Assembly: GCF_017982655.1 (NCBI RefSeq)
Contig: NZ_JABXYX010000036.1
Location: 1-64,000, forward strand
Reading direction: 5' to 3'
DNA from: Brasilonema sp. CT11
GTDB lineage: Bacteria > Cyanobacteriota > Cyanobacteriia > Cyanobacteriales > Nostocaceae
DNA length: 64,000 nt
Made by a program: the position numbers and the translations under genes. This document shows positions 1 to 64,000 of this stretch, piece by piece; positions within the stretch are counted from its first letter, which is position 1; each line of letters begins with the position of its first letter. The notes beneath the pieces were generated by a model that worked only from the letters and a program-made list of their open reading frames with translations, ran no database searches and was not told where the DNA came from.

Positions 1-304
1 TTTTTGGAATCTCGAAAATAGTTGAGAAAATTCTCAGGTATTTAACGTAGTTTGGTCGTTTCAGGATTTAAGGGTCGGCTGAAATCGTCAAAAAATGACC
101 AAATCCAAAATACCTACCTTTGTAAGCCCCTCAATCCCCTCCCCTTAGCAAGGGGAGGGGAGGTTTTGGCGCAAGACAAAACCGGGGTGGGGTTCAGACA
201 GCCGTCCTTATAAAATTGAGGAAAAGAGCAAGCGTATCATACGAAATCTCTACAATCGAGAAGAGATTCCAAATAAATTCTATGTCTTGGTAAAAAGGGC
301 GCAA
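1..304. other. intergenic region upstream of mnmE
   Basis: No gene is supported here. The stretch 136-194 is a dispersed repeat: a C-rich/G-rich hairpin followed by a short stem built on GGTTTTG and CAAAACC. A second copy lies at 38098-38155. The rest is AT-rich and should contain the mnmE promoter, but I cannot name a convincing -10/-35 pair. Confidence 0.5.
136..194 (+). repeat. dispersed hairpin repeat, copy 1
   Basis: The sequence folds as two consecutive stems. It matches 38098-38155 closely. In the first stem, CTCCCCTT pairs with AAGGGGAG here, while the other copy has CTCTCCTT with AAGGAGAG. The paired change suggests that the folded form is maintained. The copy at 38098 lies inside a MITE-like element. 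Confidence 0.7.
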
Positions 305-1687
305 ATGTCAGAAATTTTTGCTACTACTGGAACCATTGCCGCGATCGCCACTGCTGTTGTTCCCCAGCAGGGTAGTGTTGGCATTGTCCGCGTTTCTGGT
401 TCACAAGCAATCCACATCGCCCAAACTCTTTTTTGTGCACCAGGGCATCAAGTTTGGGAAAGTCACCGCATTCTTTATGGTTACATCCGCCATCCCCAAA
501 CGCAGCAATTGGTGGATGAAGCACTTTTGCTGATTATGAAAGCACCCCGTTCTTACACGCGTGAAGATGTGGTGGAGTTCCAGTGTCACGGAGGAATTAT
601 GGTGGTGCAAGAAGTTTTGCAACTGTGTTTGGAACATGGCGCAAGACTCGCACAACCAGGAGAATTTACCTTGCGGGCGTTTTTGAATGGACGACTAGAT
701 TTAACTCAAGCAGAAAGTATTGCGGATTTGGTAGGGGCGCGATCGCCTCAAGCTGCACAAACAGCACTCGCTGGTTTGCAAGGGAAATTAGCTTCTCCGA
801 TTCGTCAGCTACGGGCGATCGCCTTAGATATCTTGGCAGAAATTGAAGCCAGAATAGATTTTGAGGAAGACTTAGCTCCGCTGGATGATAAAGTTATCAT
901 ATCAGAAATTGAGAGAATCTCAGCAGAAATTTCCCAGATTCTTGCAACTGCGGATAAAGGAGAATTGCTGCGGACAGGTTTAAAAGTGGCGATCGTTGGG
1001 CGTCCGAACGTCGGAAAATCGAGTTTGTTGAATGCTTGGAGTAGAAGCGATAGAGCCATTGTCACCGATTTGCCTGGGACAACCCGCGATGTTGTGGAAT
1101 CGCAGTTAGTTGTCGGCGGAATTCCCGTGCAGGTATTGGATACTGCGGGAATTCGGGAAACACAAGACGAAGTAGAAAAGATAGGAGTTGAGCGATCGCG
1201 CCGTGCAGCCAGTGCAGCCGACTTAGTGCTTTTGACCATTGACGCCACAGCAGGTTGGACAGCACTAGACCAAGAAATCTACTCTCAAGTGCAACATCGT
1301 CCCTTAATTTTGGTGATTAATAAAGTTGACTTAGCATCTCCAGAAAAAGTGCAATATCCAACAAGTATCAACCATATTGTCCAAACAGCCGCTGCTCAAA
1401 ACCAAGGTATTGATGCTCTAGAAACTGCAATCTTAGAAAAAGTCAAATCAGGCAAAGTCCAAGCCGCAGACTTAGATTTAGCAATTAACCAAAGACAAGC
1501 AGCCGCATTAATAAAAGCGAAAACATCCCTAGAACAAGTCCAAGCGACAATTGCCCAGCAGTTACCTCTTGATTTCTGGACAATTGATTTACGAGACGCG
1601 ATTCATGCTTTGGGGGAAATTACAGGGGAAGAAGTGACAGAATCTGTTCTCGACCGGATTTTTAGTAAGTTTTGTATTGGTAAGTAA
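305..1687 (+). CDS. mnmE: tRNA modification GTPase MnmE
   Basis: MnmE, with MnmG, installs the (carboxymethyl)aminomethyl group on the wobble uridine of certain tRNAs. The N-terminal formyl-THF-binding domain is followed by a Ras-like G domain inserted in a helical region. Visible motifs are the Walker A GRPNVGKS near residue 232, [16 protein letters not shown] near 278, NKVDL near 338, and the diagnostic C-terminal FCIGK at the very end. The length of 460 aa is normal. The frame is open from a TTG at 287, but I chose the ATG at 305 because family members begin at the MSEIFA-like segment. It reads as a single-gene unit followed by a repeat tract. The identification is secure. Confidence 0.97.
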
Positions 1688-1830
1688 TATAGGAATCCGG
1701 TTTGATTTGGTGATTGACTCGTAGAGGTAGGGAACAGGGAACAGGGAACAGGGAACAGGGTTGAAAATTTCGTGATGTCCGTATTTTCTCATTTGTTCAT
1801 GTCCTAATCTACCTGACAACGGCTATAACC
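1686..1830 (+). repeat. composite dispersed repeat with STRR heptamers
   Basis: The left part (1686-1735) recurs inverted at about 55945-55995. The middle (about 1732-1758) is a tandem GGGAACA heptamer tract of the STRR class. The right part (about 1760-1830) recurs inverted at about 18063-18150, including the ATGTCCTAAT and CGGCTATA blocks. The gap between mnmE and the lipase gene is therefore mostly an interspersed repeat built from separable modules. Confidence 0.75.
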
Positions 1831-1896
1831 AAAATCCTATGAGTTGCGGGTATAGGGGAATACTAAGTTCAACGCAACTCATTACAAGGATTTGTC

Positions 1897-2955
1897 ATGT
1901 TTGATAAATTTAAACAACTCATCACCAATCAGCAAAACGTGATGGAGACATCGCAGGATGATCCTTTTTACTTTCAGCCACAAGCAGTTGGCTATCACCC
2001 AAATAATGCCTACACTTTGGGACTGATTTCTTCCTTAGCTTATAAAAATGGGACACAACTAAATCCAAACCTTCAAAAAGATGTACCACGTTGGATTTCA
2101 AAATTTCATGTTGCAGATCTGGCTCTAGATAAAACAAAGCTAAATTGGTTTGACAGTGATACTTGGAGTTTAACAGATACCCAAGCGATCGTACTAGAAA
2201 ATCAAGAGGTAGTGATTATTGGTTTTCGCGGTTCTCAAGAAATCATAGATTGGCTAACAGATTCCCAAATCATACAGCGTACTAAAGGACCTGGAGGTTA
2301 CGGCGTACATTTTGGAATATATTACGCTCTGATGTCAATTTGGGATAAAATAGAGCCTTACATTAAAAATAAAGGAGACAAAACTCTGTGGTTTACAGGG
2401 CATAGTTTAGGAGCTGGTTTAGCAGTCATGGCTACTGCTCATTGTCTGTTTGAACTCAACATTGTCCCGAACGGGTTATATAACTATGGACAACCTAAAG
2501 TTGGTAGTGAAGACTTTGTTGAAGCATTCAACAAGAAGTTTGTAAACCAGACATTTCGTTTCGCTAATAATAATGATATTGTGCCTTTTCTTCCTCTGAG
2601 TCAATCGGATCTTTCTGTCAAAGTCCCGAATTTAGTTAAATATCTGCCCCGAACTCAGAAGTTGAATATAGTTAATGTTCACACAATGATTGACTACTAT
2701 CACGTTGGACATTTGAAGTATTTTGACAAAGATGGTGTTCTTCATGACGAGGGTTTAGGTATTGCCGATAAATGGCTTGATAGAATAGCTGGACATTTAG
2801 ATAGTTTGTTAAAAATAGCCCCAGGTTCTTTGACAACTGGAGGTCTATTTGATCGCGCTGATCTTTTGGGCGATCATATGATGAAGCAATATATTTCCAA
2901 TTTGAAAAAACATAGAGAGGAGTGGGAAGTGAACAATAAATCTGTCTCTAGTTAG
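1897..2955 (+). CDS. lipase family protein (class 3, alpha/beta hydrolase)
   Basis: A 352-aa protein with a fungal-type class 3 lipase core. The nucleophile elbow GHSLGAG lies at about residues 168-174, so Ser170 is the likely nucleophile. The segment VVIIGFRGSQEIIDWLTD matches the conserved strand that precedes it in this family, with an Asp-containing block (NNNDIVPFLP) and His-containing blocks (VHTMIDYYHVGH) downstream as candidates for the rest of the triad. There is no signal peptide, so it is probably cytosolic. The substrate is unknown. Start: ATG 1897, preceded by a weak AAGGA. It appears monocistronic, with repeats on both sides. Confidence 0.85.
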   Translation: MFDKFKQLITNQQNVMETSQDDPFYFQPQAVGYHPNNAYTLGLISSLAYKNGTQLNPNLQKDVPRWISKFHVADLALDKTKLNWFDSDTWSLTDTQAIVLENQEVVIIGFRGSQEIIDWLTDSQIIQRTKGPGGYGVHFGIYYALMSIWDKIEPYIKNKGDKTLWFTGHSLGAGLAVMATAHCLFELNIVPNGLYNYGQPKVGSEDFVEAFNKKFVNQTFRFANNNDIVPFLPLSQSDLSVKVPNLVKYLPRTQKLNIVNVHTMIDYYHVGHLKYFDKDGVLHDEGLGIADKWLDRIAGHLDSLLKIAPGSLTTGGLFDRADLLGDHMMKQYISNLKKHREEWEVNNKSVSS

Positions 2956-3003
2956 TCACGTAATAACTCAAGTTGTGAGTTGGGATCGTCTCAATACGAT
3001 TCA

Positions 3004-3073
3004 GTTAGAGCCAAAATCCTTAAATTGCGTAGTTAGAGCCAAAACCCTTACTTAATTAGAGCCAAAACCCTTA
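3004..3073 (+). repeat. three imperfect direct repeats of a TTAGAGCCAAAACCCTTA unit
   Basis: Three copies of about 19 bp start at 3004, 3032 and 3055, just after the lipase gene. They differ by single bases. They look like local slippage or a decayed repeat array and have no evident coding role. Confidence 0.7.
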
Positions 3074-3083
3074 ATTAAATTGC

Positions 3084-3202
3084 GTAGGTTGGGGAGCCAG
3101 CGCTGCAGGAGGGTTTCCCTCCGTAGGCGTCTGGCATTTGACGTCAGGAAACCCAACACAAAACGTTTATTGTTGGGTTGCGCTACGCTTAACCCAACCT
3201 AC
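3084..3202. repeat. palindromic dispersed repeat with GTAGGTTGGG ends
   Basis: The element is bounded by GTAGGTTGGG (3084-3093) and its perfect inverse CCCAACCTAC (3193-3202). An inner stem pairs AACCCAACA with TGTTGGGTT. Its left half also contains the GCGCTGCAGGAGGG block shared with the repeats at 4211, 10811 and 63092. It lies directly before the SDR gene and spuriously extends that open frame upstream. Confidence 0.75.
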
Positions 3203-3232
3203 TACTTATTAATCTTTTATTCAATACAAGAA

Positions 3233-4003
3233 ATGTCTTTTATCGAAGAACTTAACAACGCTAACGCATTCATCATAGGAGCAAGCCAAGGCATTGGTTT
3301 GGGTTTTGTGCAAAAATTACTGCAAGATGACAGGTTTGCCAAAATCTATGCGACTTATCGTCAGCCAGAGTCTGCTGCTGATTTATTAGCTCTTGAAGGC
3401 GAACATCCAGACAAATTAACTTGTCTGTCGATGGATATTACTGATGAGTCGCAGATTATTGATGTTGTTCAAAAGATAAGTGCAGCAGTTAACAAGTTGC
3501 ACTTAGTTGTTAACTGTGTGGGATTGCTGCATGAGGGTGCTTTGCAACCAGAAAAAAGTTTAAAACGTATCAATTCAGAATATTTGATGCACTACTTCCA
3601 AGTCAACAGTATTGGGGCTATCCTGCTTGCCAAACACCTGTTACCCTTATTCCGTCATCATGAGCGCAGTGTTTTCGCCAGTATTTCTGCCAAGGTAGGT
3701 AGTATTGGTGATAATCAACTTGGAGGATGGTATGGGTATCGAGCCTCCAAAGCTGCACTCAATATGTTAATGCGAACCGCGGCTATTGAGTATAGAAGAA
3801 CGAGTCCCAAAACTGTAATAGTTATGTTACATCCTGGGACAACTGATACACGCCTTTCTCGTCCATTTCAGGCAAATGTACCTCCTGAAAAATTGTTTTC
3901 AGTGGAACGCACAGTTAATCAATTATTCGCTGTCATCGAACAGCTTCAAGATGGGGATAGCGGGCAGTTTTTTTCCTGGGATGGTAGCCGCTTACCTTGG
4001 TGA
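3233..4003 (+). CDS. short-chain dehydrogenase/reductase, C-factor-like
   Basis: A 256-aa Rossmann-fold oxidoreductase of the classical SDR type. It shows a GASQGIG nucleotide-binding turn near residues 16-22, NCVG in the NAG-like position, Ser in SISAKVGS, and the catalytic YGYRASK (Tyr and Lys three residues apart). It resembles CsgA/C-factor-like SDRs and its substrate cannot be told from sequence. The frame is open from 3080, but that extension is translated dispersed repeat, so I start at ATG 3233. A strong hairpin terminator follows at 4040-4075. Confidence 0.85.
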   Translation: MSFIEELNNANAFIIGASQGIGLGFVQKLLQDDRFAKIYATYRQPESAADLLALEGEHPDKLTCLSMDITDESQIIDVVQKISAAVNKLHLVVNCVGLLHEGALQPEKSLKRINSEYLMHYFQVNSIGAILLAKHLLPLFRHHERSVFASISAKVGSIGDNQLGGWYGYRASKAALNMLMRTAAIEYRRTSPKTVIVMLHPGTTDTRLSRPFQANVPPEKLFSVERTVNQLFAVIEQLQDGDSGQFFSWDGSRLPW

Positions 4004-4039
4004 AAAAAGTGAAAATAAAAGAGCTGTCTCAAAGCGACA

Positions 4040-4075
4040 GAACCCCGACTTCTGCGAAGTCGGGGTTCTTGTTTT
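4040..4075 (+). terminator. rho-independent terminator after the SDR gene
   Basis: GAACCCCGACTTC and GAAGTCGGGGTTC form a long GC-rich stem with a very short loop, followed by TTGTTTTT. It begins about 37 bases after the SDR stop on the same strand. Confidence 0.85.
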
Positions 4076-4080
4076 TCACG

Positions 4081-4903
4081 AATATTTAAGAGGTTGTTTG
4101 AAAAGTCTCAATTCATACTATTTCTGGCGATTGGAAATCGCGACTATACAGGCAAAACCCACCTGCGTGGGTTTAAAATACCTGATTTTCCGTTAGTCCG
4201 CGCAGGCGGTGAGACAGCGCTGCAGGAGGGTTTCCCGACCTAGGCGACTGCGTTAGCGCAGCGGAACCGGAGGTTCTCCCCGATAGCCGTAAGGCGTGGC
4301 GTCAGCCATAGGGACTTTGTTTGTGTAGTAGCGAATTATATTCGCCCAATACTTTTAAAACATCTTCTAAGCTTGCTCATAGATATTTGACTCTATCAAA
4401 ATCTAAGGTTAAATATCTAGCCAATAAAGGTTAAGAAACGGTTATTCAGAAAATTTTCAAACTGTTTAGAGTTTTGCCTGAAATAGACAAAAGCTTTCTC
4501 AAAGCTTTTTGAGTACACACTTCATAATTTCTAGGATTTCCAAAGCCAGAGAAGCTAGGAAATACTTAATAAATTTGGCATTGACGAAGTGTTGTCAATC
4601 TAATGATTGTGAGTATAAAGCAATTATATTCGAGATAAATTGAATGAATTAATAAAAATTTAACGTATTTTTAATCTAGTTTTAAATTGTTAGCAATATT
4701 CAGAAAAGATTATAAAGAATGATGCTGATTTTTATGATTTAGGTTTCAATTATATTTTTGAAGTCCGCGCTCAATAAAATTTGTAACCCTGCGAGCAAAG
4801 CGTATTCAACAGTTATCAGTTATCAGTTACCAATTGTTCCCTGTTCCCTGTTAAGCGTTCCCTGTTCCCTTCCACATAGCACTTATAACCGATCCTTAAT
4901 TTT
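4081..4903. other. 823-bp intergenic region without a supported gene
   Basis: It contains a dispersed repeat at 4211-4284, a long AT-rich stretch from about 4330 to 4760 with no open frame of note, and an STRR-like tract of CAGTTAT and GTTCCCT heptamers at about 4808-4875. I see no RNA gene. The phoD promoter must be at the right end. Confidence 0.5.
4211..4284 (+). repeat. dispersed repeat family B, copy 1
   Basis: It shares nearly all of its length with 10811-10890 and 63092-63170, and in inverse orientation with 48186-48260. The common blocks are GCGCTGCAGGAGGGT, CCCGACCTAGGCGACT and CCGGAGGT. The copies are non-coding and occur between genes. Confidence 0.8.
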
Positions 4904-6505
4904 ATGAAATCTAACTTTCCACTCAAGATAAACCGTCGTCAGTTCTTGCTAACTTCAGCCATTACTGGCGGTGGAATTATTGCCACAAACGTTTTCTCAA
5001 AGTCAACAGGTTTTGCTCAAGCACCTGCTATCATCACACCTGAGAAAGCACGTCCCTCCATACCTTATGGAGTGGCTAGTGGTGACATCAATGGCAATAG
5101 GGCTGTTGTTTGGAGTCGGAGCGATCGCCCAGCCCGAATGATTGTAGAATATGCAACTGATGAATCTTTCCGTGGCGCACAGCGTATTGTTGGACCGACA
5201 GCAATAGATGCCAGCGACTATACAGCACGGGTTTATCTCAAAGATTTACCATCAGATCAGCAAATATTCTACCGGGTGACTTTCCGGGATTTATCTGATA
5301 CAAAAATTTCCAGCGCCCCTGTCCAGGGTACTTTCCGAACTCCTGCTGCATATCGGCAAAATGTATTCTTTGCTTGGTCAGGGGATACTGCTGGTCAAGG
5401 ATGGGGTATTAATCCGGATTTTGGTGGAATGAAGATTTACGAAACTATCCGGAATGTCAAGCCAGACTTTTTCATTCATTCTGGTGATAATATCTATGCT
5501 GATGGTCCGATTCAAGCGGAAGTCAAGCTAGATGATGGTAGTATCTGGAAAAATATCACCACACCAGAAAAATCAAAAGTTGCCGAAACTTTAGCAGAAT
5601 TTCGTGGTAACTATATATATAACTTATTGGATGAAAATGTCCGTCGCTTTAATGCTGAAGTTCCCATACTAGCGCAATGGGACGACCACGAGACTCGTAA
5701 TAACTGGTATCCTGGACAAACGATTGTAGATGATGACCGCTACACAATCAAGGACGTATCTTTACTGTCACAGCGAGCAAATCAAGCATTTTTAGAATAC
5801 GTACCAATTCAGATCAATGCTGATGATCCAACCAGAATTTACCGTTCTTTTAAGCATGGTCCTAACTTAGAAATTTTCATGCTAGATGAACGCAGTTACC
5901 GGGGACCAAACACAACTAATCGTCAGACAGAACAAAGTGCAGAAACGCCATTTATAGGCAATGCACAGGTGCGTTGGTTGAAAAACCAATTGCGCAAATC
6001 AACAGCAACATGGAAAGTCATTGCAAGTGACATGCCTATTGGGTTAGTCGTTCCAGATGGTCCGACGAACTTTGAAAACTTTGCTAACGGAGATGGTCCA
6101 GCCTTAGGACGGGAACTAGAACTTGCTGATTTACTAAGGTTCATCAAACAAAGCAATATCAAGAATGTTGTCTGGTTAACTGCTGACGTACATTACGCCG
6201 CCGCACACTATTACGACCCCAACAAAGCACAGTTTCAAGACTTCAAACCCTTCTGGGAGTTTGTTGCAGGTCCTATCAACTCTGGCACATTTGGACCAAA
6301 CAAACTCGACAATACCTTTGGTCCACAGGTGAAGTTCCTAGGTATACCTGAAGATTTGAAACCAAATCGACCCCCGAGTGAAGGTTTCCAATTCTTTGGT
6401 ACCGTCAAAATTGATGGTTACACACAGGTGATGACGGTTGCATTGGTCAACTTGGAAGGCAAAACTCTTTATAGTGTAGATTTACCACCAGAAAAAGAGA
6501 TTTAA
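4904..6505 (+). CDS. phoD: PhoD-family alkaline phosphatase/phosphodiesterase, Tat-exported
   Basis: A 533-aa secreted metallophosphoesterase. The N-terminus carries a twin-arginine signal (NRRQFLL near residues 10-16) before a hydrophobic stretch ending near AQA. An Ig-like PhoD N-terminal domain is followed by the catalytic core. Metal-ligand motifs are SGDTAGQG near 158, HSGDN near 192, WDDHETRNNW near 258 and TADVHYAAAHYY near 426. These match the PhoD Ca/Fe-type phosphatases that release phosphate from phosphomono- and diesters in the periplasm. I see no clear PHO box in the repeat-rich upstream region, so phosphate regulation is expected from the family only. A short GC hairpin (6508-6536) follows. 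Confidence 0.93.
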   Translation: MKSNFPLKINRRQFLLTSAITGGGIIATNVFSKSTGFAQAPAIITPEKARPSIPYGVASGDINGNRAVVWSRSDRPARMIVEYATDESFRGAQRIVGPTAIDASDYTARVYLKDLPSDQQIFYRVTFRDLSDTKISSAPVQGTFRTPAAYRQNVFFAWSGDTAGQGWGINPDFGGMKIYETIRNVKPDFFIHSGDNIYADGPIQAEVKLDDGSIWKNITTPEKSKVAETLAEFRGNYIYNLLDENVRRFNAEVPILAQWDDHETRNNWYPGQTIVDDDRYTIKDVSLLSQRANQAFLEYVPIQINADDPTRIYRSFKHGPNLEIFMLDERSYRGPNTTNRQTEQSAETPFIGNAQVRWLKNQLRKSTATWKVIASDMPIGLVVPDGPTNFENFANGDGPALGRELELADLLRFIKQSNIKNVVWLTADVHYAAAHYYDPNKAQFQDFKPFWEFVAGPINSGTFGPNKLDNTFGPQVKFLGIPEDLKPNRPPSEGFQFFGTVKIDGYTQVMTVALVNLEGKTLYSVDLPPEKEI

Positions 6506-6507
6506 TG

Positions 6508-6536
6508 TAAGGTGGGCATGAGTAATGCCCACCTTA
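6508..6536. terminator. hairpin between phoD and the DUF937 gene
   Basis: TAAGGTGGGCAT pairs with ATGCCCACCTTA around a four-base loop. It can serve the two convergent genes on either side. The GGTGGGCA/TGCCCACC palindrome is also a dispersed repeat, seen again at 30912 and 30959, so terminator function is an inference from position. Confidence 0.55.
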
Positions 6537-6568
6537 GTTCTTAGCAATGAGAAATTCCCATTTCTCTA

Positions 6569-7093
6569 TTACCTACCCAGATAACGGCTAGCCATTTGCA
6601 TGATATCAGAAATGTCAACATCGCCATCGCCGTCTGCATCGAGAAAAGAATTTAGTACTGGATTTCCTCCGGCTTGAGGATTTTGAGAACTTGCGCCAGT
6701 TCTTAATACATTCAGAATCAAAGGAACCAAAGTTGGTAGTAATTGTTGAATCAATCCTGAATCTAACCCTGTGCGCTGGGCAACAGTATTAGCCAATTGC
6801 TGTTGCAAAAAAGGTGCAAAAAGAGAGTCTACAGCTTGAGGATTAGGGGAAGTGTCGCCAAACTCATTTACTACCTCTTGGGCGGCTTCTGGACCTTCTG
6901 TGTCTCGTTTCTGTTGTAAAGCTGAACGCACCTGACCACCAACAATACCCAAAACGGATTGCATTGTAGAGGGGTCTGTACCAGCATTATTGCTTAATTG
7001 CTGCACGGTGTTGAGAATATTGCCAATCTGACCCATATTCCCTTGCTGACTAGAATTGCCAATTGCACCGATAATTTGGTCAAAAAGTCCCAT
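6569..7093 (-). CDS. DUF937 domain protein with C-terminal calcium-binding loop
   Basis: A 174-aa protein starting MGLFDQIIGAI, typical of DUF937. The body is helical and rich in Gln, Asn and small residues. The last 23 residues contain DADGDGDVDISD (residues 152-163), a dockerin/EF-hand type loop with Asp at the calcium-ligand positions, followed by a helix. There is no signal peptide or membrane segment. Function is unknown; members are often small abundant proteins. The loop suggests calcium-dependent folding or interaction, which is inference. It is convergent with phoD. Confidence 0.8.
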   Translation of the reverse strand: MGLFDQIIGAIGNSSQQGNMGQIGNILNTVQQLSNNAGTDPSTMQSVLGIVGGQVRSALQQKRDTEGPEAAQEVVNEFGDTSPNPQAVDSLFAPFLQQQLANTVAQRTGLDSGLIQQLLPTLVPLILNVLRTGASSQNPQAGGNPVLNSFLDADGDGDVDISDIMQMASRYLGR

Positions 7094-7303
7094 GAGCTTT
7101 TTCTCCCTGTGTACTCATCCTTACAAAACCAAATTCTGACACACCAGCGACGACTTGTTCGGAAGTATTTAGTAAAAAATAAGGTTTCTCTATCTCAAGA
7201 GTGCTTCTTTAATTATTATGATATGACTGCAATCAGCAGGCGCACTCTATTCTAATGACTAATAAGGGCACTAAGAAACTTAACTCGTTTTGTGCCGATG
7301 TAC

Positions 7304-8956
7304 TTAGCTTCTATCAATAGGTAGAAATATATTGAACTCTGTACCTTTGTCCAACTCAGACTTGAAAGTTATTTCGCCAAGATGCTTTTCAACAATAATC
7401 TGATAGCTAATTGATAAACCCAATCCAGTGCCAAGACCTCGCGGTTTGGTCGTAAAAAACATTTCAAATATTTTTTCCTGGTTTTGGGCTGCAATACCTG
7501 AGCCATTGTCTGCAATTGTTATCTTCACCCAATTGTTGTCCCGGCGTTCGGTACTTATGGTAATTGCACGACAAAACCTCCGATTGAGAGCAGACTTTTC
7601 CTCTACAGCATCGATCGCATTACTCAACAGATTCATGAACACTTGATACAGTAGTCCTGTATAGCCTGGAATGGGTGGAATATCACCATAGTGACAAATA
7701 ACGTTGATCCCGGTTTTTAAGCGGTTTTGTAGAATTAACAACGTACTGTTGATACATACGTGTATATCAACTAGCTGGACTTCTCTTTGATCCAGACGGC
7801 AAAAGTCTTTCAAACTTCGGGAAATGTCGCGGATGCGTTCAGCCCCAAACTCTACTGAATTTAGGAGTTTTGGCAAGTCAGCTTTGAGAAATTCTAAATC
7901 TATGTCCTCTGCTAATACTTGTACGGCGGTGGGTGAGTTAGGAACTTCAACTTCGTATGTTTGCAGTAGCGCTAAGAGATCATCAACGTAGTTTTTCGCG
8001 TGTACAAGGTTACCAGAAATATAATTCACGGGATTGACGATTTCATGAGCGACACCAGCCAACATTTTGCCCAAACTGCTCATTTTCTCGCTATGAATTA
8101 GTCGCACTTGAGTTTCGGCTTTTTGTTCTTCTAAAAGTTGCTTGACTTGTTGGATAAGTTCGTTGAGAGAGGCGGCTAACTCGCCGATTTCATCTTTTGT
8201 TGTCACAGGCGCTTGTAGATCAAAATTGGCATCTTGGGTAACGCGTTGAGCAATGTCTGTTACTGCTTTCAGGGGACGAGCGATCGCACGATTTGTGTAT
8301 AAGGCAAAAATAGTCGCTAATACTGTTGACAGCAACATACTACAGATAATGATCTGTGCTTGTAGTACTTTTATATGATTTTGATCCACATCAGCTTTTT
8401 CCTGACGCTGGCGAACTAATATTGCAAGGTTGTTTAACTCGTGAGTAAATTGATAAAACTTCAGTGTTGCTTTAATTTGATTAAATTGCCAGATAAGTTC
8501 CCTTGCTTTTGAAACTTTCTGTGAATTGGGGCTAAGGGAGGAAATTTGCTGTAGCAGGACTCGCAGTTGCCGAATATACTCTGTTAGTACGCTGTCATAC
8601 TTATTGAGCAAAGCTTGCAAATCTCCTTGCGAGTTCGTTTTGCTAAATTCTCGCAACTCATTCAGCAACGTTTCAGTTTCCTTAAGATATGCTTCAATCT
8701 CATCATGTTTCTGTTGTACAGCTTTTTGCTGTAAAAAAAATACTTGTTCTTGCTGATTAGTGTCAATTTCCAATAACAATATTTGCAATTTATTCAATAA
8801 AGCTCCTTCCTGATCTGCCATTATCATCTGTTGTCTAGCATGTTGGAAGTAGCGATCGCCTATCACCAACCCCACCGTTGTTCCCACAACAGCAATCCCA
8901 AAGGAAATAACATACCCACAGATAATTTTTTGTCGAATACTAAGTTGGTGGAACAC
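7304..8956 (-). CDS. membrane sensor histidine kinase (4HB/HAMP/HisKA/HATPase)
   Basis: A 550-aa sensor kinase. The first membrane helix is near residues 12-32, followed by a periplasmic four-helix-bundle-like coiled coil to about 195, a second membrane helix near 197-217, then HAMP with RPLKAVTDIAQRV. A HisKA domain has its phospho-acceptor in AHEIVNPVN (His about 304). The ATPase domain shows the N box (NLLSNAIDAVEE), G1 box (ADNGSGI) and G2 box (GTGLGLSISYQI). It has no receiver, and no response-regulator gene is adjacent, so the partner is unknown. The signal is probably sensed by the periplasmic bundle. It is divergent from the GTPase gene at 9205. Confidence 0.92.
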   Translation of the reverse strand: MFHQLSIRQKIICGYVISFGIAVVGTTVGLVIGDRYFQHARQQMIMADQEGALLNKLQILLLEIDTNQQEQVFFLQQKAVQQKHDEIEAYLKETETLLNELREFSKTNSQGDLQALLNKYDSVLTEYIRQLRVLLQQISSLSPNSQKVSKARELIWQFNQIKATLKFYQFTHELNNLAILVRQRQEKADVDQNHIKVLQAQIIICSMLLSTVLATIFALYTNRAIARPLKAVTDIAQRVTQDANFDLQAPVTTKDEIGELAASLNELIQQVKQLLEEQKAETQVRLIHSEKMSSLGKMLAGVAHEIVNPVNYISGNLVHAKNYVDDLLALLQTYEVEVPNSPTAVQVLAEDIDLEFLKADLPKLLNSVEFGAERIRDISRSLKDFCRLDQREVQLVDIHVCINSTLLILQNRLKTGINVICHYGDIPPIPGYTGLLYQVFMNLLSNAIDAVEEKSALNRRFCRAITISTERRDNNWVKITIADNGSGIAAQNQEKIFEMFFTTKPRGLGTGLGLSISYQIIVEKHLGEITFKSELDKGTEFNIFLPIDRS

Positions 8957-9204
8957 TCGTTATATCCCAGTCAGAGTCATACAAAATTTAGCTGCAAAAA
9001 TCATGATGGTACTTGCTGCTTAAGTTTTACAAATAAAGCTTGTTCTTAATAGATAAAGAATTATATCAAATTTATGTACGCTACATTTTATACAAAATCA
9101 ATTTTGTATTCAACAAAATAACTTTCTAAACACTGTGGCGAAAAACACTGAAACCATTAACATGAGAAGCATCTGGCTACTTATCCACGCTTTTCTTACC
9201 AACC

Positions 9205-10752
9205 ATGCCTCTGTCACGTATTATCACGCTGATCGTTGGTCTGATCGTCATTCTCGGACTGAGTCTGTGGCTGATTGATTCTTTCAGTCGGCTTTATTGG
9301 CAATTTTCCTATTCTGCGCCATTGCTGGGTAATCTGCTGTTGTTTTTGCTGATTGTCCTGATAGGAGCCTTAATCGCGGCGTTTATCTATTCTGTGTTCG
9401 TGATTCGGCGAGGCGAGAATCAACGGCGTCAGCGCAAACAACGCCCAAGTGTAGAAGTTCCTGCTGCGAAATCTGAGGCTGCGTCTTCTACTTTAGAAGC
9501 TGTCAAGCAACAAGTCGCGCAAATTCAAGATGAAGTGACACGCCAAGCTTTACTGAGTAAGTCGCGGGAGATTGAGACTTATTTGGCTCGCGGTGAGATT
9601 CAAGTTGTCGTGTTTGGAACTGGGAGTGCTGGTAAAACCTCCCTGGTGAATGCGGTGATGGGACGTGTGATTGGCAAGGTTGATGCAGCAATGGGAACGA
9701 CTCAGGTTGGAGAAACTTATTGTCTGAGGTTGAAGGGATTAGAACGCAAAATTTTAATCACGGATACACCAGGTATTTTAGAAGCAGGGGTGGCGGGAAC
9801 CGAAAGGGAACAACTTGCACGAGAAGTGGCGACAGACGCAAATTTACTGTTGTTTGTGGTGGATAATGACATACGGATGTCCGAATTTGAGCCGTTACGA
9901 GCATTGGCTCAAATTGGTAAACGCTCTGTGCTTGTCCTCAATAAAAGCGATTTGTATACAGACGAGGACAAAGAAGCGATTTTGGCGAGGTTGCGTCAAC
10001 GAGTGCGGGGATTTATTGCACCGAGTGATGTGGTGGCGATCGCCGCAAATCCCCAATCTGCAGAATTAGAAAATGGGGGAATTTTCCAACCTGAGCCTGA
10101 TATCTTACCTTTAGTCCGGCGAATGGCAGCGATTTTACGGGCAGAGGGTGAAGACTTAGTAGCAGATAACATCCTCTTACAATCCGTACGACTGGGAGAA
10201 TCAGCGCGGAAACTCATCGATACTCAGCGTCGTCGTCAAGCTGACAAAATTGTGGATCGGTTTCAGTGGATTGGTGCTGGTGTGGTTTCGGTGACGCCTC
10301 TACCAGTGGTTGATTTGCTAGCAACAGCAGCTGTCAATGCTCAAATGGTGGTGGAAATTGGCAGAGTTTACGGCTGTGAGTTGAATATGGAGAATGCAAA
10401 GGAATTGGCGCTGTCTTTGGCAAAAACTCTTGCTAGTTTGGGTATAGTCAAGGGAGCATTACAGTTACTTACTACCGCCTTGCAGCTTAATGTCGCTACT
10501 TTTATTGTTGGTAGAGCAATTCAAGGCGTGACAGCCGCTTATTTGACGCGAATTGCTGGGAAGAGTTTTATTGAGTATTTTCGTCAGGATCAAGATTGGG
10601 GTGACGGGGGAATGACGGAAGTTGTGCAGCGACAGTTTCAACTCAATCGCCGCGATGAGTTTATTAAGATTTTTATTCAGCAGGCAATACAACGAATCGT
10701 GCAGCCGTTGCAAGGAAGTTCTGAAGTAGAGGAAGAGGAACTTGATCAATAA
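9205..10752 (+). CDS. membrane-associated GTPase with DUF697 domain
   Basis: A 515-aa protein. Two hydrophobic helices lie near residues 5-25 and 40-65, and a short coiled coil near 90-125 leads to an Era/MnmE-like G domain. The G1 motif is GTGSAGKTS near 138-146, G3 is DTPG near 192, and G4 is NKSD near 246. The C-terminal third (after about 330) matches the DUF697/YcjF-like hydrophobic domain found fused to GTPases in cyanobacteria. Likely roles are membrane-linked GTP switching or envelope stress, but there is no experimental anchor in the sequence. It is a single gene followed by repeats. Confidence 0.87.
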   Translation: MPLSRIITLIVGLIVILGLSLWLIDSFSRLYWQFSYSAPLLGNLLLFLLIVLIGALIAAFIYSVFVIRRGENQRRQRKQRPSVEVPAAKSEAASSTLEAVKQQVAQIQDEVTRQALLSKSREIETYLARGEIQVVVFGTGSAGKTSLVNAVMGRVIGKVDAAMGTTQVGETYCLRLKGLERKILITDTPGILEAGVAGTEREQLAREVATDANLLLFVVDNDIRMSEFEPLRALAQIGKRSVLVLNKSDLYTDEDKEAILARLRQRVRGFIAPSDVVAIAANPQSAELENGGIFQPEPDILPLVRRMAAILRAEGEDLVADNILLQSVRLGESARKLIDTQRRRQADKIVDRFQWIGAGVVSVTPLPVVDLLATAAVNAQMVVEIGRVYGCELNMENAKELALSLAKTLASLGIVKGALQLLTTALQLNVATFIVGRAIQGVTAAYLTRIAGKSFIEYFRQDQDWGDGGMTEVVQRQFQLNRRDEFIKIFIQQAIQRIVQPLQGSSEVEEEELDQ

Positions 10753-11432
10753 GTAGGTCGGCGTAAATAATTCTTGTTGGAATAAAGCAGGGGAGCCAGT
10801 GCGTTGCGGTGAATCCAGCGCTGCAGGAGGGTTTCCCGACCTAGGCGACTGGTGTTAGCGCAGCGAGACCGGAGGTCTTCCCCGAAGGGGGGTTCCCAAG
10901 GCAGCTTTTGGGGGGAAGCTTCCCCCCAAAACGTGCCGCCCCGTTGTAGCACCTGGCGTGAGCACCCGAGCAGGGAGTAGGGAGAGAAAGAGTTTGAGCC
11001 TTATTTACTTTTCTTTACACAGTTTTATTTTTTTGCACCGACTTACTTAAAGGAGTGTAAAGGGAAGAGAAAATTTTCTTTGTTGCCACGCCGCCGGAAC
11101 AAGGACACAAGCCGTTGCGGCATTGATAATAAATCTTTACAGTAGGAATACTGCTTAGACCAGATACATTAACTGGCACACACTGCAGATTAGTAATATT
11201 GCCAGTGCTTGACAGCAGTGGCGCTATTTCATATTTTAGGATAATCTAAATTATTGTGTTCTTAAATTAACTCAATAATAGTTAATTTAAGTAACTACAC
11301 GTAGATAATCTCAACTCTTATTTAACCACTCAGGGCTATATTCAGTGCTCCTTTCATTTAATTGAATCAGGGTTCCGGAAATAAGAGGCAATTTTAGAAA
11401 ACCTATATAAGCAGTGACTAAGTAACTAGCTA
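10753..11432. other. 680-bp intergenic region, repeat-rich left half
   Basis: 10790-10970 is repeat family B plus an extra G-rich palindrome (about 10885-10940). The right part is AT-rich and contains TA-rich inverted blocks around 11240-11300. No gene is supported. The promoter of the kinase gene at 11433 should lie here. Confidence 0.5.
10811..10890 (+). repeat. dispersed repeat family B, copy 2
   Basis: It is almost identical to 4211-4284 and 63092-63170 over the GCGCTGCAGGAGGGT, CCCGACCTAGGCGACT and CCGGAGGTCTTCCCCGAAG blocks, with a GT insertion in the middle. Confidence 0.8.
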
Positions 11433-13247
11433 ATGACTAACCACATGATCGGTAAAGTACTACAAGGACGTTACCAACTCGTCCAAACCCTGGGTGCAGG
11501 GGTGTTTGGCGAAACATACGTCGCTGTAGACATTGAGAATTTAGAGAATCCCAAATATGTTATTAAACAGCTCAAGGTTATCAGTTCCCAACCAAGTTAC
11601 TTACAAACTCTGAGGTTAAGATTTATTACAGAAACTGAAACACTGAGACAATTGGGACACCATAACCAAATTCCTCAACTGATATCGTGCTTTGAAGAAC
11701 ATGAACGATTCTACTTAGTGCAAGAGTTTGTAGAAGGACACGCACTCACAGCGGAACTTCCCATCAATCTCAATGTGGGTCATTTCTGGAGTGAAAGTGA
11801 GGTTATCAACTTTTTACAAGATGTTCTGTCAATTTTAGACTTTGTTCACTCAAGCGGTGTTATTCACTGTGATATAAAGCCAGAAAACTTAATCAGACGT
11901 GCTTGTGATAACAAGTTAGTTCTCATTGATTTTGGTTCAATTCAATCAATCGATTTTGAAATCATTGATGAGATATTACCTTTAGATAGCATTCCCGTCA
12001 GTTCACTGGGTTATATACCACCAGAGCAATTTATTGGTCTAACACAACCTAATAGCGATATTTATGCTTTAGGAATGATTGCCATTCAGGCATTGACAGG
12101 GGTGACACCGCTGCAACTGAAAGTAGATCCCCAAACTAATGAGATTCTGTGGCGTTCTGCAAGCACACCAGTTAGCGATTATTTGGCTGCCATTATCACC
12201 CAAATGACTCGTTACAACTACGAAGACCGATTCCAATCAGCCCGTGTTGCATTACGGGCGCTTCAGCAAATGCCTTTGGAAACTCGATACTCGTACATTG
12301 TAGATGTCGATTTTACCGTTTCTTCAGAGGACTCTGAAAAAAATCAGCCAGAAAGTAAGTTAAATACTAACCCTAAACATCCAACATCTCCAAACTACTC
12401 TCCACTCTTGACAGGAATGAAAGTGGGGTTGGTTGCTAATTCTTTGTTCATGGGATTTGGAACTTACTTTATCATACATAACACTCCAACCTATTCAGAA
12501 AAAGAAGCACTATATAAAGCAACTGAAGAATATCAAGCCGGAGATTTGGACGGAGCAATTGCTCTAGCCAAATCAATTCCCTCGAATAGTAATGTCTATC
12601 CTGACGCACAAGCCAGTATTGAAGAATGGCAAAAGCAATGGCAGAATGCTACTCAACAATACAAAGCCGCAGAAAAAGCCTTTCAAGAGAATCGTTGGTC
12701 AGATGTACTGCGTGCAACCTCTCAACTTCCAGATATCTTATATTGGCAAACAAAAACAGATAAATTAGTTCAACAAGCACAAGTCAATATTGAAGCACAA
12801 ACTAAAGATTTATTAACCAAGGCTTATGAGAAAGCATCATTAAAAGATTTCAGCAGCGCTTTAGATTATCTGAGTCAAATTCCTGAAGAAAGCTCAGCAG
12901 GAGCAGTAGTTCAACAAAAGTTGGCTGAGTATAACCACAAAAAGAGTGTCAGAGCAGCTTACTTCTTACAAAAAGCTTACAACAAAGCAGCAGAGGGAGA
13001 TTTCAAAAATGCTGTTCAATTTCTCCAACAGGTTCCGAAAGATACTCCTGTATATGCTACAGCTCAAGTGAAACTTGTCGAATATACTCAAAAACAACAG
13101 ATTGTGCAAGCTAAAAATCAAAAAATAGCTTCATCAAAAACACCAACTTTTACAAATATGAAAAAACCATTCAGCAGTAGCAATTCTGCTAGGAATTTAG
13201 AATCTTTTGATCTAAGTCACCAAATGGAAGAGGTGAATATAAGATAA
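11433..13247 (+). CDS. serine/threonine protein kinase, non-RD type
   Basis: A 604-aa Hanks-type kinase. The glycine loop is LGAGVFGETYVA (residues 20-31), the beta-3 Lys is in VIKQLKV, the catalytic loop is HCDIKPEN (about 145-152), and the metal motif is DFGS. Cys replaces the Arg of the usual HRD, so activation-loop phosphorylation control is probably absent. A membrane helix near 330-350 (LVANSLFMGFGTYFII) is followed by helical repeats of a TPR-like, degenerate kind to about residue 560 and a Ser-rich tail. It faces a second kinase gene that ends 78 bp away. Substrates are unknown. Translation could also begin at the second Met, five codons in. Confidence 0.9.
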   Translation: MTNHMIGKVLQGRYQLVQTLGAGVFGETYVAVDIENLENPKYVIKQLKVISSQPSYLQTLRLRFITETETLRQLGHHNQIPQLISCFEEHERFYLVQEFVEGHALTAELPINLNVGHFWSESEVINFLQDVLSILDFVHSSGVIHCDIKPENLIRRACDNKLVLIDFGSIQSIDFEIIDEILPLDSIPVSSLGYIPPEQFIGLTQPNSDIYALGMIAIQALTGVTPLQLKVDPQTNEILWRSASTPVSDYLAAIITQMTRYNYEDRFQSARVALRALQQMPLETRYSYIVDVDFTVSSEDSEKNQPESKLNTNPKHPTSPNYSPLLTGMKVGLVANSLFMGFGTYFIIHNTPTYSEKEALYKATEEYQAGDLDGAIALAKSIPSNSNVYPDAQASIEEWQKQWQNATQQYKAAEKAFQENRWSDVLRATSQLPDILYWQTKTDKLVQQAQVNIEAQTKDLLTKAYEKASLKDFSSALDYLSQIPEESSAGAVVQQKLAEYNHKKSVRAAYFLQKAYNKAAEGDFKNAVQFLQQVPKDTPVYATAQVKLVEYTQKQQIVQAKNQKIASSKTPTFTNMKKPFSSSNSARNLESFDLSHQMEEVNIR

Positions 13248-13287
13248 GTCTTGGCTCAAAAGTCAAGAAGAAAGACTTAAGAAACTT

Positions 13288-13353
13288 TCGGCTATGGATT
13301 TTTAAAGATAGACTCAGGACTCGGCTATGGATTTTTAAAGATAGACTCAGGAC
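13288..13353 (+). repeat. 33-bp perfect tandem duplication at the 3' end of the second kinase gene
   Basis: The unit 13288-13320 is repeated exactly at 13321-13353. The right copy encodes the last nine codons and stop of the minus-strand kinase gene. The left copy lies just beyond the stop. It looks like a recent slippage or duplication event. Confidence 0.9.
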
Positions 13354-15436
13354 TTGGAACGAGAACCTGTGGTACCTGTTGTTGTGCTTGATTGCGGGCG
13401 TTTATTGCTGGTTGATAATCTGGCTTTAGTTTAATAACCTGATCGTATGAAGCGATCGCTTCTTTATAACGTTTCAGATTATACAGGGCATTACCCTTGC
13501 TATACCAAATTTCGTAATTTTTATAATCGTAATTAATTGCTTTATTATAAGATGAAATTGCCTGTTGGAATTTATTTAAATTGTAGAGTGAATTTCCTAG
13601 GCTATACCAGACTTGATAATTTCTACGATCTAATTCAATTGCCTTGTTATAAGATGAAACTGCTTCTTCATAGCGTTTCATTTGATGTAGTGACCATCCA
13701 CTACCGTACCACGCTTGGTAATTTCTACGATTATATTTAATGACTTGCTGAAAAGATTCAAGCGCTTCTGGATAACGTTGCAATTTGATAAGTATATTAC
13801 CTCTAGATAACCAGGCTTGGTAGAAACTAGGTTTGTATTGGACTGCTTTCTCATACGCTGCAACGGCATCTTGATAGCGTTGCAAATTCACTAAAACGTT
13901 GCCTCTGTTATACCAAGCTCTTTCATAGTCTTGTTTGAATTCAAGTACTTTATCATAAGCTGTTATTGCCTCATCGTAACGTTTTAAATTTTGTAGCAAC
14001 AATGCTTTATTGTACCAGGCATCATAATATTCTTTCTTCAATTCAATGGCTTTGTCATAAGATTTCAGTGCTTGGTCATACTCATTTAATTTAGCTAAAG
14101 CTTCTCCCTTTGCATTCCAGACTTCCGGATAGTTCTTTTGCAATAGCAATGTTTTTTCAAAAGAGGCGATCGCTTCTTGGTATCTTTGCAACTTATTCAA
14201 TGCAAATCCACGCCCACTCCAAGCTTCTAAATAATCTGGTTCTATTTGAATTGCTTTGTCGTAAGCTGCAAGTGCTTCCTGAAATTTTTTTAACTCATAC
14301 AGAGTTTTACCTTGTCCATTCCATCCTTGAGCGTAATCTGGTCTGATGTTAACCGCTTTTGCATATGTTGATAAAGCATCTTGATAACGCTGTAATTCAT
14401 ATAGGGTATTGGCTTGCTTATACAATTCAGTAGCATTCACAGAATTGATCGCATGAGCAATATATATAGATGCTCCTACACCTATCCCGACTAAACCTAT
14501 GCCCACTAAAATCTTTTTTATGTCCTTTTTTTTAGGTGGATTGATTTTTGGTAAATTTTTCTTTATATTATGCTTTGATATACCAAAACTCAATGTCATC
14601 ATCTGAGATTTTGAGTTTTTTAAATCCTTCAAACCTTGTAGGGCAAGTTTTGCAGAAGAATAACGTTCCCGGAAGTCATAACATACCATTTTATTTAAAA
14701 CTTTGGCAAAATCCTGACTGACCGAGGTGTGTTTTTGCCATACAATCTCACCAGTTTCTGCATCTTTTTCTAGTTGTTCCGGAGATAATCCAGTGAGTGC
14801 TTCTATGCCAAGTATTCCTAAAGCATAGATATCACTGGTGAATTTTGGATTTCCTAGTGCTTGTTCGCTGGGAGTATACCCTGGAGTACCGATCGCAACG
14901 GTAAATTTTGTTTTTCCACTAGGAATAATAACTTGGGTAGTGATTTGTTTGACAGCGCCAAAGTCAATCAAAATTAACTTGTCATCCAGCTTGCGTCTGA
15001 TGATATTTCGTGGATTGATGTCACGGTGAATAACTTGCTGCTGATGGACAAAATCTAAAATTTCTAAAATCTCTTCTAAAAGACAAATAACTTGGTCTTG
15101 ATTTAGAAGTTTTCCTGGTATGATTTCTTGGCTGAGGTCATGACCTTCTATGAATTCCTGTACGAGATAGAATTCTTGTTTCTCCTCAAAGTAAGCTAGA
15201 AGTTGAGGAATGCGGTCATGAATGCCTAATTTATACAGAACTTTGGCTTCTGTATCAAATAAGCGTCTGGCTGTTTGCAAAGTATCAGGGTCACTAGCTT
15301 GGGGCTTGAGTTTTTTGACGACACATTGAGGAGAACCAGGTAATTGAGTATCACAAGCAACAAAAGTTTCACCAAATCCCCCTCCTCCCAAGTGACTAAT
15401 AATTTGGTATCGTCCAACAAGTATGGTTCCCAACAT
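13325..15436 (-). CDS. serine/threonine protein kinase with C-terminal TPR array
   Basis: A 703-aa protein. The kinase domain spans residues 1-270, with glycine loop LGGGGFGETF, beta-3 Lys in CVVKKLKP, catalytic loop HRDINPRN (near 135) and metal motif DFGA. The Lys two residues after the catalytic Asp in HRDxKPxN is Asn here, so activity may be reduced. A membrane helix lies near 309-330 (VGIGLVGIGVGASIYIAHAI). From about 345 to 690 there are around ten 34-residue TPR units with the W-x-x-x-G and A-x-x-x-Y-x-x-A pattern. It is a cytosolic kinase with an exported or membrane-tethered protein-binding array, a common cyanobacterial architecture. It is convergent with the kinase at 11433. Confidence 0.92.
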   Translation of the reverse strand: MLGTILVGRYQIISHLGGGGFGETFVACDTQLPGSPQCVVKKLKPQASDPDTLQTARRLFDTEAKVLYKLGIHDRIPQLLAYFEEKQEFYLVQEFIEGHDLSQEIIPGKLLNQDQVICLLEEILEILDFVHQQQVIHRDINPRNIIRRKLDDKLILIDFGAVKQITTQVIIPSGKTKFTVAIGTPGYTPSEQALGNPKFTSDIYALGILGIEALTGLSPEQLEKDAETGEIVWQKHTSVSQDFAKVLNKMVCYDFRERYSSAKLALQGLKDLKNSKSQMMTLSFGISKHNIKKNLPKINPPKKKDIKKILVGIGLVGIGVGASIYIAHAINSVNATELYKQANTLYELQRYQDALSTYAKAVNIRPDYAQGWNGQGKTLYELKKFQEALAAYDKAIQIEPDYLEAWSGRGFALNKLQRYQEAIASFEKTLLLQKNYPEVWNAKGEALAKLNEYDQALKSYDKAIELKKEYYDAWYNKALLLQNLKRYDEAITAYDKVLEFKQDYERAWYNRGNVLVNLQRYQDAVAAYEKAVQYKPSFYQAWLSRGNILIKLQRYPEALESFQQVIKYNRRNYQAWYGSGWSLHQMKRYEEAVSSYNKAIELDRRNYQVWYSLGNSLYNLNKFQQAISSYNKAINYDYKNYEIWYSKGNALYNLKRYKEAIASYDQVIKLKPDYQPAINARNQAQQQVPQVLVPSPESIFKNP

Positions 15437-15556
15437 TTGGTTAGCCTAGTTTCATGTAGTACAGTCTGATTCCAATCTTGCCACAGCTTCTCTTAAGGGT
15501 CGATAAGGGGATAAGCCAGATAAAGAGAATAACTATGTAACTAATGACTTATTGAT

Positions 15557-16264
15557 ATGATTCCTATTAGCGATCGCATTTACTTTTTTAAACGGAGAAA
15601 GCCAATAATTATTTACTGTCTTATTGGCATTAACATTGGTCTATTTTTATGGGAACTGACACTTGAGCTTGGTGGTACATTGGGCAATTTTGTCAATGGC
15701 TGGGGCGTCGTTCCCGCACAAATCAGTGCAGCTTTTGCAAATGCACTTGCTGGAAACCCAGCTGCTTGGATAGTTGTGCTGAAGGGTTTGACTTCACTGC
15801 TTGTGGGAATGTTCCTTCATGGCAGTTTTAGCCAAATTTTAGGGAATTTGATATTTTTGTGGGTTTTTGGTAAAACGATTGAAAGTGTTTTGGGATACGG
15901 ACGATTTTTAGTATTTTACTTAGTTTCTGGCATTCTTACCGGATTCATCCAAATTTTAGCTGAACCGAGTTTGACAGTGCCATTGATTGGAGCTAACGGG
16001 GCGATTACAGCTATTTTAGGAGCTTATGTCCTTAAGTTCGCTAAAGCAAAAATTGACACTATTCTGCCCCTTTTGATTGTGTTTCTTCCCATACAAGTAC
16101 CAGCTTATTTCTATTTATTTTGGTGGTTTGTGCAGCAGATTTCTTACGCAATTGGGAGTTTGAATATTCCTGGTGGCGTTAACCCCATAAGTGTTGGTTA
16201 TTTGGCGCAATTTTCGGGCTTGTTTGTTGGTGTTGCGTTGATCAAGCTACTACAGAGATTTTAG
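15557..16264 (+). CDS. rhomboid-fold membrane protein, probably catalytically dead
   Basis: A 235-aa polytopic protein of the rhomboid family with about six helices. The expected fold signatures are present: HGSFSQILGN in place of the HGxxxHxxxN motif of helix 2, a following LIFLWVFG segment, and GANGAITAILGAY where active rhomboids have GASGA. Asn147 therefore stands at the catalytic Ser position. In the last helix, YLAQFSGLFVG has Gln218 where the catalytic His belongs. The second His of the helix-2 motif is also Gln. All visible catalytic positions are changed while the fold motifs are kept. It probably binds or chaperones membrane proteins rather than cleaving them. Start: ATG 15557. Confidence 0.85.
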   Translation: MIPISDRIYFFKRRKPIIIYCLIGINIGLFLWELTLELGGTLGNFVNGWGVVPAQISAAFANALAGNPAAWIVVLKGLTSLLVGMFLHGSFSQILGNLIFLWVFGKTIESVLGYGRFLVFYLVSGILTGFIQILAEPSLTVPLIGANGAITAILGAYVLKFAKAKIDTILPLLIVFLPIQVPAYFYLFWWFVQQISYAIGSLNIPGGVNPISVGYLAQFSGLFVGVALIKLLQRF

Positions 16265-16299
16265 TTACAAGGACTTCCACAAAATAAGCTTCATTTAAA

Positions 16300-16330
16300 T
16301 TGTAGATTGTCGATTGTTGACAATCTACAA
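16300..16330. promoter_or_regulatory. perfect 12-bp inverted repeat before the GntR gene
   Basis: TTGTAGATTGTC and GACAATCTACAA flank a 7-base spacer, about 100 bp before the regulator's ATG and 36 bp after the rhomboid stop. No T-run follows, so a simple terminator is less likely. It may be an operator or a small repeat. Confidence 0.4.
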
Positions 16331-16430
16331 TTTGACGTTTAGAGTCAAAGTATGAATAGTTTGCAATCAAACCACAAGTTGCAGATTTGTAACTGTGGCT
16401 CAACTTGTTCGTATATTTACGACAATCACA

Positions 16431-17132
16431 ATGAAACAGAACCAACCCAAGTTTGTTGTCATACCTCGAAGCTTAGATGTTCAAGCAGCTGATGTCATTC
16501 GAGAACAAATTCTCAATGGTACACTTGCACCGGGTAGTCGTTTGCTAGAAATCAACATGGCAAAGGAATTTAATCTAAGTCGTGCAACTATACGCTCAGC
16601 ATTGCAACAGTTAACCTATGAAGGCTTAGTTATACAGCTCCCCTACAAAGGTTGTACTGTTTCGGGATTGAGTTCCCAGGATGCTTGGGAGCTTTATACG
16701 CTACGGAGTGCACTTGAGAGTTTGGCGGCGAGACTCGCAGCGGCTGCAATCACACCGAGTCAGGCAAAACAACTCAATGCTGCCTTGCAGCAATTAATCA
16801 AAGCAGCCCAGAAAAACAGTTGGAACGAAGTGGCTGATGGAGACTTTGCTCTACATAAAACAATTATTCAACTTGCTGGTCATCGGCGGTTACAGGAGCA
16901 GTACAAGATTGTTGAACAGCAAATCCGTCTTTACATCATTTCCTGCAATGCGCTGCACCCAGATTTAGATGACATCATAGAGCAGCACCGGGAATTGGTA
17001 AATGCAATTTGCTCAGGCGATGCGTCAAGAGCAGAGCTAATCGCCCGAAATCACAATACAGATGGTAAAGCACTCGTCGAACATCTGCAAGAAATAGAAA
17101 AACAAAATTCAGCTGACAAAGCATTGAGCTAG
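16431..17132 (+). CDS. GntR family transcriptional regulator (FadR/FCD subfamily)
   Basis: A 233-aa regulator. The N-terminal winged helix-turn-helix is visible in QAADVIREQILNGTLAPGS and the recognition region NLSRATIRSALQQLTYEG. The C-terminal all-helical FCD ligand domain contains the Asp and His positions typical of metal/ligand binding (DFALHKTI, AGHRRL, QHRELVNAI). The frame is open from a GTG at 16395. I prefer ATG 16431, where homologous proteins normally begin shortly before the wHTH. The HAD-like gene starts 12 bp downstream, so the two form an operon and the hydrolase is a likely target or functional partner. The effector is unknown. Confidence 0.88.
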   Translation: MKQNQPKFVVIPRSLDVQAADVIREQILNGTLAPGSRLLEINMAKEFNLSRATIRSALQQLTYEGLVIQLPYKGCTVSGLSSQDAWELYTLRSALESLAARLAAAAITPSQAKQLNAALQQLIKAAQKNSWNEVADGDFALHKTIIQLAGHRRLQEQYKIVEQQIRLYIISCNALHPDLDDIIEQHRELVNAICSGDASRAELIARNHNTDGKALVEHLQEIEKQNSADKALS

Positions 17133-17144
17133 GGAGCATAAATT

Positions 17145-17849
17145 ATGATTAACCTGAATCAATATGAAGTCTTGACCTTTGACTGCTATGGAACTTTGAT
17201 TGATTGGGAAAAAGGTGTGCTGGAGGCGTTGCAACCAGTTTTGCAGTCCCATCATATTCAATTGAGTGAGAACGAAATCCTTGAGTGGTTTGCTCGTTTT
17301 GAATCTAGTCTTGAACAGGGAGAGTACCGTAATTACAAAGATGTTCTCAAGGGAGTTGTGCAAAAATTTGGAGAACAATTTGGATTTACGCCTTCTTCTG
17401 GGCAGTTAAATGCACTTGCTGATTCTGTCAAGGATTGGCAACCTTTTTCTGATACTGTTGAAGCTCTTAAGACGCTGAAACGGCGATTCAAACTAGCAAT
17501 TATTTCCAACGTTGATGATTCACTGTTTGCTTTGACAGCAAAACATCTGCAAGTTGAGTTTGATGAGATTGTGACTGCTGAACAGGTGAAAAGCTATAAG
17601 CCTTGTGTGCAAAATTTTCACGTGGCGATCGCCCGTATCGCAGAAATCGGCATCTCCTCTGAAAAAATTCTACACGTCGCTTGTAGTGTTTACCACGACA
17701 TTGTTCCGGCAAATTCCCTTGGGTTATCGACAGTTTGGGTAAATCGTAGATTAGGGCAAGAAGGTTCAGGGGCTGCTTTATCTGCTCAAGGGAAACCAGA
17801 TTTGGAAGTACCAGATTTGAAAAGTCTGGCTGCAAAAATAAATTTTTGA
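17145..17849 (+). CDS. haloacid dehalogenase-like hydrolase (type II, HAD-IA)
   Basis: A 234-aa HAD superfamily hydrolase. Motif I is FDCYGTLIDW with nucleophile Asp13, motif II is the Ser in IISNVDDS, and the motif III Lys is in VKSYKPC. The acidic motif IV region is CSVYHDIVPANSLGLSTVWV, whose YHD-VPA pattern is typical of the (S)-2-haloacid dehalogenase branch. It may act on 2-haloacids or small phosphoesters, and sequence alone does not decide. It is co-transcribed with the GntR regulator 12 bp upstream. Start: ATG 17145, preceded by GGGAG. Confidence 0.87.
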   Translation: MINLNQYEVLTFDCYGTLIDWEKGVLEALQPVLQSHHIQLSENEILEWFARFESSLEQGEYRNYKDVLKGVVQKFGEQFGFTPSSGQLNALADSVKDWQPFSDTVEALKTLKRRFKLAIISNVDDSLFALTAKHLQVEFDEIVTAEQVKSYKPCVQNFHVAIARIAEIGISSEKILHVACSVYHDIVPANSLGLSTVWVNRRLGQEGSGAALSAQGKPDLEVPDLKSLAAKINF

Positions 17850-17924
17850 AATGTCATTATCGGTTTCACGCATTCGCGTTCGTCCAGAGTGAATATTAGA
17901 CGAATGCGTCTCTAAATTCACAAG

Positions 17925-18107
17925 CTAAATAACTGCAAATTCCGTATACTTTCTCACATCGGCTGGTTGGAAACCCAGAACAATTTGAGCTTTGGGAATT
18001 CCGGCGTTGACGAGTTCGTTGGCTATACCATATTCTGTACCGTCCCTTTGAATCCAGATTTTATCGTTGATATAGCCGTAGCCAGGTAAATTAGGACATG
18101 AACTCAT
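17925..18107 (-). pseudogene. xisI: xisI 3' fragment
   Basis: The frame encodes 60 aa. Residues from about 13 onward (DKIWIQRDGTEYGIA, IPKAQIVLGFQP, VRKYTEFAV) match the C-terminal half of XisI, the fdxN-element excision controlling factor. XisI is normally about 110 aa, so the N-terminal half is missing. The first 12 codons coincide with a dispersed repeat also present at about 1795-1828, so the gene was broken at a repeat. The matching xisH fragment lies on the same strand 3.7 kb upstream, on the far side of katG. Confidence 0.8.
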
Positions 18108-18150
18108 GAAAGAATATGGACATTACGAGACTTTCAAACTTCTTGACGAG
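18063..18150 (-). repeat. inverted copy of the 1760-1830 repeat module
   Basis: In reverse orientation it shares the ATGTCCTAAT, TTACCTG and CGGCTATA blocks with 1760-1830. STRR-like GTTAAGC and GTTCCCT units follow at 18165-18200. It forms the break point at which xisI is truncated. Confidence 0.65.
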
Positions 18151-18299
18151 TTAAGCATTTCCTATTCCCTGTTAAGCGTTAAGCGTTAAGCGTTCCCTAC
18201 GTCCTAATAGAGTTGGCTATAGCTATAATATCAATATGAACTAGACAACCATGCACCCGTTGTTTATTTTCCCAGCCTAGTGTCAGATCACCCACAACT

Positions 18300-18668
18300 G
18301 TGACTGCTGATACGGCTTCAGCCGTTAAGCCTCCGGCTTATCGCGGTGTTTATTCTCAAATCAACGAGAATTCTGCTCAACAGTTAGGAATTAAAGAAGT
18401 TATTTTACCTAAAGGCGGTCATCGCAACGAGGAACGAATTCAATATGAAAGAAAAAGGAAGTTTAAAAAAGCGCGTCATTGGCATAACGGAGTTGAGGGA
18501 CGTATCAGTTTTCTCAAACGGTGCTTTGGATTAGAACGTTGTTTGTATCGCGGAGAATCTGGGTTTTCTCGTTGGGTTGGCTGGGGAATTATTGCTCATA
18601 ATTTAACGATTATGAGCCGGAGTCTCATCCAAAAAAAATCCCAAAAAAATCAGAAATCTCGAAGTTGA
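18300..18668 (+). pseudogene. transposase C-terminal fragment
   Basis: A 122-aa open frame. The segment HWHNGVEGRISFLKRCFGLE with RCLYRGESGF is characteristic of the C-terminal end of IS5/ISNCY-like DDE transposases, including the final catalytic Glu in the N-G-V-E-G-R motif. The N-terminal two thirds, including the two catalytic Asp residues, are absent, so this is a remnant. The first codons derive from other DNA; homology starts near GVYSQINENSAQ. It lies between the xisI fragment and katG. Confidence 0.75.
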
Positions 18669-18820
18669 AAAGCGAAGCGATCGCTTACTTTAGGTTATAA
18701 GTAATGTTTTGCCAACAGTATCTTGACCGCTCACAATAGGATGATAACCTAGATGTTGAGCGAAGCTGTAAAAAAAGTAAGCAAGCTAGGCAAATAGACC
18801 TCTAGAAAGGACTGGACTCT

Positions 18821-21103
18821 ATGAATAACAACCCTCCTACCAATCCTGCACAATGTCCTTTCCGTGGAAACCGCATTGGCGGTGCGCTCGGCTCCAAGCC
18901 GCAAATTGATGATTGGTGGCCGAACCGACTTCAGGTTGAGCTACTTCACCAAGATTTGCCCCAAGCTAACCCGCTGCGAGATTTCGATTACAAGGAAGCC
19001 TTCGCGAAGATTGACTTCGAACAGTTGAAGAGCGATATCAAAGCGCTGCTGACCGATTCGAAGGACTGGTGGCCAGCCGACTATGGTAATTATGGACCTC
19101 AAATGATTCGCATGGCGTGGCACGCCGCAGGCACCTACCGGATCGCAGACGGTCGGGGCGGAGCGAGTCAAGGTATGCAACGCTTTGCACCAATCAATTC
19201 GTGGTGGGATAATGGGAACACAGATAAATCACGACGGCTGCTCTGGCCCATCAAGCAGAAATATGGTGCGGCAATAAGCTGGGCTGATTTGATGACTCTG
19301 ACTGGCAACTGCGCGCTCGAAATCATGGGGTTTAAGACCTTCGGTTTTGGTGCCGGTCGCATTGATGCCTGGGAGCCAGATCGCGCGATCTACTGGGGAC
19401 CGGAGTTCTGGAACGGCGATCCGATTGACGATATCAAGGAACACCCAGGTCATCCTGACGAGATGGTCACTCGCACGATTCGGTGGGTTGGGAAGCCGAA
19501 CGAGGAATACTACGACCTTGAGAACCCGCTAGCAGCTTCGCACCAAGCGCTAATTTACGTCAATCCAGAAGGTCCAAACGCCGAAGGCGACCCCCATGGC
19601 TCAGCGCGAGACATTCGCGAGACGTTTGCGCGTATGGGCATGAATGACGAAGAAACTGTCGCGCTCATTGCAGGTGGTCATGCCTTTGGCAAAAGTCACG
19701 GCATGGTCTCGCCGGACAAGATCGGTCCAGCGCCGGAAGCCGCGCCGATTCAGGCTATGGGCTTGGGGTGGCAGAACCCTGAAGGCACTGGGTTTGCCGA
19801 ATATACGATGACGAACGGGATCGAAGGATCATGGACTCCAAACCCAACCCAGTGGGACAACAGTTACCTAACCAATCTTTTTAAGTACGACTGGGAACAG
19901 ACAAAGAGTCCAACAGATGCCATTCAGTGGAAGCCGAGCAATCCTAATGCGCCAAAGACACCGGATGCCCATCAACCGGGCGTCGAGCACCCGTTAATGA
20001 TGATGACTTCGGACATTGCGTTGAAGGTCGATCCGGTCTATCAGGAGATCTGTCAGCACTTCTTGGATGACTTCGATTACTTCAGCGATGCGTTCGCGCG
20101 CGCCTGGTATAAGCTGATCCATCGAGATATGGGTCCGAAAACGCGCTATCTTGGTCCGGAAATCCCAGAGGAAAATCTGATTTGGCAAGATCCAATTCCA
20201 GCACTGGATCACGAGGTCGTTGATGTCGCCGATATCAATTCTCTCAAGGATAAGATTTTAGCGAGTGGGATCTCTGTTTCGGCGCTTGTGTCAGCCGCTT
20301 GGGCATCAGCATCAAGCCACCGCCATTCCGACAAGCGCGGCGGCGCAAACGGGGCGCGCGTTCGCCTTAATCCCCAGAAAGACTGGGAAATGAACCGCCC
20401 GCAGGAGCTCGGCAAGGTCCTATCGACCCTTGAGCAAATTCAAGCGGACTTTAACGGTGCTCAGTCGGGTAGCAAAAAAATCTCGCTCGCGGATCTGATC
20501 GTCCTCGGTGGCTGTGCTGCGATCGAAAAAGCCGCGCAAGACGCTGGGGTTTCTGTTGCCGTCCCGTTTACGCCAGGTCGGATGGATACAACTCAGGAAC
20601 TTACAGATGTTGAAATGTTTAATTGGTTGAAGCCAGTTTCGGACGGTTTCAGAAATTATCACAATGAGGCGGTCGGCTATAAGGTGAAGCCGGAGCGTAT
20701 CTTCCTTGATCGGGCGCAGCTCCTTACGCTGACTGCGCCCGAGTGGACGGTTCTGGTCGGCGGACTTCGCGCCCTCGATCAGAATTGGGACTATTCAAAG
20801 CACGGTAGCTTCACTGATCGACCCGGTGTTTTGACCAATGACTTTTTCCGTGTCCTGACCAGTATGGACTATGAGTGGAAGCCGATAGACAATCGCGAGA
20901 TGCTGTTTAACATCTGCGATCGCAAAACGGGCGAAACGAAGTTCACCGCAACACGTTGCGATCTCATCTTCGGTTCAAACGCGGAGCTTCGTCAAATTGC
21001 TGAAGTCTATGGCGCTGATGACGGTCACGAGCGTATGGTCAAGGACTTCGCCGCGGTCTGGAACAAAGTGATGATGCTTGATCGCTTCGACGTTCGCGCT
21101 TAA
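18821..21103 (+). CDS. katG: catalase-peroxidase KatG
   Basis: A 760-aa bifunctional haem catalase-peroxidase that removes hydrogen peroxide. The distal site is Arg97-Trp100-His101 ([11 protein letters not shown]), the Tyr of the covalent adduct is in LIYVNPEGP, and the proximal haem ligand is His287 in [10 protein letters not shown]. The C-terminal duplicated, haem-free domain is present and complete. The gene is visibly richer in G+C and in GCG/CGC codons than its neighbours and lies between a transposase remnant and an IS605-type end, inside what was an xisH-xisI pair. This suggests acquisition by transfer. Start: ATG 18821, with AGAAAGGA upstream. Confidence 0.97.
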
Positions 21104-21789
21104 CAGACTAGTGCAGCGTCACAGCTTATTTTTAGCTGAAAGCAGAAGAAGCCCCACACTGTAACGGTACTCCGTTCAGTGTTGGGATTAATTCTGGGTA
21201 ATGACGAATTGACCGACGAACGGCATTGAACGGAGTTCTATCAGCGACGTTGGTTGATGAGGAATTACCATTCTCTGTATTTGGTAACGAGTCGATAAGC
21301 TCCTCAAGGACTTGGGTTAAAGTCTTGTCAGCGTGAACAGCATACATCGGTGTTGGGTAGTTCACGGTAGGCAACCTGAGTTCGGGATAAGGAAAGGGAC
21401 AGGTAGTAAGCTGAAAATAACGTCAAATCCAGCACCTGTTCTATGTTTAGTTTCTGGAGTTTAGACTAAAAAAGATATGAGGGAACGCAAGTCAAATGGA
21501 GTTACGGATTAAAAATACTCTCAAGTCAGTCTCAAAGCTTACGCGACCTTTGGTAATTATATTTAAACTCAATGACTCCGCTACATAATGGACACCTGAC
21601 CAAATTATTGAGGTCAACGACCCAAAAATGGAGCAATAATCTATCCGTCTATGGTGTAATCTTCATTTTCAACAGTCCAAACATCACTCCATGAATTTGA
21701 TTCAAATTCAGCGATTAGATGAATTTGGTGTACCAAAAATCAAACCTTTATCGTTGGCGTGGGTGGGACTGTCTATGCCTGCTTTATCC
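21104..21789. other. katG downstream region without a supported gene
   Basis: It contains an IS605/TnpB-type right-end hairpin (21153-21186). An 80-codon open frame lies on the minus strand from 21374 to 21132, and I cannot assign it to any family. The stretch 21400-21790 has no convincing coding signal. The region appears to be transposon debris between katG and the xisH fragment. Confidence 0.45.
21153..21186 (+). mobile_element. IS605/TnpB-type right-end hairpin remnant 1
   Basis: The stem is built from CCCA/TGGG, CACTG/CAGTG and AACGG/CCGTT around a TACT loop. The AACGGTACTCCGTT core is shared with the hairpins at 53365 and 53845 and is typical of cyanobacterial IS891/IS1341-like right ends, where the guide (omega/reRNA) scaffold ends. 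No tnpB accompanies it. Confidence 0.65.
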
Positions 21790-22092
21790 TCATTCTGGCA
21801 GCTTTATTGCCACTGAAGCGGGCAGGATGCCCGCACTACACAATAAAATAAATTTACACATTTGGGATCCTCCCTTTTCTAAGTCAGTTATTGGAGAAGC
21901 TCCAACAAAACTTTTTATCTCCACTGCTATTTTCTGTCCGCTTTTTTTTGCAGCTATCGGCTTTTGTGCACCTAAATCAATACATAAATCTCTTGTACCC
22001 CATCTTAAGATAAATGGGTCTTTGGTAATCTTCCAACTTTCTTTTTCTAGAGCGTTTCTCACCGCATCATGGTAAATATCTTTAGCTGGCAT
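21790..22092 (-). pseudogene. xisH: xisH 5' fragment
   Basis: The first 70 or so residues (MPAKDIYHDAVRNALEKESW, TRDLCIDLGAQKPIAAKKSG, KIAVEIKSFVGASPITDLE) match the N-terminal half of XisH, the fdxN-element excision factor with a PD-(D/E)XK-like core. Homology stops after DLEK, where a GCGGGCAGGATGCCCGC palindrome and unrelated sequence follow. The C-terminal half, normally about 65 more residues, is gone. Start: ATG at 22090-22092. It is the upstream partner of the xisI fragment at 17925. Confidence 0.82.
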
Positions 22093-22206
22093 AGAGAGCA
22101 TACGTAGCTTGCCATAACATTTTTAGTATAAACTGCTCACCTCTGCAACCATTTGGTAAACAATAAAGTATCTTAGTCTTTAATTGAGCAGAGGAAAAAT
22201 TGGTAA

Positions 22207-23250
22207 ATGTTGAAGCTCAAACGGGGGTTATCACTGCTAGCTACTTTACCTCTAGTCTTTTCACTGAATGCTTGTGCTGGACAGATGGGAGGAAGTGGTG
22301 GAAGTCTGTTGGATACAATCAAAAGCCGTGGTAAGCTCATCTGCGGTGTTAGCGGACAATTGCCGGGATTTAGCTATGTTAAGCCTAACGGTGAATATGC
22401 AGGGCTGGATGTGGATATTTGTCGGGCGATCGCCGCAGCAATTTTTAATGACCCCAACAAAGTAGAATTCCGCAACTTAAACTCCAAAGAACGTTTTACA
22501 GCCTTGCAAACGGGCGAAGTAGATATCCTCAGCCGAAATACCACTTGGAGTATGAGCCGAGACACTTCTGTAGGTATAAAATTTACTACCGTTGTATTTT
22601 ACGACGGTCAAGGCATAATGGTGAAAAAAAATAGTGGTATTCAGAAGCTAGAAGACCTCAAGGGCAAATCCATCTGTATCGGGACTGGAACCACCAACGA
22701 GCAAAACCTGACAGACCAAATGCGGCAACGCGGTATTAACTACAAGCCTTTGGTCTTTGAAGATGCTAACACAGTTTTTGCCACCTACGAGCAAGGTCGC
22801 TGCGAAGGCGTCACTGCAGATCGTTCTCAACTCGTTTCCCGTCGCACCACCCTATCTAAACCCGATGATCATGTTGTTTTAGAGACTGTGCTGTCAAAAG
22901 AACCTCTTACACCTGCTGTAGTCAATGGAGATTCTAAGTGGTTTGATATGGTGAGATGGACAATTTTTGCTCTTATCAATGCTGAAGAACTCGGAGTCAA
23001 CTCCCAAAATGTTGGTCAATTAGCAAACAGTAATAACCCAGAAGTGAAGCGCTTGCTAGGTACAGAAGGTAACCTTGGTAAAGGCATGGGTTTAACAAAC
23101 GACTTCGTAGTTCATATTATCAAAAACGTAGGCAATTATGGTGAAATTTACGAACGTAATTTAGGGAAAAACTCTGAGTTGAAATTGGAACGCGGTCCAA
23201 ACAAACTTTGGAATCAAGGTGGTATTCTTTACGCTCCCCCCTTCCGATAA
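22207..23250 (+). CDS. natF: amino-acid ABC transporter substrate-binding lipoprotein (NatF-like)
   Basis: A 347-aa periplasmic binding protein. The signal peptide ends in a lipobox LNAC (Cys near residue 23). The mature domain begins with LLDTIKSRGKLICGV and continues with the family-3 solute-binding signature GEYAGLDVDICRAIAAAIF. It resembles the general L-amino-acid (AapJ/NatF) branch. Permease genes natG and natH follow on the same strand. In Anabaena the order natF-natG-natH-bgtA is contiguous and encodes the N-II uptake system for acidic and neutral amino acids. Here bgtA is displaced by 3.6 kb. Start: ATG 22207. Confidence 0.88.
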   Translation: MLKLKRGLSLLATLPLVFSLNACAGQMGGSGGSLLDTIKSRGKLICGVSGQLPGFSYVKPNGEYAGLDVDICRAIAAAIFNDPNKVEFRNLNSKERFTALQTGEVDILSRNTTWSMSRDTSVGIKFTTVVFYDGQGIMVKKNSGIQKLEDLKGKSICIGTGTTNEQNLTDQMRQRGINYKPLVFEDANTVFATYEQGRCEGVTADRSQLVSRRTTLSKPDDHVVLETVLSKEPLTPAVVNGDSKWFDMVRWTIFALINAEELGVNSQNVGQLANSNNPEVKRLLGTEGNLGKGMGLTNDFVVHIIKNVGNYGEIYERNLGKNSELKLERGPNKLWNQGGILYAPPFR

Positions 23251-23254
23251 ACAA

Positions 23255-23394
23255 GTTATCAGTTATCAGTTATCAATTGTTCACTGTTCACTGTTCCCTG
23301 TTCCCTGTTCCCTGTTCACTGTTCCCTGCGATGCACTGAGCTTGTCGAAGTGTTCTCTGTTCCCTGTTCATTGTTCATTGTTCACTGTTTTACT
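23255..23394. repeat. STRR heptamer tract between natF and natG
   Basis: Tandem heptamers of the CAGTTAT, GTTCACT and GTTCCCT types, interrupted by a short GAGCTTGTCGAAGTG segment. The tract is in frame with natG and falsely extends that reading frame upstream. Confidence 0.85.
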
Positions 23395-24312
23395 ATGACT
23401 CCAATTTGGCGCAACCGAAAGTTTTTTCCTATTCTCGGTCAGGTAATAGCCGCGTTCATAGTTGCCATAATCGTGATGATACTATGGCACAACCTAATAT
23501 ACAATCTCCACCGGCTAGGTCTCCAGTTAGGATTTGATTTTTTACAATTCCAAGCATCCTTCGATATTGGCGAAACCCCCATTCCCTATAAATCTTCTGA
23601 CTCCTACAGCCGTGCTTTATTAGTTGGACTAGTGAACTCGCTGCGAGTGATAGTTTTTGGCATCATTCTGGCAACAATTATTGGCATTACTGTGGGAGTA
23701 GGGCGGCTATCGGATAATTGGTTAGTACGTCAGTTAGCTCTAGTGTATGTCGAAATCTTACGCAACACACCTTTACTTCTGCAATTGTTCTTTTGGTACT
23801 TTGCGGTTTTCCTCAGTTTGCCAAAAACAGAAAATCAAATTTCCCTACTTGGATTTATAAATATTAATAATCGAGGAGTTACCCTTCCTTTTGGAATAGA
23901 ACTTTCTTCTGAATTATCAACACTCATCCTAGGATTAACGCTGTACACTGGTGCCTTCATCGCCGAAATTGTGAGAGCGGGGATTTTATCAGTTCCTAAA
24001 GGACAATGGGAAGCAGCACGAGCATTAGGTTTAAAGCCGAATCTCATCTTAAGGCTAGTGATTTTTCCTCAAGCTTTGCGGCTGATTATTCCACCATTAA
24101 CCAGTCAGTATCTTAATTTAGCTAAGAATTCTAGTTTAGCAATTGCGATCGGCTATCCTGATATTTACTTTGTCGCCTCCACAACTTTTAACCAAACAGG
24201 TCGATCTGTAGAAGTTATTCTGTTAATTATGGTTACCTATCTGACCATTAGCCTGATCATCTCTTCAGGGATGAATTTGTTAAACCGTAGCGTACAACTC
24301 AAGGAAAGATGA
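23395..24312 (+). CDS. natG: amino-acid ABC transporter permease (NatG-like)
   Basis: A 305-aa inner-membrane permease of the His/Glu/Gln/Arg family. The EAA loop that contacts the ATPase is GQWEAARALGLKPNLILRL followed by FPQALR. An N-terminal helix is followed by an extended loop and a five-helix core. The open frame begins at 23350 within an STRR tract. I use ATG 23395 (MTPIWRNRKF), where family similarity begins. The natH gene follows 10 bp downstream. Confidence 0.9.
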   Translation: MTPIWRNRKFFPILGQVIAAFIVAIIVMILWHNLIYNLHRLGLQLGFDFLQFQASFDIGETPIPYKSSDSYSRALLVGLVNSLRVIVFGIILATIIGITVGVGRLSDNWLVRQLALVYVEILRNTPLLLQLFFWYFAVFLSLPKTENQISLLGFININNRGVTLPFGIELSSELSTLILGLTLYTGAFIAEIVRAGILSVPKGQWEAARALGLKPNLILRLVIFPQALRLIIPPLTSQYLNLAKNSSLAIAIGYPDIYFVASTTFNQTGRSVEVILLIMVTYLTISLIISSGMNLLNRSVQLKER

Positions 24313-24322
24313 GTTTTTTCAA

Positions 24323-25357
24323 ATGAGTTCTTTTAAAAATCAAAAGCCTACTATTCTACAATGGCTACAGAAAAATCTGTTTAACAACTGGTACAACAGT
24401 CTTCTTACTGTTGTCTGCCTCTTTTTGCTTTTTTTTGGTATCAAAGGTGTCCTGACTTGGGTATTAACTCAAGCAAAATGGCAAGTTATCACAGCCAATT
24501 TATCTTTATTTTTTGTTGGTCGTTTCCCACAACAACTTTACTGGCGGTTGTGGCTAGCACTCTTTATTATCCTCGGTCTTTTTGGTTTGTCATGGGGAAC
24601 TTTTACAAAACGCTTACCCCGTCAAATGAACAGTTGGTTACCACTTGGGTGGGCGCTTTCTTTTCCAATTATCCTGTGGCTGATTGGGGGAGGCTTTGGA
24701 CTGCAACCAGTAGAAAGTAATTTGTGGAATGGTTTGCTGCTTACTTTGGTGATGGCGGTAATTAGTATTGTTCTTTCTTTTCCTTTGGGTGTTTTATTAG
24801 CATTAGGACGTCAGAGTCAGCTACCTGTTGTGCGTTGGTTTAGTATCCTCTACATTGAAATTATCCGAGGACTACCACTGATTGGAGTTTTGTTCTTTGC
24901 TCAAGTGATGTTATCCTTATTCCTACCAGTAGAATACCGTTTAGACAGAGTCTTAAGGGGAATTGCTGGTTTAATTTTCTTTAGTGCTGCTTATTTAGCA
25001 GAAAATGTACGTGGTGGTCTTCAATCAGTTCCACGCGGACAAATTGAAGCTGCTAAAGTACTAGGGTTGAATGCTCCTTTAACAGTATTACTCATTGTTC
25101 TTCCGCAAGCCCTACGTGCTGTTATCCCAGCGCTTGTTGGTCAATTTATCGGTTTGTTTAAAGATACTTCTTTGTTATCAATTGTTGGATTATTGGAATT
25201 AACAGGAATTTCTCGTGCCATCCTGGCTCAACCTCAATTTATTGCCCGCTATGCAGAAGTCTATTTATTCATTGCATTTATTTATTGGGTCTTTTGCTAT
25301 TCCATGTCGCTAGCTTCTCGACGCTTAGAAAAGGAATTGGGTGTGGATCAACGGTGA
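24323..25357 (+). CDS. natH: amino-acid ABC transporter permease (NatH-like)
   Basis: A 344-aa membrane permease that should pair with NatG. Several hydrophobic helices lie in the N-terminal 130 residues. The transport core follows, with EAA loop GQIEAAKVLGLNAPLTVLLI and LPQALR near residues 235-265. The longer N-terminus relative to simple HisM-type permeases is normal for the AapM/NatH branch. A GC hairpin (25386-25413) follows the stop. The next gene is on the opposite strand, so the nat transcript probably ends here. Confidence 0.9.
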   Translation: MSSFKNQKPTILQWLQKNLFNNWYNSLLTVVCLFLLFFGIKGVLTWVLTQAKWQVITANLSLFFVGRFPQQLYWRLWLALFIILGLFGLSWGTFTKRLPRQMNSWLPLGWALSFPIILWLIGGGFGLQPVESNLWNGLLLTLVMAVISIVLSFPLGVLLALGRQSQLPVVRWFSILYIEIIRGLPLIGVLFFAQVMLSLFLPVEYRLDRVLRGIAGLIFFSAAYLAENVRGGLQSVPRGQIEAAKVLGLNAPLTVLLIVLPQALRAVIPALVGQFIGLFKDTSLLSIVGLLELTGISRAILAQPQFIARYAEVYLFIAFIYWVFCYSMSLASRRLEKELGVDQR

Positions 25358-25385
25358 TGCAAAAAAGCACTTTAAACAATAAAAT

Positions 25386-25413
25386 CCCCTCCAGAACCGG
25401 AATGTAGGAGGGG
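25386..25413. terminator. hairpin after natH
   Basis: CCCCTCC pairs with GGAGGGG across a 14-base loop, 29 bp after the natH stop. No T-run follows, so it is a weak terminator candidate or part of a repeat. Confidence 0.4.
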
Positions 25414-25593
25414 TATATGCTAAATGAAACAATTGCACCTACGCACAACCGCTGTGCGTGCTGTGGGCGATGCGTAAGCAGGAAGCCACCCCAAGGGCGA
25501 TCTGCGCGGAGCGCAGCAGCGAAGCTATCGCATAATTGTGACAAATTTGTAATTGATAACCCACACTTGGGTTATAAAAAATCGTGATTTTGC

Positions 25594-26475
25594 CTACTTT
25601 GTCGGGCTGTAACAGGTTTCGTCCTTACCCCTGAGACAAAGCTGTTTTTGACCTAGATCGGTTTTGAATTTCACCTGATAAGTTTCGTTTTCAGCAGCCA
25701 AAGTTTTCTTGTAGTTGTTCGCTCTGTCGCACGAAAAGTCACGAGTGAAAGTTCCTGGAGACCAGTTAATTGTCATTGTACTGCCGCTCAGACGGACTTT
25801 TCCTTTTCGAGATTGGAAAATTTGCTGGTTGCAGCCGCCGTTCATCACGTTCATAATTCCTGTGAATTCGGCTGTTCCGTTCGGCTGAAATTGATAAGTG
25901 AAACGCGAACCGTTTGAACCCATATATGCGCCACCCGTACTGTAAGTACTGCTTCCGGTACGCGTCCAGACCCATTTTCCAACTATAGACGAAATATCTC
26001 CAACGCTGCCAGATGAATCATCCGCATTATTTGAAGCGGTTTCGCCCGTGTGTGCGCTGTTGTAAACAGACAGTAAAAGTTTAGCTTCCGCATCATCCGG
26101 CAAATTTCGCAATTGCCCAATATATTCTTTGTTAAATGCTTGCCGAACTTGGCTTTGTTCCTCTTCATTCTTAGCACGAACTTTTGTATAATTAGAAATT
26201 AGATTGTCAATGCTTTTTCTGGTTCCTGCTGGGTCTTTGCGATATTCATTTAACTTGATTGACTGATATTCACTGCGCTGTTTGCTAGTGAATTTTGCTG
26301 CAAATGCCCATTCGTAAAAAGCGATAACTTGATCAATATCCGATTGGCTGAGAGATTGATTTTCAGCCGTTACTAAAACTTTACTTCCGGCAGCCTGGGC
26401 AGAAATATTTCTAGTCGCTTCACCCATAAAAACGACACATAAAACTAACATGGAAAAGTATTTTAATTTGTTCAT
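25594..26475 (-). CDS. secreted hypothetical protein
   Basis: A protein of about 293 aa that I do not recognise. The N-terminus (MNKLKYFSMLVLCVVFMGEA) is a signal peptide, cleaved near AQA. Residues 35-150 are helical and charged. A Ser/Asp-rich linker near 150-165 leads to a beta-rich C-terminal domain of about 120 residues (IVGKWVWTRTGSS, FTYQFQPNGTAEFTG, KGKVRLSGSTMTINW), which looks like a lipocalin-type or refined-TAT-like barrel with four Cys near the end. The frame opens at 26487 but ATG 26475 gives the better signal peptide. It lies between natH and a transposase remnant on the opposite strand to the nat genes, and may be acquired. Confidence 0.7.
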   Translation of the reverse strand: MNKLKYFSMLVLCVVFMGEATRNISAQAAGSKVLVTAENQSLSQSDIDQVIAFYEWAFAAKFTSKQRSEYQSIKLNEYRKDPAGTRKSIDNLISNYTKVRAKNEEEQSQVRQAFNKEYIGQLRNLPDDAEAKLLLSVYNSAHTGETASNNADDSSGSVGDISSIVGKWVWTRTGSSTYSTGGAYMGSNGSRFTYQFQPNGTAEFTGIMNVMNGGCNQQIFQSRKGKVRLSGSTMTINWSPGTFTRDFSCDRANNYKKTLAAENETYQVKFKTDLGQKQLCLRGKDETCYSPTK

Positions 26476-27172
26476 AATTACTATCATTATGTTGTCATTC
26501 CATTAATTTTCCCAGCGAGTGGGTATTTGATATCCAACCTCACAGTAGTAAGTGTGCGTGACCACTGGTTAGGTTGCCATAAAATTTATTGTAAGCGTTC
26601 AGGGGTGCAAATAAGAATGAAAACACCCAAGACTTAATAACTGGTATTTACACTAAAAGTAGGCGAGTTATAGTCAGTCCAAGGGTCAAAACGTATAATA
26701 GACTATAACAAAATATAACAGCGATACTAGACATTTCATAAATCAGTATTTTTTCTGATAAAAAGATATTAAATGAGCTTTAAACTACGAAAATATGACT
26801 AACATACTAGAGTACATCGACAAGAACTCAGACGAAACGCAACGCTTAGTAGCTATCAAGTATCAGCTTGAATCCTTAAAGAAAAAAGCTCAAGCTTTTG
26901 GCCCAGAGCTTATCTCCATTTCTAACTTCACCTAATATGTTTGTTGAGAGCCTTCTCACTAGCGCCGCTACGTGCTAGCAACATATGGAATAAAAAAGAA
27001 ACACCATCCGCCTTCTTGCCTGTTCCCTGTGTTTATTGAAAGTACCCCACGGGCGGCGATTGCCATACGTTATGAATAAAAGAAACACCTTTTCCCTTAC
27101 ACCCCTATACCCCTGTGTTTCTTCAGAGTTATATTACTTTATAAACTTCCTCTAAATAATTTGCAAAAAAGA
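26476..27172. other. intergenic region with a transposase remnant
   Basis: Apart from the 46-codon transposase fragment at 26795-26935, I see only AT-rich sequence and short repeat pieces (27000-27120 contains duplicated AAAAGAAACACC blocks). It contains no RNA gene that I can support. Confidence 0.45.
26795..26935 (+). pseudogene. transposase N-terminal fragment
   Basis: A 46-aa frame starting MTNILEYIDKNSDETQRLV. This resembles the start of cyanobacterial DDE transposases of the kind that begin with ILDYIKKNPKETQRLLG-like sequence. It stops after 46 codons and no transposase core follows, so I call it a remnant. It marks an insertion event between natH and bgtA. Confidence 0.5.
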
Positions 27173-28858
27173 ATGAGAATTAGCTTAAAAAAGCAGTTAA
27201 GTGAATTCATTTCCTTAGTCCTGGCAGTATTTCTGACGATTACAGCAGTACCCTTTGCTTATTCTCAAACAAATTCTACAAGTGGTAATCCTGTCGATGG
27301 AACTCCTGTAGTTCTGGGGGGCGAGCAAATTTTCGTAATCCAGAAACGAATTGGATCATTCTCAGTAGCAGAGCGATCGCAAGCAGTTAACAATAGACTG
27401 CAAGCGCTAGCTGAGGATGTATCTATTCCAGTTACGGCGCTCAAGACTGAGGAACAAGAAAATAGTGTAAATATATTAGCAGGAGAGAAGGTACTTTTTA
27501 CAGTTACAGAGGCAGATGCTAAAGCCGCAGGCAAACCCAAGCAAGAACTTGCGCGTGAGTATACTAGCAAGATTCAAACTGTGATTAAGAAATACAGACA
27601 AGAACATAGCTTAAAGTACATCTTGTTTGGAGTTTTTTCTAGCGTCATTGCCACGAGTACTTTATTAATCCTATTTAAATTACTTAATCAGGGCTTCGAC
27701 CGAATTTTTGCCAGACTTAATCATCATGAACAAACAGTTCCAGCGGTGAGAATCGACAATTTTGAGTTGCTCTCTGAAGCTCAGGTTGCCTCTCTACTGA
27801 CTCGCTTCGCTGAGTTAGTTCGCCTAGCTCTGTGGCTGGGTATTCTAGCAGTTTATTTTACACTAGTTATCAGCTTCTTCCCTTGGACAAGGGGATTGGA
27901 AAGCGCCATAGTTAACAACCTGGTTGTTGCTGTTAAGAATGCTTGGGAGAGTTTTTTAGCCTATCTCCCTAACTTCTTGATGATTGCTGTGATTATTGTT
28001 GTTACCCACTATATCCTTCGCTTTACCCGGCTGGTTCTGAAAGCCTTAGGCAGGGATAGGACTTTCCCCTGGTTTTATCCAGAGTGGGCAGAACCTACCT
28101 ACAAGTTAGCAACATTTTTGATTATCGCCTTGGCAGCGGTGGTGGCGTTTCCTTATCTACCTGGATCAAAATCTCCTGCATTTCAAGGTATTTCTATTTT
28201 TCTGGGGCTTTTGTTGTCACTTGGTTCTTCCGCTGCGGTTGCAAACATTGTTGCTGGCGTAATTCTCATTTACACGCGATCGTTTCAGGTTGGTAATCGC
28301 GTCAAAATTGGCGATGCTATTGGAGATGTTGCAGAAAAGACACTTCTGGTAACGCGGATTCGTACTGTCAAGAATGTGGTAATCACAATTCCCAATTCAA
28401 CAGTTCTCAATAGCCAGGTGACTAACTATAGCGCCTTGATTCAAGACTCCGACACACCGCTTGTTTTGCACACAAAATTAACACTGCGTTATGATATACC
28501 CTGGCGAAAAGTCCACGAAGTCTTAATTAACGCAGCTCTTGCCACTCAACACATCTTAAAAGACCCTACACCGTTCGTGTTACAAACCAGTTTAGATGAT
28601 TTCTATGTTAGCTATGAGTTGAATGCTTACACTAAAAAACCCGACATCATGGCAAGAATCTACTCCGAATTGCATCAGAATATCCAAGACAAGTGTAACG
28701 AAGCAGGCATTGAAATCCTCTCGCCTCAATACTATGCTATTCGAGATGGCAATCAGATCACCATTCCGGAAAACTATCTTTCTCAAGACTACACAGCACC
28801 CGCTTTTAAAATTTCTTCTCCAAGTAATGGCTTCAATCAACCCGACTCACAGAAGTGA
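27173..28858 (+). CDS. MscS-family mechanosensitive channel
   Basis: A protein of about 561 aa. A signal peptide (residues 1-32) precedes a soluble periplasmic domain to about 145. A membrane helix near 150-170, then further helices near 230, 280 and 320, lead to the pore helix region (LGSSAAVANIVAGVILIYTRSFQVGNR, typical of MscS TM3) and the cytosolic beta domain with IGDAIGDVAEKTLLVTRIRT and IPNSTVLNSQVTNYS. It releases solutes on osmotic downshift. It could start at TTG 27161, but ATG 27173 is better. It lies between natH and bgtA, so it is probably not part of the ancestral transporter operon. Confidence 0.93.
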   Translation: MRISLKKQLSEFISLVLAVFLTITAVPFAYSQTNSTSGNPVDGTPVVLGGEQIFVIQKRIGSFSVAERSQAVNNRLQALAEDVSIPVTALKTEEQENSVNILAGEKVLFTVTEADAKAAGKPKQELAREYTSKIQTVIKKYRQEHSLKYILFGVFSSVIATSTLLILFKLLNQGFDRIFARLNHHEQTVPAVRIDNFELLSEAQVASLLTRFAELVRLALWLGILAVYFTLVISFFPWTRGLESAIVNNLVVAVKNAWESFLAYLPNFLMIAVIIVVTHYILRFTRLVLKALGRDRTFPWFYPEWAEPTYKLATFLIIALAAVVAFPYLPGSKSPAFQGISIFLGLLLSLGSSAAVANIVAGVILIYTRSFQVGNRVKIGDAIGDVAEKTLLVTRIRTVKNVVITIPNSTVLNSQVTNYSALIQDSDTPLVLHTKLTLRYDIPWRKVHEVLINAALATQHILKDPTPFVLQTSLDDFYVSYELNAYTKKPDIMARIYSELHQNIQDKCNEAGIEILSPQYYAIRDGNQITIPENYLSQDYTAPAFKISSPSNGFNQPDSQK

Positions 28859-28955
28859 TCGTCGGCTCAAATATCATGACTCATAACAAAAGTGGTAAAG
28901 TGGGGTGAAAACTCCTAAATCATGAATAATGAAAAATCATTAATAACTTCTAATT

Positions 28956-29696
28956 ATGAATCAACAAAAACCTATTATTATTGCCCAAGATATCCACAAG
29001 TGGTATGGTAAGTTTCACGTTCTCCAAGGGGTTAGCTTAACAGTTAATCGTGGAGAAGTCGTAGTACTGATGGGACCTTCTGGTTCAGGTAAATCGACTT
29101 TTATTCGCACTTTTAATGCTTTAGAAGAATATCAACAGGGACGAATTGAAATTGATGGAATTGACCTTACGAATGACCTCAAAAATATAGAAGCAATTCG
29201 GCGAGAAGTCGGGATGGTGTTTCAACAGTTCAACTTGTTTCCTCATTTGAGTGTGTTGCAAAATATCACTTTAGCACCAACTTGGGTGCGCAAGTGGACG
29301 AAAGTCAAAGCAGAAGAAACGGCGATGCAGTTGCTAGAACGAGTGGGAATTTTGGAACAAGCACAGAAATATCCAGGACAATTGTCAGGTGGACAGCAGC
29401 AACGGGTAGCCATTGCGAGAGCATTAGCTATGCAGCCTAAAGTTATGCTTTTTGATGAACCCACTTCCGCTTTAGATCCAGAGATGGTGCGAGAGGTTTT
29501 GGATGTTATCAAAACCCTTGCTGCTGATGGTATGACAATGGTTGTTGTTACTCACGAAGTTGGATTTGCTCGCGAAGCCGCTGACCGTGTGATTTTAATG
29601 GATAGCGGTACGATTGTAGAGGAAGCTACACCAAGCGTTTTCTTTCAAAGTCCAAAGCACGATCGCACTCGCAAGTTCTTATCCCAAATTCTTTAA
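28956..29696 (+). CDS. bgtA: amino-acid ABC transporter ATPase (BgtA-like)
   Basis: A 246-aa ABC ATPase of the polar amino-acid class. Walker A is GPSGSGKST (38-46), the Q-loop is in [11 protein letters not shown], the signature is [15 protein letters not shown] near 143, Walker B is [14 protein letters not shown], and the switch His is in VVVTHEVG. In Anabaena BgtA energises both the Nat (N-II) and Bgt basic-amino-acid systems. Here it lies downstream of natFGH in the same direction but 3.6 kb away behind an MscS gene, so it probably needs its own promoter in the 28859-28955 gap. Confidence 0.85.
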
Positions 29697-29734
29697 CAAA
29701 ACCTCAATATCATTGAAACACAAGCAAGTGTAAG

Positions 29735-29822
29735 AAACGTAGTTTTAACAGACGTAGCAGAGGCAACCAGCTTTTTGCTGGCTGTTCAAAAAATGTGAAA
29801 ATATCGCCGTAACCCTGCTGGA
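29735..29822 (-). pseudogene. 3' fragment of a fatty-acid hydroxylase-like gene
   Basis: Read on the minus strand the segment encodes QGYGDIFTFFEQPAKSW plus a Leu-rich tail. This is nearly the C-terminus of the intact gene at 30956-31468. Upstream the similarity fades within a few codons. It is a decayed duplicate, and the GST gene lies between the two copies. Confidence 0.75.
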
Positions 29823-29969
29823 GCATCGCCTTCATGATGTTCTCAGTAATCTCACGTTATAGTGTGTTATTTATTTGTTGATTTTGTATAACTTTATTCT
29901 TGAAGCTCTTTTCTATGCTGCTTGAATGTAAATTGATATTAGACACAAATTCGAGCAAAAATAAATCTT

Positions 29970-30608
29970 ATGAATAGAACGTTATATTATCATCAGCAAT
30001 CAAACTTTTCTCGAAAGATCCGAATATTGTTGGCAGAGAAAAATGTGAGATGCGAACTAATTGAAGTTAATTTACTTAATAAACCCCCTGAATTTATCAA
30101 AAATTATCCCATTGCTAAAGTACCTGTTTTTGTGGATGAAGATGGCACAGCTATTTGGGATTCAACACTAATTGCAGAGTATCTAGACGAAACTTATCCA
30201 CAACCAAATTTTTATCCAAGCGCTCCTCGTCAAAAACTTGAGTCTCGTAAATGGGAAGAACTAGCAGATACTTTAGGTGATAATGTTATCAATTTGTGGA
30301 TATTAAACTTAACGGGCGATATAGCTCCTAATTATTATCGGACAAAATATGAAACATTAATTAATCGCTTTTTACCAATTTTTGAAGAACAACTGCGATC
30401 TGCTAAATATTTGTTAGGCGGCGAAAGTTGGACTGTAGCAGACGTAGCAGCGTTATGTTCTCTGGGTTATTACAGCCTACGCTTAAATGAGAATTGGCTT
30501 CTTGAGTACCCTCATTTGAGAGAATGGTTTGAGAGATTACACGAGCGTGAGTCAGTCAAGTCAACTATTCCTAGACTGACATCTTGCACCATTCTCAACA
30601 AGACCTAA
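29970..30608 (+). CDS. glutathione S-transferase family protein
   Basis: A 212-aa GST-fold protein. The N-terminal thioredoxin-like domain shows Ser in SNFSRKIRILLAEKN at the catalytic position, the cis-Pro in IAKVPVF and the glutathione-binding DSTLIAEYLDE. The C-terminal helical domain contains WTVADVAALCSLGYY, the conserved N-capping Asp motif. It likely has a detoxification or redox role with unknown substrate. A long hairpin with AAAACCGGGTTT and AAACCCGGTTTTT arms (30608-30676) follows the stop. Confidence 0.88.
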   Translation: MNRTLYYHQQSNFSRKIRILLAEKNVRCELIEVNLLNKPPEFIKNYPIAKVPVFVDEDGTAIWDSTLIAEYLDETYPQPNFYPSAPRQKLESRKWEELADTLGDNVINLWILNLTGDIAPNYYRTKYETLINRFLPIFEEQLRSAKYLLGGESWTVADVAALCSLGYYSLRLNENWLLEYPHLREWFERLHERESVKSTIPRLTSCTILNKT

Positions 30609-30676
30609 AAAACCGGGTTTTTGAACGGCAAATTAAGGTTTGCAAGTGTCGTCATGCTCAATAAACCCGGTTTTTG
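30608..30676 (+). terminator. terminator-like inverted repeat after the GST gene
   Basis: AAAACCGGGTTTTT and AAACCCGGTTTTT form a stem separated by a long loop, starting at the GST stop and ending in a T-run. Confidence 0.55.
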
Positions 30677-30911
30677 ACCCTGGTGCAAGATCTGAGCCTC
30701 CCACGGGCGCGATTAACGCTCCCGCAAAATATGAAACAAGCACATTTTTATGATGTTTCTCAAAGCCTTACCGTATAACGGTTCTAAAATGTGCAAGTTA
30801 AGAGTAGAAAAACTTGAGGTGCTCGCAACTTAAATGCAGACAATGCAAAAAGAATGAAGAATAATCTTGACTCCTAACTAATGACTAATGACTAATGACT
30901 AATGACTATCG

Positions 30912-30972
30912 GGTGGGCACTGCCCATAACGTAAAAATAAGGTTTTGAGCGAACTCTAGGCAGTGCCCACCT
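30912..30972. repeat. GGTGGGCA/TGCCCACC dispersed palindrome arms
   Basis: GGTGGGCACTGCCC at 30912 and GGGCAGTGCCCACC at about 30958 are inverse copies. The right arm supplies the last codons of the fatty-acid-hydroxylase-like gene. The same palindrome class occurs after phoD. Confidence 0.6.
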
Positions 30973-31468
30973 TACAAAAATTGCAATAACGTAGTCTTAA
31001 CAGGCGTAACAAACGCAACCAACTTTTAGCTGGCTGTTCAAAAAATGTGAAAATATCGCCATAACCCTGGTTGGTTTTTTGGTGATGTTCCCAATGTCTT
31101 TCTGGAGTCGTGATGAACAGAATTCGGCATAAAATCTCTACTAACTTTGGAGTTTGCCAACCCAAGGTAGTCGTGTGTCTCCACCATACATGAAACTGAC
31201 CAAATAAAAGCCCACACACAACACCAATCGGGGAAAAAGACCATAGAACTGCTGCTACGAGTAAATAAGGTAAAGCACCCAGAATACCATCCAGAAGAAC
31301 TTGGGAATTGAAAGTCAGGATGGCATAATGGCGAAAGCTCTTCTTGTAAGAGTGGTGAGTTCGTAAGTGAAGCATACCAAAAACGTGTTCAGGTACGTGA
31401 TAGCAAAAAGTAGAAAGGAAGTCACCAATAACAAGTAGTATCCAAGCACACGCGATCGCCTTAAACAT
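30956..31468 (-). CDS. fatty-acid hydroxylase/sterol desaturase superfamily protein
   Basis: A membrane di-iron-type protein of about 170 aa. The histidine clusters of the superfamily are present: HVPEH and HLRTHHSYKK, then FGQFHVWWRH, and RHWEHHQKTNQGYGD. Hydrophobic helices separate them. It is shorter than eukaryotic members but normal for bacterial CrtZ/ERG3-like forms. The frame is open to 31513, but ATG 31468 is a better start. The last four codons lie in a dispersed palindrome, so the native C-terminus may have been altered. A decayed copy of its 3' end lies at 29735. The substrate is unknown (a carotenoid or lipid is likely). Confidence 0.8.
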   Translation of the reverse strand: MFKAIACAWILLVIGDFLSTFCYHVPEHVFGMLHLRTHHSYKKSFRHYAILTFNSQVLLDGILGALPYLLVAAVLWSFSPIGVVCGLLFGQFHVWWRHTTTLGWQTPKLVEILCRILFITTPERHWEHHQKTNQGYGDIFTFFEQPAKSWLRLLRLLRLRYCNFCKVGTA

Positions 31469-31513
31469 TGTTTCATCCTCAAATTTTAGTAAAAACCACG
31501 ACAGAAAAAACAA

Positions 31514-32037
31514 GCTGAGTCTATTTTCTAAATATCATCACTTAGAAAATAATTTTTCTAAGCTATAAAAAGACACAGTTTAACCTCGTGAAGCACTTTA
31601 CAAGGCTTCTCGTTCTCGACTGGAATTCTTAGGCTCTGTTGATTTTGCTTTGAATGACAGTTTTAGACTGATTTGTTTTGTGGAACATTTATTGACAATA
31701 TCGCATATATCTAAAAGCTGATTGTATTACCGTAGTTTATCACAGTTATACTAAATCCGCTTTAATAACCCTCTCTTAACCCTGGTACAGTGCGGCTATA
31801 CGAGACTTGTCAGCCTATGCACGAAGCGCACGCTTTGCGAACGCGGAGTCATGGAAAAGGGGGGTATTGACCTAGACTTGGTATTATTTCTTAATTCTTT
31901 AAATAGAGTAAGATACTAAGAGCAAAAGTTAAGTTAAAGTTTGCACAAATTTCGGTTAAAGTTCCCTCGTCGGGGAAAGCCTTTCGGTAGTCGCCTACCT
32001 TCAGCTTACTCTCCAAAAACGCTATTTCGATTGAGTT
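31514..32037. other. 524-bp intergenic region without a gene
   Basis: Mostly AT-rich. It holds a short repeat with GCGAACGCGGAGTCATGG (31836-31853) and a C/G-rich piece with TAGTCGCCTACC (31988-31999) related to the dispersed repeats elsewhere. It should contain the divergent promoters of the genes on both sides. Confidence 0.45.
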
Positions 32038-32658
32038 ATGTCAAAATATCGACCACAAATCAGGATTTGTTTCCTTGGCGAATCATTTGTCAACGGTACT
32101 GGTGATCCTGAGTTTCTTGGATGGACTGGAAGAATCTGTGTTGATGCCGCAAGAAAAGGCTATGATATCACCTTCTATAATTTAGGAGTTAGGCGGGAAA
32201 CGAGTACAGAGCTAAGACAACGTTGGTTAAAAGAAGTTTGTTATCGTTTACCAAAAGAGTACAACGGCAGAGTTGTATTTTCTTTTGGAGTGAATGATAC
32301 AACACTGGTAAATGGTAAACCTCGTGTTGAGTTAGCAGATTCAATAGAAAATGTCCGCAGTATTTTGAGTAGAGCGAAACAGTTGTATCCTGTTTTAATG
32401 GTTGGTCCACCACCATGTGCAGATGAAGAACAAGATGGAAGAGATCACAGAATAGTGAATTTATCTAAACAGTTTGCTGTGGTTTGTGATCAACTCAATA
32501 TACCTTATCTAGATATTTTTCCTATTTTGCAAAAGTCAAAGATTTGGCAAGATGAAGCGAGAGCCAATGATGGTGCTCATCCGAGGGCGGGTGGTTATGC
32601 AAAATTTGCAGAAATCGTGCAAAGTTGGGACGGTTGGTTAAATTGGTTTGATCTATAA
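32038..32658 (+). CDS. GDSL-type SGNH hydrolase
   Basis: A 206-aa SGNH-fold hydrolase. Block I is CFLGESFVNGTGD, with Ser in the GDS-like position (GES here), block III is FSFGVNDTT with the oxyanion Asn, and block V is NDGAHPRAGGY with the Asp/His of the triad. There is no signal peptide, so it is probably a cytosolic esterase or deacylase. It is followed 104 bp later by the aromatic amino-acid permease gene. The substrate cannot be predicted. Confidence 0.85.
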   Translation: MSKYRPQIRICFLGESFVNGTGDPEFLGWTGRICVDAARKGYDITFYNLGVRRETSTELRQRWLKEVCYRLPKEYNGRVVFSFGVNDTTLVNGKPRVELADSIENVRSILSRAKQLYPVLMVGPPPCADEEQDGRDHRIVNLSKQFAVVCDQLNIPYLDIFPILQKSKIWQDEARANDGAHPRAGGYAKFAEIVQSWDGWLNWFDL

Positions 32659-32807
32659 AACATCTCGTTAAACAGCATAGTCTTTGAAAATAGCAGTAAT
32701 TATAAGCACCAGGGTGAGAAAAATAACTGTTTTTGCTAAAATAATTTACATTAATTTATGTTATGTTGCTAATTGTTTCGGAATGTGATCACCTTAACAA
32801 GACCGAT

Positions 32808-34124
32808 ATGAAGGCAGTTCTCAACTCGGATACCTCACAACTCACTCGACTATTTTCTAACCTCGAACTTTATGGAAATAAACTCAATCATCAACCAGGT
32901 AGTGTTTTAGGAAGTACTGCACTTGTTGCTGGAACGACAGTTGGTGCTGGTATCCTCGCATTGCCTACGGTAACTCTGCCATCTGGTGTTGTGCCATCAA
33001 CGGTTCTGCTTGTTGGTGTTTGGCTCTACACCTTAATTTCAGGTCTTTTGATTGCAGAGGTGACTTTAAACACGATGCGTCTTGTCGGCAGTTCGAGTTC
33101 AGGTTTGTTGGTGATGGTTGAGAGGACGCTTGGGAAGGTGGGTGCGCGCTTTGCTGGTGGTGCGTATCTGTTTTTGCACTATGCCTTGCTTGTTGCTTAT
33201 GTTAGCCAAGGTGGAAAGATTTTAATATCTGCTGTTGAAAAAGTGTTAGGTGTGCAGAATCATCTGCCTGCTTGGGTGGGGACAACAACGTTCACTCTCT
33301 TGTTTGGTGGCATTATGTATCTTGGGCGAGAAAGATTTGTAGAAAAATTAAACAGCGCGTTTGTGGCAATTGTCCTTGCTTCATTTGTTGGACTGTTAGT
33401 GTTGGCAGCAACGCAGGTTAAGACTTCCTCTTTCTCATTTCAAGATTGGAGTGCACTTCCTGCAGCCGTTTCAGTGATGTTTGTGGCGCTCTTTTACAGT
33501 AACGTTGTGCCAACAGTTGTCACTCAACTCGAAGGTGATGTCCGTAAAATACGTCAGTCCATCTTCATTGGTTCTGCGATTCCCTTAATCATGTTCTTGG
33601 CTTGGAATGCCGTGATTTTGGGAAGCGTCAGCACTGATATGCTACAAGGCACTTCTGGTGGCGGAACTGTTTTTGATCCACTGCAAATTCTGCGTGATGG
33701 TGGTGCAGGAGAATGGTTAGGAGTGTTAGTGTCCGTTTTCTCTGAGTTTGCAATTGTCACATCATTTATTGGATTTGTGTATGGCTTGCTGGATTTGTTC
33801 AAAGATATTTCAGCATCTAATGAGCCTGCTAAACGTCTACCGCTTTTTTCACTGATTCTTTTTCCGCCTATGAGTCTTGGGGCGCTTAATCCTAGCATCT
33901 TCTTGGCTGCTTTAGACTATGCTGGAACATTCAGTATTTCAGTTTTAGGTGGAATTATTCCGGCATTGATGACTTGGAAGCAGCGTCAAGAGCAGGAACA
34001 ATCAAATAGCATGAGTCAACCGCTTGTTCCTGGTGGTAAAGTGACGCTGATTGCAATGATTGGCGTTGCGTTGGTTGTGATAGGGAAACAAGTGGTGTTA
34101 ATGTGGGGTTCGTTTGGATACTGA
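32808..34124 (+). CDS. aromatic amino-acid permease (TyrP/HAAAP family)
   Basis: A 438-aa, roughly 11-helix transporter. The first helix has the family signature GSTALVAGTTVGAGILALP near residues 37-55, followed by regularly spaced hydrophobic segments and a conserved GGGTVFDPLQ loop. The HAAAP family imports Tyr, Trp or related amino acids by proton symport. The frame starts at 32763. I prefer ATG 32808, but the upstream ATG is possible. It lies on the same strand, 390 bp upstream of the RiPP precursors whose processing consumes Tyr residues. A functional link is speculative. Confidence 0.87.
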   Translation: MKAVLNSDTSQLTRLFSNLELYGNKLNHQPGSVLGSTALVAGTTVGAGILALPTVTLPSGVVPSTVLLVGVWLYTLISGLLIAEVTLNTMRLVGSSSSGLLVMVERTLGKVGARFAGGAYLFLHYALLVAYVSQGGKILISAVEKVLGVQNHLPAWVGTTTFTLLFGGIMYLGRERFVEKLNSAFVAIVLASFVGLLVLAATQVKTSSFSFQDWSALPAAVSVMFVALFYSNVVPTVVTQLEGDVRKIRQSIFIGSAIPLIMFLAWNAVILGSVSTDMLQGTSGGGTVFDPLQILRDGGAGEWLGVLVSVFSEFAIVTSFIGFVYGLLDLFKDISASNEPAKRLPLFSLILFPPMSLGALNPSIFLAALDYAGTFSISVLGGIIPALMTWKQRQEQEQSNSMSQPLVPGGKVTLIAMIGVALVVIGKQVVLMWGSFGY

Positions 34125-34513
34125 TTGTTTGGACTGCTTGGCGAACTCTCGTCCCTATGTCCTATGAAACAGGCTGCGCTCAGCACGTTCTATCAAGCTT
34201 CATGCTCAGCATTTTGCTTGATATTAGCTTCTCCACATGAGGCAAAAATTGAAAAATCATTAAGACATGTTGAATAGAAACTGTCTAGGTGAGAAGATTA
34301 CTCAGTCAGTAATTCTATTGCTCCAGTACTTTATATAACCAATAAAGAAAAATTGATGCAGTAGTAAAACTGACGCTTGTTTAATCAAAACTACTAGTGC
34401 AGCACGGCAGAAATATCTGTTGAGTTTTTGAAAGCTCAAAACTAGATGTTATGAGCGTAACTCTGTTTTGCCCAATGGCACTAGCTGTAATTTAAGTAAT
34501 CCCAGGAGAAATT

Positions 34514-34891
34514 ATGTCTCTAGAAGACGTCCAAGCATTCTACGAAAGACTAGGAAGCGACGAAGCTTTTCGTACCCAAATTCAAGGGGTTAATAGTAAA
34601 GATGAATGTAGCCAAACGGTCAAAAGTGCTGGCTATGACTTCACCCAAGAAGAGTTGAAAAAATATACAGCCGAACTGTTGGAGTTAGCTGCTGATGAGG
34701 ATGGTCTGGCTGATTTAGACGAAAAAGAATTGGCAACTGTTTTTGGTGGAATTATGGCACAGCCACTGTATGGAATCATTTATGAACCACCCACTAAGTT
34801 GCCACCTACTAAGCCCATTAAGTGGCCACCCACTAAGCCGCCCATTTATCAGCCAATGTATGGAGTTGTCGTATCGAAAGAAGAACTCTAA
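34514..34891 (+). CDS. Nif11-leader RiPP precursor 1 with two XYG splice sites
   Basis: A 125-aa precursor peptide. Residues 1-79 form a Nif11-type leader (MSLEDVQAFYERLGSDEAFR onward) ending in ELATVFGG, the double-glycine cleavage site at 78-79. The core (80-125) contains LYG at 85-87 and MYG at 115-117, separated by a Pro/Thr/Lys-rich spacer with repeated PPTK. X-Tyr-Gly is the recognition motif of PlpX-type spliceases, which excise the tyramine part of Tyr and leave X as an alpha-keto-beta-amino acid. The maturase gene is 0.8 kb downstream. The start is ATG 34514, with AGGAG seven bases upstream. It shares its leader almost entirely with precursor 2, while the cores diverge. Confidence 0.88.
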   Translation: MSLEDVQAFYERLGSDEAFRTQIQGVNSKDECSQTVKSAGYDFTQEELKKYTAELLELAADEDGLADLDEKELATVFGGIMAQPLYGIIYEPPTKLPPTKPIKWPPTKPPIYQPMYGVVVSKEEL

Positions 34892-34893
34892 GG

Positions 34894-34947
34894 AAGCTTG
34901 AGCAATAAGCTTGTGTTTTTTGGGACGGATGCAGGTAAGTCCGTCCC
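34894..34947 (+). promoter_or_regulatory. tandem hairpins after precursor 1
   Basis: The first is a small stem with AAGCTT arms (34894-34899 and 34907-34912) followed by a T-run (34916-34921), which is terminator-like. The second pairs GGGACGGAT with GTCCGTCCC (34922-34930 and 34939-34947). The corresponding copy at 35657-35682 differs by changes on both sides of the stem that keep pairing. Confidence 0.6.
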
Positions 34948-35257
34948 TATTTGAACAAATTAGCTGAGGATATTTCAAGAATCTAGCATTTGGCTTGATA
35001 TTAGCTTATTTACAGGAGGCAAAATTTAAAAAATAATAAAATATTTTGAATTTAAATTGTATAGGTGAGATAATTAATAACAAGTAATTATACTGAATAA
35101 AAAAAACACTGAATAGTTAGAGAATAATTGATGCAGTGGTAAAACTGACGGCTGGTTAAGCAAAACTATTAGTGCAGCACGGCAGAATGCAGAAATATTT
35201 ATTGCAGCATGGTTGCCTAATCGCACTAGTTGTATTTAACTCATCCTAAGAGGAATT

Positions 35258-35617
35258 ATGTCTCTAGAAAACGTCAAAGCATTTTACGAAAGACTAGGAA
35301 CTGACGAAGCTTTTCGTACCCAAGTTCAAGGAGCTAACACTAAGGATGAATGTAGCCAAACGGTCAAAAGTGCTGGCTATGATTTCACCCAAGAAGAATT
35401 TGAAGAATATACAGCCGAACTGTTGGAGTTAAGTGCTGATGAGGACGAACTGGCAGAGTTAGACGAAAAAGAATTGGCAACTATTTTTGGTGGGACTACT
35501 GCAGTGCCGATGTATGGAGTTATTGTTCGACCTGAACCTCAGCCTCTATATGGTGTTGTCATGCAACCACCTCAACCTCAGCCTTTATATGGTGTTGTAA
35601 TGCCATCGCCAGAATAA
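35258..35617 (+). CDS. Nif11-leader RiPP precursor 2 with three XYG splice sites
   Basis: A 119-aa precursor. The leader (1-79, ending ELATIFGG) is nearly identical to that of precursor 1. The core (80-119) contains three sites: MYG at 85-87, LYG at 97-99 and LYG at 110-112, each followed by Val and set in Pro/Gln-rich spacers (PLYGVVM occurs twice). Full processing by a splicease would convert three residues into alpha-keto-beta-amino acids, each with loss of C8H9NO (about 135 Da). It starts at ATG 35258, with AAGAGGA upstream. The radical SAM gene begins 95 bp after the stop, behind a hairpin. Confidence 0.88.
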   Translation: MSLENVKAFYERLGTDEAFRTQVQGANTKDECSQTVKSAGYDFTQEEFEEYTAELLELSADEDELAELDEKELATIFGGTTAVPMYGVIVRPEPQPLYGVVMQPPQPQPLYGVVMPSPE

Positions 35618-35656
35618 TAATTTCAAGCAAGTTTGAGCAGTAAGCTTAAGTTTCTT

Positions 35657-35682
35657 GGGACAGACGCAAGTAAGTCTGTCCC
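35657..35682 (+). promoter_or_regulatory. attenuator-like hairpin between precursor 2 and the maturase
   Basis: GGGACAGAC pairs with GTCTGTCCC around an eight-base loop, 30 bp before the maturase start. Relative to the copy at 34922-34947, a G-C pair has become A-T and a T-G wobble has become C-G, so base pairing is conserved. No T-run follows. It could reduce read-through or stabilise the precursor mRNA, giving more precursor than enzyme. Confidence 0.6.
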
Positions 35683-35712
35683 TATCCAGATAAATTAGCT
35701 GAGGGTATTTTA

Positions 35713-36966
35713 ATGACTTATCGCAGAGTGAGTTACGCGGTTTGGGAAATAACGCTGAAGTGCAATTTAGCTTGTCAGCATTGCGGTTCTCGTGCTGGGC
35801 ACACAAGGGCGAAAGAACTTTCTACTGAGGAAGCCCTTGATTTAGTCAAACAAATGGCGGAAGTCGGGATTACAGAAGTCACCATAATTGGGGGTGAGGC
35901 TTTTCTGCGTCCTGATTGGTTAGAAATTGCCTCTGCGATTACCAATGCTGGAATGCGTTGTGGCATGACGACTGGTGGTTATGGCATCACCTTAGACACT
36001 GCACGCCGGATGAAGGAAGCTGGAATTAGTGTAGTGTCTGTTTCGGTTGATGGCTTAGAAGCGACTCATGATCGTCTCCGGGGTAGAAAAGGCTCTTGGG
36101 AATGGGCGTTTAAGACCATGAGCCATCTTAAGGAAGCTGGTATTATCTTTGGCTGCAACACTCAAATAAATCGCCTATCTGCACCAGAATTTCCCCAAAT
36201 CTACGAGCGTATCCGTGATGCTGGCATTTTTGCTTGGCAGATTCAGTTAACAGTCCCAATGGGCAATGCAGCGGATAATAGTGAGATTCTACTGCAACCA
36301 TATGAACTGCTGGATGTCTATCCAATGATAGCTCGTGTTGCCCAACGCGCCCAGGAAGAAGGAGTGCAGGTTCAGCCAGGAAACAATATCGGCTATTACG
36401 GTCCCTACGAACGACTGCTGCGGGGAGGACATGCTTGGGCTTTCTGGCAGGGATGCAACGCCGGACTGGCTACTTTGGGCATTGAAGCCGATGGTGCAAT
36501 CAAAGGTTGTCCTTCACTGCCGACTTCCGCATACACCGGAGGTAACATCCGCGACCACTCACTGCGAACAATCATTGAAGAGGCAGAGGAATTACGATTT
36601 AATCTCGGAGCTGATACTCCCAAAGGAACAGATCATCTTTGGGGTTTCTGCAAGACTTGTGAATTTGCTCAACTCTGTCGTGGTGGTTGCTCTTGGACTG
36701 CTCATGTTTTCTTTGACAAACGAGGTAATAATCCTTACTGTCACCATCGTGCTTTAACGCAAGCAAAACGCGGTGTTCGCGAGCGAGTGTTTCTCCAGCA
36801 TAAGGCGGAGGGAAACCCGTTTGATAATGGCGAGTTTGCTCTGGTTGAGGAAGCAATTGGTGCTCCTTTGCCAGCAAACGATCCACTTCAGTTTAGTGGC
36901 GATCGCATTCAATGGCCACAAAGTTGGCAACAAGAACTATCAGTTCCTTCATTAACAACTCATTAA
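35713..36966 (+). CDS. radical SAM/SPASM peptide maturase (PlpX-like splicease)
   Basis: A 417-aa radical SAM enzyme. The 4Fe-4S cluster motif is CNLACQHC (Cys17, Cys21, Cys24). A TIM-barrel core with GGEAFLRPDW follows. The C-terminal SPASM region has C-rich motifs (WQGCNAGLATLGIEADGAIK, GCPSL, FCKTCEFAQLCRGGC, NPYCHH) for auxiliary clusters. It matches the nif11-class peptide maturase group to which PlpX belongs. Adjacent XYG-containing precursors and a small partner gene support splicease activity: excision of tyramine from X-Tyr-Gly. The start ATG 35713 is preceded by GAGGG. The partner gene starts two bases after the stop, so they are translationally coupled. Confidence 0.9.
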   Translation: MTYRRVSYAVWEITLKCNLACQHCGSRAGHTRAKELSTEEALDLVKQMAEVGITEVTIIGGEAFLRPDWLEIASAITNAGMRCGMTTGGYGITLDTARRMKEAGISVVSVSVDGLEATHDRLRGRKGSWEWAFKTMSHLKEAGIIFGCNTQINRLSAPEFPQIYERIRDAGIFAWQIQLTVPMGNAADNSEILLQPYELLDVYPMIARVAQRAQEEGVQVQPGNNIGYYGPYERLLRGGHAWAFWQGCNAGLATLGIEADGAIKGCPSLPTSAYTGGNIRDHSLRTIIEEAEELRFNLGADTPKGTDHLWGFCKTCEFAQLCRGGCSWTAHVFFDKRGNNPYCHHRALTQAKRGVRERVFLQHKAEGNPFDNGEFALVEEAIGAPLPANDPLQFSGDRIQWPQSWQQELSVPSLTTH

Positions 36967-36968
36967 TC

Positions 36969-37145
36969 ATGTCTGAAGAAAATACAACTATTACTAACTC
37001 TCAAACTCAGGTAGACTCTCAAGCACCCCTGTTACCTCGTTTGGCTTGGAGTAATCAGATAGCTTATTTGCGAGTTGTTTTGAGAGCGAAGAGGGCTTTA
37101 GACAGAATAGAAAAGGAAGCAGGTTTAAATGTGTTGGAAAGTTAA
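36969..37145 (+). CDS. small PlpY-like partner of the radical SAM maturase
   Basis: A 58-aa protein starting at ATG 36969, two bases after the maturase stop. After a disordered, Thr/Gln-rich N-terminus comes a conserved-looking segment, LPRLAWSNQIAYLRVVLRAK, then RALDRIEKEAGLN, which would form a helical hairpin. In described spliceotide clusters a small protein (PlpY) next to PlpX is needed for the reaction. Position, size and composition fit that role. A direct family match cannot be made by eye. The reading frame is open further upstream, within the maturase gene, but that part is out-of-frame overlap. Confidence 0.72.
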   Translation: MSEENTTITNSQTQVDSQAPLLPRLAWSNQIAYLRVVLRAKRALDRIEKEAGLNVLES

Positions 37146-37182
37146 AAACCAGAGGCGAGGTAAAAAATAGCCTAAATATAAC

Positions 37183-37893
37183 TTATGGTGAACTCAATCT
37201 TTTTTGGCTTGCTTTCTTACGCTTGATTGGGTTCATCCAAACTTCTAAACGAGAGAAAAATTGGGATGCTGCTAAGGTGAGAACCAGATAAACCAACGCA
37301 ACTGCAGTGTAAATCTCGAAAGAACGATAAGTATCAGCGACAATTAATTGACCGCGTCGAAATAATTCTTCAAAGCCGATAACTGCTACCAGACTGGTAT
37401 CTTTAAGCAAGGTAATAAATTCATTTCCTAGTGGTGGAATCATACGGCGCAACGCTTGGGGAAAGATGATGTAGCGCATGGTTTGCACTCCACTCATACC
37501 CAGCGAGTTTGCGGCTTCTGCTTGTCCTGGTTCAATAGATTGAATTCCAGCACGAACAATTTCACCTATATATGCAGCAGAGTTGAGACTCAAAGCAACC
37601 ACAGCAGCAAGTAAACGGTCAAAACGCAGAGGTATGCCAATGCTTTGAGCCAGTGCTGGCAAACCAAAGTAAATCATAAAAATCTGCACAAGCAGAGGCG
37701 TACCACGAAAAAAATCAACATAAGCGCGAGTTACCCAGCGCAAGGGTACAAGGGGCGAAAGTCGGGCAATTCCGATCAACGAACCGCCAATCATACCAAA
37801 AACAACTGAAAGCGCGGTAATCTCAAGTGTGACGACAGCGCCAACAAGTAAATTTGGTAGAGCGTTGAAAATGACAGTTAAACTTTGAATCAT
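37183..37893 (-). CDS. polar amino-acid ABC transporter permease
   Basis: A 236-aa permease of the His/Glu/Gln/Arg family with about five helices. The EAA loop is GQAEAANSLGMSGVQTMRYI followed by FPQALRRMIPP, and FRGTPLLVQIFMIYFGLP is typical of GlnP/HisM-like subunits. The gene for its binding protein lies upstream on the same strand, separated by 361 bp that hold a MITE. The ATPase gene is beyond that on the opposite strand. The substrate is probably a polar amino acid. Confidence 0.92.
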   Translation of the reverse strand: MIQSLTVIFNALPNLLVGAVVTLEITALSVVFGMIGGSLIGIARLSPLVPLRWVTRAYVDFFRGTPLLVQIFMIYFGLPALAQSIGIPLRFDRLLAAVVALSLNSAAYIGEIVRAGIQSIEPGQAEAANSLGMSGVQTMRYIIFPQALRRMIPPLGNEFITLLKDTSLVAVIGFEELFRRGQLIVADTYRSFEIYTAVALVYLVLTLAASQFFSRLEVWMNPIKRKKASQKRLSSP

Positions 37894-37965
37894 TATTAAG
37901 TAAGTTGATACAAATTAAAGTTAACTTATCAATATTGTCATTAGTCATTAATTATTCTCCTTCAC

Positions 37966-38235
37966 CATTGGTGTCAACTTAACGTTTAAGCCTTAATTCC
38001 ACGTTGATTTAACCTCACCCCCCTTCGGGTTCACCAGTCGCCTATGGAGGGAAACCCTCCATAGGCGCTGGATTCACCGTAAAGCTACGCTTAACCTCCC
38101 CTCTCCTTACTAAGGAGAGGGGAGGTTTTGGCGCAAGACAAAACCGGGGTGAGGTAGAGCGACAATTGTGGGCAAGTAGAATAAAGTATCTCGGTAACGT
38201 AATAACAAGAGTTTCAGCTTAAGTTGACACCAATG
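37966..38235. mobile_element. 270-bp MITE with perfect 17-bp inverted ends and 9-bp target duplication
   Basis: The left end is CATTGGTGTCAACTTAA (37966-37982) and the right end is its exact inverse (38219-38235). Both are flanked by the direct repeat CTCCTTCAC (37957-37965 and 38236-38244). No transposase frame fits inside. The interior carries the dispersed hairpin also found at 136-194 and a further perfect stem, CCTATGGAGGG with CCCTCCATAGG. It is inserted between the binding-protein and permease genes of one ABC transporter. Confidence 0.9.
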
Positions 38236-38254
38236 CTCCTTCACTCCCTCATCC

Positions 38255-39193
38255 TCAAGAGCTAGAAGCTGGCGCAGTCTCTGGTAATTTCGGCGGTTCT
38301 GCATTGAACCATTTCTTGTAAATTTGCGCGTAAGTACCGTCTGAAATTATCTTTGCAAGAGCTGTGTTGATGGCGTTGAGGTTGGGAGAATTTTTCGGCA
38401 AAGCAATACCATAGTATTCTTCGGTGAGCAGTTGACCAACTACCTTTAGACCTTTGATGTTACCACTGTTGATCGCATATAAAGTCACAGGAGCATCGTT
38501 GATGACAGCATCCACATTACCATTTGCCAGTTCTTGCAAAGCTAGAGGGGTAGAATCGAATTCCCGAACTTGAGCACCAGAGATACTTTTGGCTTTTTTA
38601 GCTCCGGTTGTGCCAATTTGGACAGCAATTTTCTTGCCTTTGAGACTATCTAGGTTGGTGATAGTTGTGTTGTCTTGACGGACTGCGATCGCCAACCCTG
38701 CTTTAAAATATGGTCGAGAAAAAGATACTGCTTGAGCACGTTCTGGGGTGATAGTAATTGAACTGATAGCAGCATCAATAGTATTTGCTTGAAGTCCTGG
38801 TATTATACCATCAAAAGGTAGACTTTGGAACTCAATTGTCAGTCCAGCTGCTTGTCCCGCTGCTTTGATCAGATCAATATCAAAGCCTACGAGTTCATTG
38901 CCCGAACCTTTGGACTCAAAAGGCGGAAAAGCAGGTTCTGTGGCAACTTTAATTGTTTTTCCTGCTGTAGCTGTTTGTGAATTACCCTTAGAAGTACTGC
39001 TAGTATTGCTGCCTGAATTTTCACAAGCTGACAAAATCGCAGCCGTACCTAAACCAGTTAAGAAATATTTTATGAAATGCGATCGCGTCATAAGGGCGGG
39101 TGCTTTGCGCGATAGCTTCGCTGCTGCGCTCCCTTGCGATCGCGTCATTTTTGGCTCGAACATGGTTTTTCCCAAATAAATTATTGATAACAA
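38255..39193 (-). CDS. polar amino-acid ABC transporter substrate-binding lipoprotein
   Basis: A 312-aa family-3 solute-binding protein. A lipoprotein signal (HFIKYFLTGLGTAAILSAC) places the lipid-modified Cys near residue 57. The mature domain starts TIKVATEPAFPPFESKGSG, with GFDIDLIKAAGQAAG and the conserved QIGTTG hinge region. The N-terminus is odd: MTRS occurs twice because a 57-bp HIP1-flanked repeat has inserted in frame (39092-39148). Translation may start upstream (39193 or the ATG at 39163) or at the second MTRS, ATG 39091, which gives a normal signal peptide. It is divergent from the ATPase gene. Confidence 0.9.
   Translation of the reverse strand: MLSIIYLGKTMFEPKMTRSQGSAAAKLSRKAPALMTRSHFIKYFLTGLGTAAILSACENSGSNTSSTSKGNSQTATAGKTIKVATEPAFPPFESKGSGNELVGFDIDLIKAAGQAAGLTIEFQSLPFDGIIPGLQANTIDAAISSITITPERAQAVSFSRPYFKAGLAIAVRQDNTTITNLDSLKGKKIAVQIGTTGAKKAKSISGAQVREFDSTPLALQELANGNVDAVINDAPVTLYAINSGNIKGLKVVGQLLTEEYYGIALPKNSPNLNAINTALAKIISDGTYAQIYKKWFNAEPPKLPETAPASSS
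39079..39148. repeat. 57-bp in-frame insertion flanked by HIP1-containing duplicates
   Basis: GCGATCGCGTCAT occurs at 39079-39091 and again at 39136-39148. The 57 bp from one copy to the next add exactly 19 codons to the binding-protein gene. The inner sequence contains the GCGATAGCTTCGCTGCTGCGC palindrome class seen at about 25497-25531 and 50968-51002. Confidence 0.85.
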
Positions 39194-39283
39194 AGATGAT
39201 ATGTTATGAGAATCAAATTTTAAGGTATTACAGAAGCGAGCAATGAGTTCCTATAATAATTTGTAGTGCAACAGATATGTAAA

Positions 39284-40057
39284 ATGGACAACTCCTCCTC
39301 TGCAATTCTCTTTGAAAATATTGAAAAGAGTTATGGTTCCCTAAAAGTTCTCAAGGGAATTACTGGCAAGATAGAACGAGGAGAAGTCGTCGCAGTCATT
39401 GGTGCTTCTGGTTGTGGCAAAAGTACTTTACTCCGCTGCTTCAACCGTTTGGAAGCTATTGATTCTGGGCGTTTACTAGTCAACAATGTTGAGGTATCAC
39501 AACCGAATTTTAGCAACAGGCAACTACGGCAACTGCGAACACAAGTCGGCATGGTTTTCCAGCAGTTTAACCTGTTTCCTCATTTAAGCGTACTAGAAAA
39601 TCTGACACTTGCGCCGCGTCAAGTGCTGGGGAAATCAGCGAAAGAAAGTGCACAATTGGCAGGACTTTATCTCGAAAAAGTTGGACTTTTTGACAAAGCA
39701 TCTGCATATCCAGAACAACTTTCAGGAGGACAAAAGCAACGAGTCGCTATTGCCCGCAGTTTGTGTATGAATCCCCAAGTTATGCTTTTTGATGAACCAA
39801 CCAGCGCCTTAGATCCAGAACTTGTGGGTGAAGTGTTGCAAGTCATGCAACAATTAGCCGCAGAGGGTATGACGATGGTCGTTGTCACTCATGAAATGCA
39901 ATTTGCCCGTGAGGTGGCGCATCGAGTTATCTTTTTGGATCAAGGTGTTGTGGTAGAACAAGGATCGCCTCACCAAGTTCTCTCTCATCCAGAAAGCGAT
40001 CGCCTGCGTACTTTTCTAAGTCGTCTTAATGGTATGGGGATGGATATTACAGGTTAA
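39284..40057 (+). CDS. polar amino-acid ABC transporter ATPase
   Basis: A 257-aa ABC ATPase of the GlnQ/HisP class. Walker A is GASGCGKST, the Q-loop is in [11 protein letters not shown], the signature is [15 protein letters not shown], Walker B is [14 protein letters not shown], and the switch His is in VVVTHEMQ. The frame opens at a GTG (39266). ATG 39284 (MDNSSSAIL) is preferred. It completes the second amino-acid transporter, divergently arranged relative to its binding protein and permease, with a shared 90-bp promoter region. Confidence 0.92.
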
Positions 40058-40183
40058 GATTGCTTGTAAAGAAAAAGTTTCTTACTCGTATTCTGTCAGT
40101 AGAAATATTTTGAGTCCTGCTTTGTGAATTTCTCAAAAACTAAAAAACTTCCTTTATTTGGGTAAACCTTTTGAGTGAGGCGT

Positions 40184-40228
40184 TAACACGACTGGTGATT
40201 GTAGTATATTTGTAGTCTAGTCGTGTTA
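40184..40228. promoter_or_regulatory. 10-bp inverted repeat before the acetyltransferase gene
   Basis: TAACACGACT (40184-40193) and AGTCGTGTTA (40219-40228) flank 25 bases, ending 13 bp before the ATG at 40242. It could be an operator or a 5'-UTR hairpin affecting translation. Confidence 0.4.
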
Positions 40229-40241
40229 GGGGGTGTACGAT

Positions 40242-41417
40242 ATGATGCCAAAATTTGAATACAGCCAACTTATCAAAGAGGACATTCAGCGGCTGGGGAA
40301 TATTCTTGAGCAGTGTTTTCTGATGTCGCCAGGTGATAGCGAAATTTTCTTCAACTCCATTGGTTTAGAAAACTTCCGTGTTATTCGTGCAGGTGAAGAA
40401 GTTGCTGGTGGACTAGGGATTATCCCAATGGCTCAGTGGTGGGGTGGTGAACGTGTACCAATGGCGGGAATAAGTGTAGTAGGTATTGCTCCGGAATATC
40501 GCGCAGGTGGAGCAGCATTAACAATGATGCAGCACACTGTTAAAGAACTCCACGCCAAGGGAGTACCGATCTCTACTCTCTATCCAGCGACTCAACGCCT
40601 ATACCGAAAAGCAGGGTATGAACAGGGGGGTATCTCTTCTATTTGGGAAGTTCCTACTCAAAGCATTTTAGTGAAGGAACAGCCACTACCTGTTGGCGCT
40701 GTTGCTGATAAAGTTCATGAAAAATTTCATGAACTTTATCAGCAACATGCAAAGCTCAACAATGGACTTTTAGAGCGACATCAAAGTCTCTGGGAGTACA
40801 TGTTCAAACCAGATAAGAAAGAAGGAATTTACGCCTATCTTATTGGTTATGCAGAACAACCCCAAGGCTACATCATCTTCAGCCAGCACCAAGATCAGGA
40901 TGGCTCTTTTATACGAGTCAAAGATTTTGTAGTTATGACAACCGCTGCAGCACAAACTTTTTGGAATTTTCTTGCCAAGCATCGCTCTGTAATTCAAAAT
41001 GTGCAATGGAAAGGTTCTGCTACGGAGTCTCTAACTTTACTCTTACCAGAGCAAACCGCCAAACAAAAGTCTACTAGCTATTGGATGCTACGTGTGATTG
41101 ATGTAGTCAAAGCGCTAGAAAAGCGTGGTTATCCACCAGGAATTCAAGCAGAACTGCACTTGGAAATCCAAGATGACTTACTCGCTGAAAATAATGGTAA
41201 ATTTATTCTGTCTGTTGCCAATGGACGCGGTGAAGTTACCAGTGGAGGAAAAGGCGAAATGAAGCTAGATATTAGAGGATTAGCACCTCTCTACACAGGC
41301 TTATTTACCCCGCAACAATTGCAACTTGCAGGACGACTTGATGCTACAGAAACAGCAAGGTTTGCAGCGACTCAAATATTTGTAGGCACAGCCCCTTGGA
41401 TGGCTGATTTCTTTTAA
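40242..41417 (+). CDS. GNAT acetyltransferase, Eis-like
   Basis: A protein of about 391 aa. The first GNAT domain contains GISVVGIAPEYRAGGAALTMMQ, the acetyl-CoA loop pattern, and YPATQRLYRKAGYEQGG, typical of Eis-type proteins. A second, degenerate GNAT domain and a C-terminal sterol-carrier-like domain (LHLEIQDDLLAENNGKFILS onward) follow. Family members acetylate amines, including aminoglycosides or polyamines, but the natural substrate here is unknown. The frame opens at GTG 40233 (followed by ATGs at 40242 and 40245); the start is uncertain by a few codons. Confidence 0.85.
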   Translation: MMPKFEYSQLIKEDIQRLGNILEQCFLMSPGDSEIFFNSIGLENFRVIRAGEEVAGGLGIIPMAQWWGGERVPMAGISVVGIAPEYRAGGAALTMMQHTVKELHAKGVPISTLYPATQRLYRKAGYEQGGISSIWEVPTQSILVKEQPLPVGAVADKVHEKFHELYQQHAKLNNGLLERHQSLWEYMFKPDKKEGIYAYLIGYAEQPQGYIIFSQHQDQDGSFIRVKDFVVMTTAAAQTFWNFLAKHRSVIQNVQWKGSATESLTLLLPEQTAKQKSTSYWMLRVIDVVKALEKRGYPPGIQAELHLEIQDDLLAENNGKFILSVANGRGEVTSGGKGEMKLDIRGLAPLYTGLFTPQQLQLAGRLDATETARFAATQIFVGTAPWMADFF

Positions 41418-41561
41418 CAGTTAACAGTTATCAGTTATCAGTTATCAGTAAAGAGTGCTTTTTTGCTTGGGTAACGGTCGATCTAACACTCGCTGCAACT
41501 GACGCCTGGTACTGATTTAAGGTTTTGTTTTTTGATGAATGACTAATAGCTAATAACTAAT

Positions 41562-42479
41562 ATGCATACAACTTCCGGTCGCTGGCGCTTGGGCTTAGCA
41601 TTATCGTTAGTGACCGTTTTTTTGTGGGGAATTCTACCGCTCGCCTTGGTTGTAACTCTGAAGGTACTTGATGTCTACACCATTATTTGGTTTCGCTTCT
41701 TGGTATCGTTTGTGTTGTTAGCTGTTTATTTAGGATGGCAAAGAAAATTACCACCACTTTTTAGATTGCGTTCCACTTCTTGGATATTGCTAGTAATTGC
41801 CACTCTTGGCTTAGCAGCGAACTATATTTTTTTCACCCAAGGTTTAGCACTGACTGCACCCGCTAACGCTGAAGTTATTATTCAGTTGGCTCCCCTACTT
41901 ATGGGTTTTGGTGGTTTATATCTTTTTAGAGAACGCTATACTCTACTTCAGTGGATTGGTGTAAGTACTCTTATTGTAGGATTCACTCTCTTTTTTCACG
42001 AACAATTAAAAAATTTAATGACAGCTCATGGTCAATATCTTCTAGGTAGTGGTTTGATTGTTTTTGGTGCAGCCACTTGGACTTTTTTTGCTTTGGCACA
42101 AAAGCAATTACTGCAATCTTTATCTTCTTTTAGCATCATGCTCATGATTTATGGAGGATGTGCTTTGTTATTCACTCCATTTGCTAACCCAAAAGCAATT
42201 TTTCAACTCAATCTTTTCCATTTGAGTATATTACTTTTTTGTGCTTTTAATACTCTCATTGCTTATGGTGCTTTTGCTGAATCTTTAGAACATTGGGAAG
42301 CCTCACGTGTTAGTGCAGTTTTGGCACTAGCTCCTGTTGTTACTTTAATCTCAGTTTGGCTTGTATCAGTCATAATGCCAACTCTCATCTTACCGGAAAG
42401 TATTTCCGATCTCGGAATCATAGGAGCCGTTTTAGTTGTCACAGGTTCGGTTACTATCGCCTTAGGAAAAACTCGTTAA
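41562..42479 (+). CDS. EamA/DMT-family transporter
   Basis: A 305-aa membrane protein with about ten hydrophobic helices in two EamA repeats. The first has FLWGILPLALVVTLK and QGLALTAPANAEVIIQLAPL, and the second has YGAFAESLEHWEASRVSAVL. These patterns are typical of drug/metabolite superfamily exporters. Substrate unknown. An STRR-like tract precedes it. The GNAT gene ends 144 bp upstream on the same strand. Confidence 0.88.
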   Translation: MHTTSGRWRLGLALSLVTVFLWGILPLALVVTLKVLDVYTIIWFRFLVSFVLLAVYLGWQRKLPPLFRLRSTSWILLVIATLGLAANYIFFTQGLALTAPANAEVIIQLAPLLMGFGGLYLFRERYTLLQWIGVSTLIVGFTLFFHEQLKNLMTAHGQYLLGSGLIVFGAATWTFFALAQKQLLQSLSSFSIMLMIYGGCALLFTPFANPKAIFQLNLFHLSILLFCAFNTLIAYGAFAESLEHWEASRVSAVLALAPVVTLISVWLVSVIMPTLILPESISDLGIIGAVLVVTGSVTIALGKTR

Positions 42480-42790
42480 CCTAAACTTACTCCCCTCGCT
42501 AGCTCCTAAGAGGGGCGCTGCGCAAACGCTCAAATTCAAAATTATAAATTCAAAATTCAAAATTAAGAATTCTTTTTTTTTATGCGCAAAGCGCACGCCG
42601 GAAGCGAACGCGTAGCGTGCCCGTTCGGCGTCAAGCCGTGCCGCAGGCATAGGGCATACTTTGAATTTTGAACTTTGAATTCCCCGAAGGGGAGAGGGGA
42701 TGGGGGTGAGGTTTTTTATTGTAAGTAATTAGGCGAACTTGATATAAAACATAGTAATGATTAAAAAAGAAATCAAAATTCACAACTCAT
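42480..42790. other. 311-bp repeat-filled gap before truB
   Basis: It contains tandem AAATTCAAAATT units, a palindromic GC-rich piece (42583-42660) of the GCGCACGCC/GCGTAGCG type and an inverse pair built on TTCAAAATTAAGAATTC and TTTGAATTCCCC. No gene. Confidence 0.5.
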
Positions 42791-43690
42791 ATGCAAGGTT
42801 TCCTCAATCTCAACAAACCATTTGATTGGACTTCCCACGACTGTGTAGCCAAAACACGCAAATTTTTGCGTCTCAAGCGAGTCGGGCACGCTGGAACTTT
42901 AGATCCCGCAGCAACAGGAGTGTTACCCATCGCTCTTGGAAAAGCAACTCGTCTATTACAATATCTTCCAGGAGAAAAAGCTTACAAAGCCACAATTCGT
43001 TTGGGTGTGCGTACAACAACCGATGATTTGCAAGGTGAAGTCATCACCTCACAACCTTACGCTGGGTTAAGTTTAGAAACAGTAAAATCTGCATTGCAAC
43101 AATTTGTGGGCAAAATTGAACAAATTCCTCCAATTTACAGCGCCATTCAAGTTCAAGGAAAACGCTTGTACGACTTGGCACGCAAAGGGGAAGATGTAGA
43201 AGTACCCGCGCGGATAGTGGAAGTTTTTAAAATTGAAATTTTGGACTGGCGTGAAGAGGAGTTTCCGGAATTGGATGTGGCGATCGCCTGTGGTGGGGGA
43301 ACATATATTCGGGCGATCGCCCGTGACTTAGGAACAATCTTACAAACTGGTGGAACTCTCGCTGCTTTAACACGAACACAAAGCAGTGGATTTCACTTAA
43401 CCAATAGCATTACCTTAAGCGACTTAGAAGCACAGTTGCAAGCTGGCACATTTCAACCCCTTGCTCCTGATGCACCACTACAGCATCTTCCTTTTATCAC
43501 CCTACCACCAACATCAGCACAGAAATGGTGTCAAGGTCAACGTATTCCTATAACTTTCAATGTTTTAGAAAATTTACTAGAGCTTTTACGAGTTTACCAT
43601 GAAGATGGGCACTTTTTAGGAATAGCTAAACTTGTAAATTCAGAGAAAGACAAGCTACTCATTCCTGAAATGGTATTCGAGCCTATTTAA
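42791..43690 (+). CDS. truB: tRNA pseudouridine(55) synthase TruB
   Basis: A 299-aa enzyme that makes pseudouridine-55 in the T loop of tRNAs. The family start is [15 protein letters not shown]. The catalytic motif is [16 protein letters not shown], with Asp38 as nucleophile. [33 protein letters not shown] and IRAIARDLG are further conserved blocks. The C-terminal PUA-like extension is short, normal for cyanobacteria. Its 3' end overlaps the convergent hypothetical gene by eight bases. Start: ATG 42791. Confidence 0.97.
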
Positions 43691-43949
43691 ATTCATCATC
43701 TTCCTGATAGGATTGCGCTACTAAAAGCCATTTCTGGAGTAACTCTTTATAGATTGCAAGTAAATTTTTGTATGATTTTGTGGCGTCTATGTGTGCTTGT
43801 AGAGCCTTTCCGTATACTGCGGCGACTCCAGTATTTGGATCTTTTGAAGTTTTTATGGCTGTAAGATATTGTGAACAACGTGCATAGTGCTCTAACATTT
43901 TCTCGTATTCTTCAATAAACTGATTGTATTCTTCAGAGCTTTTATTCAT
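43683..43949 (-). CDS. small hypothetical helical protein
   Basis: An 88-aa protein that I do not recognise. It is acidic and helical throughout ([20 protein letters not shown]), with heptad-like spacing suggesting a coiled coil. It overlaps the end of truB by eight bases tail to tail. Start: ATG 43947-43949. I consider it real because of the length, lack of repeats and coherent helical composition, but no function can be given. Confidence 0.55.
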
Positions 43950-43974
43950 AACTCTCCAATCTATTAAATTTTTG

Positions 43975-44391
43975 GTACAGGGGCAAAACTAGCTACGCTA
44001 GTTTTGCCCCTTTAACATATCTACTTTGGGATAAATGTCATGTTAAGTTTCTCTGTAAACGCTGCTACATTCTTCCCGTTATCCTCATTCTTGGGCTGTA
44101 GCCTGGAAATGAATTTTCCGAGGCTCAGTCTCCAGTTTTACCCTATTCCCAAGTTGACATATTTCGTAGCACATCAGGTATTTTTAAACGTCAATTTTTT
44201 GGATAACTATAACTCTCCAGTAGATTAATTTCTTGCCAGGGTGCAAAACAAGCTACGCTTGTTTTGCACCTTTAGTCTCTATACTTTGGAATGAATTTAA
44301 TATTAAGTTTCTCTGTAAAGGTTGCTACATTATCCTTGTTTACAGACTCAGCCTGAAAATGAATTTTCCGAGGCTCCGCCTCCAGTTCTAT
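43975..44391. repeat. tandem duplication of a gene 3' end and its hairpin
   Basis: Copy A is about 43975-44200 and copy B about 44238-44430. Each starts with a perfect hairpin (GGGGCAAAACTAGC/GCTAGTTTTGCCCC in A; GGTGCAAAACAAGC/GCTTGTTTTGCACC in B) and ends with the 3' end of the 98-aa gene. In copy A the minus strand still reads IPDVLRNMSTWE and a stop, the same ending as the intact gene (IPDVLRDVSTWE). The hairpins differ by compensating changes. Confidence 0.8.
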
Positions 44392-44688
44392 CTATTCCCA
44401 AGTGGAAACATCTCGCAGCACATCAGGAATTCCCCCTTGAGATAGAGGAAACTCCAGCACAGTTTCTTTTAATCCTAAGTATCCAGATTCAGCGAAGGAT
44501 AACAGCATCCGCGTCAATGCGAACCAAACCTCAGGCTCATATTCCCAATCACCATAACGCGAAGCTCTACCAGCGATTGAACGCAACGCCCAAAAATAAC
44601 TATTCCTCACCACGGAACCGCCTTTTTTATACTCTGGCACATCCTCGTGGTGAAGAAAAAGCACATCGTTTTCAATTTTTGCTCTCAT
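44392..44688 (-). CDS. hypothetical protein (98 aa)
   Basis: A 98-aa soluble protein with no family I can name. It has several Trp/Tyr residues and an ALRSIAGRASRYGDWEYEPE segment. The ending GGIPDVLRDVSTWE is preserved in a decayed copy downstream, which supports that the gene is real and that it once had a tandem paralogue. A GC-balanced hairpin follows on its 3' side. It starts with ATG 44686-44688. Confidence 0.6.
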   Translation of the reverse strand: MRAKIENDVLFLHHEDVPEYKKGGSVVRNSYFWALRSIAGRASRYGDWEYEPEVWFALTRMLLSFAESGYLGLKETVLEFPLSQGGIPDVLRDVSTWE

Positions 44689-44735
44689 ACTGGACTTTTT
44701 AACGCGAACAAATAACAGACAAGGGTAAGCGTATA

Positions 44736-46847
44736 TTAAATATTAGCTGTTAAACCTAAGCGAAAAGTAAACCCAGGGCTATAGATACGATTGACTCGCT
44801 CGTATTGTTCATCGAGTAAATTCTCTAAATAAACTGTCAACCCTAAATTTCTCGTCACAGGAAGGCGAGCGCTAAAATCCAAATTAAAGAAAGAAGGCGA
44901 AAAATCTGTAGCTGTCTCTCCAGCTTTTGCGTATATGGCTCGACGAGCGCCACCATAGTAAGTAGCATATAAATTAGCTTGCCAGCCTGCAATTTCATAA
45001 CCAATACCAGCAGAAGCAACAGAGTAGGGAATTAAACCCAGCTGTAAGCCTTTTTCTGGTCCTGTTTGTATTTTCGCATCTGTGTAAGTGTAATTGACAA
45101 AAGTTGACCATCCAGAACCAATGTTCAACCGTAGCGCCGCCTCTAAACCATTGGTGTCAACTAACCCAATATTTGCCCATTTTCCTTCTACGACTCCTAA
45201 GCGATCATCTAAACTACTGCCGAAATAAGTAAACTGTCCTATTAAATTTTCCAAAAATTTGACATCAACTCCCGCAGTCCAAGATGAGCCAGTTTCTGGT
45301 TTTAAATCACGGTTAGGTAGCCATCCATGTACCGTATCATAAACATACAACTGATCCAAACCTGGATTGCGTTGTCCTCCTGCCCAACTTCCTCGCACAG
45401 CTAAAGCAGGAGAAATATCATATTTAAATCCCACGCTTGGATTGAAATAATTACCAAATTTGCTATCAAAGCTTTGTCTCAACCCCAAATCTACCTGAAG
45501 TTTATCGGTGATATTCAAAGTATTAACAGCAAATAATGCGGTATTTAGTAAACTTTCGTTTTCATTTCCATTTAAGGTGACTCGATTAGGAACTGTACTC
45601 AATACATCACCAGTTAAATCTGTGTTTTGTAAATCTAATCCCCAGCGCAATTTATAATTTGGGGTGAGTTGCCACGCATGGTCTATCCTAGCTGTATATA
45701 ATTGTGTATCTAAAGTTCCTGTACGATAAAATTGGCTGCTAGGACCATAAGTGTTGAAGTAATCTTGATTATAACCTAGTGTCGTTGTTACAATAGAACT
45801 ATTATCATTACTAAGGCGAGTTTTCCAAGCAAAACCAATATTGAAACCATCATGATCTAATCGGTCTCTTTGTAAAGGAAAGCCAAAATAAATTAATCCC
45901 TTACGACTGCTAAGTGTAGTCACATCTAAACTGAGAGTATTTCTATTATCTACATCAAAAGCAAGATTACCAAAATATGTGCTATTAGCTGTATCTGCAT
46001 TAAAGAAATATCCTCGCTCATCACGATTTGCTGCACCAACAGGAACGCGGTAACGGTTATCAATAAAAGACCTTTCAAAGCTGAAGTTATATCTTAAAGA
46101 GCCAGTTGCACCTGCATAGCTTAATTGTTGATTATTAAAATTCAAATCCCCAAATTGTGCAGTTGCATTGAAGCGAGGAACTGTACTACCTTCTTTGGTG
46201 ATGATATTAACAACTCCTCCAAAAGCTGAGGAGCCGTAGAGAGTAGAAGCAGCACCACTATACAACTCTACTCGTTCAATAGCTTCTACAGGAATACTAT
46301 TTAAATCTGTTTCACCATGATAGGTGTTGACATTAGAGTTAATAGGTCTGCCATTAATCAGAAATACAGATTGATTAATCGAGGCTCCGCGATAGTATGT
46401 ACCTGTGTGAATATCTGCACCATGACCTGAGTTATTGATAGCAAATCCAGGTAATTTTTTCAACACATCAGATACACTTGTCGCACCTTGTTTTTGGATT
46501 TCTTCTTTTTCAATCACATATGTCGGAGTAGACTGAGGAAGGTCATCTTTCTTCCCTGTCACATCTATAATAATTGCGTTGTCATCTTCAACTGTGGGTT
46601 TTGACTCGTTTGTTGTGGAATTTGGTTCTGGATTTCCAGTTGTTTGTGGTTTTTTAGATGGAATTGGTGTTTGAGTTAGTAATTCTGCACTTCTATATGG
46701 TTTTTCTATCTCATTCAAGTATGGGATTTCTGATGTCTTTTTTATAGAAGTCTTTTTTGACTCTAAATTATTTTCTTGTGCAAATGTGACAGGAGCTAAA
46801 GCAAAGTTAATTAATATAACTTGAAAAATAAGGAAACTAAATTTCAT
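44736..46847 (-). CDS. TonB-dependent outer-membrane receptor
   Basis: About 703 aa. The signal peptide is MKFSFLIFQVILINFALAP, cleaved near TFA-QE. A Pro/Thr/Ser-rich linker is followed by a plug domain (about 105-230) containing TYYRGASINQSVFLINGRPI and LYGSSAFGGVVNIITKEG, then a 22-strand barrel to the C-terminus (YENLLDEQYERVNR and a final strand TFRLGLTA). There is no AMIN domain. It imports a large substrate such as vitamin B12 or a siderophore. The plug resembles BtuB-type receptors, but the substrate is uncertain. No cobalamin riboswitch is evident in the 5' region. The start is ATG 46845-46847, not the upstream 46877. Confidence 0.93.
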   Translation of the reverse strand: MKFSFLIFQVILINFALAPVTFAQENNLESKKTSIKKTSEIPYLNEIEKPYRSAELLTQTPIPSKKPQTTGNPEPNSTTNESKPTVEDDNAIIIDVTGKKDDLPQSTPTYVIEKEEIQKQGATSVSDVLKKLPGFAINNSGHGADIHTGTYYRGASINQSVFLINGRPINSNVNTYHGETDLNSIPVEAIERVELYSGAASTLYGSSAFGGVVNIITKEGSTVPRFNATAQFGDLNFNNQQLSYAGATGSLRYNFSFERSFIDNRYRVPVGAANRDERGYFFNADTANSTYFGNLAFDVDNRNTLSLDVTTLSSRKGLIYFGFPLQRDRLDHDGFNIGFAWKTRLSNDNSSIVTTTLGYNQDYFNTYGPSSQFYRTGTLDTQLYTARIDHAWQLTPNYKLRWGLDLQNTDLTGDVLSTVPNRVTLNGNENESLLNTALFAVNTLNITDKLQVDLGLRQSFDSKFGNYFNPSVGFKYDISPALAVRGSWAGGQRNPGLDQLYVYDTVHGWLPNRDLKPETGSSWTAGVDVKFLENLIGQFTYFGSSLDDRLGVVEGKWANIGLVDTNGLEAALRLNIGSGWSTFVNYTYTDAKIQTGPEKGLQLGLIPYSVASAGIGYEIAGWQANLYATYYGGARRAIYAKAGETATDFSPSFFNLDFSARLPVTRNLGLTVYLENLLDEQYERVNRIYSPGFTFRLGLTANI

Positions 46848-46877
46848 TTTATACCTCACAGCACCCAACTTTGACAA

Positions 46878-47307
46878 AACTTTAGTAGCAGTTTTGTCAA
46901 CTTACGATTAGTCAGACAAATTGTCAAAAGACAAGCTGTCAAACTTCGTCTCTGGTGTGGGAAGTGAGGAAGCAGTGCGTTGCAGTGAGGCTGTGTGGGA
47001 TAGACTTTTGTGCAGCAGATATTTGTGCCACAGATTTGAGAGGAGCAAACCTCTACAGCTAAGATTAAGAAGGTTTATACGTCCAGTTCCGAAAAATCTG
47101 GACGTATAAGCATAGTTTCTATGAGCTAAGCAAAACTGTTTTCTAAGACTTTAGCTGAATTGTTTAGAATTTAGCTGTATCGGCGATAACCAATTGAGTA
47201 AACTACTGCAACTTACTTTTGGCTGTTCGGCGAATGAGAGTGCGTGTCGCAAAGCGACTCAAATGTGTCGTAGGCATACCACCAAACACTTTATCGGAGG
47301 TACATTT
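46878..47307. other. intergenic region between the TonB receptor and aminotransferase genes
   Basis: It contains a hairpin with ATACGTCCAG and CTGGACGTAT arms (about 47078-47108) and a repeat piece with GTCGCAAAGCGAC (about 47248-47260). The two open frames here (46921-47109 and the upstream extension of the aminotransferase) have no family resemblance. The genes on each side are divergent, so promoters are expected. Confidence 0.45.
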
Positions 47308-48102
47308 ATTTACTGGTATAACGGCAAATTAATTGAGTCTCGAACTCTAGAGTTAGAAATTGACGATCCTGGGTTACTCTACGGAGCAACTGTTTTCACG
47401 ACGCTGCGAGTTTACAATAACTCGCTCGATAGTAGATTAACTCACTGGCGTTCCCACTGCGATCGCCTAAAATTTAGTTTACAAACCTTTGGTTGGCAAA
47501 CACCAGATGAGGAGCGATTGCGTCAAGGAGCAGAAATTATGATGACGCACTTCCCTGTTCTCAGAATCGCCGTCTTTCCTAATGGACGTGAGTGGATAAC
47601 GGGAAGATTGCTGCCAAATAACTTGACAGAAAACCAGAAAAATGGTTTAATAGCTGCTTTAGCAGAACCTGAGTTTGCTCGCAGTTTACCGTCTCATAAA
47701 ACAGGTAACTACCTAAGCGCATGGTTAGCTAAAGCCAACGCTCAAAAATTAGATGCCCAAGAAGTCATTTTGCTAGATACTGCGGGAAATTGGCTCGAAA
47801 CAAGTACGGGTAACCTCTGGGGGTGGCGAGATGGTTGTTGGTGGACGCCGCCCTTAACAGCAGGAATTTTGCCGGGAGTCGTGCGAGGAGAACTTGTAGA
47901 CTGGCTTTTGAAAAAGCAGCACCAAGTTCCTGAGGAACCTTGGACACCAGAGTTAGTCAAGGGGTTTGAGGCAATTGCTTACAGCAATAGTGTTGTAGAA
48001 ATTATCCCGCTTCGCACCGTTATCTGGCATTCAGGAAAGCTAGAATATAATCCCCACCATCCCTGTTTTCAACAATTGTTGATATTTTTTGTAGCATTGT
48101 AG
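47308..48102 (+). CDS. class IV PLP aminotransferase (aminodeoxychorismate lyase-like), possible ATT start
   Basis: A protein of about 264 aa with the branched-chain aminotransferase/PabC fold. Signatures are YWYNGKLIES at the start, GLLYGATVFTTLRVYN, the PLP Lys in SHKTGNYLSAW (about residue 131), and WLETSTGNLWG and LTAGILPGVVRGE near the end. It is probably 4-amino-4-deoxychorismate lyase (folate) or a D-amino-acid/branched-chain transaminase. The frame is open from 47194, but that part contains a repeat. Homologous proteins begin at M-Y/F-WYNGK, and here that Met codon is ATT (47308), with GGAGG seven bases upstream. The start is therefore unusual or lies upstream. Confidence 0.85.
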   Translation: MYWYNGKLIESRTLELEIDDPGLLYGATVFTTLRVYNNSLDSRLTHWRSHCDRLKFSLQTFGWQTPDEERLRQGAEIMMTHFPVLRIAVFPNGREWITGRLLPNNLTENQKNGLIAALAEPEFARSLPSHKTGNYLSAWLAKANAQKLDAQEVILLDTAGNWLETSTGNLWGWRDGCWWTPPLTAGILPGVVRGELVDWLLKKQHQVPEEPWTPELVKGFEAIAYSNSVVEIIPLRTVIWHSGKLEYNPHHPCFQQLLIFFVAL

Positions 48103-48425
48103 GTGCAAAATTTGGTATACCTTAAGATAAGTTAACATAATTCTAAGAAAAGCCTATCTTTACTAAATGCGTCTCGCTGTCTTACCCTTCGGGGAGAACC
48201 TCCGGTTCCGCTGCGCTAACGCAGTCGCCTCTGTCGGGAAACCCGTCATTCGCGCTGTCTTAGTTGAACCCTCCTAGTAGGCATGGACAAGAGCAGGATG
48301 TGGACATTAGAAAACTAGGGCTTTTTATGAAAACGAGCGTAAGCGTTATTTTCACTTTATAACTGGGACTGTCAAACAGACACCCTCGCGAACGCACAAA
48401 ACCAGATGTAGGAGGATGAACCTCG
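48103..48425. other. ftsH upstream region with an inverted repeat family B copy
   Basis: 48186-48260 is the inverse of the 4211/10811/63092 repeat. The remaining sequence leads to GGAGG at 48411-48415 before the GTG start of ftsH. No gene. Confidence 0.55.
48186..48260 (-). repeat. dispersed repeat family B, copy 4 (inverted)
   Basis: In reverse it shows the CCGGAGGTTCTCCCCGAAG, CGCAGCGG and TTTCCCGAC blocks of the other copies. It is more divergent at its distal end. Confidence 0.75.
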
Positions 48426-50267
48426 GTGAATAACAAACGATGGAGAAATGCGGGGCTGTACGCACTGCTGTTTATTGTTGTGATTGCGTTAGGAACAGCG
48501 TTTTTTGACCAAAAACAACCAAGTCGGGAGACATGGCGATACAGTCAGTTTATTCAAGAAGTTCAAAATCGTAAAGTAAACAAAGTTAGTTTAAGTGCAG
48601 ATAGATCTACAGCTCTTGTGACGCCAACAGATGGTAACAAGAAGCTGGTGACTCTGGTTAACGACCCTGACCTTATTAACACCCTTACCCAAAACGGTGT
48701 AGATATTAGTGTTTTGCCCCAAAGCGACGAAGGATTTTGGTTTAAGGCACTCAGCAGCTTATTTTTCCCTGTATTACTTTTAGTTGGTTTGTTTTTCTTG
48801 CTCCGCCGCGCTCAAAATGGTCCTGGTAGCCAAGCCATGAACTTTGGTAAGTCCAAAGCCAGAGTGCAAATGGAACCACAAACCCAAGTCACATTTAACG
48901 ATGTTGCTGGTATTGACCAAGCGAAGCTAGAACTCAACGAAGTCGTAGACTTTTTGAAAAACGCTGACCGCTTCACGGCTGTTGGTGCAAAAATTCCTAA
49001 AGGCGTACTGCTTGTAGGACCTCCAGGAACTGGTAAAACCCTGCTCGCACGTGCAGTCGCAGGTGAAGCTGGTGTCCCCTTCTTCTCCATCTCTGGTTCT
49101 GAGTTTGTAGAAATGTTCGTGGGTGTCGGCGCGTCCCGTGTCCGCGACTTGTTCGAGCAAGCAAAGACAAATGCCCCCTGTATCGTCTTCATCGATGAAA
49201 TTGACGCCGTAGGTCGTCAGCGGGGTGCTGGTTTAGGCGGTGGTAACGATGAACGGGAACAAACCCTCAACCAGTTACTCACAGAAATGGACGGCTTTGA
49301 AGGTAACACAGGTATCATCATCATTGCTGCTACCAACCGTCCCGACGTTCTAGATGCAGCGTTGTTGCGTCCTGGTCGCTTCGACCGTCAAGTCGTTGTA
49401 GATCGCCCAGATTATGGTGGACGTGTGGAAATTCTCAAAGTTCATGCTCGTGGTAAGACCTTGGCAAAAGATGTGGACTTAGAAAGAATTGCCCGTCGTA
49501 CTCCTGGGTTCACAGGTGCAGACCTTTCCAATTTGTTGAATGAAGCTGCGATTCTGGCTGCACGTCGAAATTTAACCGAAATTTCGATGGATGAAATTAA
49601 CGATGCGATCGACCGCGTGTTAGCAGGTCCAGAGAAGAAAGACCGAGTTATGAGCGAAAAACGCAAAGAACTCGTAGCATATCACGAAGCAGGTCATGCC
49701 CTTGTGGGTGCTTTGATGCCAGATTATGACCCCGTGCAGAAGATTAGCATTATTCCTCGTGGTAGAGCTGGTGGTTTAACTTGGTTTACCCCCAGTGAAG
49801 ACCGGATGGACACTGGCTTATACAGCCGTTCTTATCTGGAAAATCAGATGGCTGTTGCATTAGGTGGTCGTCTTGCTGAAGAAATCATCTTTGGTGACGA
49901 AGAAGTGACCACAGGTGCAGCTCAAGACTTGCAACAAGTTGCTCGTGTTGCCCGTCAGATGGTAACACGCTTTGGAATGAGCGATCGCCTCGGTCCAGTT
50001 GCCCTCGGTCGTCAACAAGGCAATATGTTCCTCGGTCGAGACATCATGGCTGAACGCGATTTCTCAGAAGAAACTGCTGCTGCTATTGATGAAGAAGTCC
50101 GCATACTGGTAGAAACAGCTTACCAACGCTCCAAAGAAGTGTTGGAAAATAACCGCCACATTCTCGACAAAATCGCACAAATGCTGGTTGACAAGGAAAC
50201 TGTGGACGCTGAGGAATTGCAAGAACTGCTGGCAAACAACGATGTGAAAACTGCAACGTTTGCTTAA
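48426..50267 (+). CDS. ftsH: ATP-dependent zinc metalloprotease FtsH
   Basis: A 613-aa membrane-anchored AAA+ protease. A first membrane helix ([18 protein letters not shown]), a periplasmic/lumenal loop and a second helix ([19 protein letters not shown]) precede the AAA domain. Walker A is GPPGTGKT near 198, Walker B is [12 protein letters not shown], and the second region of homology covers [20 protein letters not shown]. The M41 protease domain has the zinc site HEAGH (His420, Glu421, His424). Cyanobacterial FtsH paralogues degrade damaged photosystem and other membrane proteins. Start: GTG 48426, supported by the family N-terminus [12 protein letters not shown]. Confidence 0.97.
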
Positions 50268-50586
50268 AAACTGAGGAGTTAAGAGTGAGGAATGAATACA
50301 AAACTTTTCTATCCTCATTCTTGGCTTGTAATATTCAGGGTAATTTTGGATTTTTCCAAAGTTGCCCTGATTTTTTTTGCACATTTTACTATTCAGGCGT
50401 CGCTCCGAAATAACTTACCTTTTTTGTAGGACGGATGAATCAATCAACGATTTTCTGGTAGTTTAAAAACTTTTACCGAAACATCACCAGTTTTTGCGAC
50501 AGAATCATATTTCGGTTCTAGGCTTCACATATCTTAGTATATTAAGTGTTGTTCTTTTTACAAATTCCCTTTATTTTTGTACCGGA

Positions 50587-50952
50587 ATGCAGTTAACTTC
50601 AAAAGAATTTAAATCAGAGTTTATATTAGAAGTCCAAGCCTGCCTGCTATTGGCAGTTCCTTTAGTCATTACTCAAATCTTGGAAGCCGGCGTTCCTTTA
50701 TTGGATGGGGTGATGATGGGCTTGCTTAACAGTCAAGCTTTAGCTGCTGGTGCCTTGGCTGCAGTCACCTTTTCTACCCTGGCTTCGGTTTGTCGTTCTA
50801 TTCTTTCAGTAGTAGGTTCAAGCGTCGCAAATGCCTTTGGTGCAGGCAAAATAGACCAAGTTAGTCGTGCTACCAGTCAGGGAATTTGGTTAGCTGTTGC
50901 GATGTCCTTACCTGCGATGTTTGTGATTTGGCACTTTCCTCTGCAATGTTGA
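50587..50952 (+). pseudogene. MATE-family efflux transporter, truncated after about 120 residues
   Basis: The frame encodes the N-terminal third of a MATE transporter: LLAVPLVITQILEAGVPLLD, a GVMMGLLNSQALAAGALA motif and TSQGIWLAVAMSLPAMFVIW. MATE proteins are normally about 450 aa with 12 helices, and only about three helices remain. It ends where an oppositely oriented truncated ATP-grasp gene begins, so a deletion appears to have fused the two. The start is ATG 50587; the open frame begins upstream at 50494. Confidence 0.82.
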
Positions 50953-51190
50953 AAACCAAATCCCAGCGATCTGCGCTTGGCGCAGTAGCGAAGCTATCGC
51001 CCTTTGCCAACCGTAGAGCAAGTGCTCTGCCATTACCAATGCGCTCAACCTGATGACCTAACTGAAATAGTGCATTTTCTAGCCCGATAATAGTTTCTTC
51101 ATCGTCAAACTCCATTACTTCAAAAGCGCTAAAACCAGCCTTAAGGTAGTCTGCTTTAAGGTCATAACACAGACCAATGAATAACCCCAT
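50870..51190 (-). pseudogene. D-Ala-D-Ala ligase-like (ATP-grasp) 5' fragment
   Basis: About 106 codons starting MGLFIGLCYDLKADYL, with LENALFQLGHQVERIGNGRA and RWDLVFNIAE, the N-terminal (pre-ATP-grasp) domain of the D-alanine-D-alanine ligase family. Homology ends at FNIAE, where the truncated MATE gene meets it; the remaining two thirds, including the ATP-grasp core, are absent. Inside it, SFATAPSAD is an in-frame insertion of a dispersed palindrome (50968-51002). It lies downstream of the SET and KamA genes on the same strand. Confidence 0.82.
50968..51002. repeat. short HIP1-like palindrome inserted in frame
   Basis: GCGATCTGCGC and GCGAAGCTATCGC form the ends of a palindromic element. 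It adds nine codons to the ATP-grasp fragment between KGD and RWD. The same element class is at 25497-25531 and within 39092-39148. Confidence 0.7.
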
Positions 51191-51296
51191 AACCCTATGA
51201 CTCTCAGTGAGAAAGCTTTCGCTGTTAGCTTTAATGTACAAATCAGGTGTTTTAATTGCAGGAATTCCGATTAATAAGTCTTATACCAAATCGGAG

Positions 51297-51668
51297 CTAT
51301 TCATCAACAACATCAAACCATATAGGAGATAGATCCTCAGGTGAACCGTTAAAGTTGGCAGTAATTTCTTCTCCCACTTCTATATCTCGGTAGGCAATAT
51401 ACTCCACCTCCCGTTCGGCGAATTTTTTCACATAGTAAGTATTGGGACGGTAAGAATGGTTGAAAACGGACACTAAACCAAGAGCGATCGCCGCAGCTTT
51501 ATTTTCCCAATCGTAGTAATAATTAGCCAAAACTGTCTGATCAATTAATTGAACTTGTTCTGCGGGTATAACAACTACTGGCGCTCTTTCAATGACTTCT
51601 CCTTTGAGAAAACGCTTTTGTGCAAACACGCCTCTACCTTTTAGTTTTGTATTACCCACGATCAACAT
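51297..51668 (-). CDS. SET domain-containing protein
   Basis: A protein of about 123 aa consisting of a compact SET domain: GRGVFAQKRFLKGEVIERAP at the start, FNHSYRPNTYYV (the NHS-PN cofactor/active-site motif), and AYRDIEVGEEITANF. SET enzymes methylate Lys on proteins, and this stand-alone bacterial form has no known target. The frame begins at 51728, but ATG 51666-51668 (MLIVGNTKLKGRG) fits the family. It lies between the KamA gene and the ATP-grasp fragment, all on the same strand, suggesting a former operon. Confidence 0.85.
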   Translation of the reverse strand: MLIVGNTKLKGRGVFAQKRFLKGEVIERAPVVVIPAEQVQLIDQTVLANYYYDWENKAAAIALGLVSVFNHSYRPNTYYVKKFAEREVEYIAYRDIEVGEEITANFNGSPEDLSPIWFDVVDE

Positions 51669-51774
51669 TCCAACTTCTCTCCTGCGATTACTTAGTTTTT
51701 TGGTTTGCCAAGAAGTCAACACAAGCATACCAATTGTCTGTTTTAGATGATGGCGATCAACTCAATATATAGTG

Positions 51775-52935
51775 TTAGCTCTGCTCCAGTGGATCTACAT
51801 AAGTGTACGTATTGCCTTCCCAATTTTGCACTGTAGCTGTGCCCTTCTCGTAAGCAAGTAGAGTCTCGGCTTGAATTGGCACTTTGCCACCGCCGCCAGG
51901 AGCATCAATCACATAAGTTGGTACAGCGTACCCGGTAGTATGACCACGTAATTTAGAGATGAGATCAATCCCAGTTTGAACGCTCGTCCGCAGATGAGCA
52001 GTACCGACAACTGGATCGCATTGGTAAAGGTAGTAAGGTCGCACACGCAGCTTGAGAAGACCGTGAAACAAATCCTTGAGCGCCTGTTCGGAGTCATTCA
52101 CACCTTTTAACAGCACGGTTTGACTGCCTAGAGGAATGCCACCATCAGCTAGGCGATCGCACGCTTGTGCCACTTCTGGAGTCAGTTCCCGCGCATGACA
52201 AAAATGCAAGGACAGCCACACACGATGCTTGCGAAGCACGGCAACAAGTTCCGGTGTAATCCGCTGTGGTAAGAAACTCGGCACGCGAGAACCAATCCGC
52301 ACAAATTCAATGTGTTGAATAGCACGTAAACGCCTCAGCAAATTGTCTAAAGGTTCATCAGCCATCAGTAGAGGATCACCACCGGAAATCAGCACATCAC
52401 GTACCTCAGTGTGTTCCTCAAGGTAAGCGATGATAGCATCCAACCGCCGCGTTACTGGGTACATCTCACCTTGACTCACCAGACGAGAGCGAGTGCAATA
52501 ACGGCAATAAGCAGCACAAGTGTCTAGGGCAAGCAGCAACACTCGGTCGGGGTAGCGGTGTACGAGTCCTGGTACTGGAGTGTCATTATCCTCACCACAT
52601 GGATCTACCATATCTGTGGCACTGACTACTAGTTCTTCTTCCCGTGGGATGACTTGTAACCGCAGTGGACAAAGCGGATCTTCCGGGTTAAGCAGTGATG
52701 CAAAGTATGGTGTTACGGCTACGGCAAATTTCTCTGGCGCTATTAAAAGTCCCCGTTCTTCTGCAGCAGAGAGCCGCAGTAACCGCTGAAAGTGTTCCAG
52801 CTTAGTCAACCGATGCCGCATTTGCCAGCGCCAATCGTTCCAGCGTTCGTAGTCGTAAGTCTGTCCCAAAATCTGACAAATTTCTTGACGCCGAACATCG
52901 GTTACTAAAGGAGCTAAAATAGCGTCTTTTATCAT
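51775..52935 (-). CDS. KamA-family radical SAM aminomutase
   Basis: A 386-aa lysine 2,3-aminomutase family enzyme. The radical SAM cluster motif is CAAYCRYC (Cys140, Cys144, Cys147). The core has LISGGDPLLM, and the PLP-binding Lys is in DAPGGGGKVPI near residue 350. The family converts L-lysine to L-beta-lysine, or (EpmB) modifies the Lys used on EF-P, or acts on other amino acids such as glutamate. The upstream gene is absent and the SET gene follows, so a metabolic or modification role outside EF-P is possible. The identification as a family member is secure, but the substrate is not. Confidence 0.92.
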   Translation of the reverse strand: MIKDAILAPLVTDVRRQEICQILGQTYDYERWNDWRWQMRHRLTKLEHFQRLLRLSAAEERGLLIAPEKFAVAVTPYFASLLNPEDPLCPLRLQVIPREEELVVSATDMVDPCGEDNDTPVPGLVHRYPDRVLLLALDTCAAYCRYCTRSRLVSQGEMYPVTRRLDAIIAYLEEHTEVRDVLISGGDPLLMADEPLDNLLRRLRAIQHIEFVRIGSRVPSFLPQRITPELVAVLRKHRVWLSLHFCHARELTPEVAQACDRLADGGIPLGSQTVLLKGVNDSEQALKDLFHGLLKLRVRPYYLYQCDPVVGTAHLRTSVQTGIDLISKLRGHTTGYAVPTYVIDAPGGGGKVPIQAETLLAYEKGTATVQNWEGNTYTYVDPLEQS

Positions 52936-53364
52936 GATGAGAACTAAAGCAAGTTAGAACAAAAAACCAATCACTGCCTGGTATGTTACCTACATTCCTA
53001 GGCAGAAACACAGAAGTGATGGCTTTTTTGACTTATAAGCCACCAGTATCGTAGATGAAAGTACAATATATTGAGCACTCTGGTCTGTATTTGAGACAAT
53101 TAGCGACAATTTGTTACAAATCTGTTGAAATCAGTTCATCAAAATACTTGAAACTCTCATTCTTAAAAGGGCTTAGCTTCACACCCCGCCTATTAGATCT
53201 TTCTTTATAAGGATGGCAGGCTGAAAACCCTGGAAAAAGCGGGGAGTGTCAATAATACATCCATAGGCAAGGTACAAAGCGTCAAAGTTCCCGCCAAGGT
53301 AGGAAGTGGATTTCGCAACTTATGCGTCATGATAAATAGGATACTTTAACTTCTTCGTCGTAAG

Positions 53365-53400
53365 TCCCACACTATAACGGTACTCAGTTTAGTGCTGGGA
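53365..53400 (+). mobile_element. IS605/TnpB-type right-end hairpin remnant 2
   Basis: The stem uses TCCCA/TGGGA, CACTA/TAGTG and AACGG/C(A)GTT around the TACT loop. It aligns with the hairpins at 21153 and 53845. A 30-codon frame ending in TAA at 53350 lies just before it. Confidence 0.6.
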
Positions 53401-53713
53401 TATAAGACGGGCAGCGACGATTGCATCTTTAATTTATTTTTACCGAAGGTAAAAGAAAGAAAAGATGTATGTTAGGAGCGGCGCGTTAGCGCGGAGTTGC
53501 CAATCTCTCCGGAATGCATAGGTAAGATATTATATACTAATATTGATCGCTCACCTGCCCGACTGGCTGTCCACAACACGGTCTTTGTAGCGGTAATACG
53601 CGCGATGTCGGTAACTAGCAGAACTCGGGGAATAGGAAAAACTGCTGCGACGCATACGCACACTCCATGTTGATCCTCGAAAAACAATTATTAAACAACC
53701 TGCGGGAGGCGGG

Positions 53714-53880
53714 TTGCTGCGCGGGTTCCCACGAGGGATAAAGGTAGTAATACCAGAGACGCAGTGTAAGACTCAGATCGTCTTGAGTGACGAACACTCA
53801 GAAATGGGTGTCCCCAACAGAGCAACTGCGAGTGAGACGCGAAGCCCCCACCATAAACGGTACTCCGTTTTGGTGGTGGG
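53714..53880 (+). mobile_element. tnpB 3' remnant with right-end hairpin 3
   Basis: The translated segment IPETQCKTQIVLSDEHSEM is like the C-terminal tail of cyanobacterial TnpB proteins. The hairpin at 53845-53880 pairs CCCCCACCA with TGGTGGTGGG and AAACGG with CCGTTT around TACT. No DDE/RuvC core of tnpB is present upstream. Confidence 0.6.
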
Positions 53881-53954
53881 TACTTCACTAAAATACTTTG
53901 CGAAAGCATTGGCTAGCCCACTCTAATAGTTAGTAGTAACTGGAGGTCGAAAAT

Positions 53955-54197
53955 ATGACGCCTAATGAGAATAACAACTCAACACCTATTGAGAAAGACG
54001 ATCTAGTTGGACTAAATCGCGATATAGACGAGAATTTGAAAGAAGGTTTAGTAGGAAAGGTTGAAGAATGCGATCAAGATGGGTTTGAAGTTAAGTTTCC
54101 TCTTCCAGGAAACGAGGATTTGTCTGCCAAACTGCCAAGGGAAGATATAGACTTTCTGGTTGGAACCAAGCAGCTTGAAAATGAAAATAAAAGTTAA
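53955..54197 (+). CDS. small acidic hypothetical protein
   Basis: An 80-aa acidic protein without a family I can name. The centre reads GLVGKVEECDQDGFEVKFPL, which looks like a small beta-barrel or KOW-like fold, with charged tails. A clear GGAGG precedes the ATG at 53955. It lies 94 bp before the pentapeptide gene on the same strand and may share its transcript. Confidence 0.65.
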   Translation: MTPNENNNSTPIEKDDLVGLNRDIDENLKEGLVGKVEECDQDGFEVKFPLPGNEDLSAKLPREDIDFLVGTKQLENENKS

Positions 54198-54291
54198 TTA
54201 GTTTCATCTTCGAGGGCAGAGTATCCCTCTGCCCTAAAAAAATTGCTAATGTAGCTGACAAAAGAAGTCAAAACTTGTTGGAGGCAAAGCA

Positions 54292-54825
54292 ATGAAAGCA
54301 GATGAACTATTGGCACAATACGCTGCAGGTAAAAGAGATTTTACTGAAGTAAACCTGAGTGAAGCATTCTTGGAAGGAGCTGATCTGAGTGGAGCTATTT
54401 TAGACAGAGCCATTCTCGATGGAGCTGATTTAAGCAGGGTTAATCTCAGTCAGGCAAGCTTAATTGAAGCGGACTTAAATGGAGCCAATCTAAATCAGGC
54501 AAATCTCACACAAGCTAATTTGAGTGGAGCTATTCTAGATGGAGCTATTCTAGAAGGAGCAATTTTGGACGGTGCCAATTTGAGTGAAGCTGATTTGACG
54601 ATCGCAAAGTTAATCGGTACCAACTTGCGCGAAGCCGATCTACAAGAAGCTAACCTCAATGCAGTTTCTCTGAATGAAGCAGATCTAAGTCATGCTGACT
54701 TAGCTAAAGCAGATTTAAGCCAAGCAGATCTCAAGAATGCAGAACTCCATGAAACGAATTTAAATCAAACCAATTTGGATGATGCAAATCTAGAAGGAAC
54801 AATCCTGGATGAAGATAAACGCTGA
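54292..54825 (+). CDS. pentapeptide-repeat protein
   Basis: A 177-aa protein. After about 18 residues, almost the whole chain consists of A(D/N/I)LXX pentapeptides (for example LEGADLSGAILDRAILDGAD), more than 25 in series, forming a right-handed quadrilateral beta helix. There is no signal peptide or membrane segment. Such proteins often bind other proteins or mimic DNA, and no specific function can be given. The start is ATG 54292, with TTGGAGG upstream. Confidence 0.92.
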   Translation: MKADELLAQYAAGKRDFTEVNLSEAFLEGADLSGAILDRAILDGADLSRVNLSQASLIEADLNGANLNQANLTQANLSGAILDGAILEGAILDGANLSEADLTIAKLIGTNLREADLQEANLNAVSLNEADLSHADLAKADLSQADLKNAELHETNLNQTNLDDANLEGTILDEDKR

Positions 54826-54891
54826 CTTTTGGTAAGAAACTTTTAGGAGATTTTCTCGCTCAATATCTCCTAACTCTGCAAAAACTTGCCC

Positions 54892-55080
54892 ATGTCTGAA
54901 TCTGCTCAAAGCATCCCAGGATTACCCGATTTAACACATCCTACCCAACTGATCCAATTTGGAACGCATCTACTTAAAGCTTTACTGTTATTAGTATTTC
55001 TGGTTTAAGCTTTGGGAACTACAATTGCTCTGTTGAGCTTTGCCCTACACCGAAATCAACAGCAGCACGAAATTTAGATT
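54892..55080 (+). pseudogene. small membrane-protein gene with in-frame stop
   Basis: From ATG 54892, 38 codons read MSESAQSIPGLPDLTHPTQL and a hydrophobic helix KALLLLVFLV, then a TAA (55006-55008). The same frame continues with ALGTTIALLSFALHRNQQQHEI and a second stop. The hydrophobic segment is thus split by a single TAA that could derive from CAA. It may be a decayed small membrane protein, or the short form may be genuine. Confidence 0.4.
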
Positions 55081-55396
55081 GCAGAGTGGGCAGTTAGTTG
55101 CTTTCCAAATTCCGTCTGATGGCGATGCTCCTTCTAGAAGGAGCATCGCCAACTTCCCTGGAGCAGATTTTGCCAGTGGTATCGTACCCAGTGAGATAAA
55201 AAATGACAGACAAGGAACTCAATTTACTTGGGTTTTTGACGATAATGTTTCAGTCAAGAACCCATTTGGAGTGTATACTTACACCGATCCCATTCGTCAG
55301 ACTGGTGTCCTACCCCGAGTACTATTACTAGCACCGACAATATTTTTCTGGGGACGGCTTTACACTATAAACAGTCACCAGTCATCAAAACCATAA
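55040..55396 (+). pseudogene. hypothetical open frame, possibly decayed
   Basis: A 118-codon frame from a TTG. The part from FRLQSGQLVAFQIPSDGD to YTDPIRQTGVLPRVLLLAPTIFFWGR has coherent protein-like composition. A palindrome (GGCGATGCTCC/GGAGCATCGCC, 55121-55150) is inserted in the middle. No start codon with a good ribosome-binding site is visible, and the region follows the split small membrane frame. It may be the remainder of one damaged gene. Confidence 0.35.
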
Positions 55397-55403
55397 AAGC
55401 ATC

Positions 55404-55760
55404 ATGCAAGACACACACCAGAGCGAAAATGACGATATGTATTCGCGGCTGATGGCAATCAGCCAAGAAGCTTTGGAGAGCGGATATTACGAAACGGCTT
55501 ACCACACGCTGTGTGCCGCTATGCATTATGCTTATACTCTTGGTGATTCAGATCGCTTACAAGCCGTGCAACAAGCAGGAAAAAGACAACTTGATTGGAT
55601 TGACACGCACGCTTCTAAGCACCGGATGTCAAGTGAGTCTTCTATCAAACGCAGCGGTGTAAACATGTACAATTCGCTCTTGACACAGGTAAATGCAGAC
55701 TTGCTAATCCTAAAACAGCAAAAGCGGCGAAAAGATACCACGTTTGGGAAATCAAAATGA
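55404..55760 (+). CDS. conserved-looking hypothetical helical protein
   Basis: A 118-aa protein with helical composition. The N-terminal half (MYSRLMAISQEALESGYYETAYHTLCAAMHYA region) has a TPR-like helix pair, and the C-terminus is Lys/Arg-rich. Function is unknown. It starts at ATG 55404, eight bp after the preceding frame. Confidence in coding is moderate to good because codon use and composition are ordinary for this genome. Confidence 0.6.
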   Translation: MQDTHQSENDDMYSRLMAISQEALESGYYETAYHTLCAAMHYAYTLGDSDRLQAVQQAGKRQLDWIDTHASKHRMSSESSIKRSGVNMYNSLLTQVNADLLILKQQKRRKDTTFGKSK

Positions 55761-55912
55761 TTTGGTAGTTGGATAGCTTTTGCCCAGCGTCACCTTCTGC
55801 CATGGTTTAAAATACGAATTTCGCCACAACATCTATTAAGTCATTAGAAAAATACAATGACGCCTATAGGAGTCATATTTGATTTTTGCAAAGCTAGGTA
55901 CACTTTTATTGC

Positions 55913-55995
55913 TTCTTCCCTGTTCCCTGTTAAGCGTTCCCTGTTCCCTGTCTCTACGAGTGATTCACCAAATCAAACCGGATTTCTATATACAT
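55913..55995 (-). repeat. inverted copy of the 1686-1758 repeat with STRR heptamers
   Basis: Read in reverse it matches the AATCCGGTTTGATTTGGTGA and CTCGTAGAG blocks at 1691-1727 and then runs into GGGAACA/GCTTAAC heptamers, as at 1732. Confidence 0.8.
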
Positions 55996-56036
55996 CACAT
56001 CAACAGCAAATAGCAGTTTGATTGAATTACAGAAAA

Positions 56037-56070
56037 AACCTAACCCAGATTTAATTCGGGTTAGGTTTTG
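56037..56070. terminator. bidirectional terminator hairpin
   Basis: CCTAACCC pairs with GGGTTAGG. TTTT follows on the plus strand and a six-base T-run follows on the minus strand, so it can end transcripts of ndhD and of the plus-strand genes. Confidence 0.7.
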
Positions 56071-56168
56071 AGTGCTTGATGTTAATGCCGAATTAATATT
56101 AAAAATTCTACCGAGGAATTACATGGGACTAAAGTCATGAGCTGATGTGACTTTATTACTAAATTTAA

Positions 56169-56192
56169 GGGGGTGATTGCTGAATCACCCCC
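56169..56192 (-). terminator. GC-rich hairpin after ndhD
   Basis: GGGGGTGATT and AATCACCCCC form a perfect 10-bp stem with a four-base loop, 55 bp beyond the ndhD stop. Confidence 0.6.
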
Positions 56193-56246
56193 CATTTATA
56201 ATCTTTCTAGGATTCTTTGACAGCCCCACCCCTGTGGGGACAAATA

Positions 56247-57854
56247 TTACTCAGGAATATTAACCAAACCTGGAACTTCAGAACTAGCCAGTGTTGGTGC
56301 GGTAAATATAAGGGAATATAAACTTGTTGGTTGCTGCCGTGCAACAACTGGTAGAACTTGACGAGCGTGAGTTGCGACTTGCATGGTTTTCACATCGTAT
56401 GTTTGCATCGCCAACTTAGGATAGAAGCCGATACCGATGATGGGAAGTATCAAACAAGCAGTGATGAACAGTTCGCGTGGTTTAACATCTAGTACCACTG
56501 CATCCAGCACTAACTCTTCATTTTGCTTACCGTAGAAGACTTCGCGCAACATTGACAGTAAGTAAATCGGAGTCAAAATCACACCAACAGCCGAAAGCAG
56601 CACGACGACTACTTTGAAGCTAGAACTGTAGACATCGCTTGTGGCAATTCCGAGAAATACCATCAACTCACCGACAAACCCACTCATCCCTGGTAACGCC
56701 AGAGAAGCCATTGCAGCGGCTGTGAATAGAGCAAACGTTTTGGGCATGACTTTCGCGATGCCACCCATTTTGTCCATCATTAAGGTGTGAGTGCGCTCGT
56801 AAGTGACGCCAGAGAGGAAGAACAAGCTTGCAGCAATCAAACCATGAGAAATCATCTGTAGCATTGCGCCGCTGATGCCCAATTCTGTATAGGAGGCAAT
56901 ACCAATCAGAACAAAACCCATGTGAGCAACTGACGAGTAAGCCAAGCGCCGCTTAAGATTCGTTTGAGCAAAGGCACAGCAAGCACCGTAGACAATGTTC
57001 ACGACACCTAAAATTGCTAGCACTGGAGCAAAGTAAACATGAGCGTCGGGTAACATCTCCACGTTGATGCGGATAAGTGCATAACCACCCATCTTTAACA
57101 AAACACCAGCCAAAATCATCGAACCAGGTGCTGGTGCTTCACCGTGAGCATCAGGTAACCAAGTGTGTAGAGGGAAAATCGGCAGCTTGACACCAAAAGC
57201 AATCAAGAAACAGACGTAAACTAGAAGTTCAAATGCTTTGGGATATTCCTTCATTCCCAAAGTTGCCATGTCGAAGGTAACGCTGTCTCCAGAGAATGCC
57301 ATTGCAAAGCCCGCTACCAAAATAAATATTGATGCAGCAGCAGTGTAGAGAATGAATTTGGTAGCTGCATAGCGGCGCTTTTCTCCTCCCCAGATAGAAA
57401 TCAGCAAGTACACAGGTACTAACTCGATTTCCCACATCAAGAAGAACAACAGTAAATCCTGGGCAACAAAGACGCCAATTTGGGCGCTGTACATCACCAG
57501 CATGAGAGCATAAAACAAACGCGGCTTGGTAGTTACTTTCCAAGCCGCGAATACTGCGAGTGTGTTAATTAAGCCTGTTAACAATATCAATGGCATTGAT
57601 AAACCATCAACCGCTACAGACCAATTCAAACCTATTTGAGGAATCCAAGAATATTTTTCAACCAGTTGGAATGCGGAACTTTGAAAATCGTAGTTATGCC
57701 AAAAAGCATAAATCATCAGGGCAAAGTCTGTAAAGGCAACTCCCAAACCATACCAGCGGAGAGTTGTGCCTTCTTTATCTGGGATTAGGGGGATGGCTGT
57801 AGCAGCCACTATCGGCAATAGGATTATGGTTGTTAACCAAGGAAAATCAAACAT
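56247..57854 (-). CDS. ndhD: NAD(P)H-quinone oxidoreductase chain 4 (NdhD)
   Basis: A 535-aa, 14-helix proton-pumping subunit of the thylakoid NDH-1 complex, which takes electrons from ferredoxin to plastoquinone in respiration and cyclic flow. Signatures include [17 protein letters not shown] with the key Glu of helix 5, [20 protein letters not shown] with Lys and the TWLPDAH motif, and a Lys in the later helices. It is the NdhD1/D2-like type. The thrB gene lies upstream on the same strand, an arrangement I recall from other cyanobacteria. The start [14 protein letters not shown] is at 57854. Confidence 0.96.
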
Positions 57855-58389
57855 ATTTTATCAGGTGACAATCACTTTAGGTTTTTCTTTTAAGTTACAT
57901 TATATTAAGTTGTTCATACTTTTGTGAACGTCATTTCTCTATCAAAACCAAATCTTTAGATTTCATTAGTAACAAATACTTATTTTTGGAAGCAAATCCA
58001 TTCTAATTGTAAAGTTTTGCTAAGTCAACAAAAAAGGTGGCAACAGCCACCGTCACAATTTGTTATGTTAACTCTGCCCAGGGAGCGGGGAACAGGGAAC
58101 AGGGAACAGGGAGCACGGAATGGGGAATAGGCAACGCCTAGAGCGTCAGCGGCTCGACTGACTTGTGCTGAGCCGGTCGTTGTAGCGGAAGCTGAGCGGC
58201 GTCGAAGCTTCGCCGAACGTCCGAACGGGAACAGGGAAGAAGGGGGGATGGTGTTTGTTTGATTCGTTGCGAGCGTGTAACTGTGCTAGTTAAAGGCTCA
58301 GTACTTAAATAAAAAGACAGAGATAGTTACGTATAACTATCTTAAAAATACGGTTGACATATAAGCAAAAGTTTTTTGCAAAATTTAAT
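57855..58389. other. intergenic region between thrB and ndhD
   Basis: AT-rich next to ndhD. It holds an STRR heptamer tract (58088-58115) and a GC-rich palindromic repeat (about 58130-58230). No gene. The ndhD promoter presumably lies at 57860-58000. Confidence 0.5.
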
Positions 58390-59361
58390 TTATAGTTTGG
58401 AATTTTGAATTGATTTTGCCCCTTGAGTATCAACACAGAGCGATCGCACCTCTGGTTTTATTCCCTCCTCCATCCAAGCTGCTGTCATCGCTTGCGCCAC
58501 AGCTTGAGAATGCGCCTTATCTGTTAAAGCCAACAATGTTGGACCAGCACCACTAATCACCATCCCATAAGCACCAGCTTCAACAGCAGCAGAATACACC
58601 GCATCGTAACCTCGAATCAATGCTTTTCGATAAGGCTGATGCAACTTATCTTGCAAAGCAGCCTTCAACCAATCACCCCTGCCAGTTTCCAAACCACGCA
58701 ACAACAACCCCAGATGCGCAGCATTAAAAATCGCATCTGCACGACTTACCTCAGTAGGCAAAACCTGACGCGCCTGCTTTGTTGAAAGCTCAAAATCTGG
58801 AATCGCCACCACTGGCACAATCTCCTCACACCAAGGAACCTCGCAAACCTCCCATTCTTGGCGTTCTTGGCGACTTGGCGGTTCGTTTCTTACCCCCGTC
58901 GCCGCCAACCGACATCCCCCCAACAAAGCTGGTACCACATTATCTGGATGTCCTTCTAGAGCGATCGCCAACTCCATCACTTCCAACTGCCTCAAAGGCT
59001 CCCCCGCCAACAAATTCGCACCAACCAACCCACCGACTATTGCTGTCGCCGAACTCCCCAAACCCCGCGCCAGTGGAACACCAAGACGAATCTCGATGTC
59101 TACAGGTGGCCGTGTCTGCTCTGTGTGTTGATAAAATTTCACAAACGCTTGATAGAGCAAATTACTTTCATCAGTGACAACTCGTTCAGCCTCCGCACCG
59201 GTGACAGTAATTTTGACCTTTCCTTGGGAAGAAGGAATATCAAGGCGACTGAACTTAAACTCGTTGTACAGCGTTAGAGCTGCACCAATACAATCAAAAC
59301 CTGGTCCTAGATTAGCAGTTGTCCCTGGAACAGTGATAGATACAGAAGAGATAACAGACAT
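58390..59361 (-). CDS. thrB: homoserine kinase ThrB
   Basis: A 323-aa GHMP kinase that phosphorylates L-homoserine in threonine synthesis. The N-terminal VPGTTANLGPGFDCIG and the phosphate loop VPLARGLGSSATAIVGG are diagnostic, with the C-terminal GHMP motif GMVISGAGPTLLAL. Length is slightly above the usual 300-310 aa because of a short insertion near NEPPSRQERQEWEVCEVPWC. Start: ATG at 59361. Upstream, a divergent VOC gene begins at 59442. Confidence 0.96.
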   Translation of the reverse strand: MSVISSVSITVPGTTANLGPGFDCIGAALTLYNEFKFSRLDIPSSQGKVKITVTGAEAERVVTDESNLLYQAFVKFYQHTEQTRPPVDIEIRLGVPLARGLGSSATAIVGGLVGANLLAGEPLRQLEVMELAIALEGHPDNVVPALLGGCRLAATGVRNEPPSRQERQEWEVCEVPWCEEIVPVVAIPDFELSTKQARQVLPTEVSRADAIFNAAHLGLLLRGLETGRGDWLKAALQDKLHQPYRKALIRGYDAVYSAAVEAGAYGMVISGAGPTLLALTDKAHSQAVAQAMTAAWMEEGIKPEVRSLCVDTQGAKSIQNSKL

Positions 59362-59441
59362 TTGTGAGTAAAAACTAATTAATCAATATTACTCTTGACT
59401 CTGCCCTTACAGGAAGGTGTGTACTATAAACAGTCACAGGC

Positions 59442-59870
59442 ATGAGGCAAGAAACTATGAAATTGGGAGCTATCAATCACATAGCCTTAACAGTATCTAA
59501 TTTAGAGCGTTCGGAGGCTTTTTACAACGTACTACTTGGATTCCTTGGCTATGAACAGGGAGAAAAAACACCGCAGTTAATACTCTGGGCAAGTTCTAAT
59601 GGTGTCATAACTATTTCTCCGTCTCATCCGGAATCACCTAATAAAAAGCATGATCGCTATTCTCCAGGGTTGCATCATCTTGCTTTTAGTGCAGATAGTC
59701 GAGAAGATGTAGATCAGCTGTACAACTATTTGTTGCAACAAGAGGTAGAGATTTTAGATCCTCCTGGCGAATACGATTATTTGCCCGGTTACTATGCTTT
59801 GTTCTTTTTAGATCCAGATGGCATCAAGCTGGAACTAACACACACTCCTAATTGGCCTCCTAAATTGTAG
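59442..59870 (+). CDS. VOC/glyoxalase-family protein
   Basis: A 142-aa (or 137-aa from ATG 59457) vicinal-oxygen-chelate fold protein. The metal-site pattern starts with NHIALTVSNLERSEAFY, followed by HHLAFSADSREDVDQLY, and ends YALFFLDPDGIKLELTH, with His and Glu at ligand positions. It may be a glyoxalase, dioxygenase or resistance protein; the reaction is unknown. The MerR gene starts 19 bp after its stop, so they form an operon. Confidence 0.88.
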   Translation: MRQETMKLGAINHIALTVSNLERSEAFYNVLLGFLGYEQGEKTPQLILWASSNGVITISPSHPESPNKKHDRYSPGLHHLAFSADSREDVDQLYNYLLQQEVEILDPPGEYDYLPGYYALFFLDPDGIKLELTHTPNWPPKL

Positions 59871-59889
59871 TCAGACAAGAGGCTAAAAA

Positions 59890-60702
59890 ATGCTAAAAAT
59901 TGGTGACTTTTCCAAACTTAGTCATGTGACAGTCAAAGCACTGCGCCTTTACGATCAACTGGGATTGCTCAAACCAAGCTATGTAGACCACTTTACTGGA
60001 TATCGGTACTATTTGGCTGACCAGTTAATTCGTCTCAATCGTATTTTAGCGTTTAAAGACTTGGGTTTTTCTCTAGAGCAGATTGCCAAGCTGTTGAACG
60101 AAAATTTGCCACCAGCAGAAATTCGCGGGATGTTGCGACTCAAGCAAGTAGAACTTCAACAATTAGTTGAGGAACAACAGGCGCAGCTATTACGTGTCGA
60201 AGCAAGACTTAAACAGATTGAACAGGAGGATACTATGCCTAATTACGAAGTTGTACTCAAAACAGTAGAGCCAATCAAAGTTGCATCAATACGAGAAGTA
60301 TTGCCAGATTACCCCAGTATAGGACGGTTATACCCTGAGTTATTGGAGTACTTCAAGCAATACGAAGTTAAAATGGGTGATTACTGGGGGGCAATATGGC
60401 ATGATCCTGTATACAAAGAATCTGAGATAGATGGCGAAGCTGTCATCTCATTTGAGGGTGAAATACTTAGTACTGCAAGCGTGAAGGTATACGAATTACC
60501 CAGTATAGAAAAAATGGCAACTGTCATTCATCATGGCAGTTACAATACTATTAACCAAGCGTATGCTGTCTTACCTGCTTGGATTGAGACAAATGGCTAC
60601 AAAATTATCGGTTCTAACCGCGAGGTTTATATAATTAGAGGAAACGAACAGGATAATGAGTCATACGTGACAGAAGTGCAGTTCCCCGTAACCAAAGCAT
60701 AA
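59890..60702 (+). CDS. MerR-family regulator with GyrI-like effector domain
   Basis: A 270-aa regulator of the BmrR/TipA type. The N-terminal MerR helix-turn-helix is KIGDFSKLSHVTVKALRLYD plus wing YRYYLADQL. A dimerisation coiled coil follows (about 75-115), then a C-terminal GyrI-like ligand domain (from about 120), with PSIEKMATVIHHGSYNTIN and YIIRGNEQDNESYVTEVQFP. It probably senses a hydrophobic or cationic compound and controls the VOC gene upstream or a transporter elsewhere. Start: ATG 59890. Confidence 0.92.
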   Translation: MLKIGDFSKLSHVTVKALRLYDQLGLLKPSYVDHFTGYRYYLADQLIRLNRILAFKDLGFSLEQIAKLLNENLPPAEIRGMLRLKQVELQQLVEEQQAQLLRVEARLKQIEQEDTMPNYEVVLKTVEPIKVASIREVLPDYPSIGRLYPELLEYFKQYEVKMGDYWGAIWHDPVYKESEIDGEAVISFEGEILSTASVKVYELPSIEKMATVIHHGSYNTINQAYAVLPAWIETNGYKIIGSNREVYIIRGNEQDNESYVTEVQFPVTKA

Positions 60703-60908
60703 GGCAATACAGTTCAGCTAATACCAAATCTATGTGAAGCTGCATAGATTAATTCCGTGTCTAGCAAGAGTTTTAACTGTCTTATTCTGTGCATCTTCAT
60801 AAAAAATTGGTATAAGAGGAATTGTAGCGACTGTCTTAAAAGTCAAGCGATTTTGCGGAGCGGAACTCAACAATTACTGTTGTTCTAAATACTTGAGAGT
60901 GTCTAGTA

Positions 60909-61712
60909 CTACTGCCCTAACTCCTGAATATTGTTCATCACTTGTTGATAGAGTAGTTTATTATTCTGTTTATCAAAGATTTCTGCTGCTCGCTGCAAGT
61001 CTTGCCTAGCTTTTTCTTTCTCACCTCGTGCAGCATAGGCATTTCCTCGGTTATTGTATGCTGCGGCAAAATTAGGAGCAAGACGAATCGCTTCGTTGTA
61101 ATCTGTGATTGCTCCCTCTGTATCTCCTTGAGCACTGCGAGCATTACCTCGATTATTATAAGCAACAGCATATTGAGGATTGAGGCGAATCGCTTGGCTG
61201 TAATCCTTTACCGCCTGGTTTTTATCTCCATTTGTTGAAAAAGCATTACCTCGATTATTGTAAGCAACAGCATATTTAGGATTGAGGCGAATCGCTTGGC
61301 TGTAATCGTCTATCGCTCCGTTTCTGTCTCCTTGTGCGGCGCGAGCATTTCCTCGATTATTATAAGCTTGAGCATCGTTAGAATTTATGCTCAGGGCTTG
61401 GTCGTAATCTTCTATTGCCCCCTGCTGATCTCCTATATCAAAGCGAGCAAGTCCCCGACTGTTATATGCAGTTCCATAGTTGGGAGTGAGGTTAATTGCT
61501 TTGGTATAAGAAGCGATCGCCCCTTGTGAATCCCCTTTAATTTGCTTATACTGACCTTCAATATAAAAGTCTTTGGATTGAGATGGTGTTGCTGCTGGGC
61601 GTCCAATAGGACGAACTCCAATTTCTGTTACTAAAACATCGTCACTGTTGCTACAGGAAACGGTTGCAAAGGCGACAAATACGGTAAACGCAGCTATGCA
61701 GACAGCTTTCAT
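60909..61712 (-). CDS. TPR-repeat lipoprotein
   Basis: A 267-aa protein. The lipoprotein signal MKAVCIAAFTVFVAFATVSC places the lipidated Cys at residue 20. From about residue 50 there are six near-perfect 34-residue TPR units (GAIASYTKAINLTPNYGTAY, AYNNRGNARAAQGDRNGAID type), whose strong similarity at DNA level suggests recent unit duplication. It is probably an envelope protein-binding scaffold. Start: ATG at 61712. A MITE-like repeat lies upstream. Confidence 0.9.
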   Translation of the reverse strand: MKAVCIAAFTVFVAFATVSCSNSDDVLVTEIGVRPIGRPAATPSQSKDFYIEGQYKQIKGDSQGAIASYTKAINLTPNYGTAYNSRGLARFDIGDQQGAIEDYDQALSINSNDAQAYNNRGNARAAQGDRNGAIDDYSQAIRLNPKYAVAYNNRGNAFSTNGDKNQAVKDYSQAIRLNPQYAVAYNNRGNARSAQGDTEGAITDYNEAIRLAPNFAAAYNNRGNAYAARGEKEKARQDLQRAAEIFDKQNNKLLYQQVMNNIQELGQ

Positions 61713-61773
61713 TCTTTACCAGTCATCTTCTGAAGAAACATAGGGAACAGTGAACAGTGAACTGATAACTGAT

Positions 61774-61923
61774 ATCATGTCCGGCTGGTTAGTTGTCATT
61801 GCGAACGAAGTGAAGCAATCGCAGAGACTTTGTGATTGCTGAGTCCCAAAGGGACACGCTGCGCGAACGCTCCACTTCGTTCCACTCGCAATGACATATC
61901 ACAAGTATTTTACCGGACATGAT
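61774..61923. mobile_element. 150-bp MITE-like element with ATCATGTCCGG ends
   Basis: The ends ATCATGTCCGG (61774-61784) and CCGGACATGAT (61913-61923) are inverse. The interior has a second inverse pair, GTCATTGCGA and TCGCAATGAC. It lies within STRR-like GATAACT heptamers between two minus-strand genes. Confidence 0.7.
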
Positions 61924-61951
61924 ATGATAACTGATAACTGATAACTGTTCA

Positions 61952-62902
61952 TCACTCATCAGTATTTTCGTGACTTTCTTGATTTTTGGGAATCAATCGC
62001 CAAGCAGTGGTTTTCTCAATATTTACAGACAATTGTTCCAAATTTTCTCCTAAATCTTTTTGTAGCTTTTGAGTTAGTGTAATCGGAAAATCGAAATCTA
62101 TGTCTTGAGTTTGTACTAGCTTTGCGAGTTCTACAAATGCTACCTTCACTGTTTTTCGCTCAGAGGAAGAAAGTTTAAAGTAGGAACTTTCTGGTAGATT
62201 CTGAGCAAGCATAGCTTTTTTTATTCGCTCTTGTAAATGCGCGAACTCCGAGTCTATGAGTTTCCATTGTTGCTCAAGCTGTGCATATCTTGCATTCAGT
62301 GATGTTAGGTTTTCTGTGGTAGGCTCTGGATTAATTTCTTTGTTTAATTCTATCAAACGTTGATGGATTTGAGCAAGATAAATGCAGTCTAGGTAAGCAT
62401 ACTCTATTTGTTCTTCTGTGAGTGGTCGCTTTCCCCAGTCGCTGGTTTGTTCTTGTTTCTCTATATTCTTAAAATCACAAAGTTCTGCTGCTAAAGTTTT
62501 TAATTGGTAGTTAGGTACTGGTAAGGCATAGTAGGGAATTTTTTTTGCCATTTCCAGAGTGCAAGTGATGTTTGTAGCTTTTTTGTTCCCCAGATATTTA
62601 ACATCAAAGTTAGCATTATGAAAGACTTTTTCAATTTGAGGATTGAGCATAATTTTGTCGATAAACTCTGCCACAATATCAGGATGGTCGAGTACATCTA
62701 AAATATGGATGCGATCGCCACTCAAGTCTGTTGGATCATCTAATACCTGAATCAGCGATAGTCTCGGACTACGACTTTTGTATTCTGCGATTTCTGTATC
62801 AATCCACAAAGTATGAGCTTGAGTATATTCAGCAACAAGAGAACGCATTTCGCTAGCTGAAGTCAAATATGGCATGGGGTGAATTTGCTGAGAAATGGGC
62901 AA
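61952..62902 (-). CDS. ribonuclease D-like 3'-5' exonuclease
   Basis: A 316-aa DEDDy exonuclease. Exo I is WIDTEIAE (Asp35, Glu37), Exo II is VFHNANFDVKYLG, and Exo III is YAYLDCIYLAQ with the Tyr and Asp at the correct spacing. A C-terminal helical extension (about 200-300) replaces the usual HRDC domain. It is likely to trim tRNA or structured RNA 3' ends. Start: ATG at 62902, although an internal Met (residue 10, MPYLTSASEM) is a possible alternative. Confidence 0.9.
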   Translation of the reverse strand: MPISQQIHPMPYLTSASEMRSLVAEYTQAHTLWIDTEIAEYKSRSPRLSLIQVLDDPTDLSGDRIHILDVLDHPDIVAEFIDKIMLNPQIEKVFHNANFDVKYLGNKKATNITCTLEMAKKIPYYALPVPNYQLKTLAAELCDFKNIEKQEQTSDWGKRPLTEEQIEYAYLDCIYLAQIHQRLIELNKEINPEPTTENLTSLNARYAQLEQQWKLIDSEFAHLQERIKKAMLAQNLPESSYFKLSSSERKTVKVAFVELAKLVQTQDIDFDFPITLTQKLQKDLGENLEQLSVNIEKTTAWRLIPKNQESHENTDE

Positions 62903-63363
62903 GAGGAATTAAGTTCTAGCTTGTGATTTTTGCTTAGATCTTCTCTGACTGCGTAGATTATACATTGTATCTATGGAAAGCATTTCAGTTTAAAGGGGTG
63001 TAGGGGAGCCACTGCCGTGCGCGGGTTCCCCGCGTTGAGGCATGTGGCGTGAGCCAGTACTTGATGAGGGTTTCCCGACAGAGGTATCTGGTGAGACAGC
63101 GCTGCAGGAGGGTCTCCCGACCTAGGCGACTGCGTTAGCGAAGCGAGACCGGAGGTCTTCCCCGAAGGGCGTGTATAGGAGTATAGGGGGAAATTTTTGC
63201 GATTTCTTGTTTTTCCTTCCCTCCCTTACACCGTTCGGCGCTCGCGCTCTAGGCGTTGCCCTTACCCCCTAGTTTTTGTGAGATTTTTTACCACGTTTCC
63301 GGAACATTGAACTCAAGTTATGTAGTCAGAAGCTAGTATTAAGACGTATATGTAAAGTAGTAT
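62903..63363. other. 461-bp intergenic region with repeat family B
   Basis: 63001-63180 holds repeat family B (63092-63170) preceded by a related segment with GGGTTTCCCGACAGAGG. 63236-63265 is another short palindrome. No gene. Confidence 0.55.
63092..63170 (+). repeat. dispersed repeat family B, copy 3
   Basis: It matches 4211-4284 and 10811-10890 with few differences, including GCGCTGCAGGAGGGT and CCCGACCTAGGCGACT. Confidence 0.8.
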
Positions 63364-63786
63364 ATGGAACCACTCACCGCTGGGGCGATCGCAATTGGGA
63401 CTGTGATTGCGACTAAGGCTTTGGAAAAAACGGGCGAAAAGGTAGGAGAAACTCTATGGAATAAAACTGGTGAGTTTCTCGTCACCCTCAAAAAACACTC
63501 TCCCCATACTGTAGTTGCTATTGAAAAAGTGCCCTCTCAACCACTCGATTACGGTAAAGCTGTATTAGAGGTGGAATCTGCTGCTATTGCTAATCCTGAA
63601 GTAAATCTTGCTGTGCAGGAATTGGTAGCAGCAGCCAAAACTGATCCAAAAATTGCTTCAAAGGTTCTTCAGCAGTTAGAAACTAACATCAATTCTCAAC
63701 CAGCAACTGTTATAAATAACACTAAGTTAGCTGAGGAAATTAAAAACGTCTTTCAAGGAAATACTATAATCGGTGGGACTTTTTGA
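63364..63786 (+). CDS. N-terminal domain of a STAND/NB-ARC-type protein, ended by an in-frame TGA
   Basis: A 140-aa frame beginning MEPLTAGAIAIGTVIATKAL. Such a hydrophobic-then-helical N-terminal segment is common at the start of cyanobacterial NB-ARC and TPR proteins. A TGA at 63784-63786 ends it, but the same frame continues without stop into an NB-ARC P-loop (GMGGVGKTEL). Either a nonsense mutation or small insertion (a GCCCGAACGGGAACGGGC palindrome lies right there) has split one gene, or two coupled genes exist. Confidence 0.7.
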   Translation: MEPLTAGAIAIGTVIATKALEKTGEKVGETLWNKTGEFLVTLKKHSPHTVVAIEKVPSQPLDYGKAVLEVESAAIANPEVNLAVQELVAAAKTDPKIASKVLQQLETNINSQPATVINNTKLAEEIKNVFQGNTIIGGTF

Positions 63787-64000
63787 GTGCAGTCGCCCGA
63801 ACGGGAACGGGCAAAGTTAACTCCCCCAAATAATGTTGTGTTTCAAGGTTGTGCCAATTTTGTAGGCAGACAGCATGAACTTTGCCTACTGCAAGAATTG
63901 TTGCAGAAACCAGGCGCAGTGGCTATTTCTGCTGTTTCTGGTATGGGTGGTGTTGGCAAAACCGAACTCGCAACGCAATATGCACGTCAACATGAAGCTG
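63787..64000 (+). CDS. NB-ARC-type ATPase, partial (runs off the window)
   Basis: In the same frame as 63364-63786. From GTG 63787 it reads through NVVFQGCANFVGRQHEL to the P-loop SGMGGVGKTELATQYARQHE, an NB-ARC/NACHT-type nucleotide-binding domain in the style of plant and cyanobacterial STAND ATPases with downstream repeats. The 3' end is beyond the window. It may use GTG 63787 through TGAGTG coupling, or be the interrupted continuation of the preceding frame. Confidence 0.7.
   Translation, partial: MQSPERERAKLTPPNNVVFQGCANFVGRQHELCLLQELLQKPGAVAISAVSGMGGVGKTELATQYARQHEA

What the first reader, a model, noticed from the sequence alone, without database searches (positions are those of the whole stretch)
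34206..37145. Compact spliceotide-type RiPP cluster: two XYG precursors, radical SAM splicease, small partner
Seen: two Nif11-leader peptides ending in GG and carrying L/M-Y-G motifs (two in the first core, three in the second), a radical SAM/SPASM enzyme with CNLACQHC, and a 58-aa gene two bases behind it. Known: PlpX/PlpY from Pleurocapsa excise the tyramine part of Tyr in XYG motifs of PlpA peptides, leaving an alpha-keto-beta-amino acid. Inference: each precursor is spliced at each XYG, removing about 135 Da per site. No protease or exporter gene is adjacent.
Basis: partly seen in the sequence, partly recalled or inferred. Interest (0 to 1): 0.9.

Follow-up and report, generated by a model that had tools for sequence, protein, structure and literature searches.

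The report
Compact spliceotide cluster from a cyanobacterium
A cyanobacterium related to Brasilonema carries a four-gene set of the known Pleurocapsa type, two peptide genes plus an enzyme and its small helper, that should cut most of a tyrosine out of the peptide backbone and leave a reactive ketone; the chemistry is remarkable but already known, and this is one more member.

Summary
Confirmed. Window 34514-37145 encodes two Nif11-leader precursors (cores with two and three [LM]-Tyr-Gly sites), a 417-aa radical SAM/SPASM maturase and a 58-aa gene two bases behind it. The maturase scores 829 bits against TIGR04103 (cut-off 725) and is 75% identical over 413 residues to the PlpX of a locus holding the published Pleurocapsa splice sites. 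The 58-aa protein is a PlpY homologue; one lies downstream of the maturase in 77 of 77 testable loci. Of 121 distinct related cores, 116 carry YG (189 motifs; shuffles average 21.7). The two cores lack Cys, which speaks against thioethers in them. Best reading: a PlpXY-type splicease with two substrates, predicted to lose 2 x and 3 x 135.07 Da; the reaction itself is untested. No exporter or leader protease is adjacent; a C39-ABC/HlyD export locus on another contig could serve in trans. Novelty is low: tyramine splicing and its wide occurrence are published. Side leads: duplication of whole precursor units, and clusters in other genera that add kinase, HopA1-lyase and aldo/keto-reductase genes.

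The parts
34206..34513 (+). upstream region of precursor unit 1 (first copy of the repeated unit; presumed promoter and 5' leader)
   Evidence: repeat families D3, D6, D7, 77-89% identity to the second copy; among L055-L135 found only in L055, L056 and L118; no Rfam match
34514..34750 (+). Nif11 leader of precursor 1 (79 aa, ends FGG; Leu-12, Leu-7, Val-4)
   Evidence: PF07862 60.9 bits, TIGR03798 53.8 bits; positions -4, -7, -12 as in PMC10885120 (passage)
34751..34888 (+). core 1, IMAQPLYGIIYEPPTKLPPTKPIKWPPTKPPIYQPMYGVVVSKEEL; splice sites LYG 34766-34774 and MYG 34856-34864
34922..34947 (+). 9-bp stem-loop after precursor 1
   Evidence: fold; stem bases differ by paired changes from copy 2
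34983..35257 (+). upstream region of precursor unit 2 (second copy)
35258..35494 (+). Nif11 leader of precursor 2 (79 aa, ends FGG; Leu-12, Leu-7, Ile-4)
   Evidence: PF07862 62.8 bits, TIGR03798 58.9 bits
35495..35614 (+). core 2, TTAVPMYGVIVRPEPQPLYGVVMQPPQPQPLYGVVMPSPE; splice sites MYG 35510-35518, LYG 35546-35554, LYG 35585-35593
35657..35682 (+). 9-bp stem-loop between precursor 2 and the maturase
   Evidence: region after the precursor folds at -27.6 kcal/mol, z -4.2 with 60 shuffles
35713..36966 (+). radical SAM/SPASM maturase, PlpX-type splicease (417 aa)
   Evidence: TIGR04103 829.4 bits; PF04055 and PF13186; 75% identity to PlpX of L135; C17, C21, C24 and C248, C266, C313, C316, C322, C326, C343 invariant in 22 aligned rows
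36969..37145 (+). PlpY-type partner (58 aa)
   Evidence: no Pfam or NCBIfam match; homologue downstream of the maturase in 77 of 77 testable loci; PlpY candidate scores 39.7 bits against the family profile built without it; invariant LPR..W..K..L in 19 rows; model: one helix, residues 24-57

Best explanation
This is a compact spliceotide (tyramine-splicing RiPP) cluster. The Nif11 leaders mark the two precursors. [quoted passage not shown] Core 1 has two sites and core 2 has three. A C39-type exporter, most plausibly one on another contig of this genome, then cuts after Gly-Gly and releases Pro-rich peptides with several ketoamides, which would act as protease inhibitors. Shown here: gene content, family membership, conservation of sites and partner, conserved FeS-type cysteines. 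Inferred: the reaction, splicing at every site, export in trans, protease inhibition.
For: TIGR04103 829.4 bits, cut-off 725; PMC11002830 places PlpX in IPR026482 (passage), and that this entry corresponds to TIGR04103 is recalled. 75% identity to PlpX of L135, a locus with the cores AVAAMYGVVFP and PIRPLYGLPI and the order precursors-PlpX-PlpY (tags in PMC10533398). Partner in 77 of 77 testable loci and homologous to PlpY. YG in 116 of 121 distinct cores; X is Leu in 90 and Met in 48 of the 188 sites with two flanking residues on each side, matching the MYG/LYG sites on which PlpXY naturally acts (PMC10533398, passage). Ten Cys invariant in 22 rows. No Cys in either core. GG leaders with Leu-12, Leu-7, Val/Ile-4. 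On contig C348 of the same genome lie C39-ABC, HlyD-like and PPIase-like genes; the C39-ABC protein (PF03412 137.3 bits) is 67% identical to a protein 2.6 kb from the splicease in L066.
Against: No biochemical data. The partner is short and only 22% identical to the PlpY candidate over its length. An XYG motif alone is not enough in foreign contexts (2 of 16 rows of the FtsZ table). No exporter or protease gene is adjacent. Genome G454 is unnamed; that it is Pleurocapsa PCC 7319 rests on the two published cores and gene order. The partner profile was built from partner ORFs of these same loci, so the 77 of 77 is partly by construction. In 5 of 80 loci no Nif11 precursor with YG was found (L079, L080, L089, L092, L094); L092 and L094 begin close to the maturase, the other three are unexplained.
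Confidence: 0.92

Rival explanations
1. The maturase carries out another radical SAM/SPASM reaction on the cores, such as a thioether, a C-C or C-O crosslink at Tyr, or an epimerisation, and the XYG motifs are sites of that reaction.
For: SPASM RiPP maturases cover many chemistries; weaker matches to sactipeptide, PqqE-like and other families appear.
Against: Of the 25 families shown (89 matched), only TIGR04103 is above its cut-off; 75% identity to PlpX; no Cys in the cores; a PlpY homologue is present.
Confidence: 0.04
2. The splicease is real but only some of the five sites are processed, so the product carries fewer ketoamides than sites.
For: Context dependence of PlpXY in FtsZ, 2 of 16 tag rows accepted (PMC10533398).
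Against: All five sites have the form [QV]-P-[LM]-Y-G-[IV]-[IV], the commonest context in the family: the residue before X is Pro in 120 and the one after Gly is Val in 128 of 188 sites.
Confidence: 0.3
3. The product is not exported: it acts inside the cell with its leader attached or cut by a housekeeping protease, for instance as an internal protease regulator.
For: No exporter or protease near the cluster; window, L055, L056 and L118 have no C39, HlyD or PPIase match in the stretches examined, about 8 kb on each side where the contig allows (the L118 contig ends about 40 bases after the maturase match).
Against: Intact double-glycine leaders; a C39-ABC/HlyD locus elsewhere in the genome; 18 of 81 loci have C39, 22 HlyD and 51 a PPIase match near the splicease.
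Confidence: 0.3
4. The cluster is a decaying remnant that is not expressed.
For: The export genes seen in part of the relatives are absent here.
Against: All four frames are open and the conserved residues kept; B. angustatum (99%) and S. tolypothrichoides (96%) keep the same set, and B. bromeliae (96%) keeps precursor and maturase up to the contig end, with precursor numbers of 3, 1 and 1.
Confidence: 0.04

Closest known systems
plp spliceotide cluster of Pleurocapsa sp. PCC 7319 (PlpA/PlpX/PlpY)
   Same: Nif11-leader precursors with [LM]YG sites, TIGR04103-type maturase (75% identity), small PlpY-type partner directly behind it
   Different: the two plp cores in L135 have one site each, here two and three in Pro-rich cores; L135 has next to its precursors a 485-aa gene with a weak radical SAM match (PF04055, 20.3 bits, below cut-off), which may be the PlpD epimerase (not tested) and has no counterpart here; the two precursors here are tandem copies of one unit
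spliceotide-type clusters of other cyanobacteria (79 loci, L055-L133)
   Same: precursor(s), maturase and partner in the same order in those where both ends are held
   Different: of 81 loci (these, the window and L135), 18 have a C39 domain, 22 HlyD, 51 a PPIase match, 22 both a phosphotransferase and a HopA1-type lyase, and 12 of those 22 an aldo/keto reductase in the stretch examined; the window has none of these near its cluster
Aminopyruvate-forming MNIO pathway (apy, ApyHI)
   Same: also makes a beta-amino-alpha-keto acid in a ribosomal peptide (PMC11117315, abstract and passages)
   Different: different enzyme class, C-terminal Asp substrate, no tyramine excision

Membership tests
PlpX-type splicease (TIGR04103 / IPR026482) | family profile above curated cut-off | tested here: met
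   829.4 bits against 725
PlpX-type splicease (TIGR04103 / IPR026482) | radical SAM CX3CX2C and SPASM cysteines | tested here: met
   C17, C21, C24 and C248, C266, C313, C316, C322, C326, C343 invariant in 22 rows; the SPASM spacing rule is recalled
PlpX-type splicease (TIGR04103 / IPR026482) | homology to PlpX itself | tested here: met
   309/413 identical to the PlpX of L135; L135 identified by its published core sequences, genome unnamed
spliceotide cluster | PlpY-type small partner next to the maturase | tested here: met
   36969-37145
spliceotide cluster | precursor with XYG splice sites after a Nif11 or nitrile-hydratase-type leader | tested here: met
[quoted passage not shown]
   needs co-expression and mass spectrometry
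spliceotide cluster | leader protease/exporter in the cluster (used in spliceotides but not universal: PMC10885120, passage) | tested here: not met
   none near the cluster; C39 transporters only on other contigs
thioether-forming rSAM peptide (sactipeptide, ranthipeptide) | Cys in the core | tested here: not met
   no Cys in either core
RRE domain (58-aa partner) | beta3-alpha3 winged helix | tested here: not met
   model shows one helix, residues 24-57, mean pLDDT 71.8; PMC12710340 also calls PlpY too small for an RRE (passage)

The most novel reading that the evidence does not exclude
The cluster makes exported, Pro-rich, multivalent ketoamide peptides: two or three warheads per chain (12 and 13 residues apart in core 2) that could hold several proteases, or several sites of one oligomeric protease, at once. 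Leader removal and export would be supplied in trans by a C39-ABC/HlyD locus that otherwise serves a kinase/HopA1-lyase RiPP pathway in the same genome. Tandem duplication of whole upstream-precursor-hairpin units (1 to 3 copies among near relatives) would diversify the warheads.
Probability: 0.25. Interest if true: 0.45.

Novelty: new member of a known kind. Interest (0 to 1): 0.25.

Why it matters
Natural homologues of PlpXY with two or three sites per short core are candidates for the more processive spliceases that PMC10533398 (passage) asks for in protein labelling, and give native multi-site substrates in which site order and context can be tested. In itself this adds one member to a family already reported as widespread (review passages in PMC11002830 and PMC10373908).

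Tried and rejected
Upstream Trp/Tyr permease (32763-34124, PF03222) as part of a tyrosine/tyramine economy: rejected, because it, the GDSL-type gene 32038-32658 (PF13472) and the fatty-acid-hydroxylase-type gene 30956-31513 (PF04116) accompany the cluster only in L055, L056 and L118 among the loci L055-L135; it is local synteny.

A broadly conserved regulatory RNA upstream of the precursors: rejected. The 300-nt upstream region is found only in L055, L056 and L118, and Rfam gives nothing. The stem-loop after the precursors is strong here and in two near relatives (z -4.2, -5.2, -5.1 for window, L055, L056), but over 64 loci the mean z is -1.97, with 30 of 64 below -2; between precursors 13 of 31 stretches are below -2 (five of 69 loci with gaps under 40 nt were not folded, and eleven of the 80 loci gave no maturase-precursor pair to the script). 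Suggestive of a processing or attenuation hairpin, no more. No run of T follows the stem, so it is not a standard terminator.

Neighbour families: my first counts (HlyD 36, PPIase 54, C39-ABC 25, APH 24, HopA1 24, aldo/keto reductase 13 of 81 loci) came from single-linkage groups that mixed families, for instance the window's own uptake ATPase in the C39-ABC group. I replaced them by two-round profile counts with at least 60% profile coverage, which can miss fragments; contig ends also limit them.

Link between kinase/HopA1 genes in relatives and Ser/Thr at the start of the core: 29 of 39 cores against 42 of 79, Fisher p 0.03 with the looser groups and without correction for kinship; not claimed.

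Distant TIGR04103 relatives L026-L029 were looked at for ORFs with YG near the end; the one hit, a 42-aa ORF in L028, is not precursor-like and the contigs are short, so this says nothing. PDB by sequence gave four remote matches, SkfB, PqqE and two of cytosylglucuronate decarboxylase.

Literature: searches (listings; from these, passages of eight papers and one section of PMC10533398 were seen). Scott 2022, Morinaka 2018 and Richter 2024 were looked up and are not held; what they say is taken from reviews. I saw no mention of this cluster in those listings and passages, but cannot exclude that Scott 2022 lists it.
Full report
What is there. Two Nif11-leader genes lie in tandem (34514-34891, 125 aa; 35258-35617, 119 aa), followed by a radical SAM/SPASM gene (35713-36966, 417 aa) and, two bases later, a 58-aa gene (36969-37145). 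Both leaders pass the PF07862 and TIGR03798 cut-offs and end in FGG with Leu at -12 and -7 and Val or Ile at -4, the hydrophobic positions named for double-glycine leaders in PMC10885120 (passage). Core 1 carries LYG and MYG; core 2 carries MYG, LYG, LYG. Neither core has Cys.

The maturase. NCBIfam gives TIGR04103, nif11-class peptide radical SAM maturase 3, at 829.4 bits against a cut-off of 725; the next family is at 415.2, below its cut-off of 591.75. The CX3CX2C motif and seven further cysteines are invariant in 22 aligned rows, two of them only 63% identical to the window. PMC11002830 places PlpX in IPR026482 (passage); that this entry is the same family as TIGR04103 is recalled.

Direct comparison with PlpX and PlpY. 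I searched 388 genomes of the order for the PlpA3 splice site and found it in one, G454. Its locus L135 holds two Nif11 precursors whose cores contain AVAAMYGVVFP and PIRPLYGLPI, which correspond to the splice tags in PMC10533398, then a 419-aa maturase and a 56-aa ORF. I take this to be the plp locus of Pleurocapsa PCC 7319; the genome itself is unnamed. The window maturase is 309/413 (75%) identical to that PlpX. The PlpY candidate scores 39.7 bits against a profile of the partner family built without it, and 19 aligned partners, PlpY candidate included, share LPR..W..K..L. AlphaFold2 predicts one helix (24-57) after a low-confidence N-terminus, in line with the statement that PlpY is too small for an RRE (PMC12710340, passage).

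Relatives. In 386 genomes drawn from the phylum, 21 have TIGR04103 above cut-off. A scan of named genomes kept 79 loci (312 relatives, best 80 kept), nearest Brasilonema angustatum (99%), Scytonema tolypothrichoides (96%) and B. bromeliae (96%), so the host is Brasilonema-like. With the window, 80 loci: the partner lies downstream within 1.7 kb in 77 of the 77 with at least 450 bases there (L089, L093 and L118 end too early; the profile was built from partner ORFs of these same loci); 75 of 80 have a Nif11 precursor with YG; 116 of 121 distinct cores with leader E-value below 1e-15 have YG, 67 have two or more and 6 have three or more; 189 motifs against a mean of 21.7 in shuffles; X is Leu 90, Met 48, Ile 16 of 188 sites with full flanks. 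[quoted passage not shown] A tree of 81 maturase rows puts PlpX, on a long branch, with the cyanobacterial rows and the window next to L055 and L056 (L080, L118 and L122 were not in it).

Host genome. There is one such maturase in the genome; the other radical SAM hits are at most 42 bits. Four Nif11 proteins were found; the two outside the cluster have neither double glycine nor YG. Of 14 C39 hits none is on this contig. Contig C348 carries a C39-ABC gene (PF03412, PF00664, PF00005), HlyD-like and PPIase-like genes, two phosphotransferase/HopA1 pairs and a 72-aa double-glycine precursor with Cys. The C39-ABC protein is 67% identical to one 2.6 kb from the splicease in a Nostoc (L066). Export in trans from there is plausible and untested.

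Precursor units. The two precursors are copies of one unit of upstream region, gene and stem-loop (87% over a 291-nt block that covers most of the leader). In the stretches held, B. angustatum has three such units, S. tolypothrichoides and B. bromeliae one each. The order differs: the window has the two-site type then the three-site type, B. angustatum has two-site, three-site, two-site.

Mechanism. [quoted passage not shown] spliceotides are reported as protease inhibitors (statements in PMC11117315 and PMC10373908). Predicted masses are in the next steps. Splicing at all five sites is likely because all have the family's usual context, [QV]-P-[LM]-Y-G-[IV]-[IV], but PMC10533398 shows that context limits PlpXY in a foreign protein (2 of 16 FtsZ rows accepted).

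Verdict. The kind of system is known and reported as widespread, so novelty and interest are low. Of some further interest are the multi-site cores, the missing local exporter, the unit duplication and, outside this window, the clusters with added kinase, HopA1 and aldo/keto reductase genes.

Noticed in passing
L057, L058, L060, L062, L063, L072, L073, L078, L084, L085, L087, L088, L100, L106, L115: In 15 of 79 related loci a phosphotransferase (APH) gene starts within 1.3 kb after the maturase on the same strand; 22 of 81 loci have both APH and a HopA1-type lyase. Such pairs make dehydroamino acids in class V lanthipeptides and kintamdin (PMC9415263, PMC7794033, passages), yet only 15 of 121 cores contain Cys: a possible hybrid spliceotide class.
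   Followed up: partly
12 loci, for example L106:12252-13268: An aldo/keto reductase (PF00248) occurs in 12 of 81 loci, in all 12 together with the kinase and HopA1 genes; it could reduce the ketoamide to an alpha-hydroxy-beta-amino acid.
   Followed up: no
G000 contig C348 (L156:4504-18841): A separate RiPP locus in the host genome: C39-ABC, HlyD-like and PPIase-like genes, two APH/HopA1 pairs and a 72-aa double-glycine precursor with a Cys/Ser/Thr-containing core.
   Followed up: partly
34922-34947 and 35657-35682: The 9-bp stem after each precursor keeps its pairing through changes on both sides (GGGACGGAT/GTCCGTCCC against GGGACAGAC/GTCTGTCCC), a possible attenuator or processing site between precursor and enzyme.
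   Followed up: partly
L055:5848-7916: The nearest named relative, Brasilonema angustatum, has three precursor units in tandem, one with the same core as window precursor 1.
   Followed up: yes
L050:7696-7908; L052:9236-9478 and 9532-9735: Short precursors of 67-80 aa with a shorter leader but still a GG and a YG core; L052 has the contig length of the Microcystis record L109.
   Followed up: no
window 61084-61434: Imperfect 102-bp tandem repeats inside the minus-strand ORF 60909-61712, a TPR protein.
   Followed up: partly
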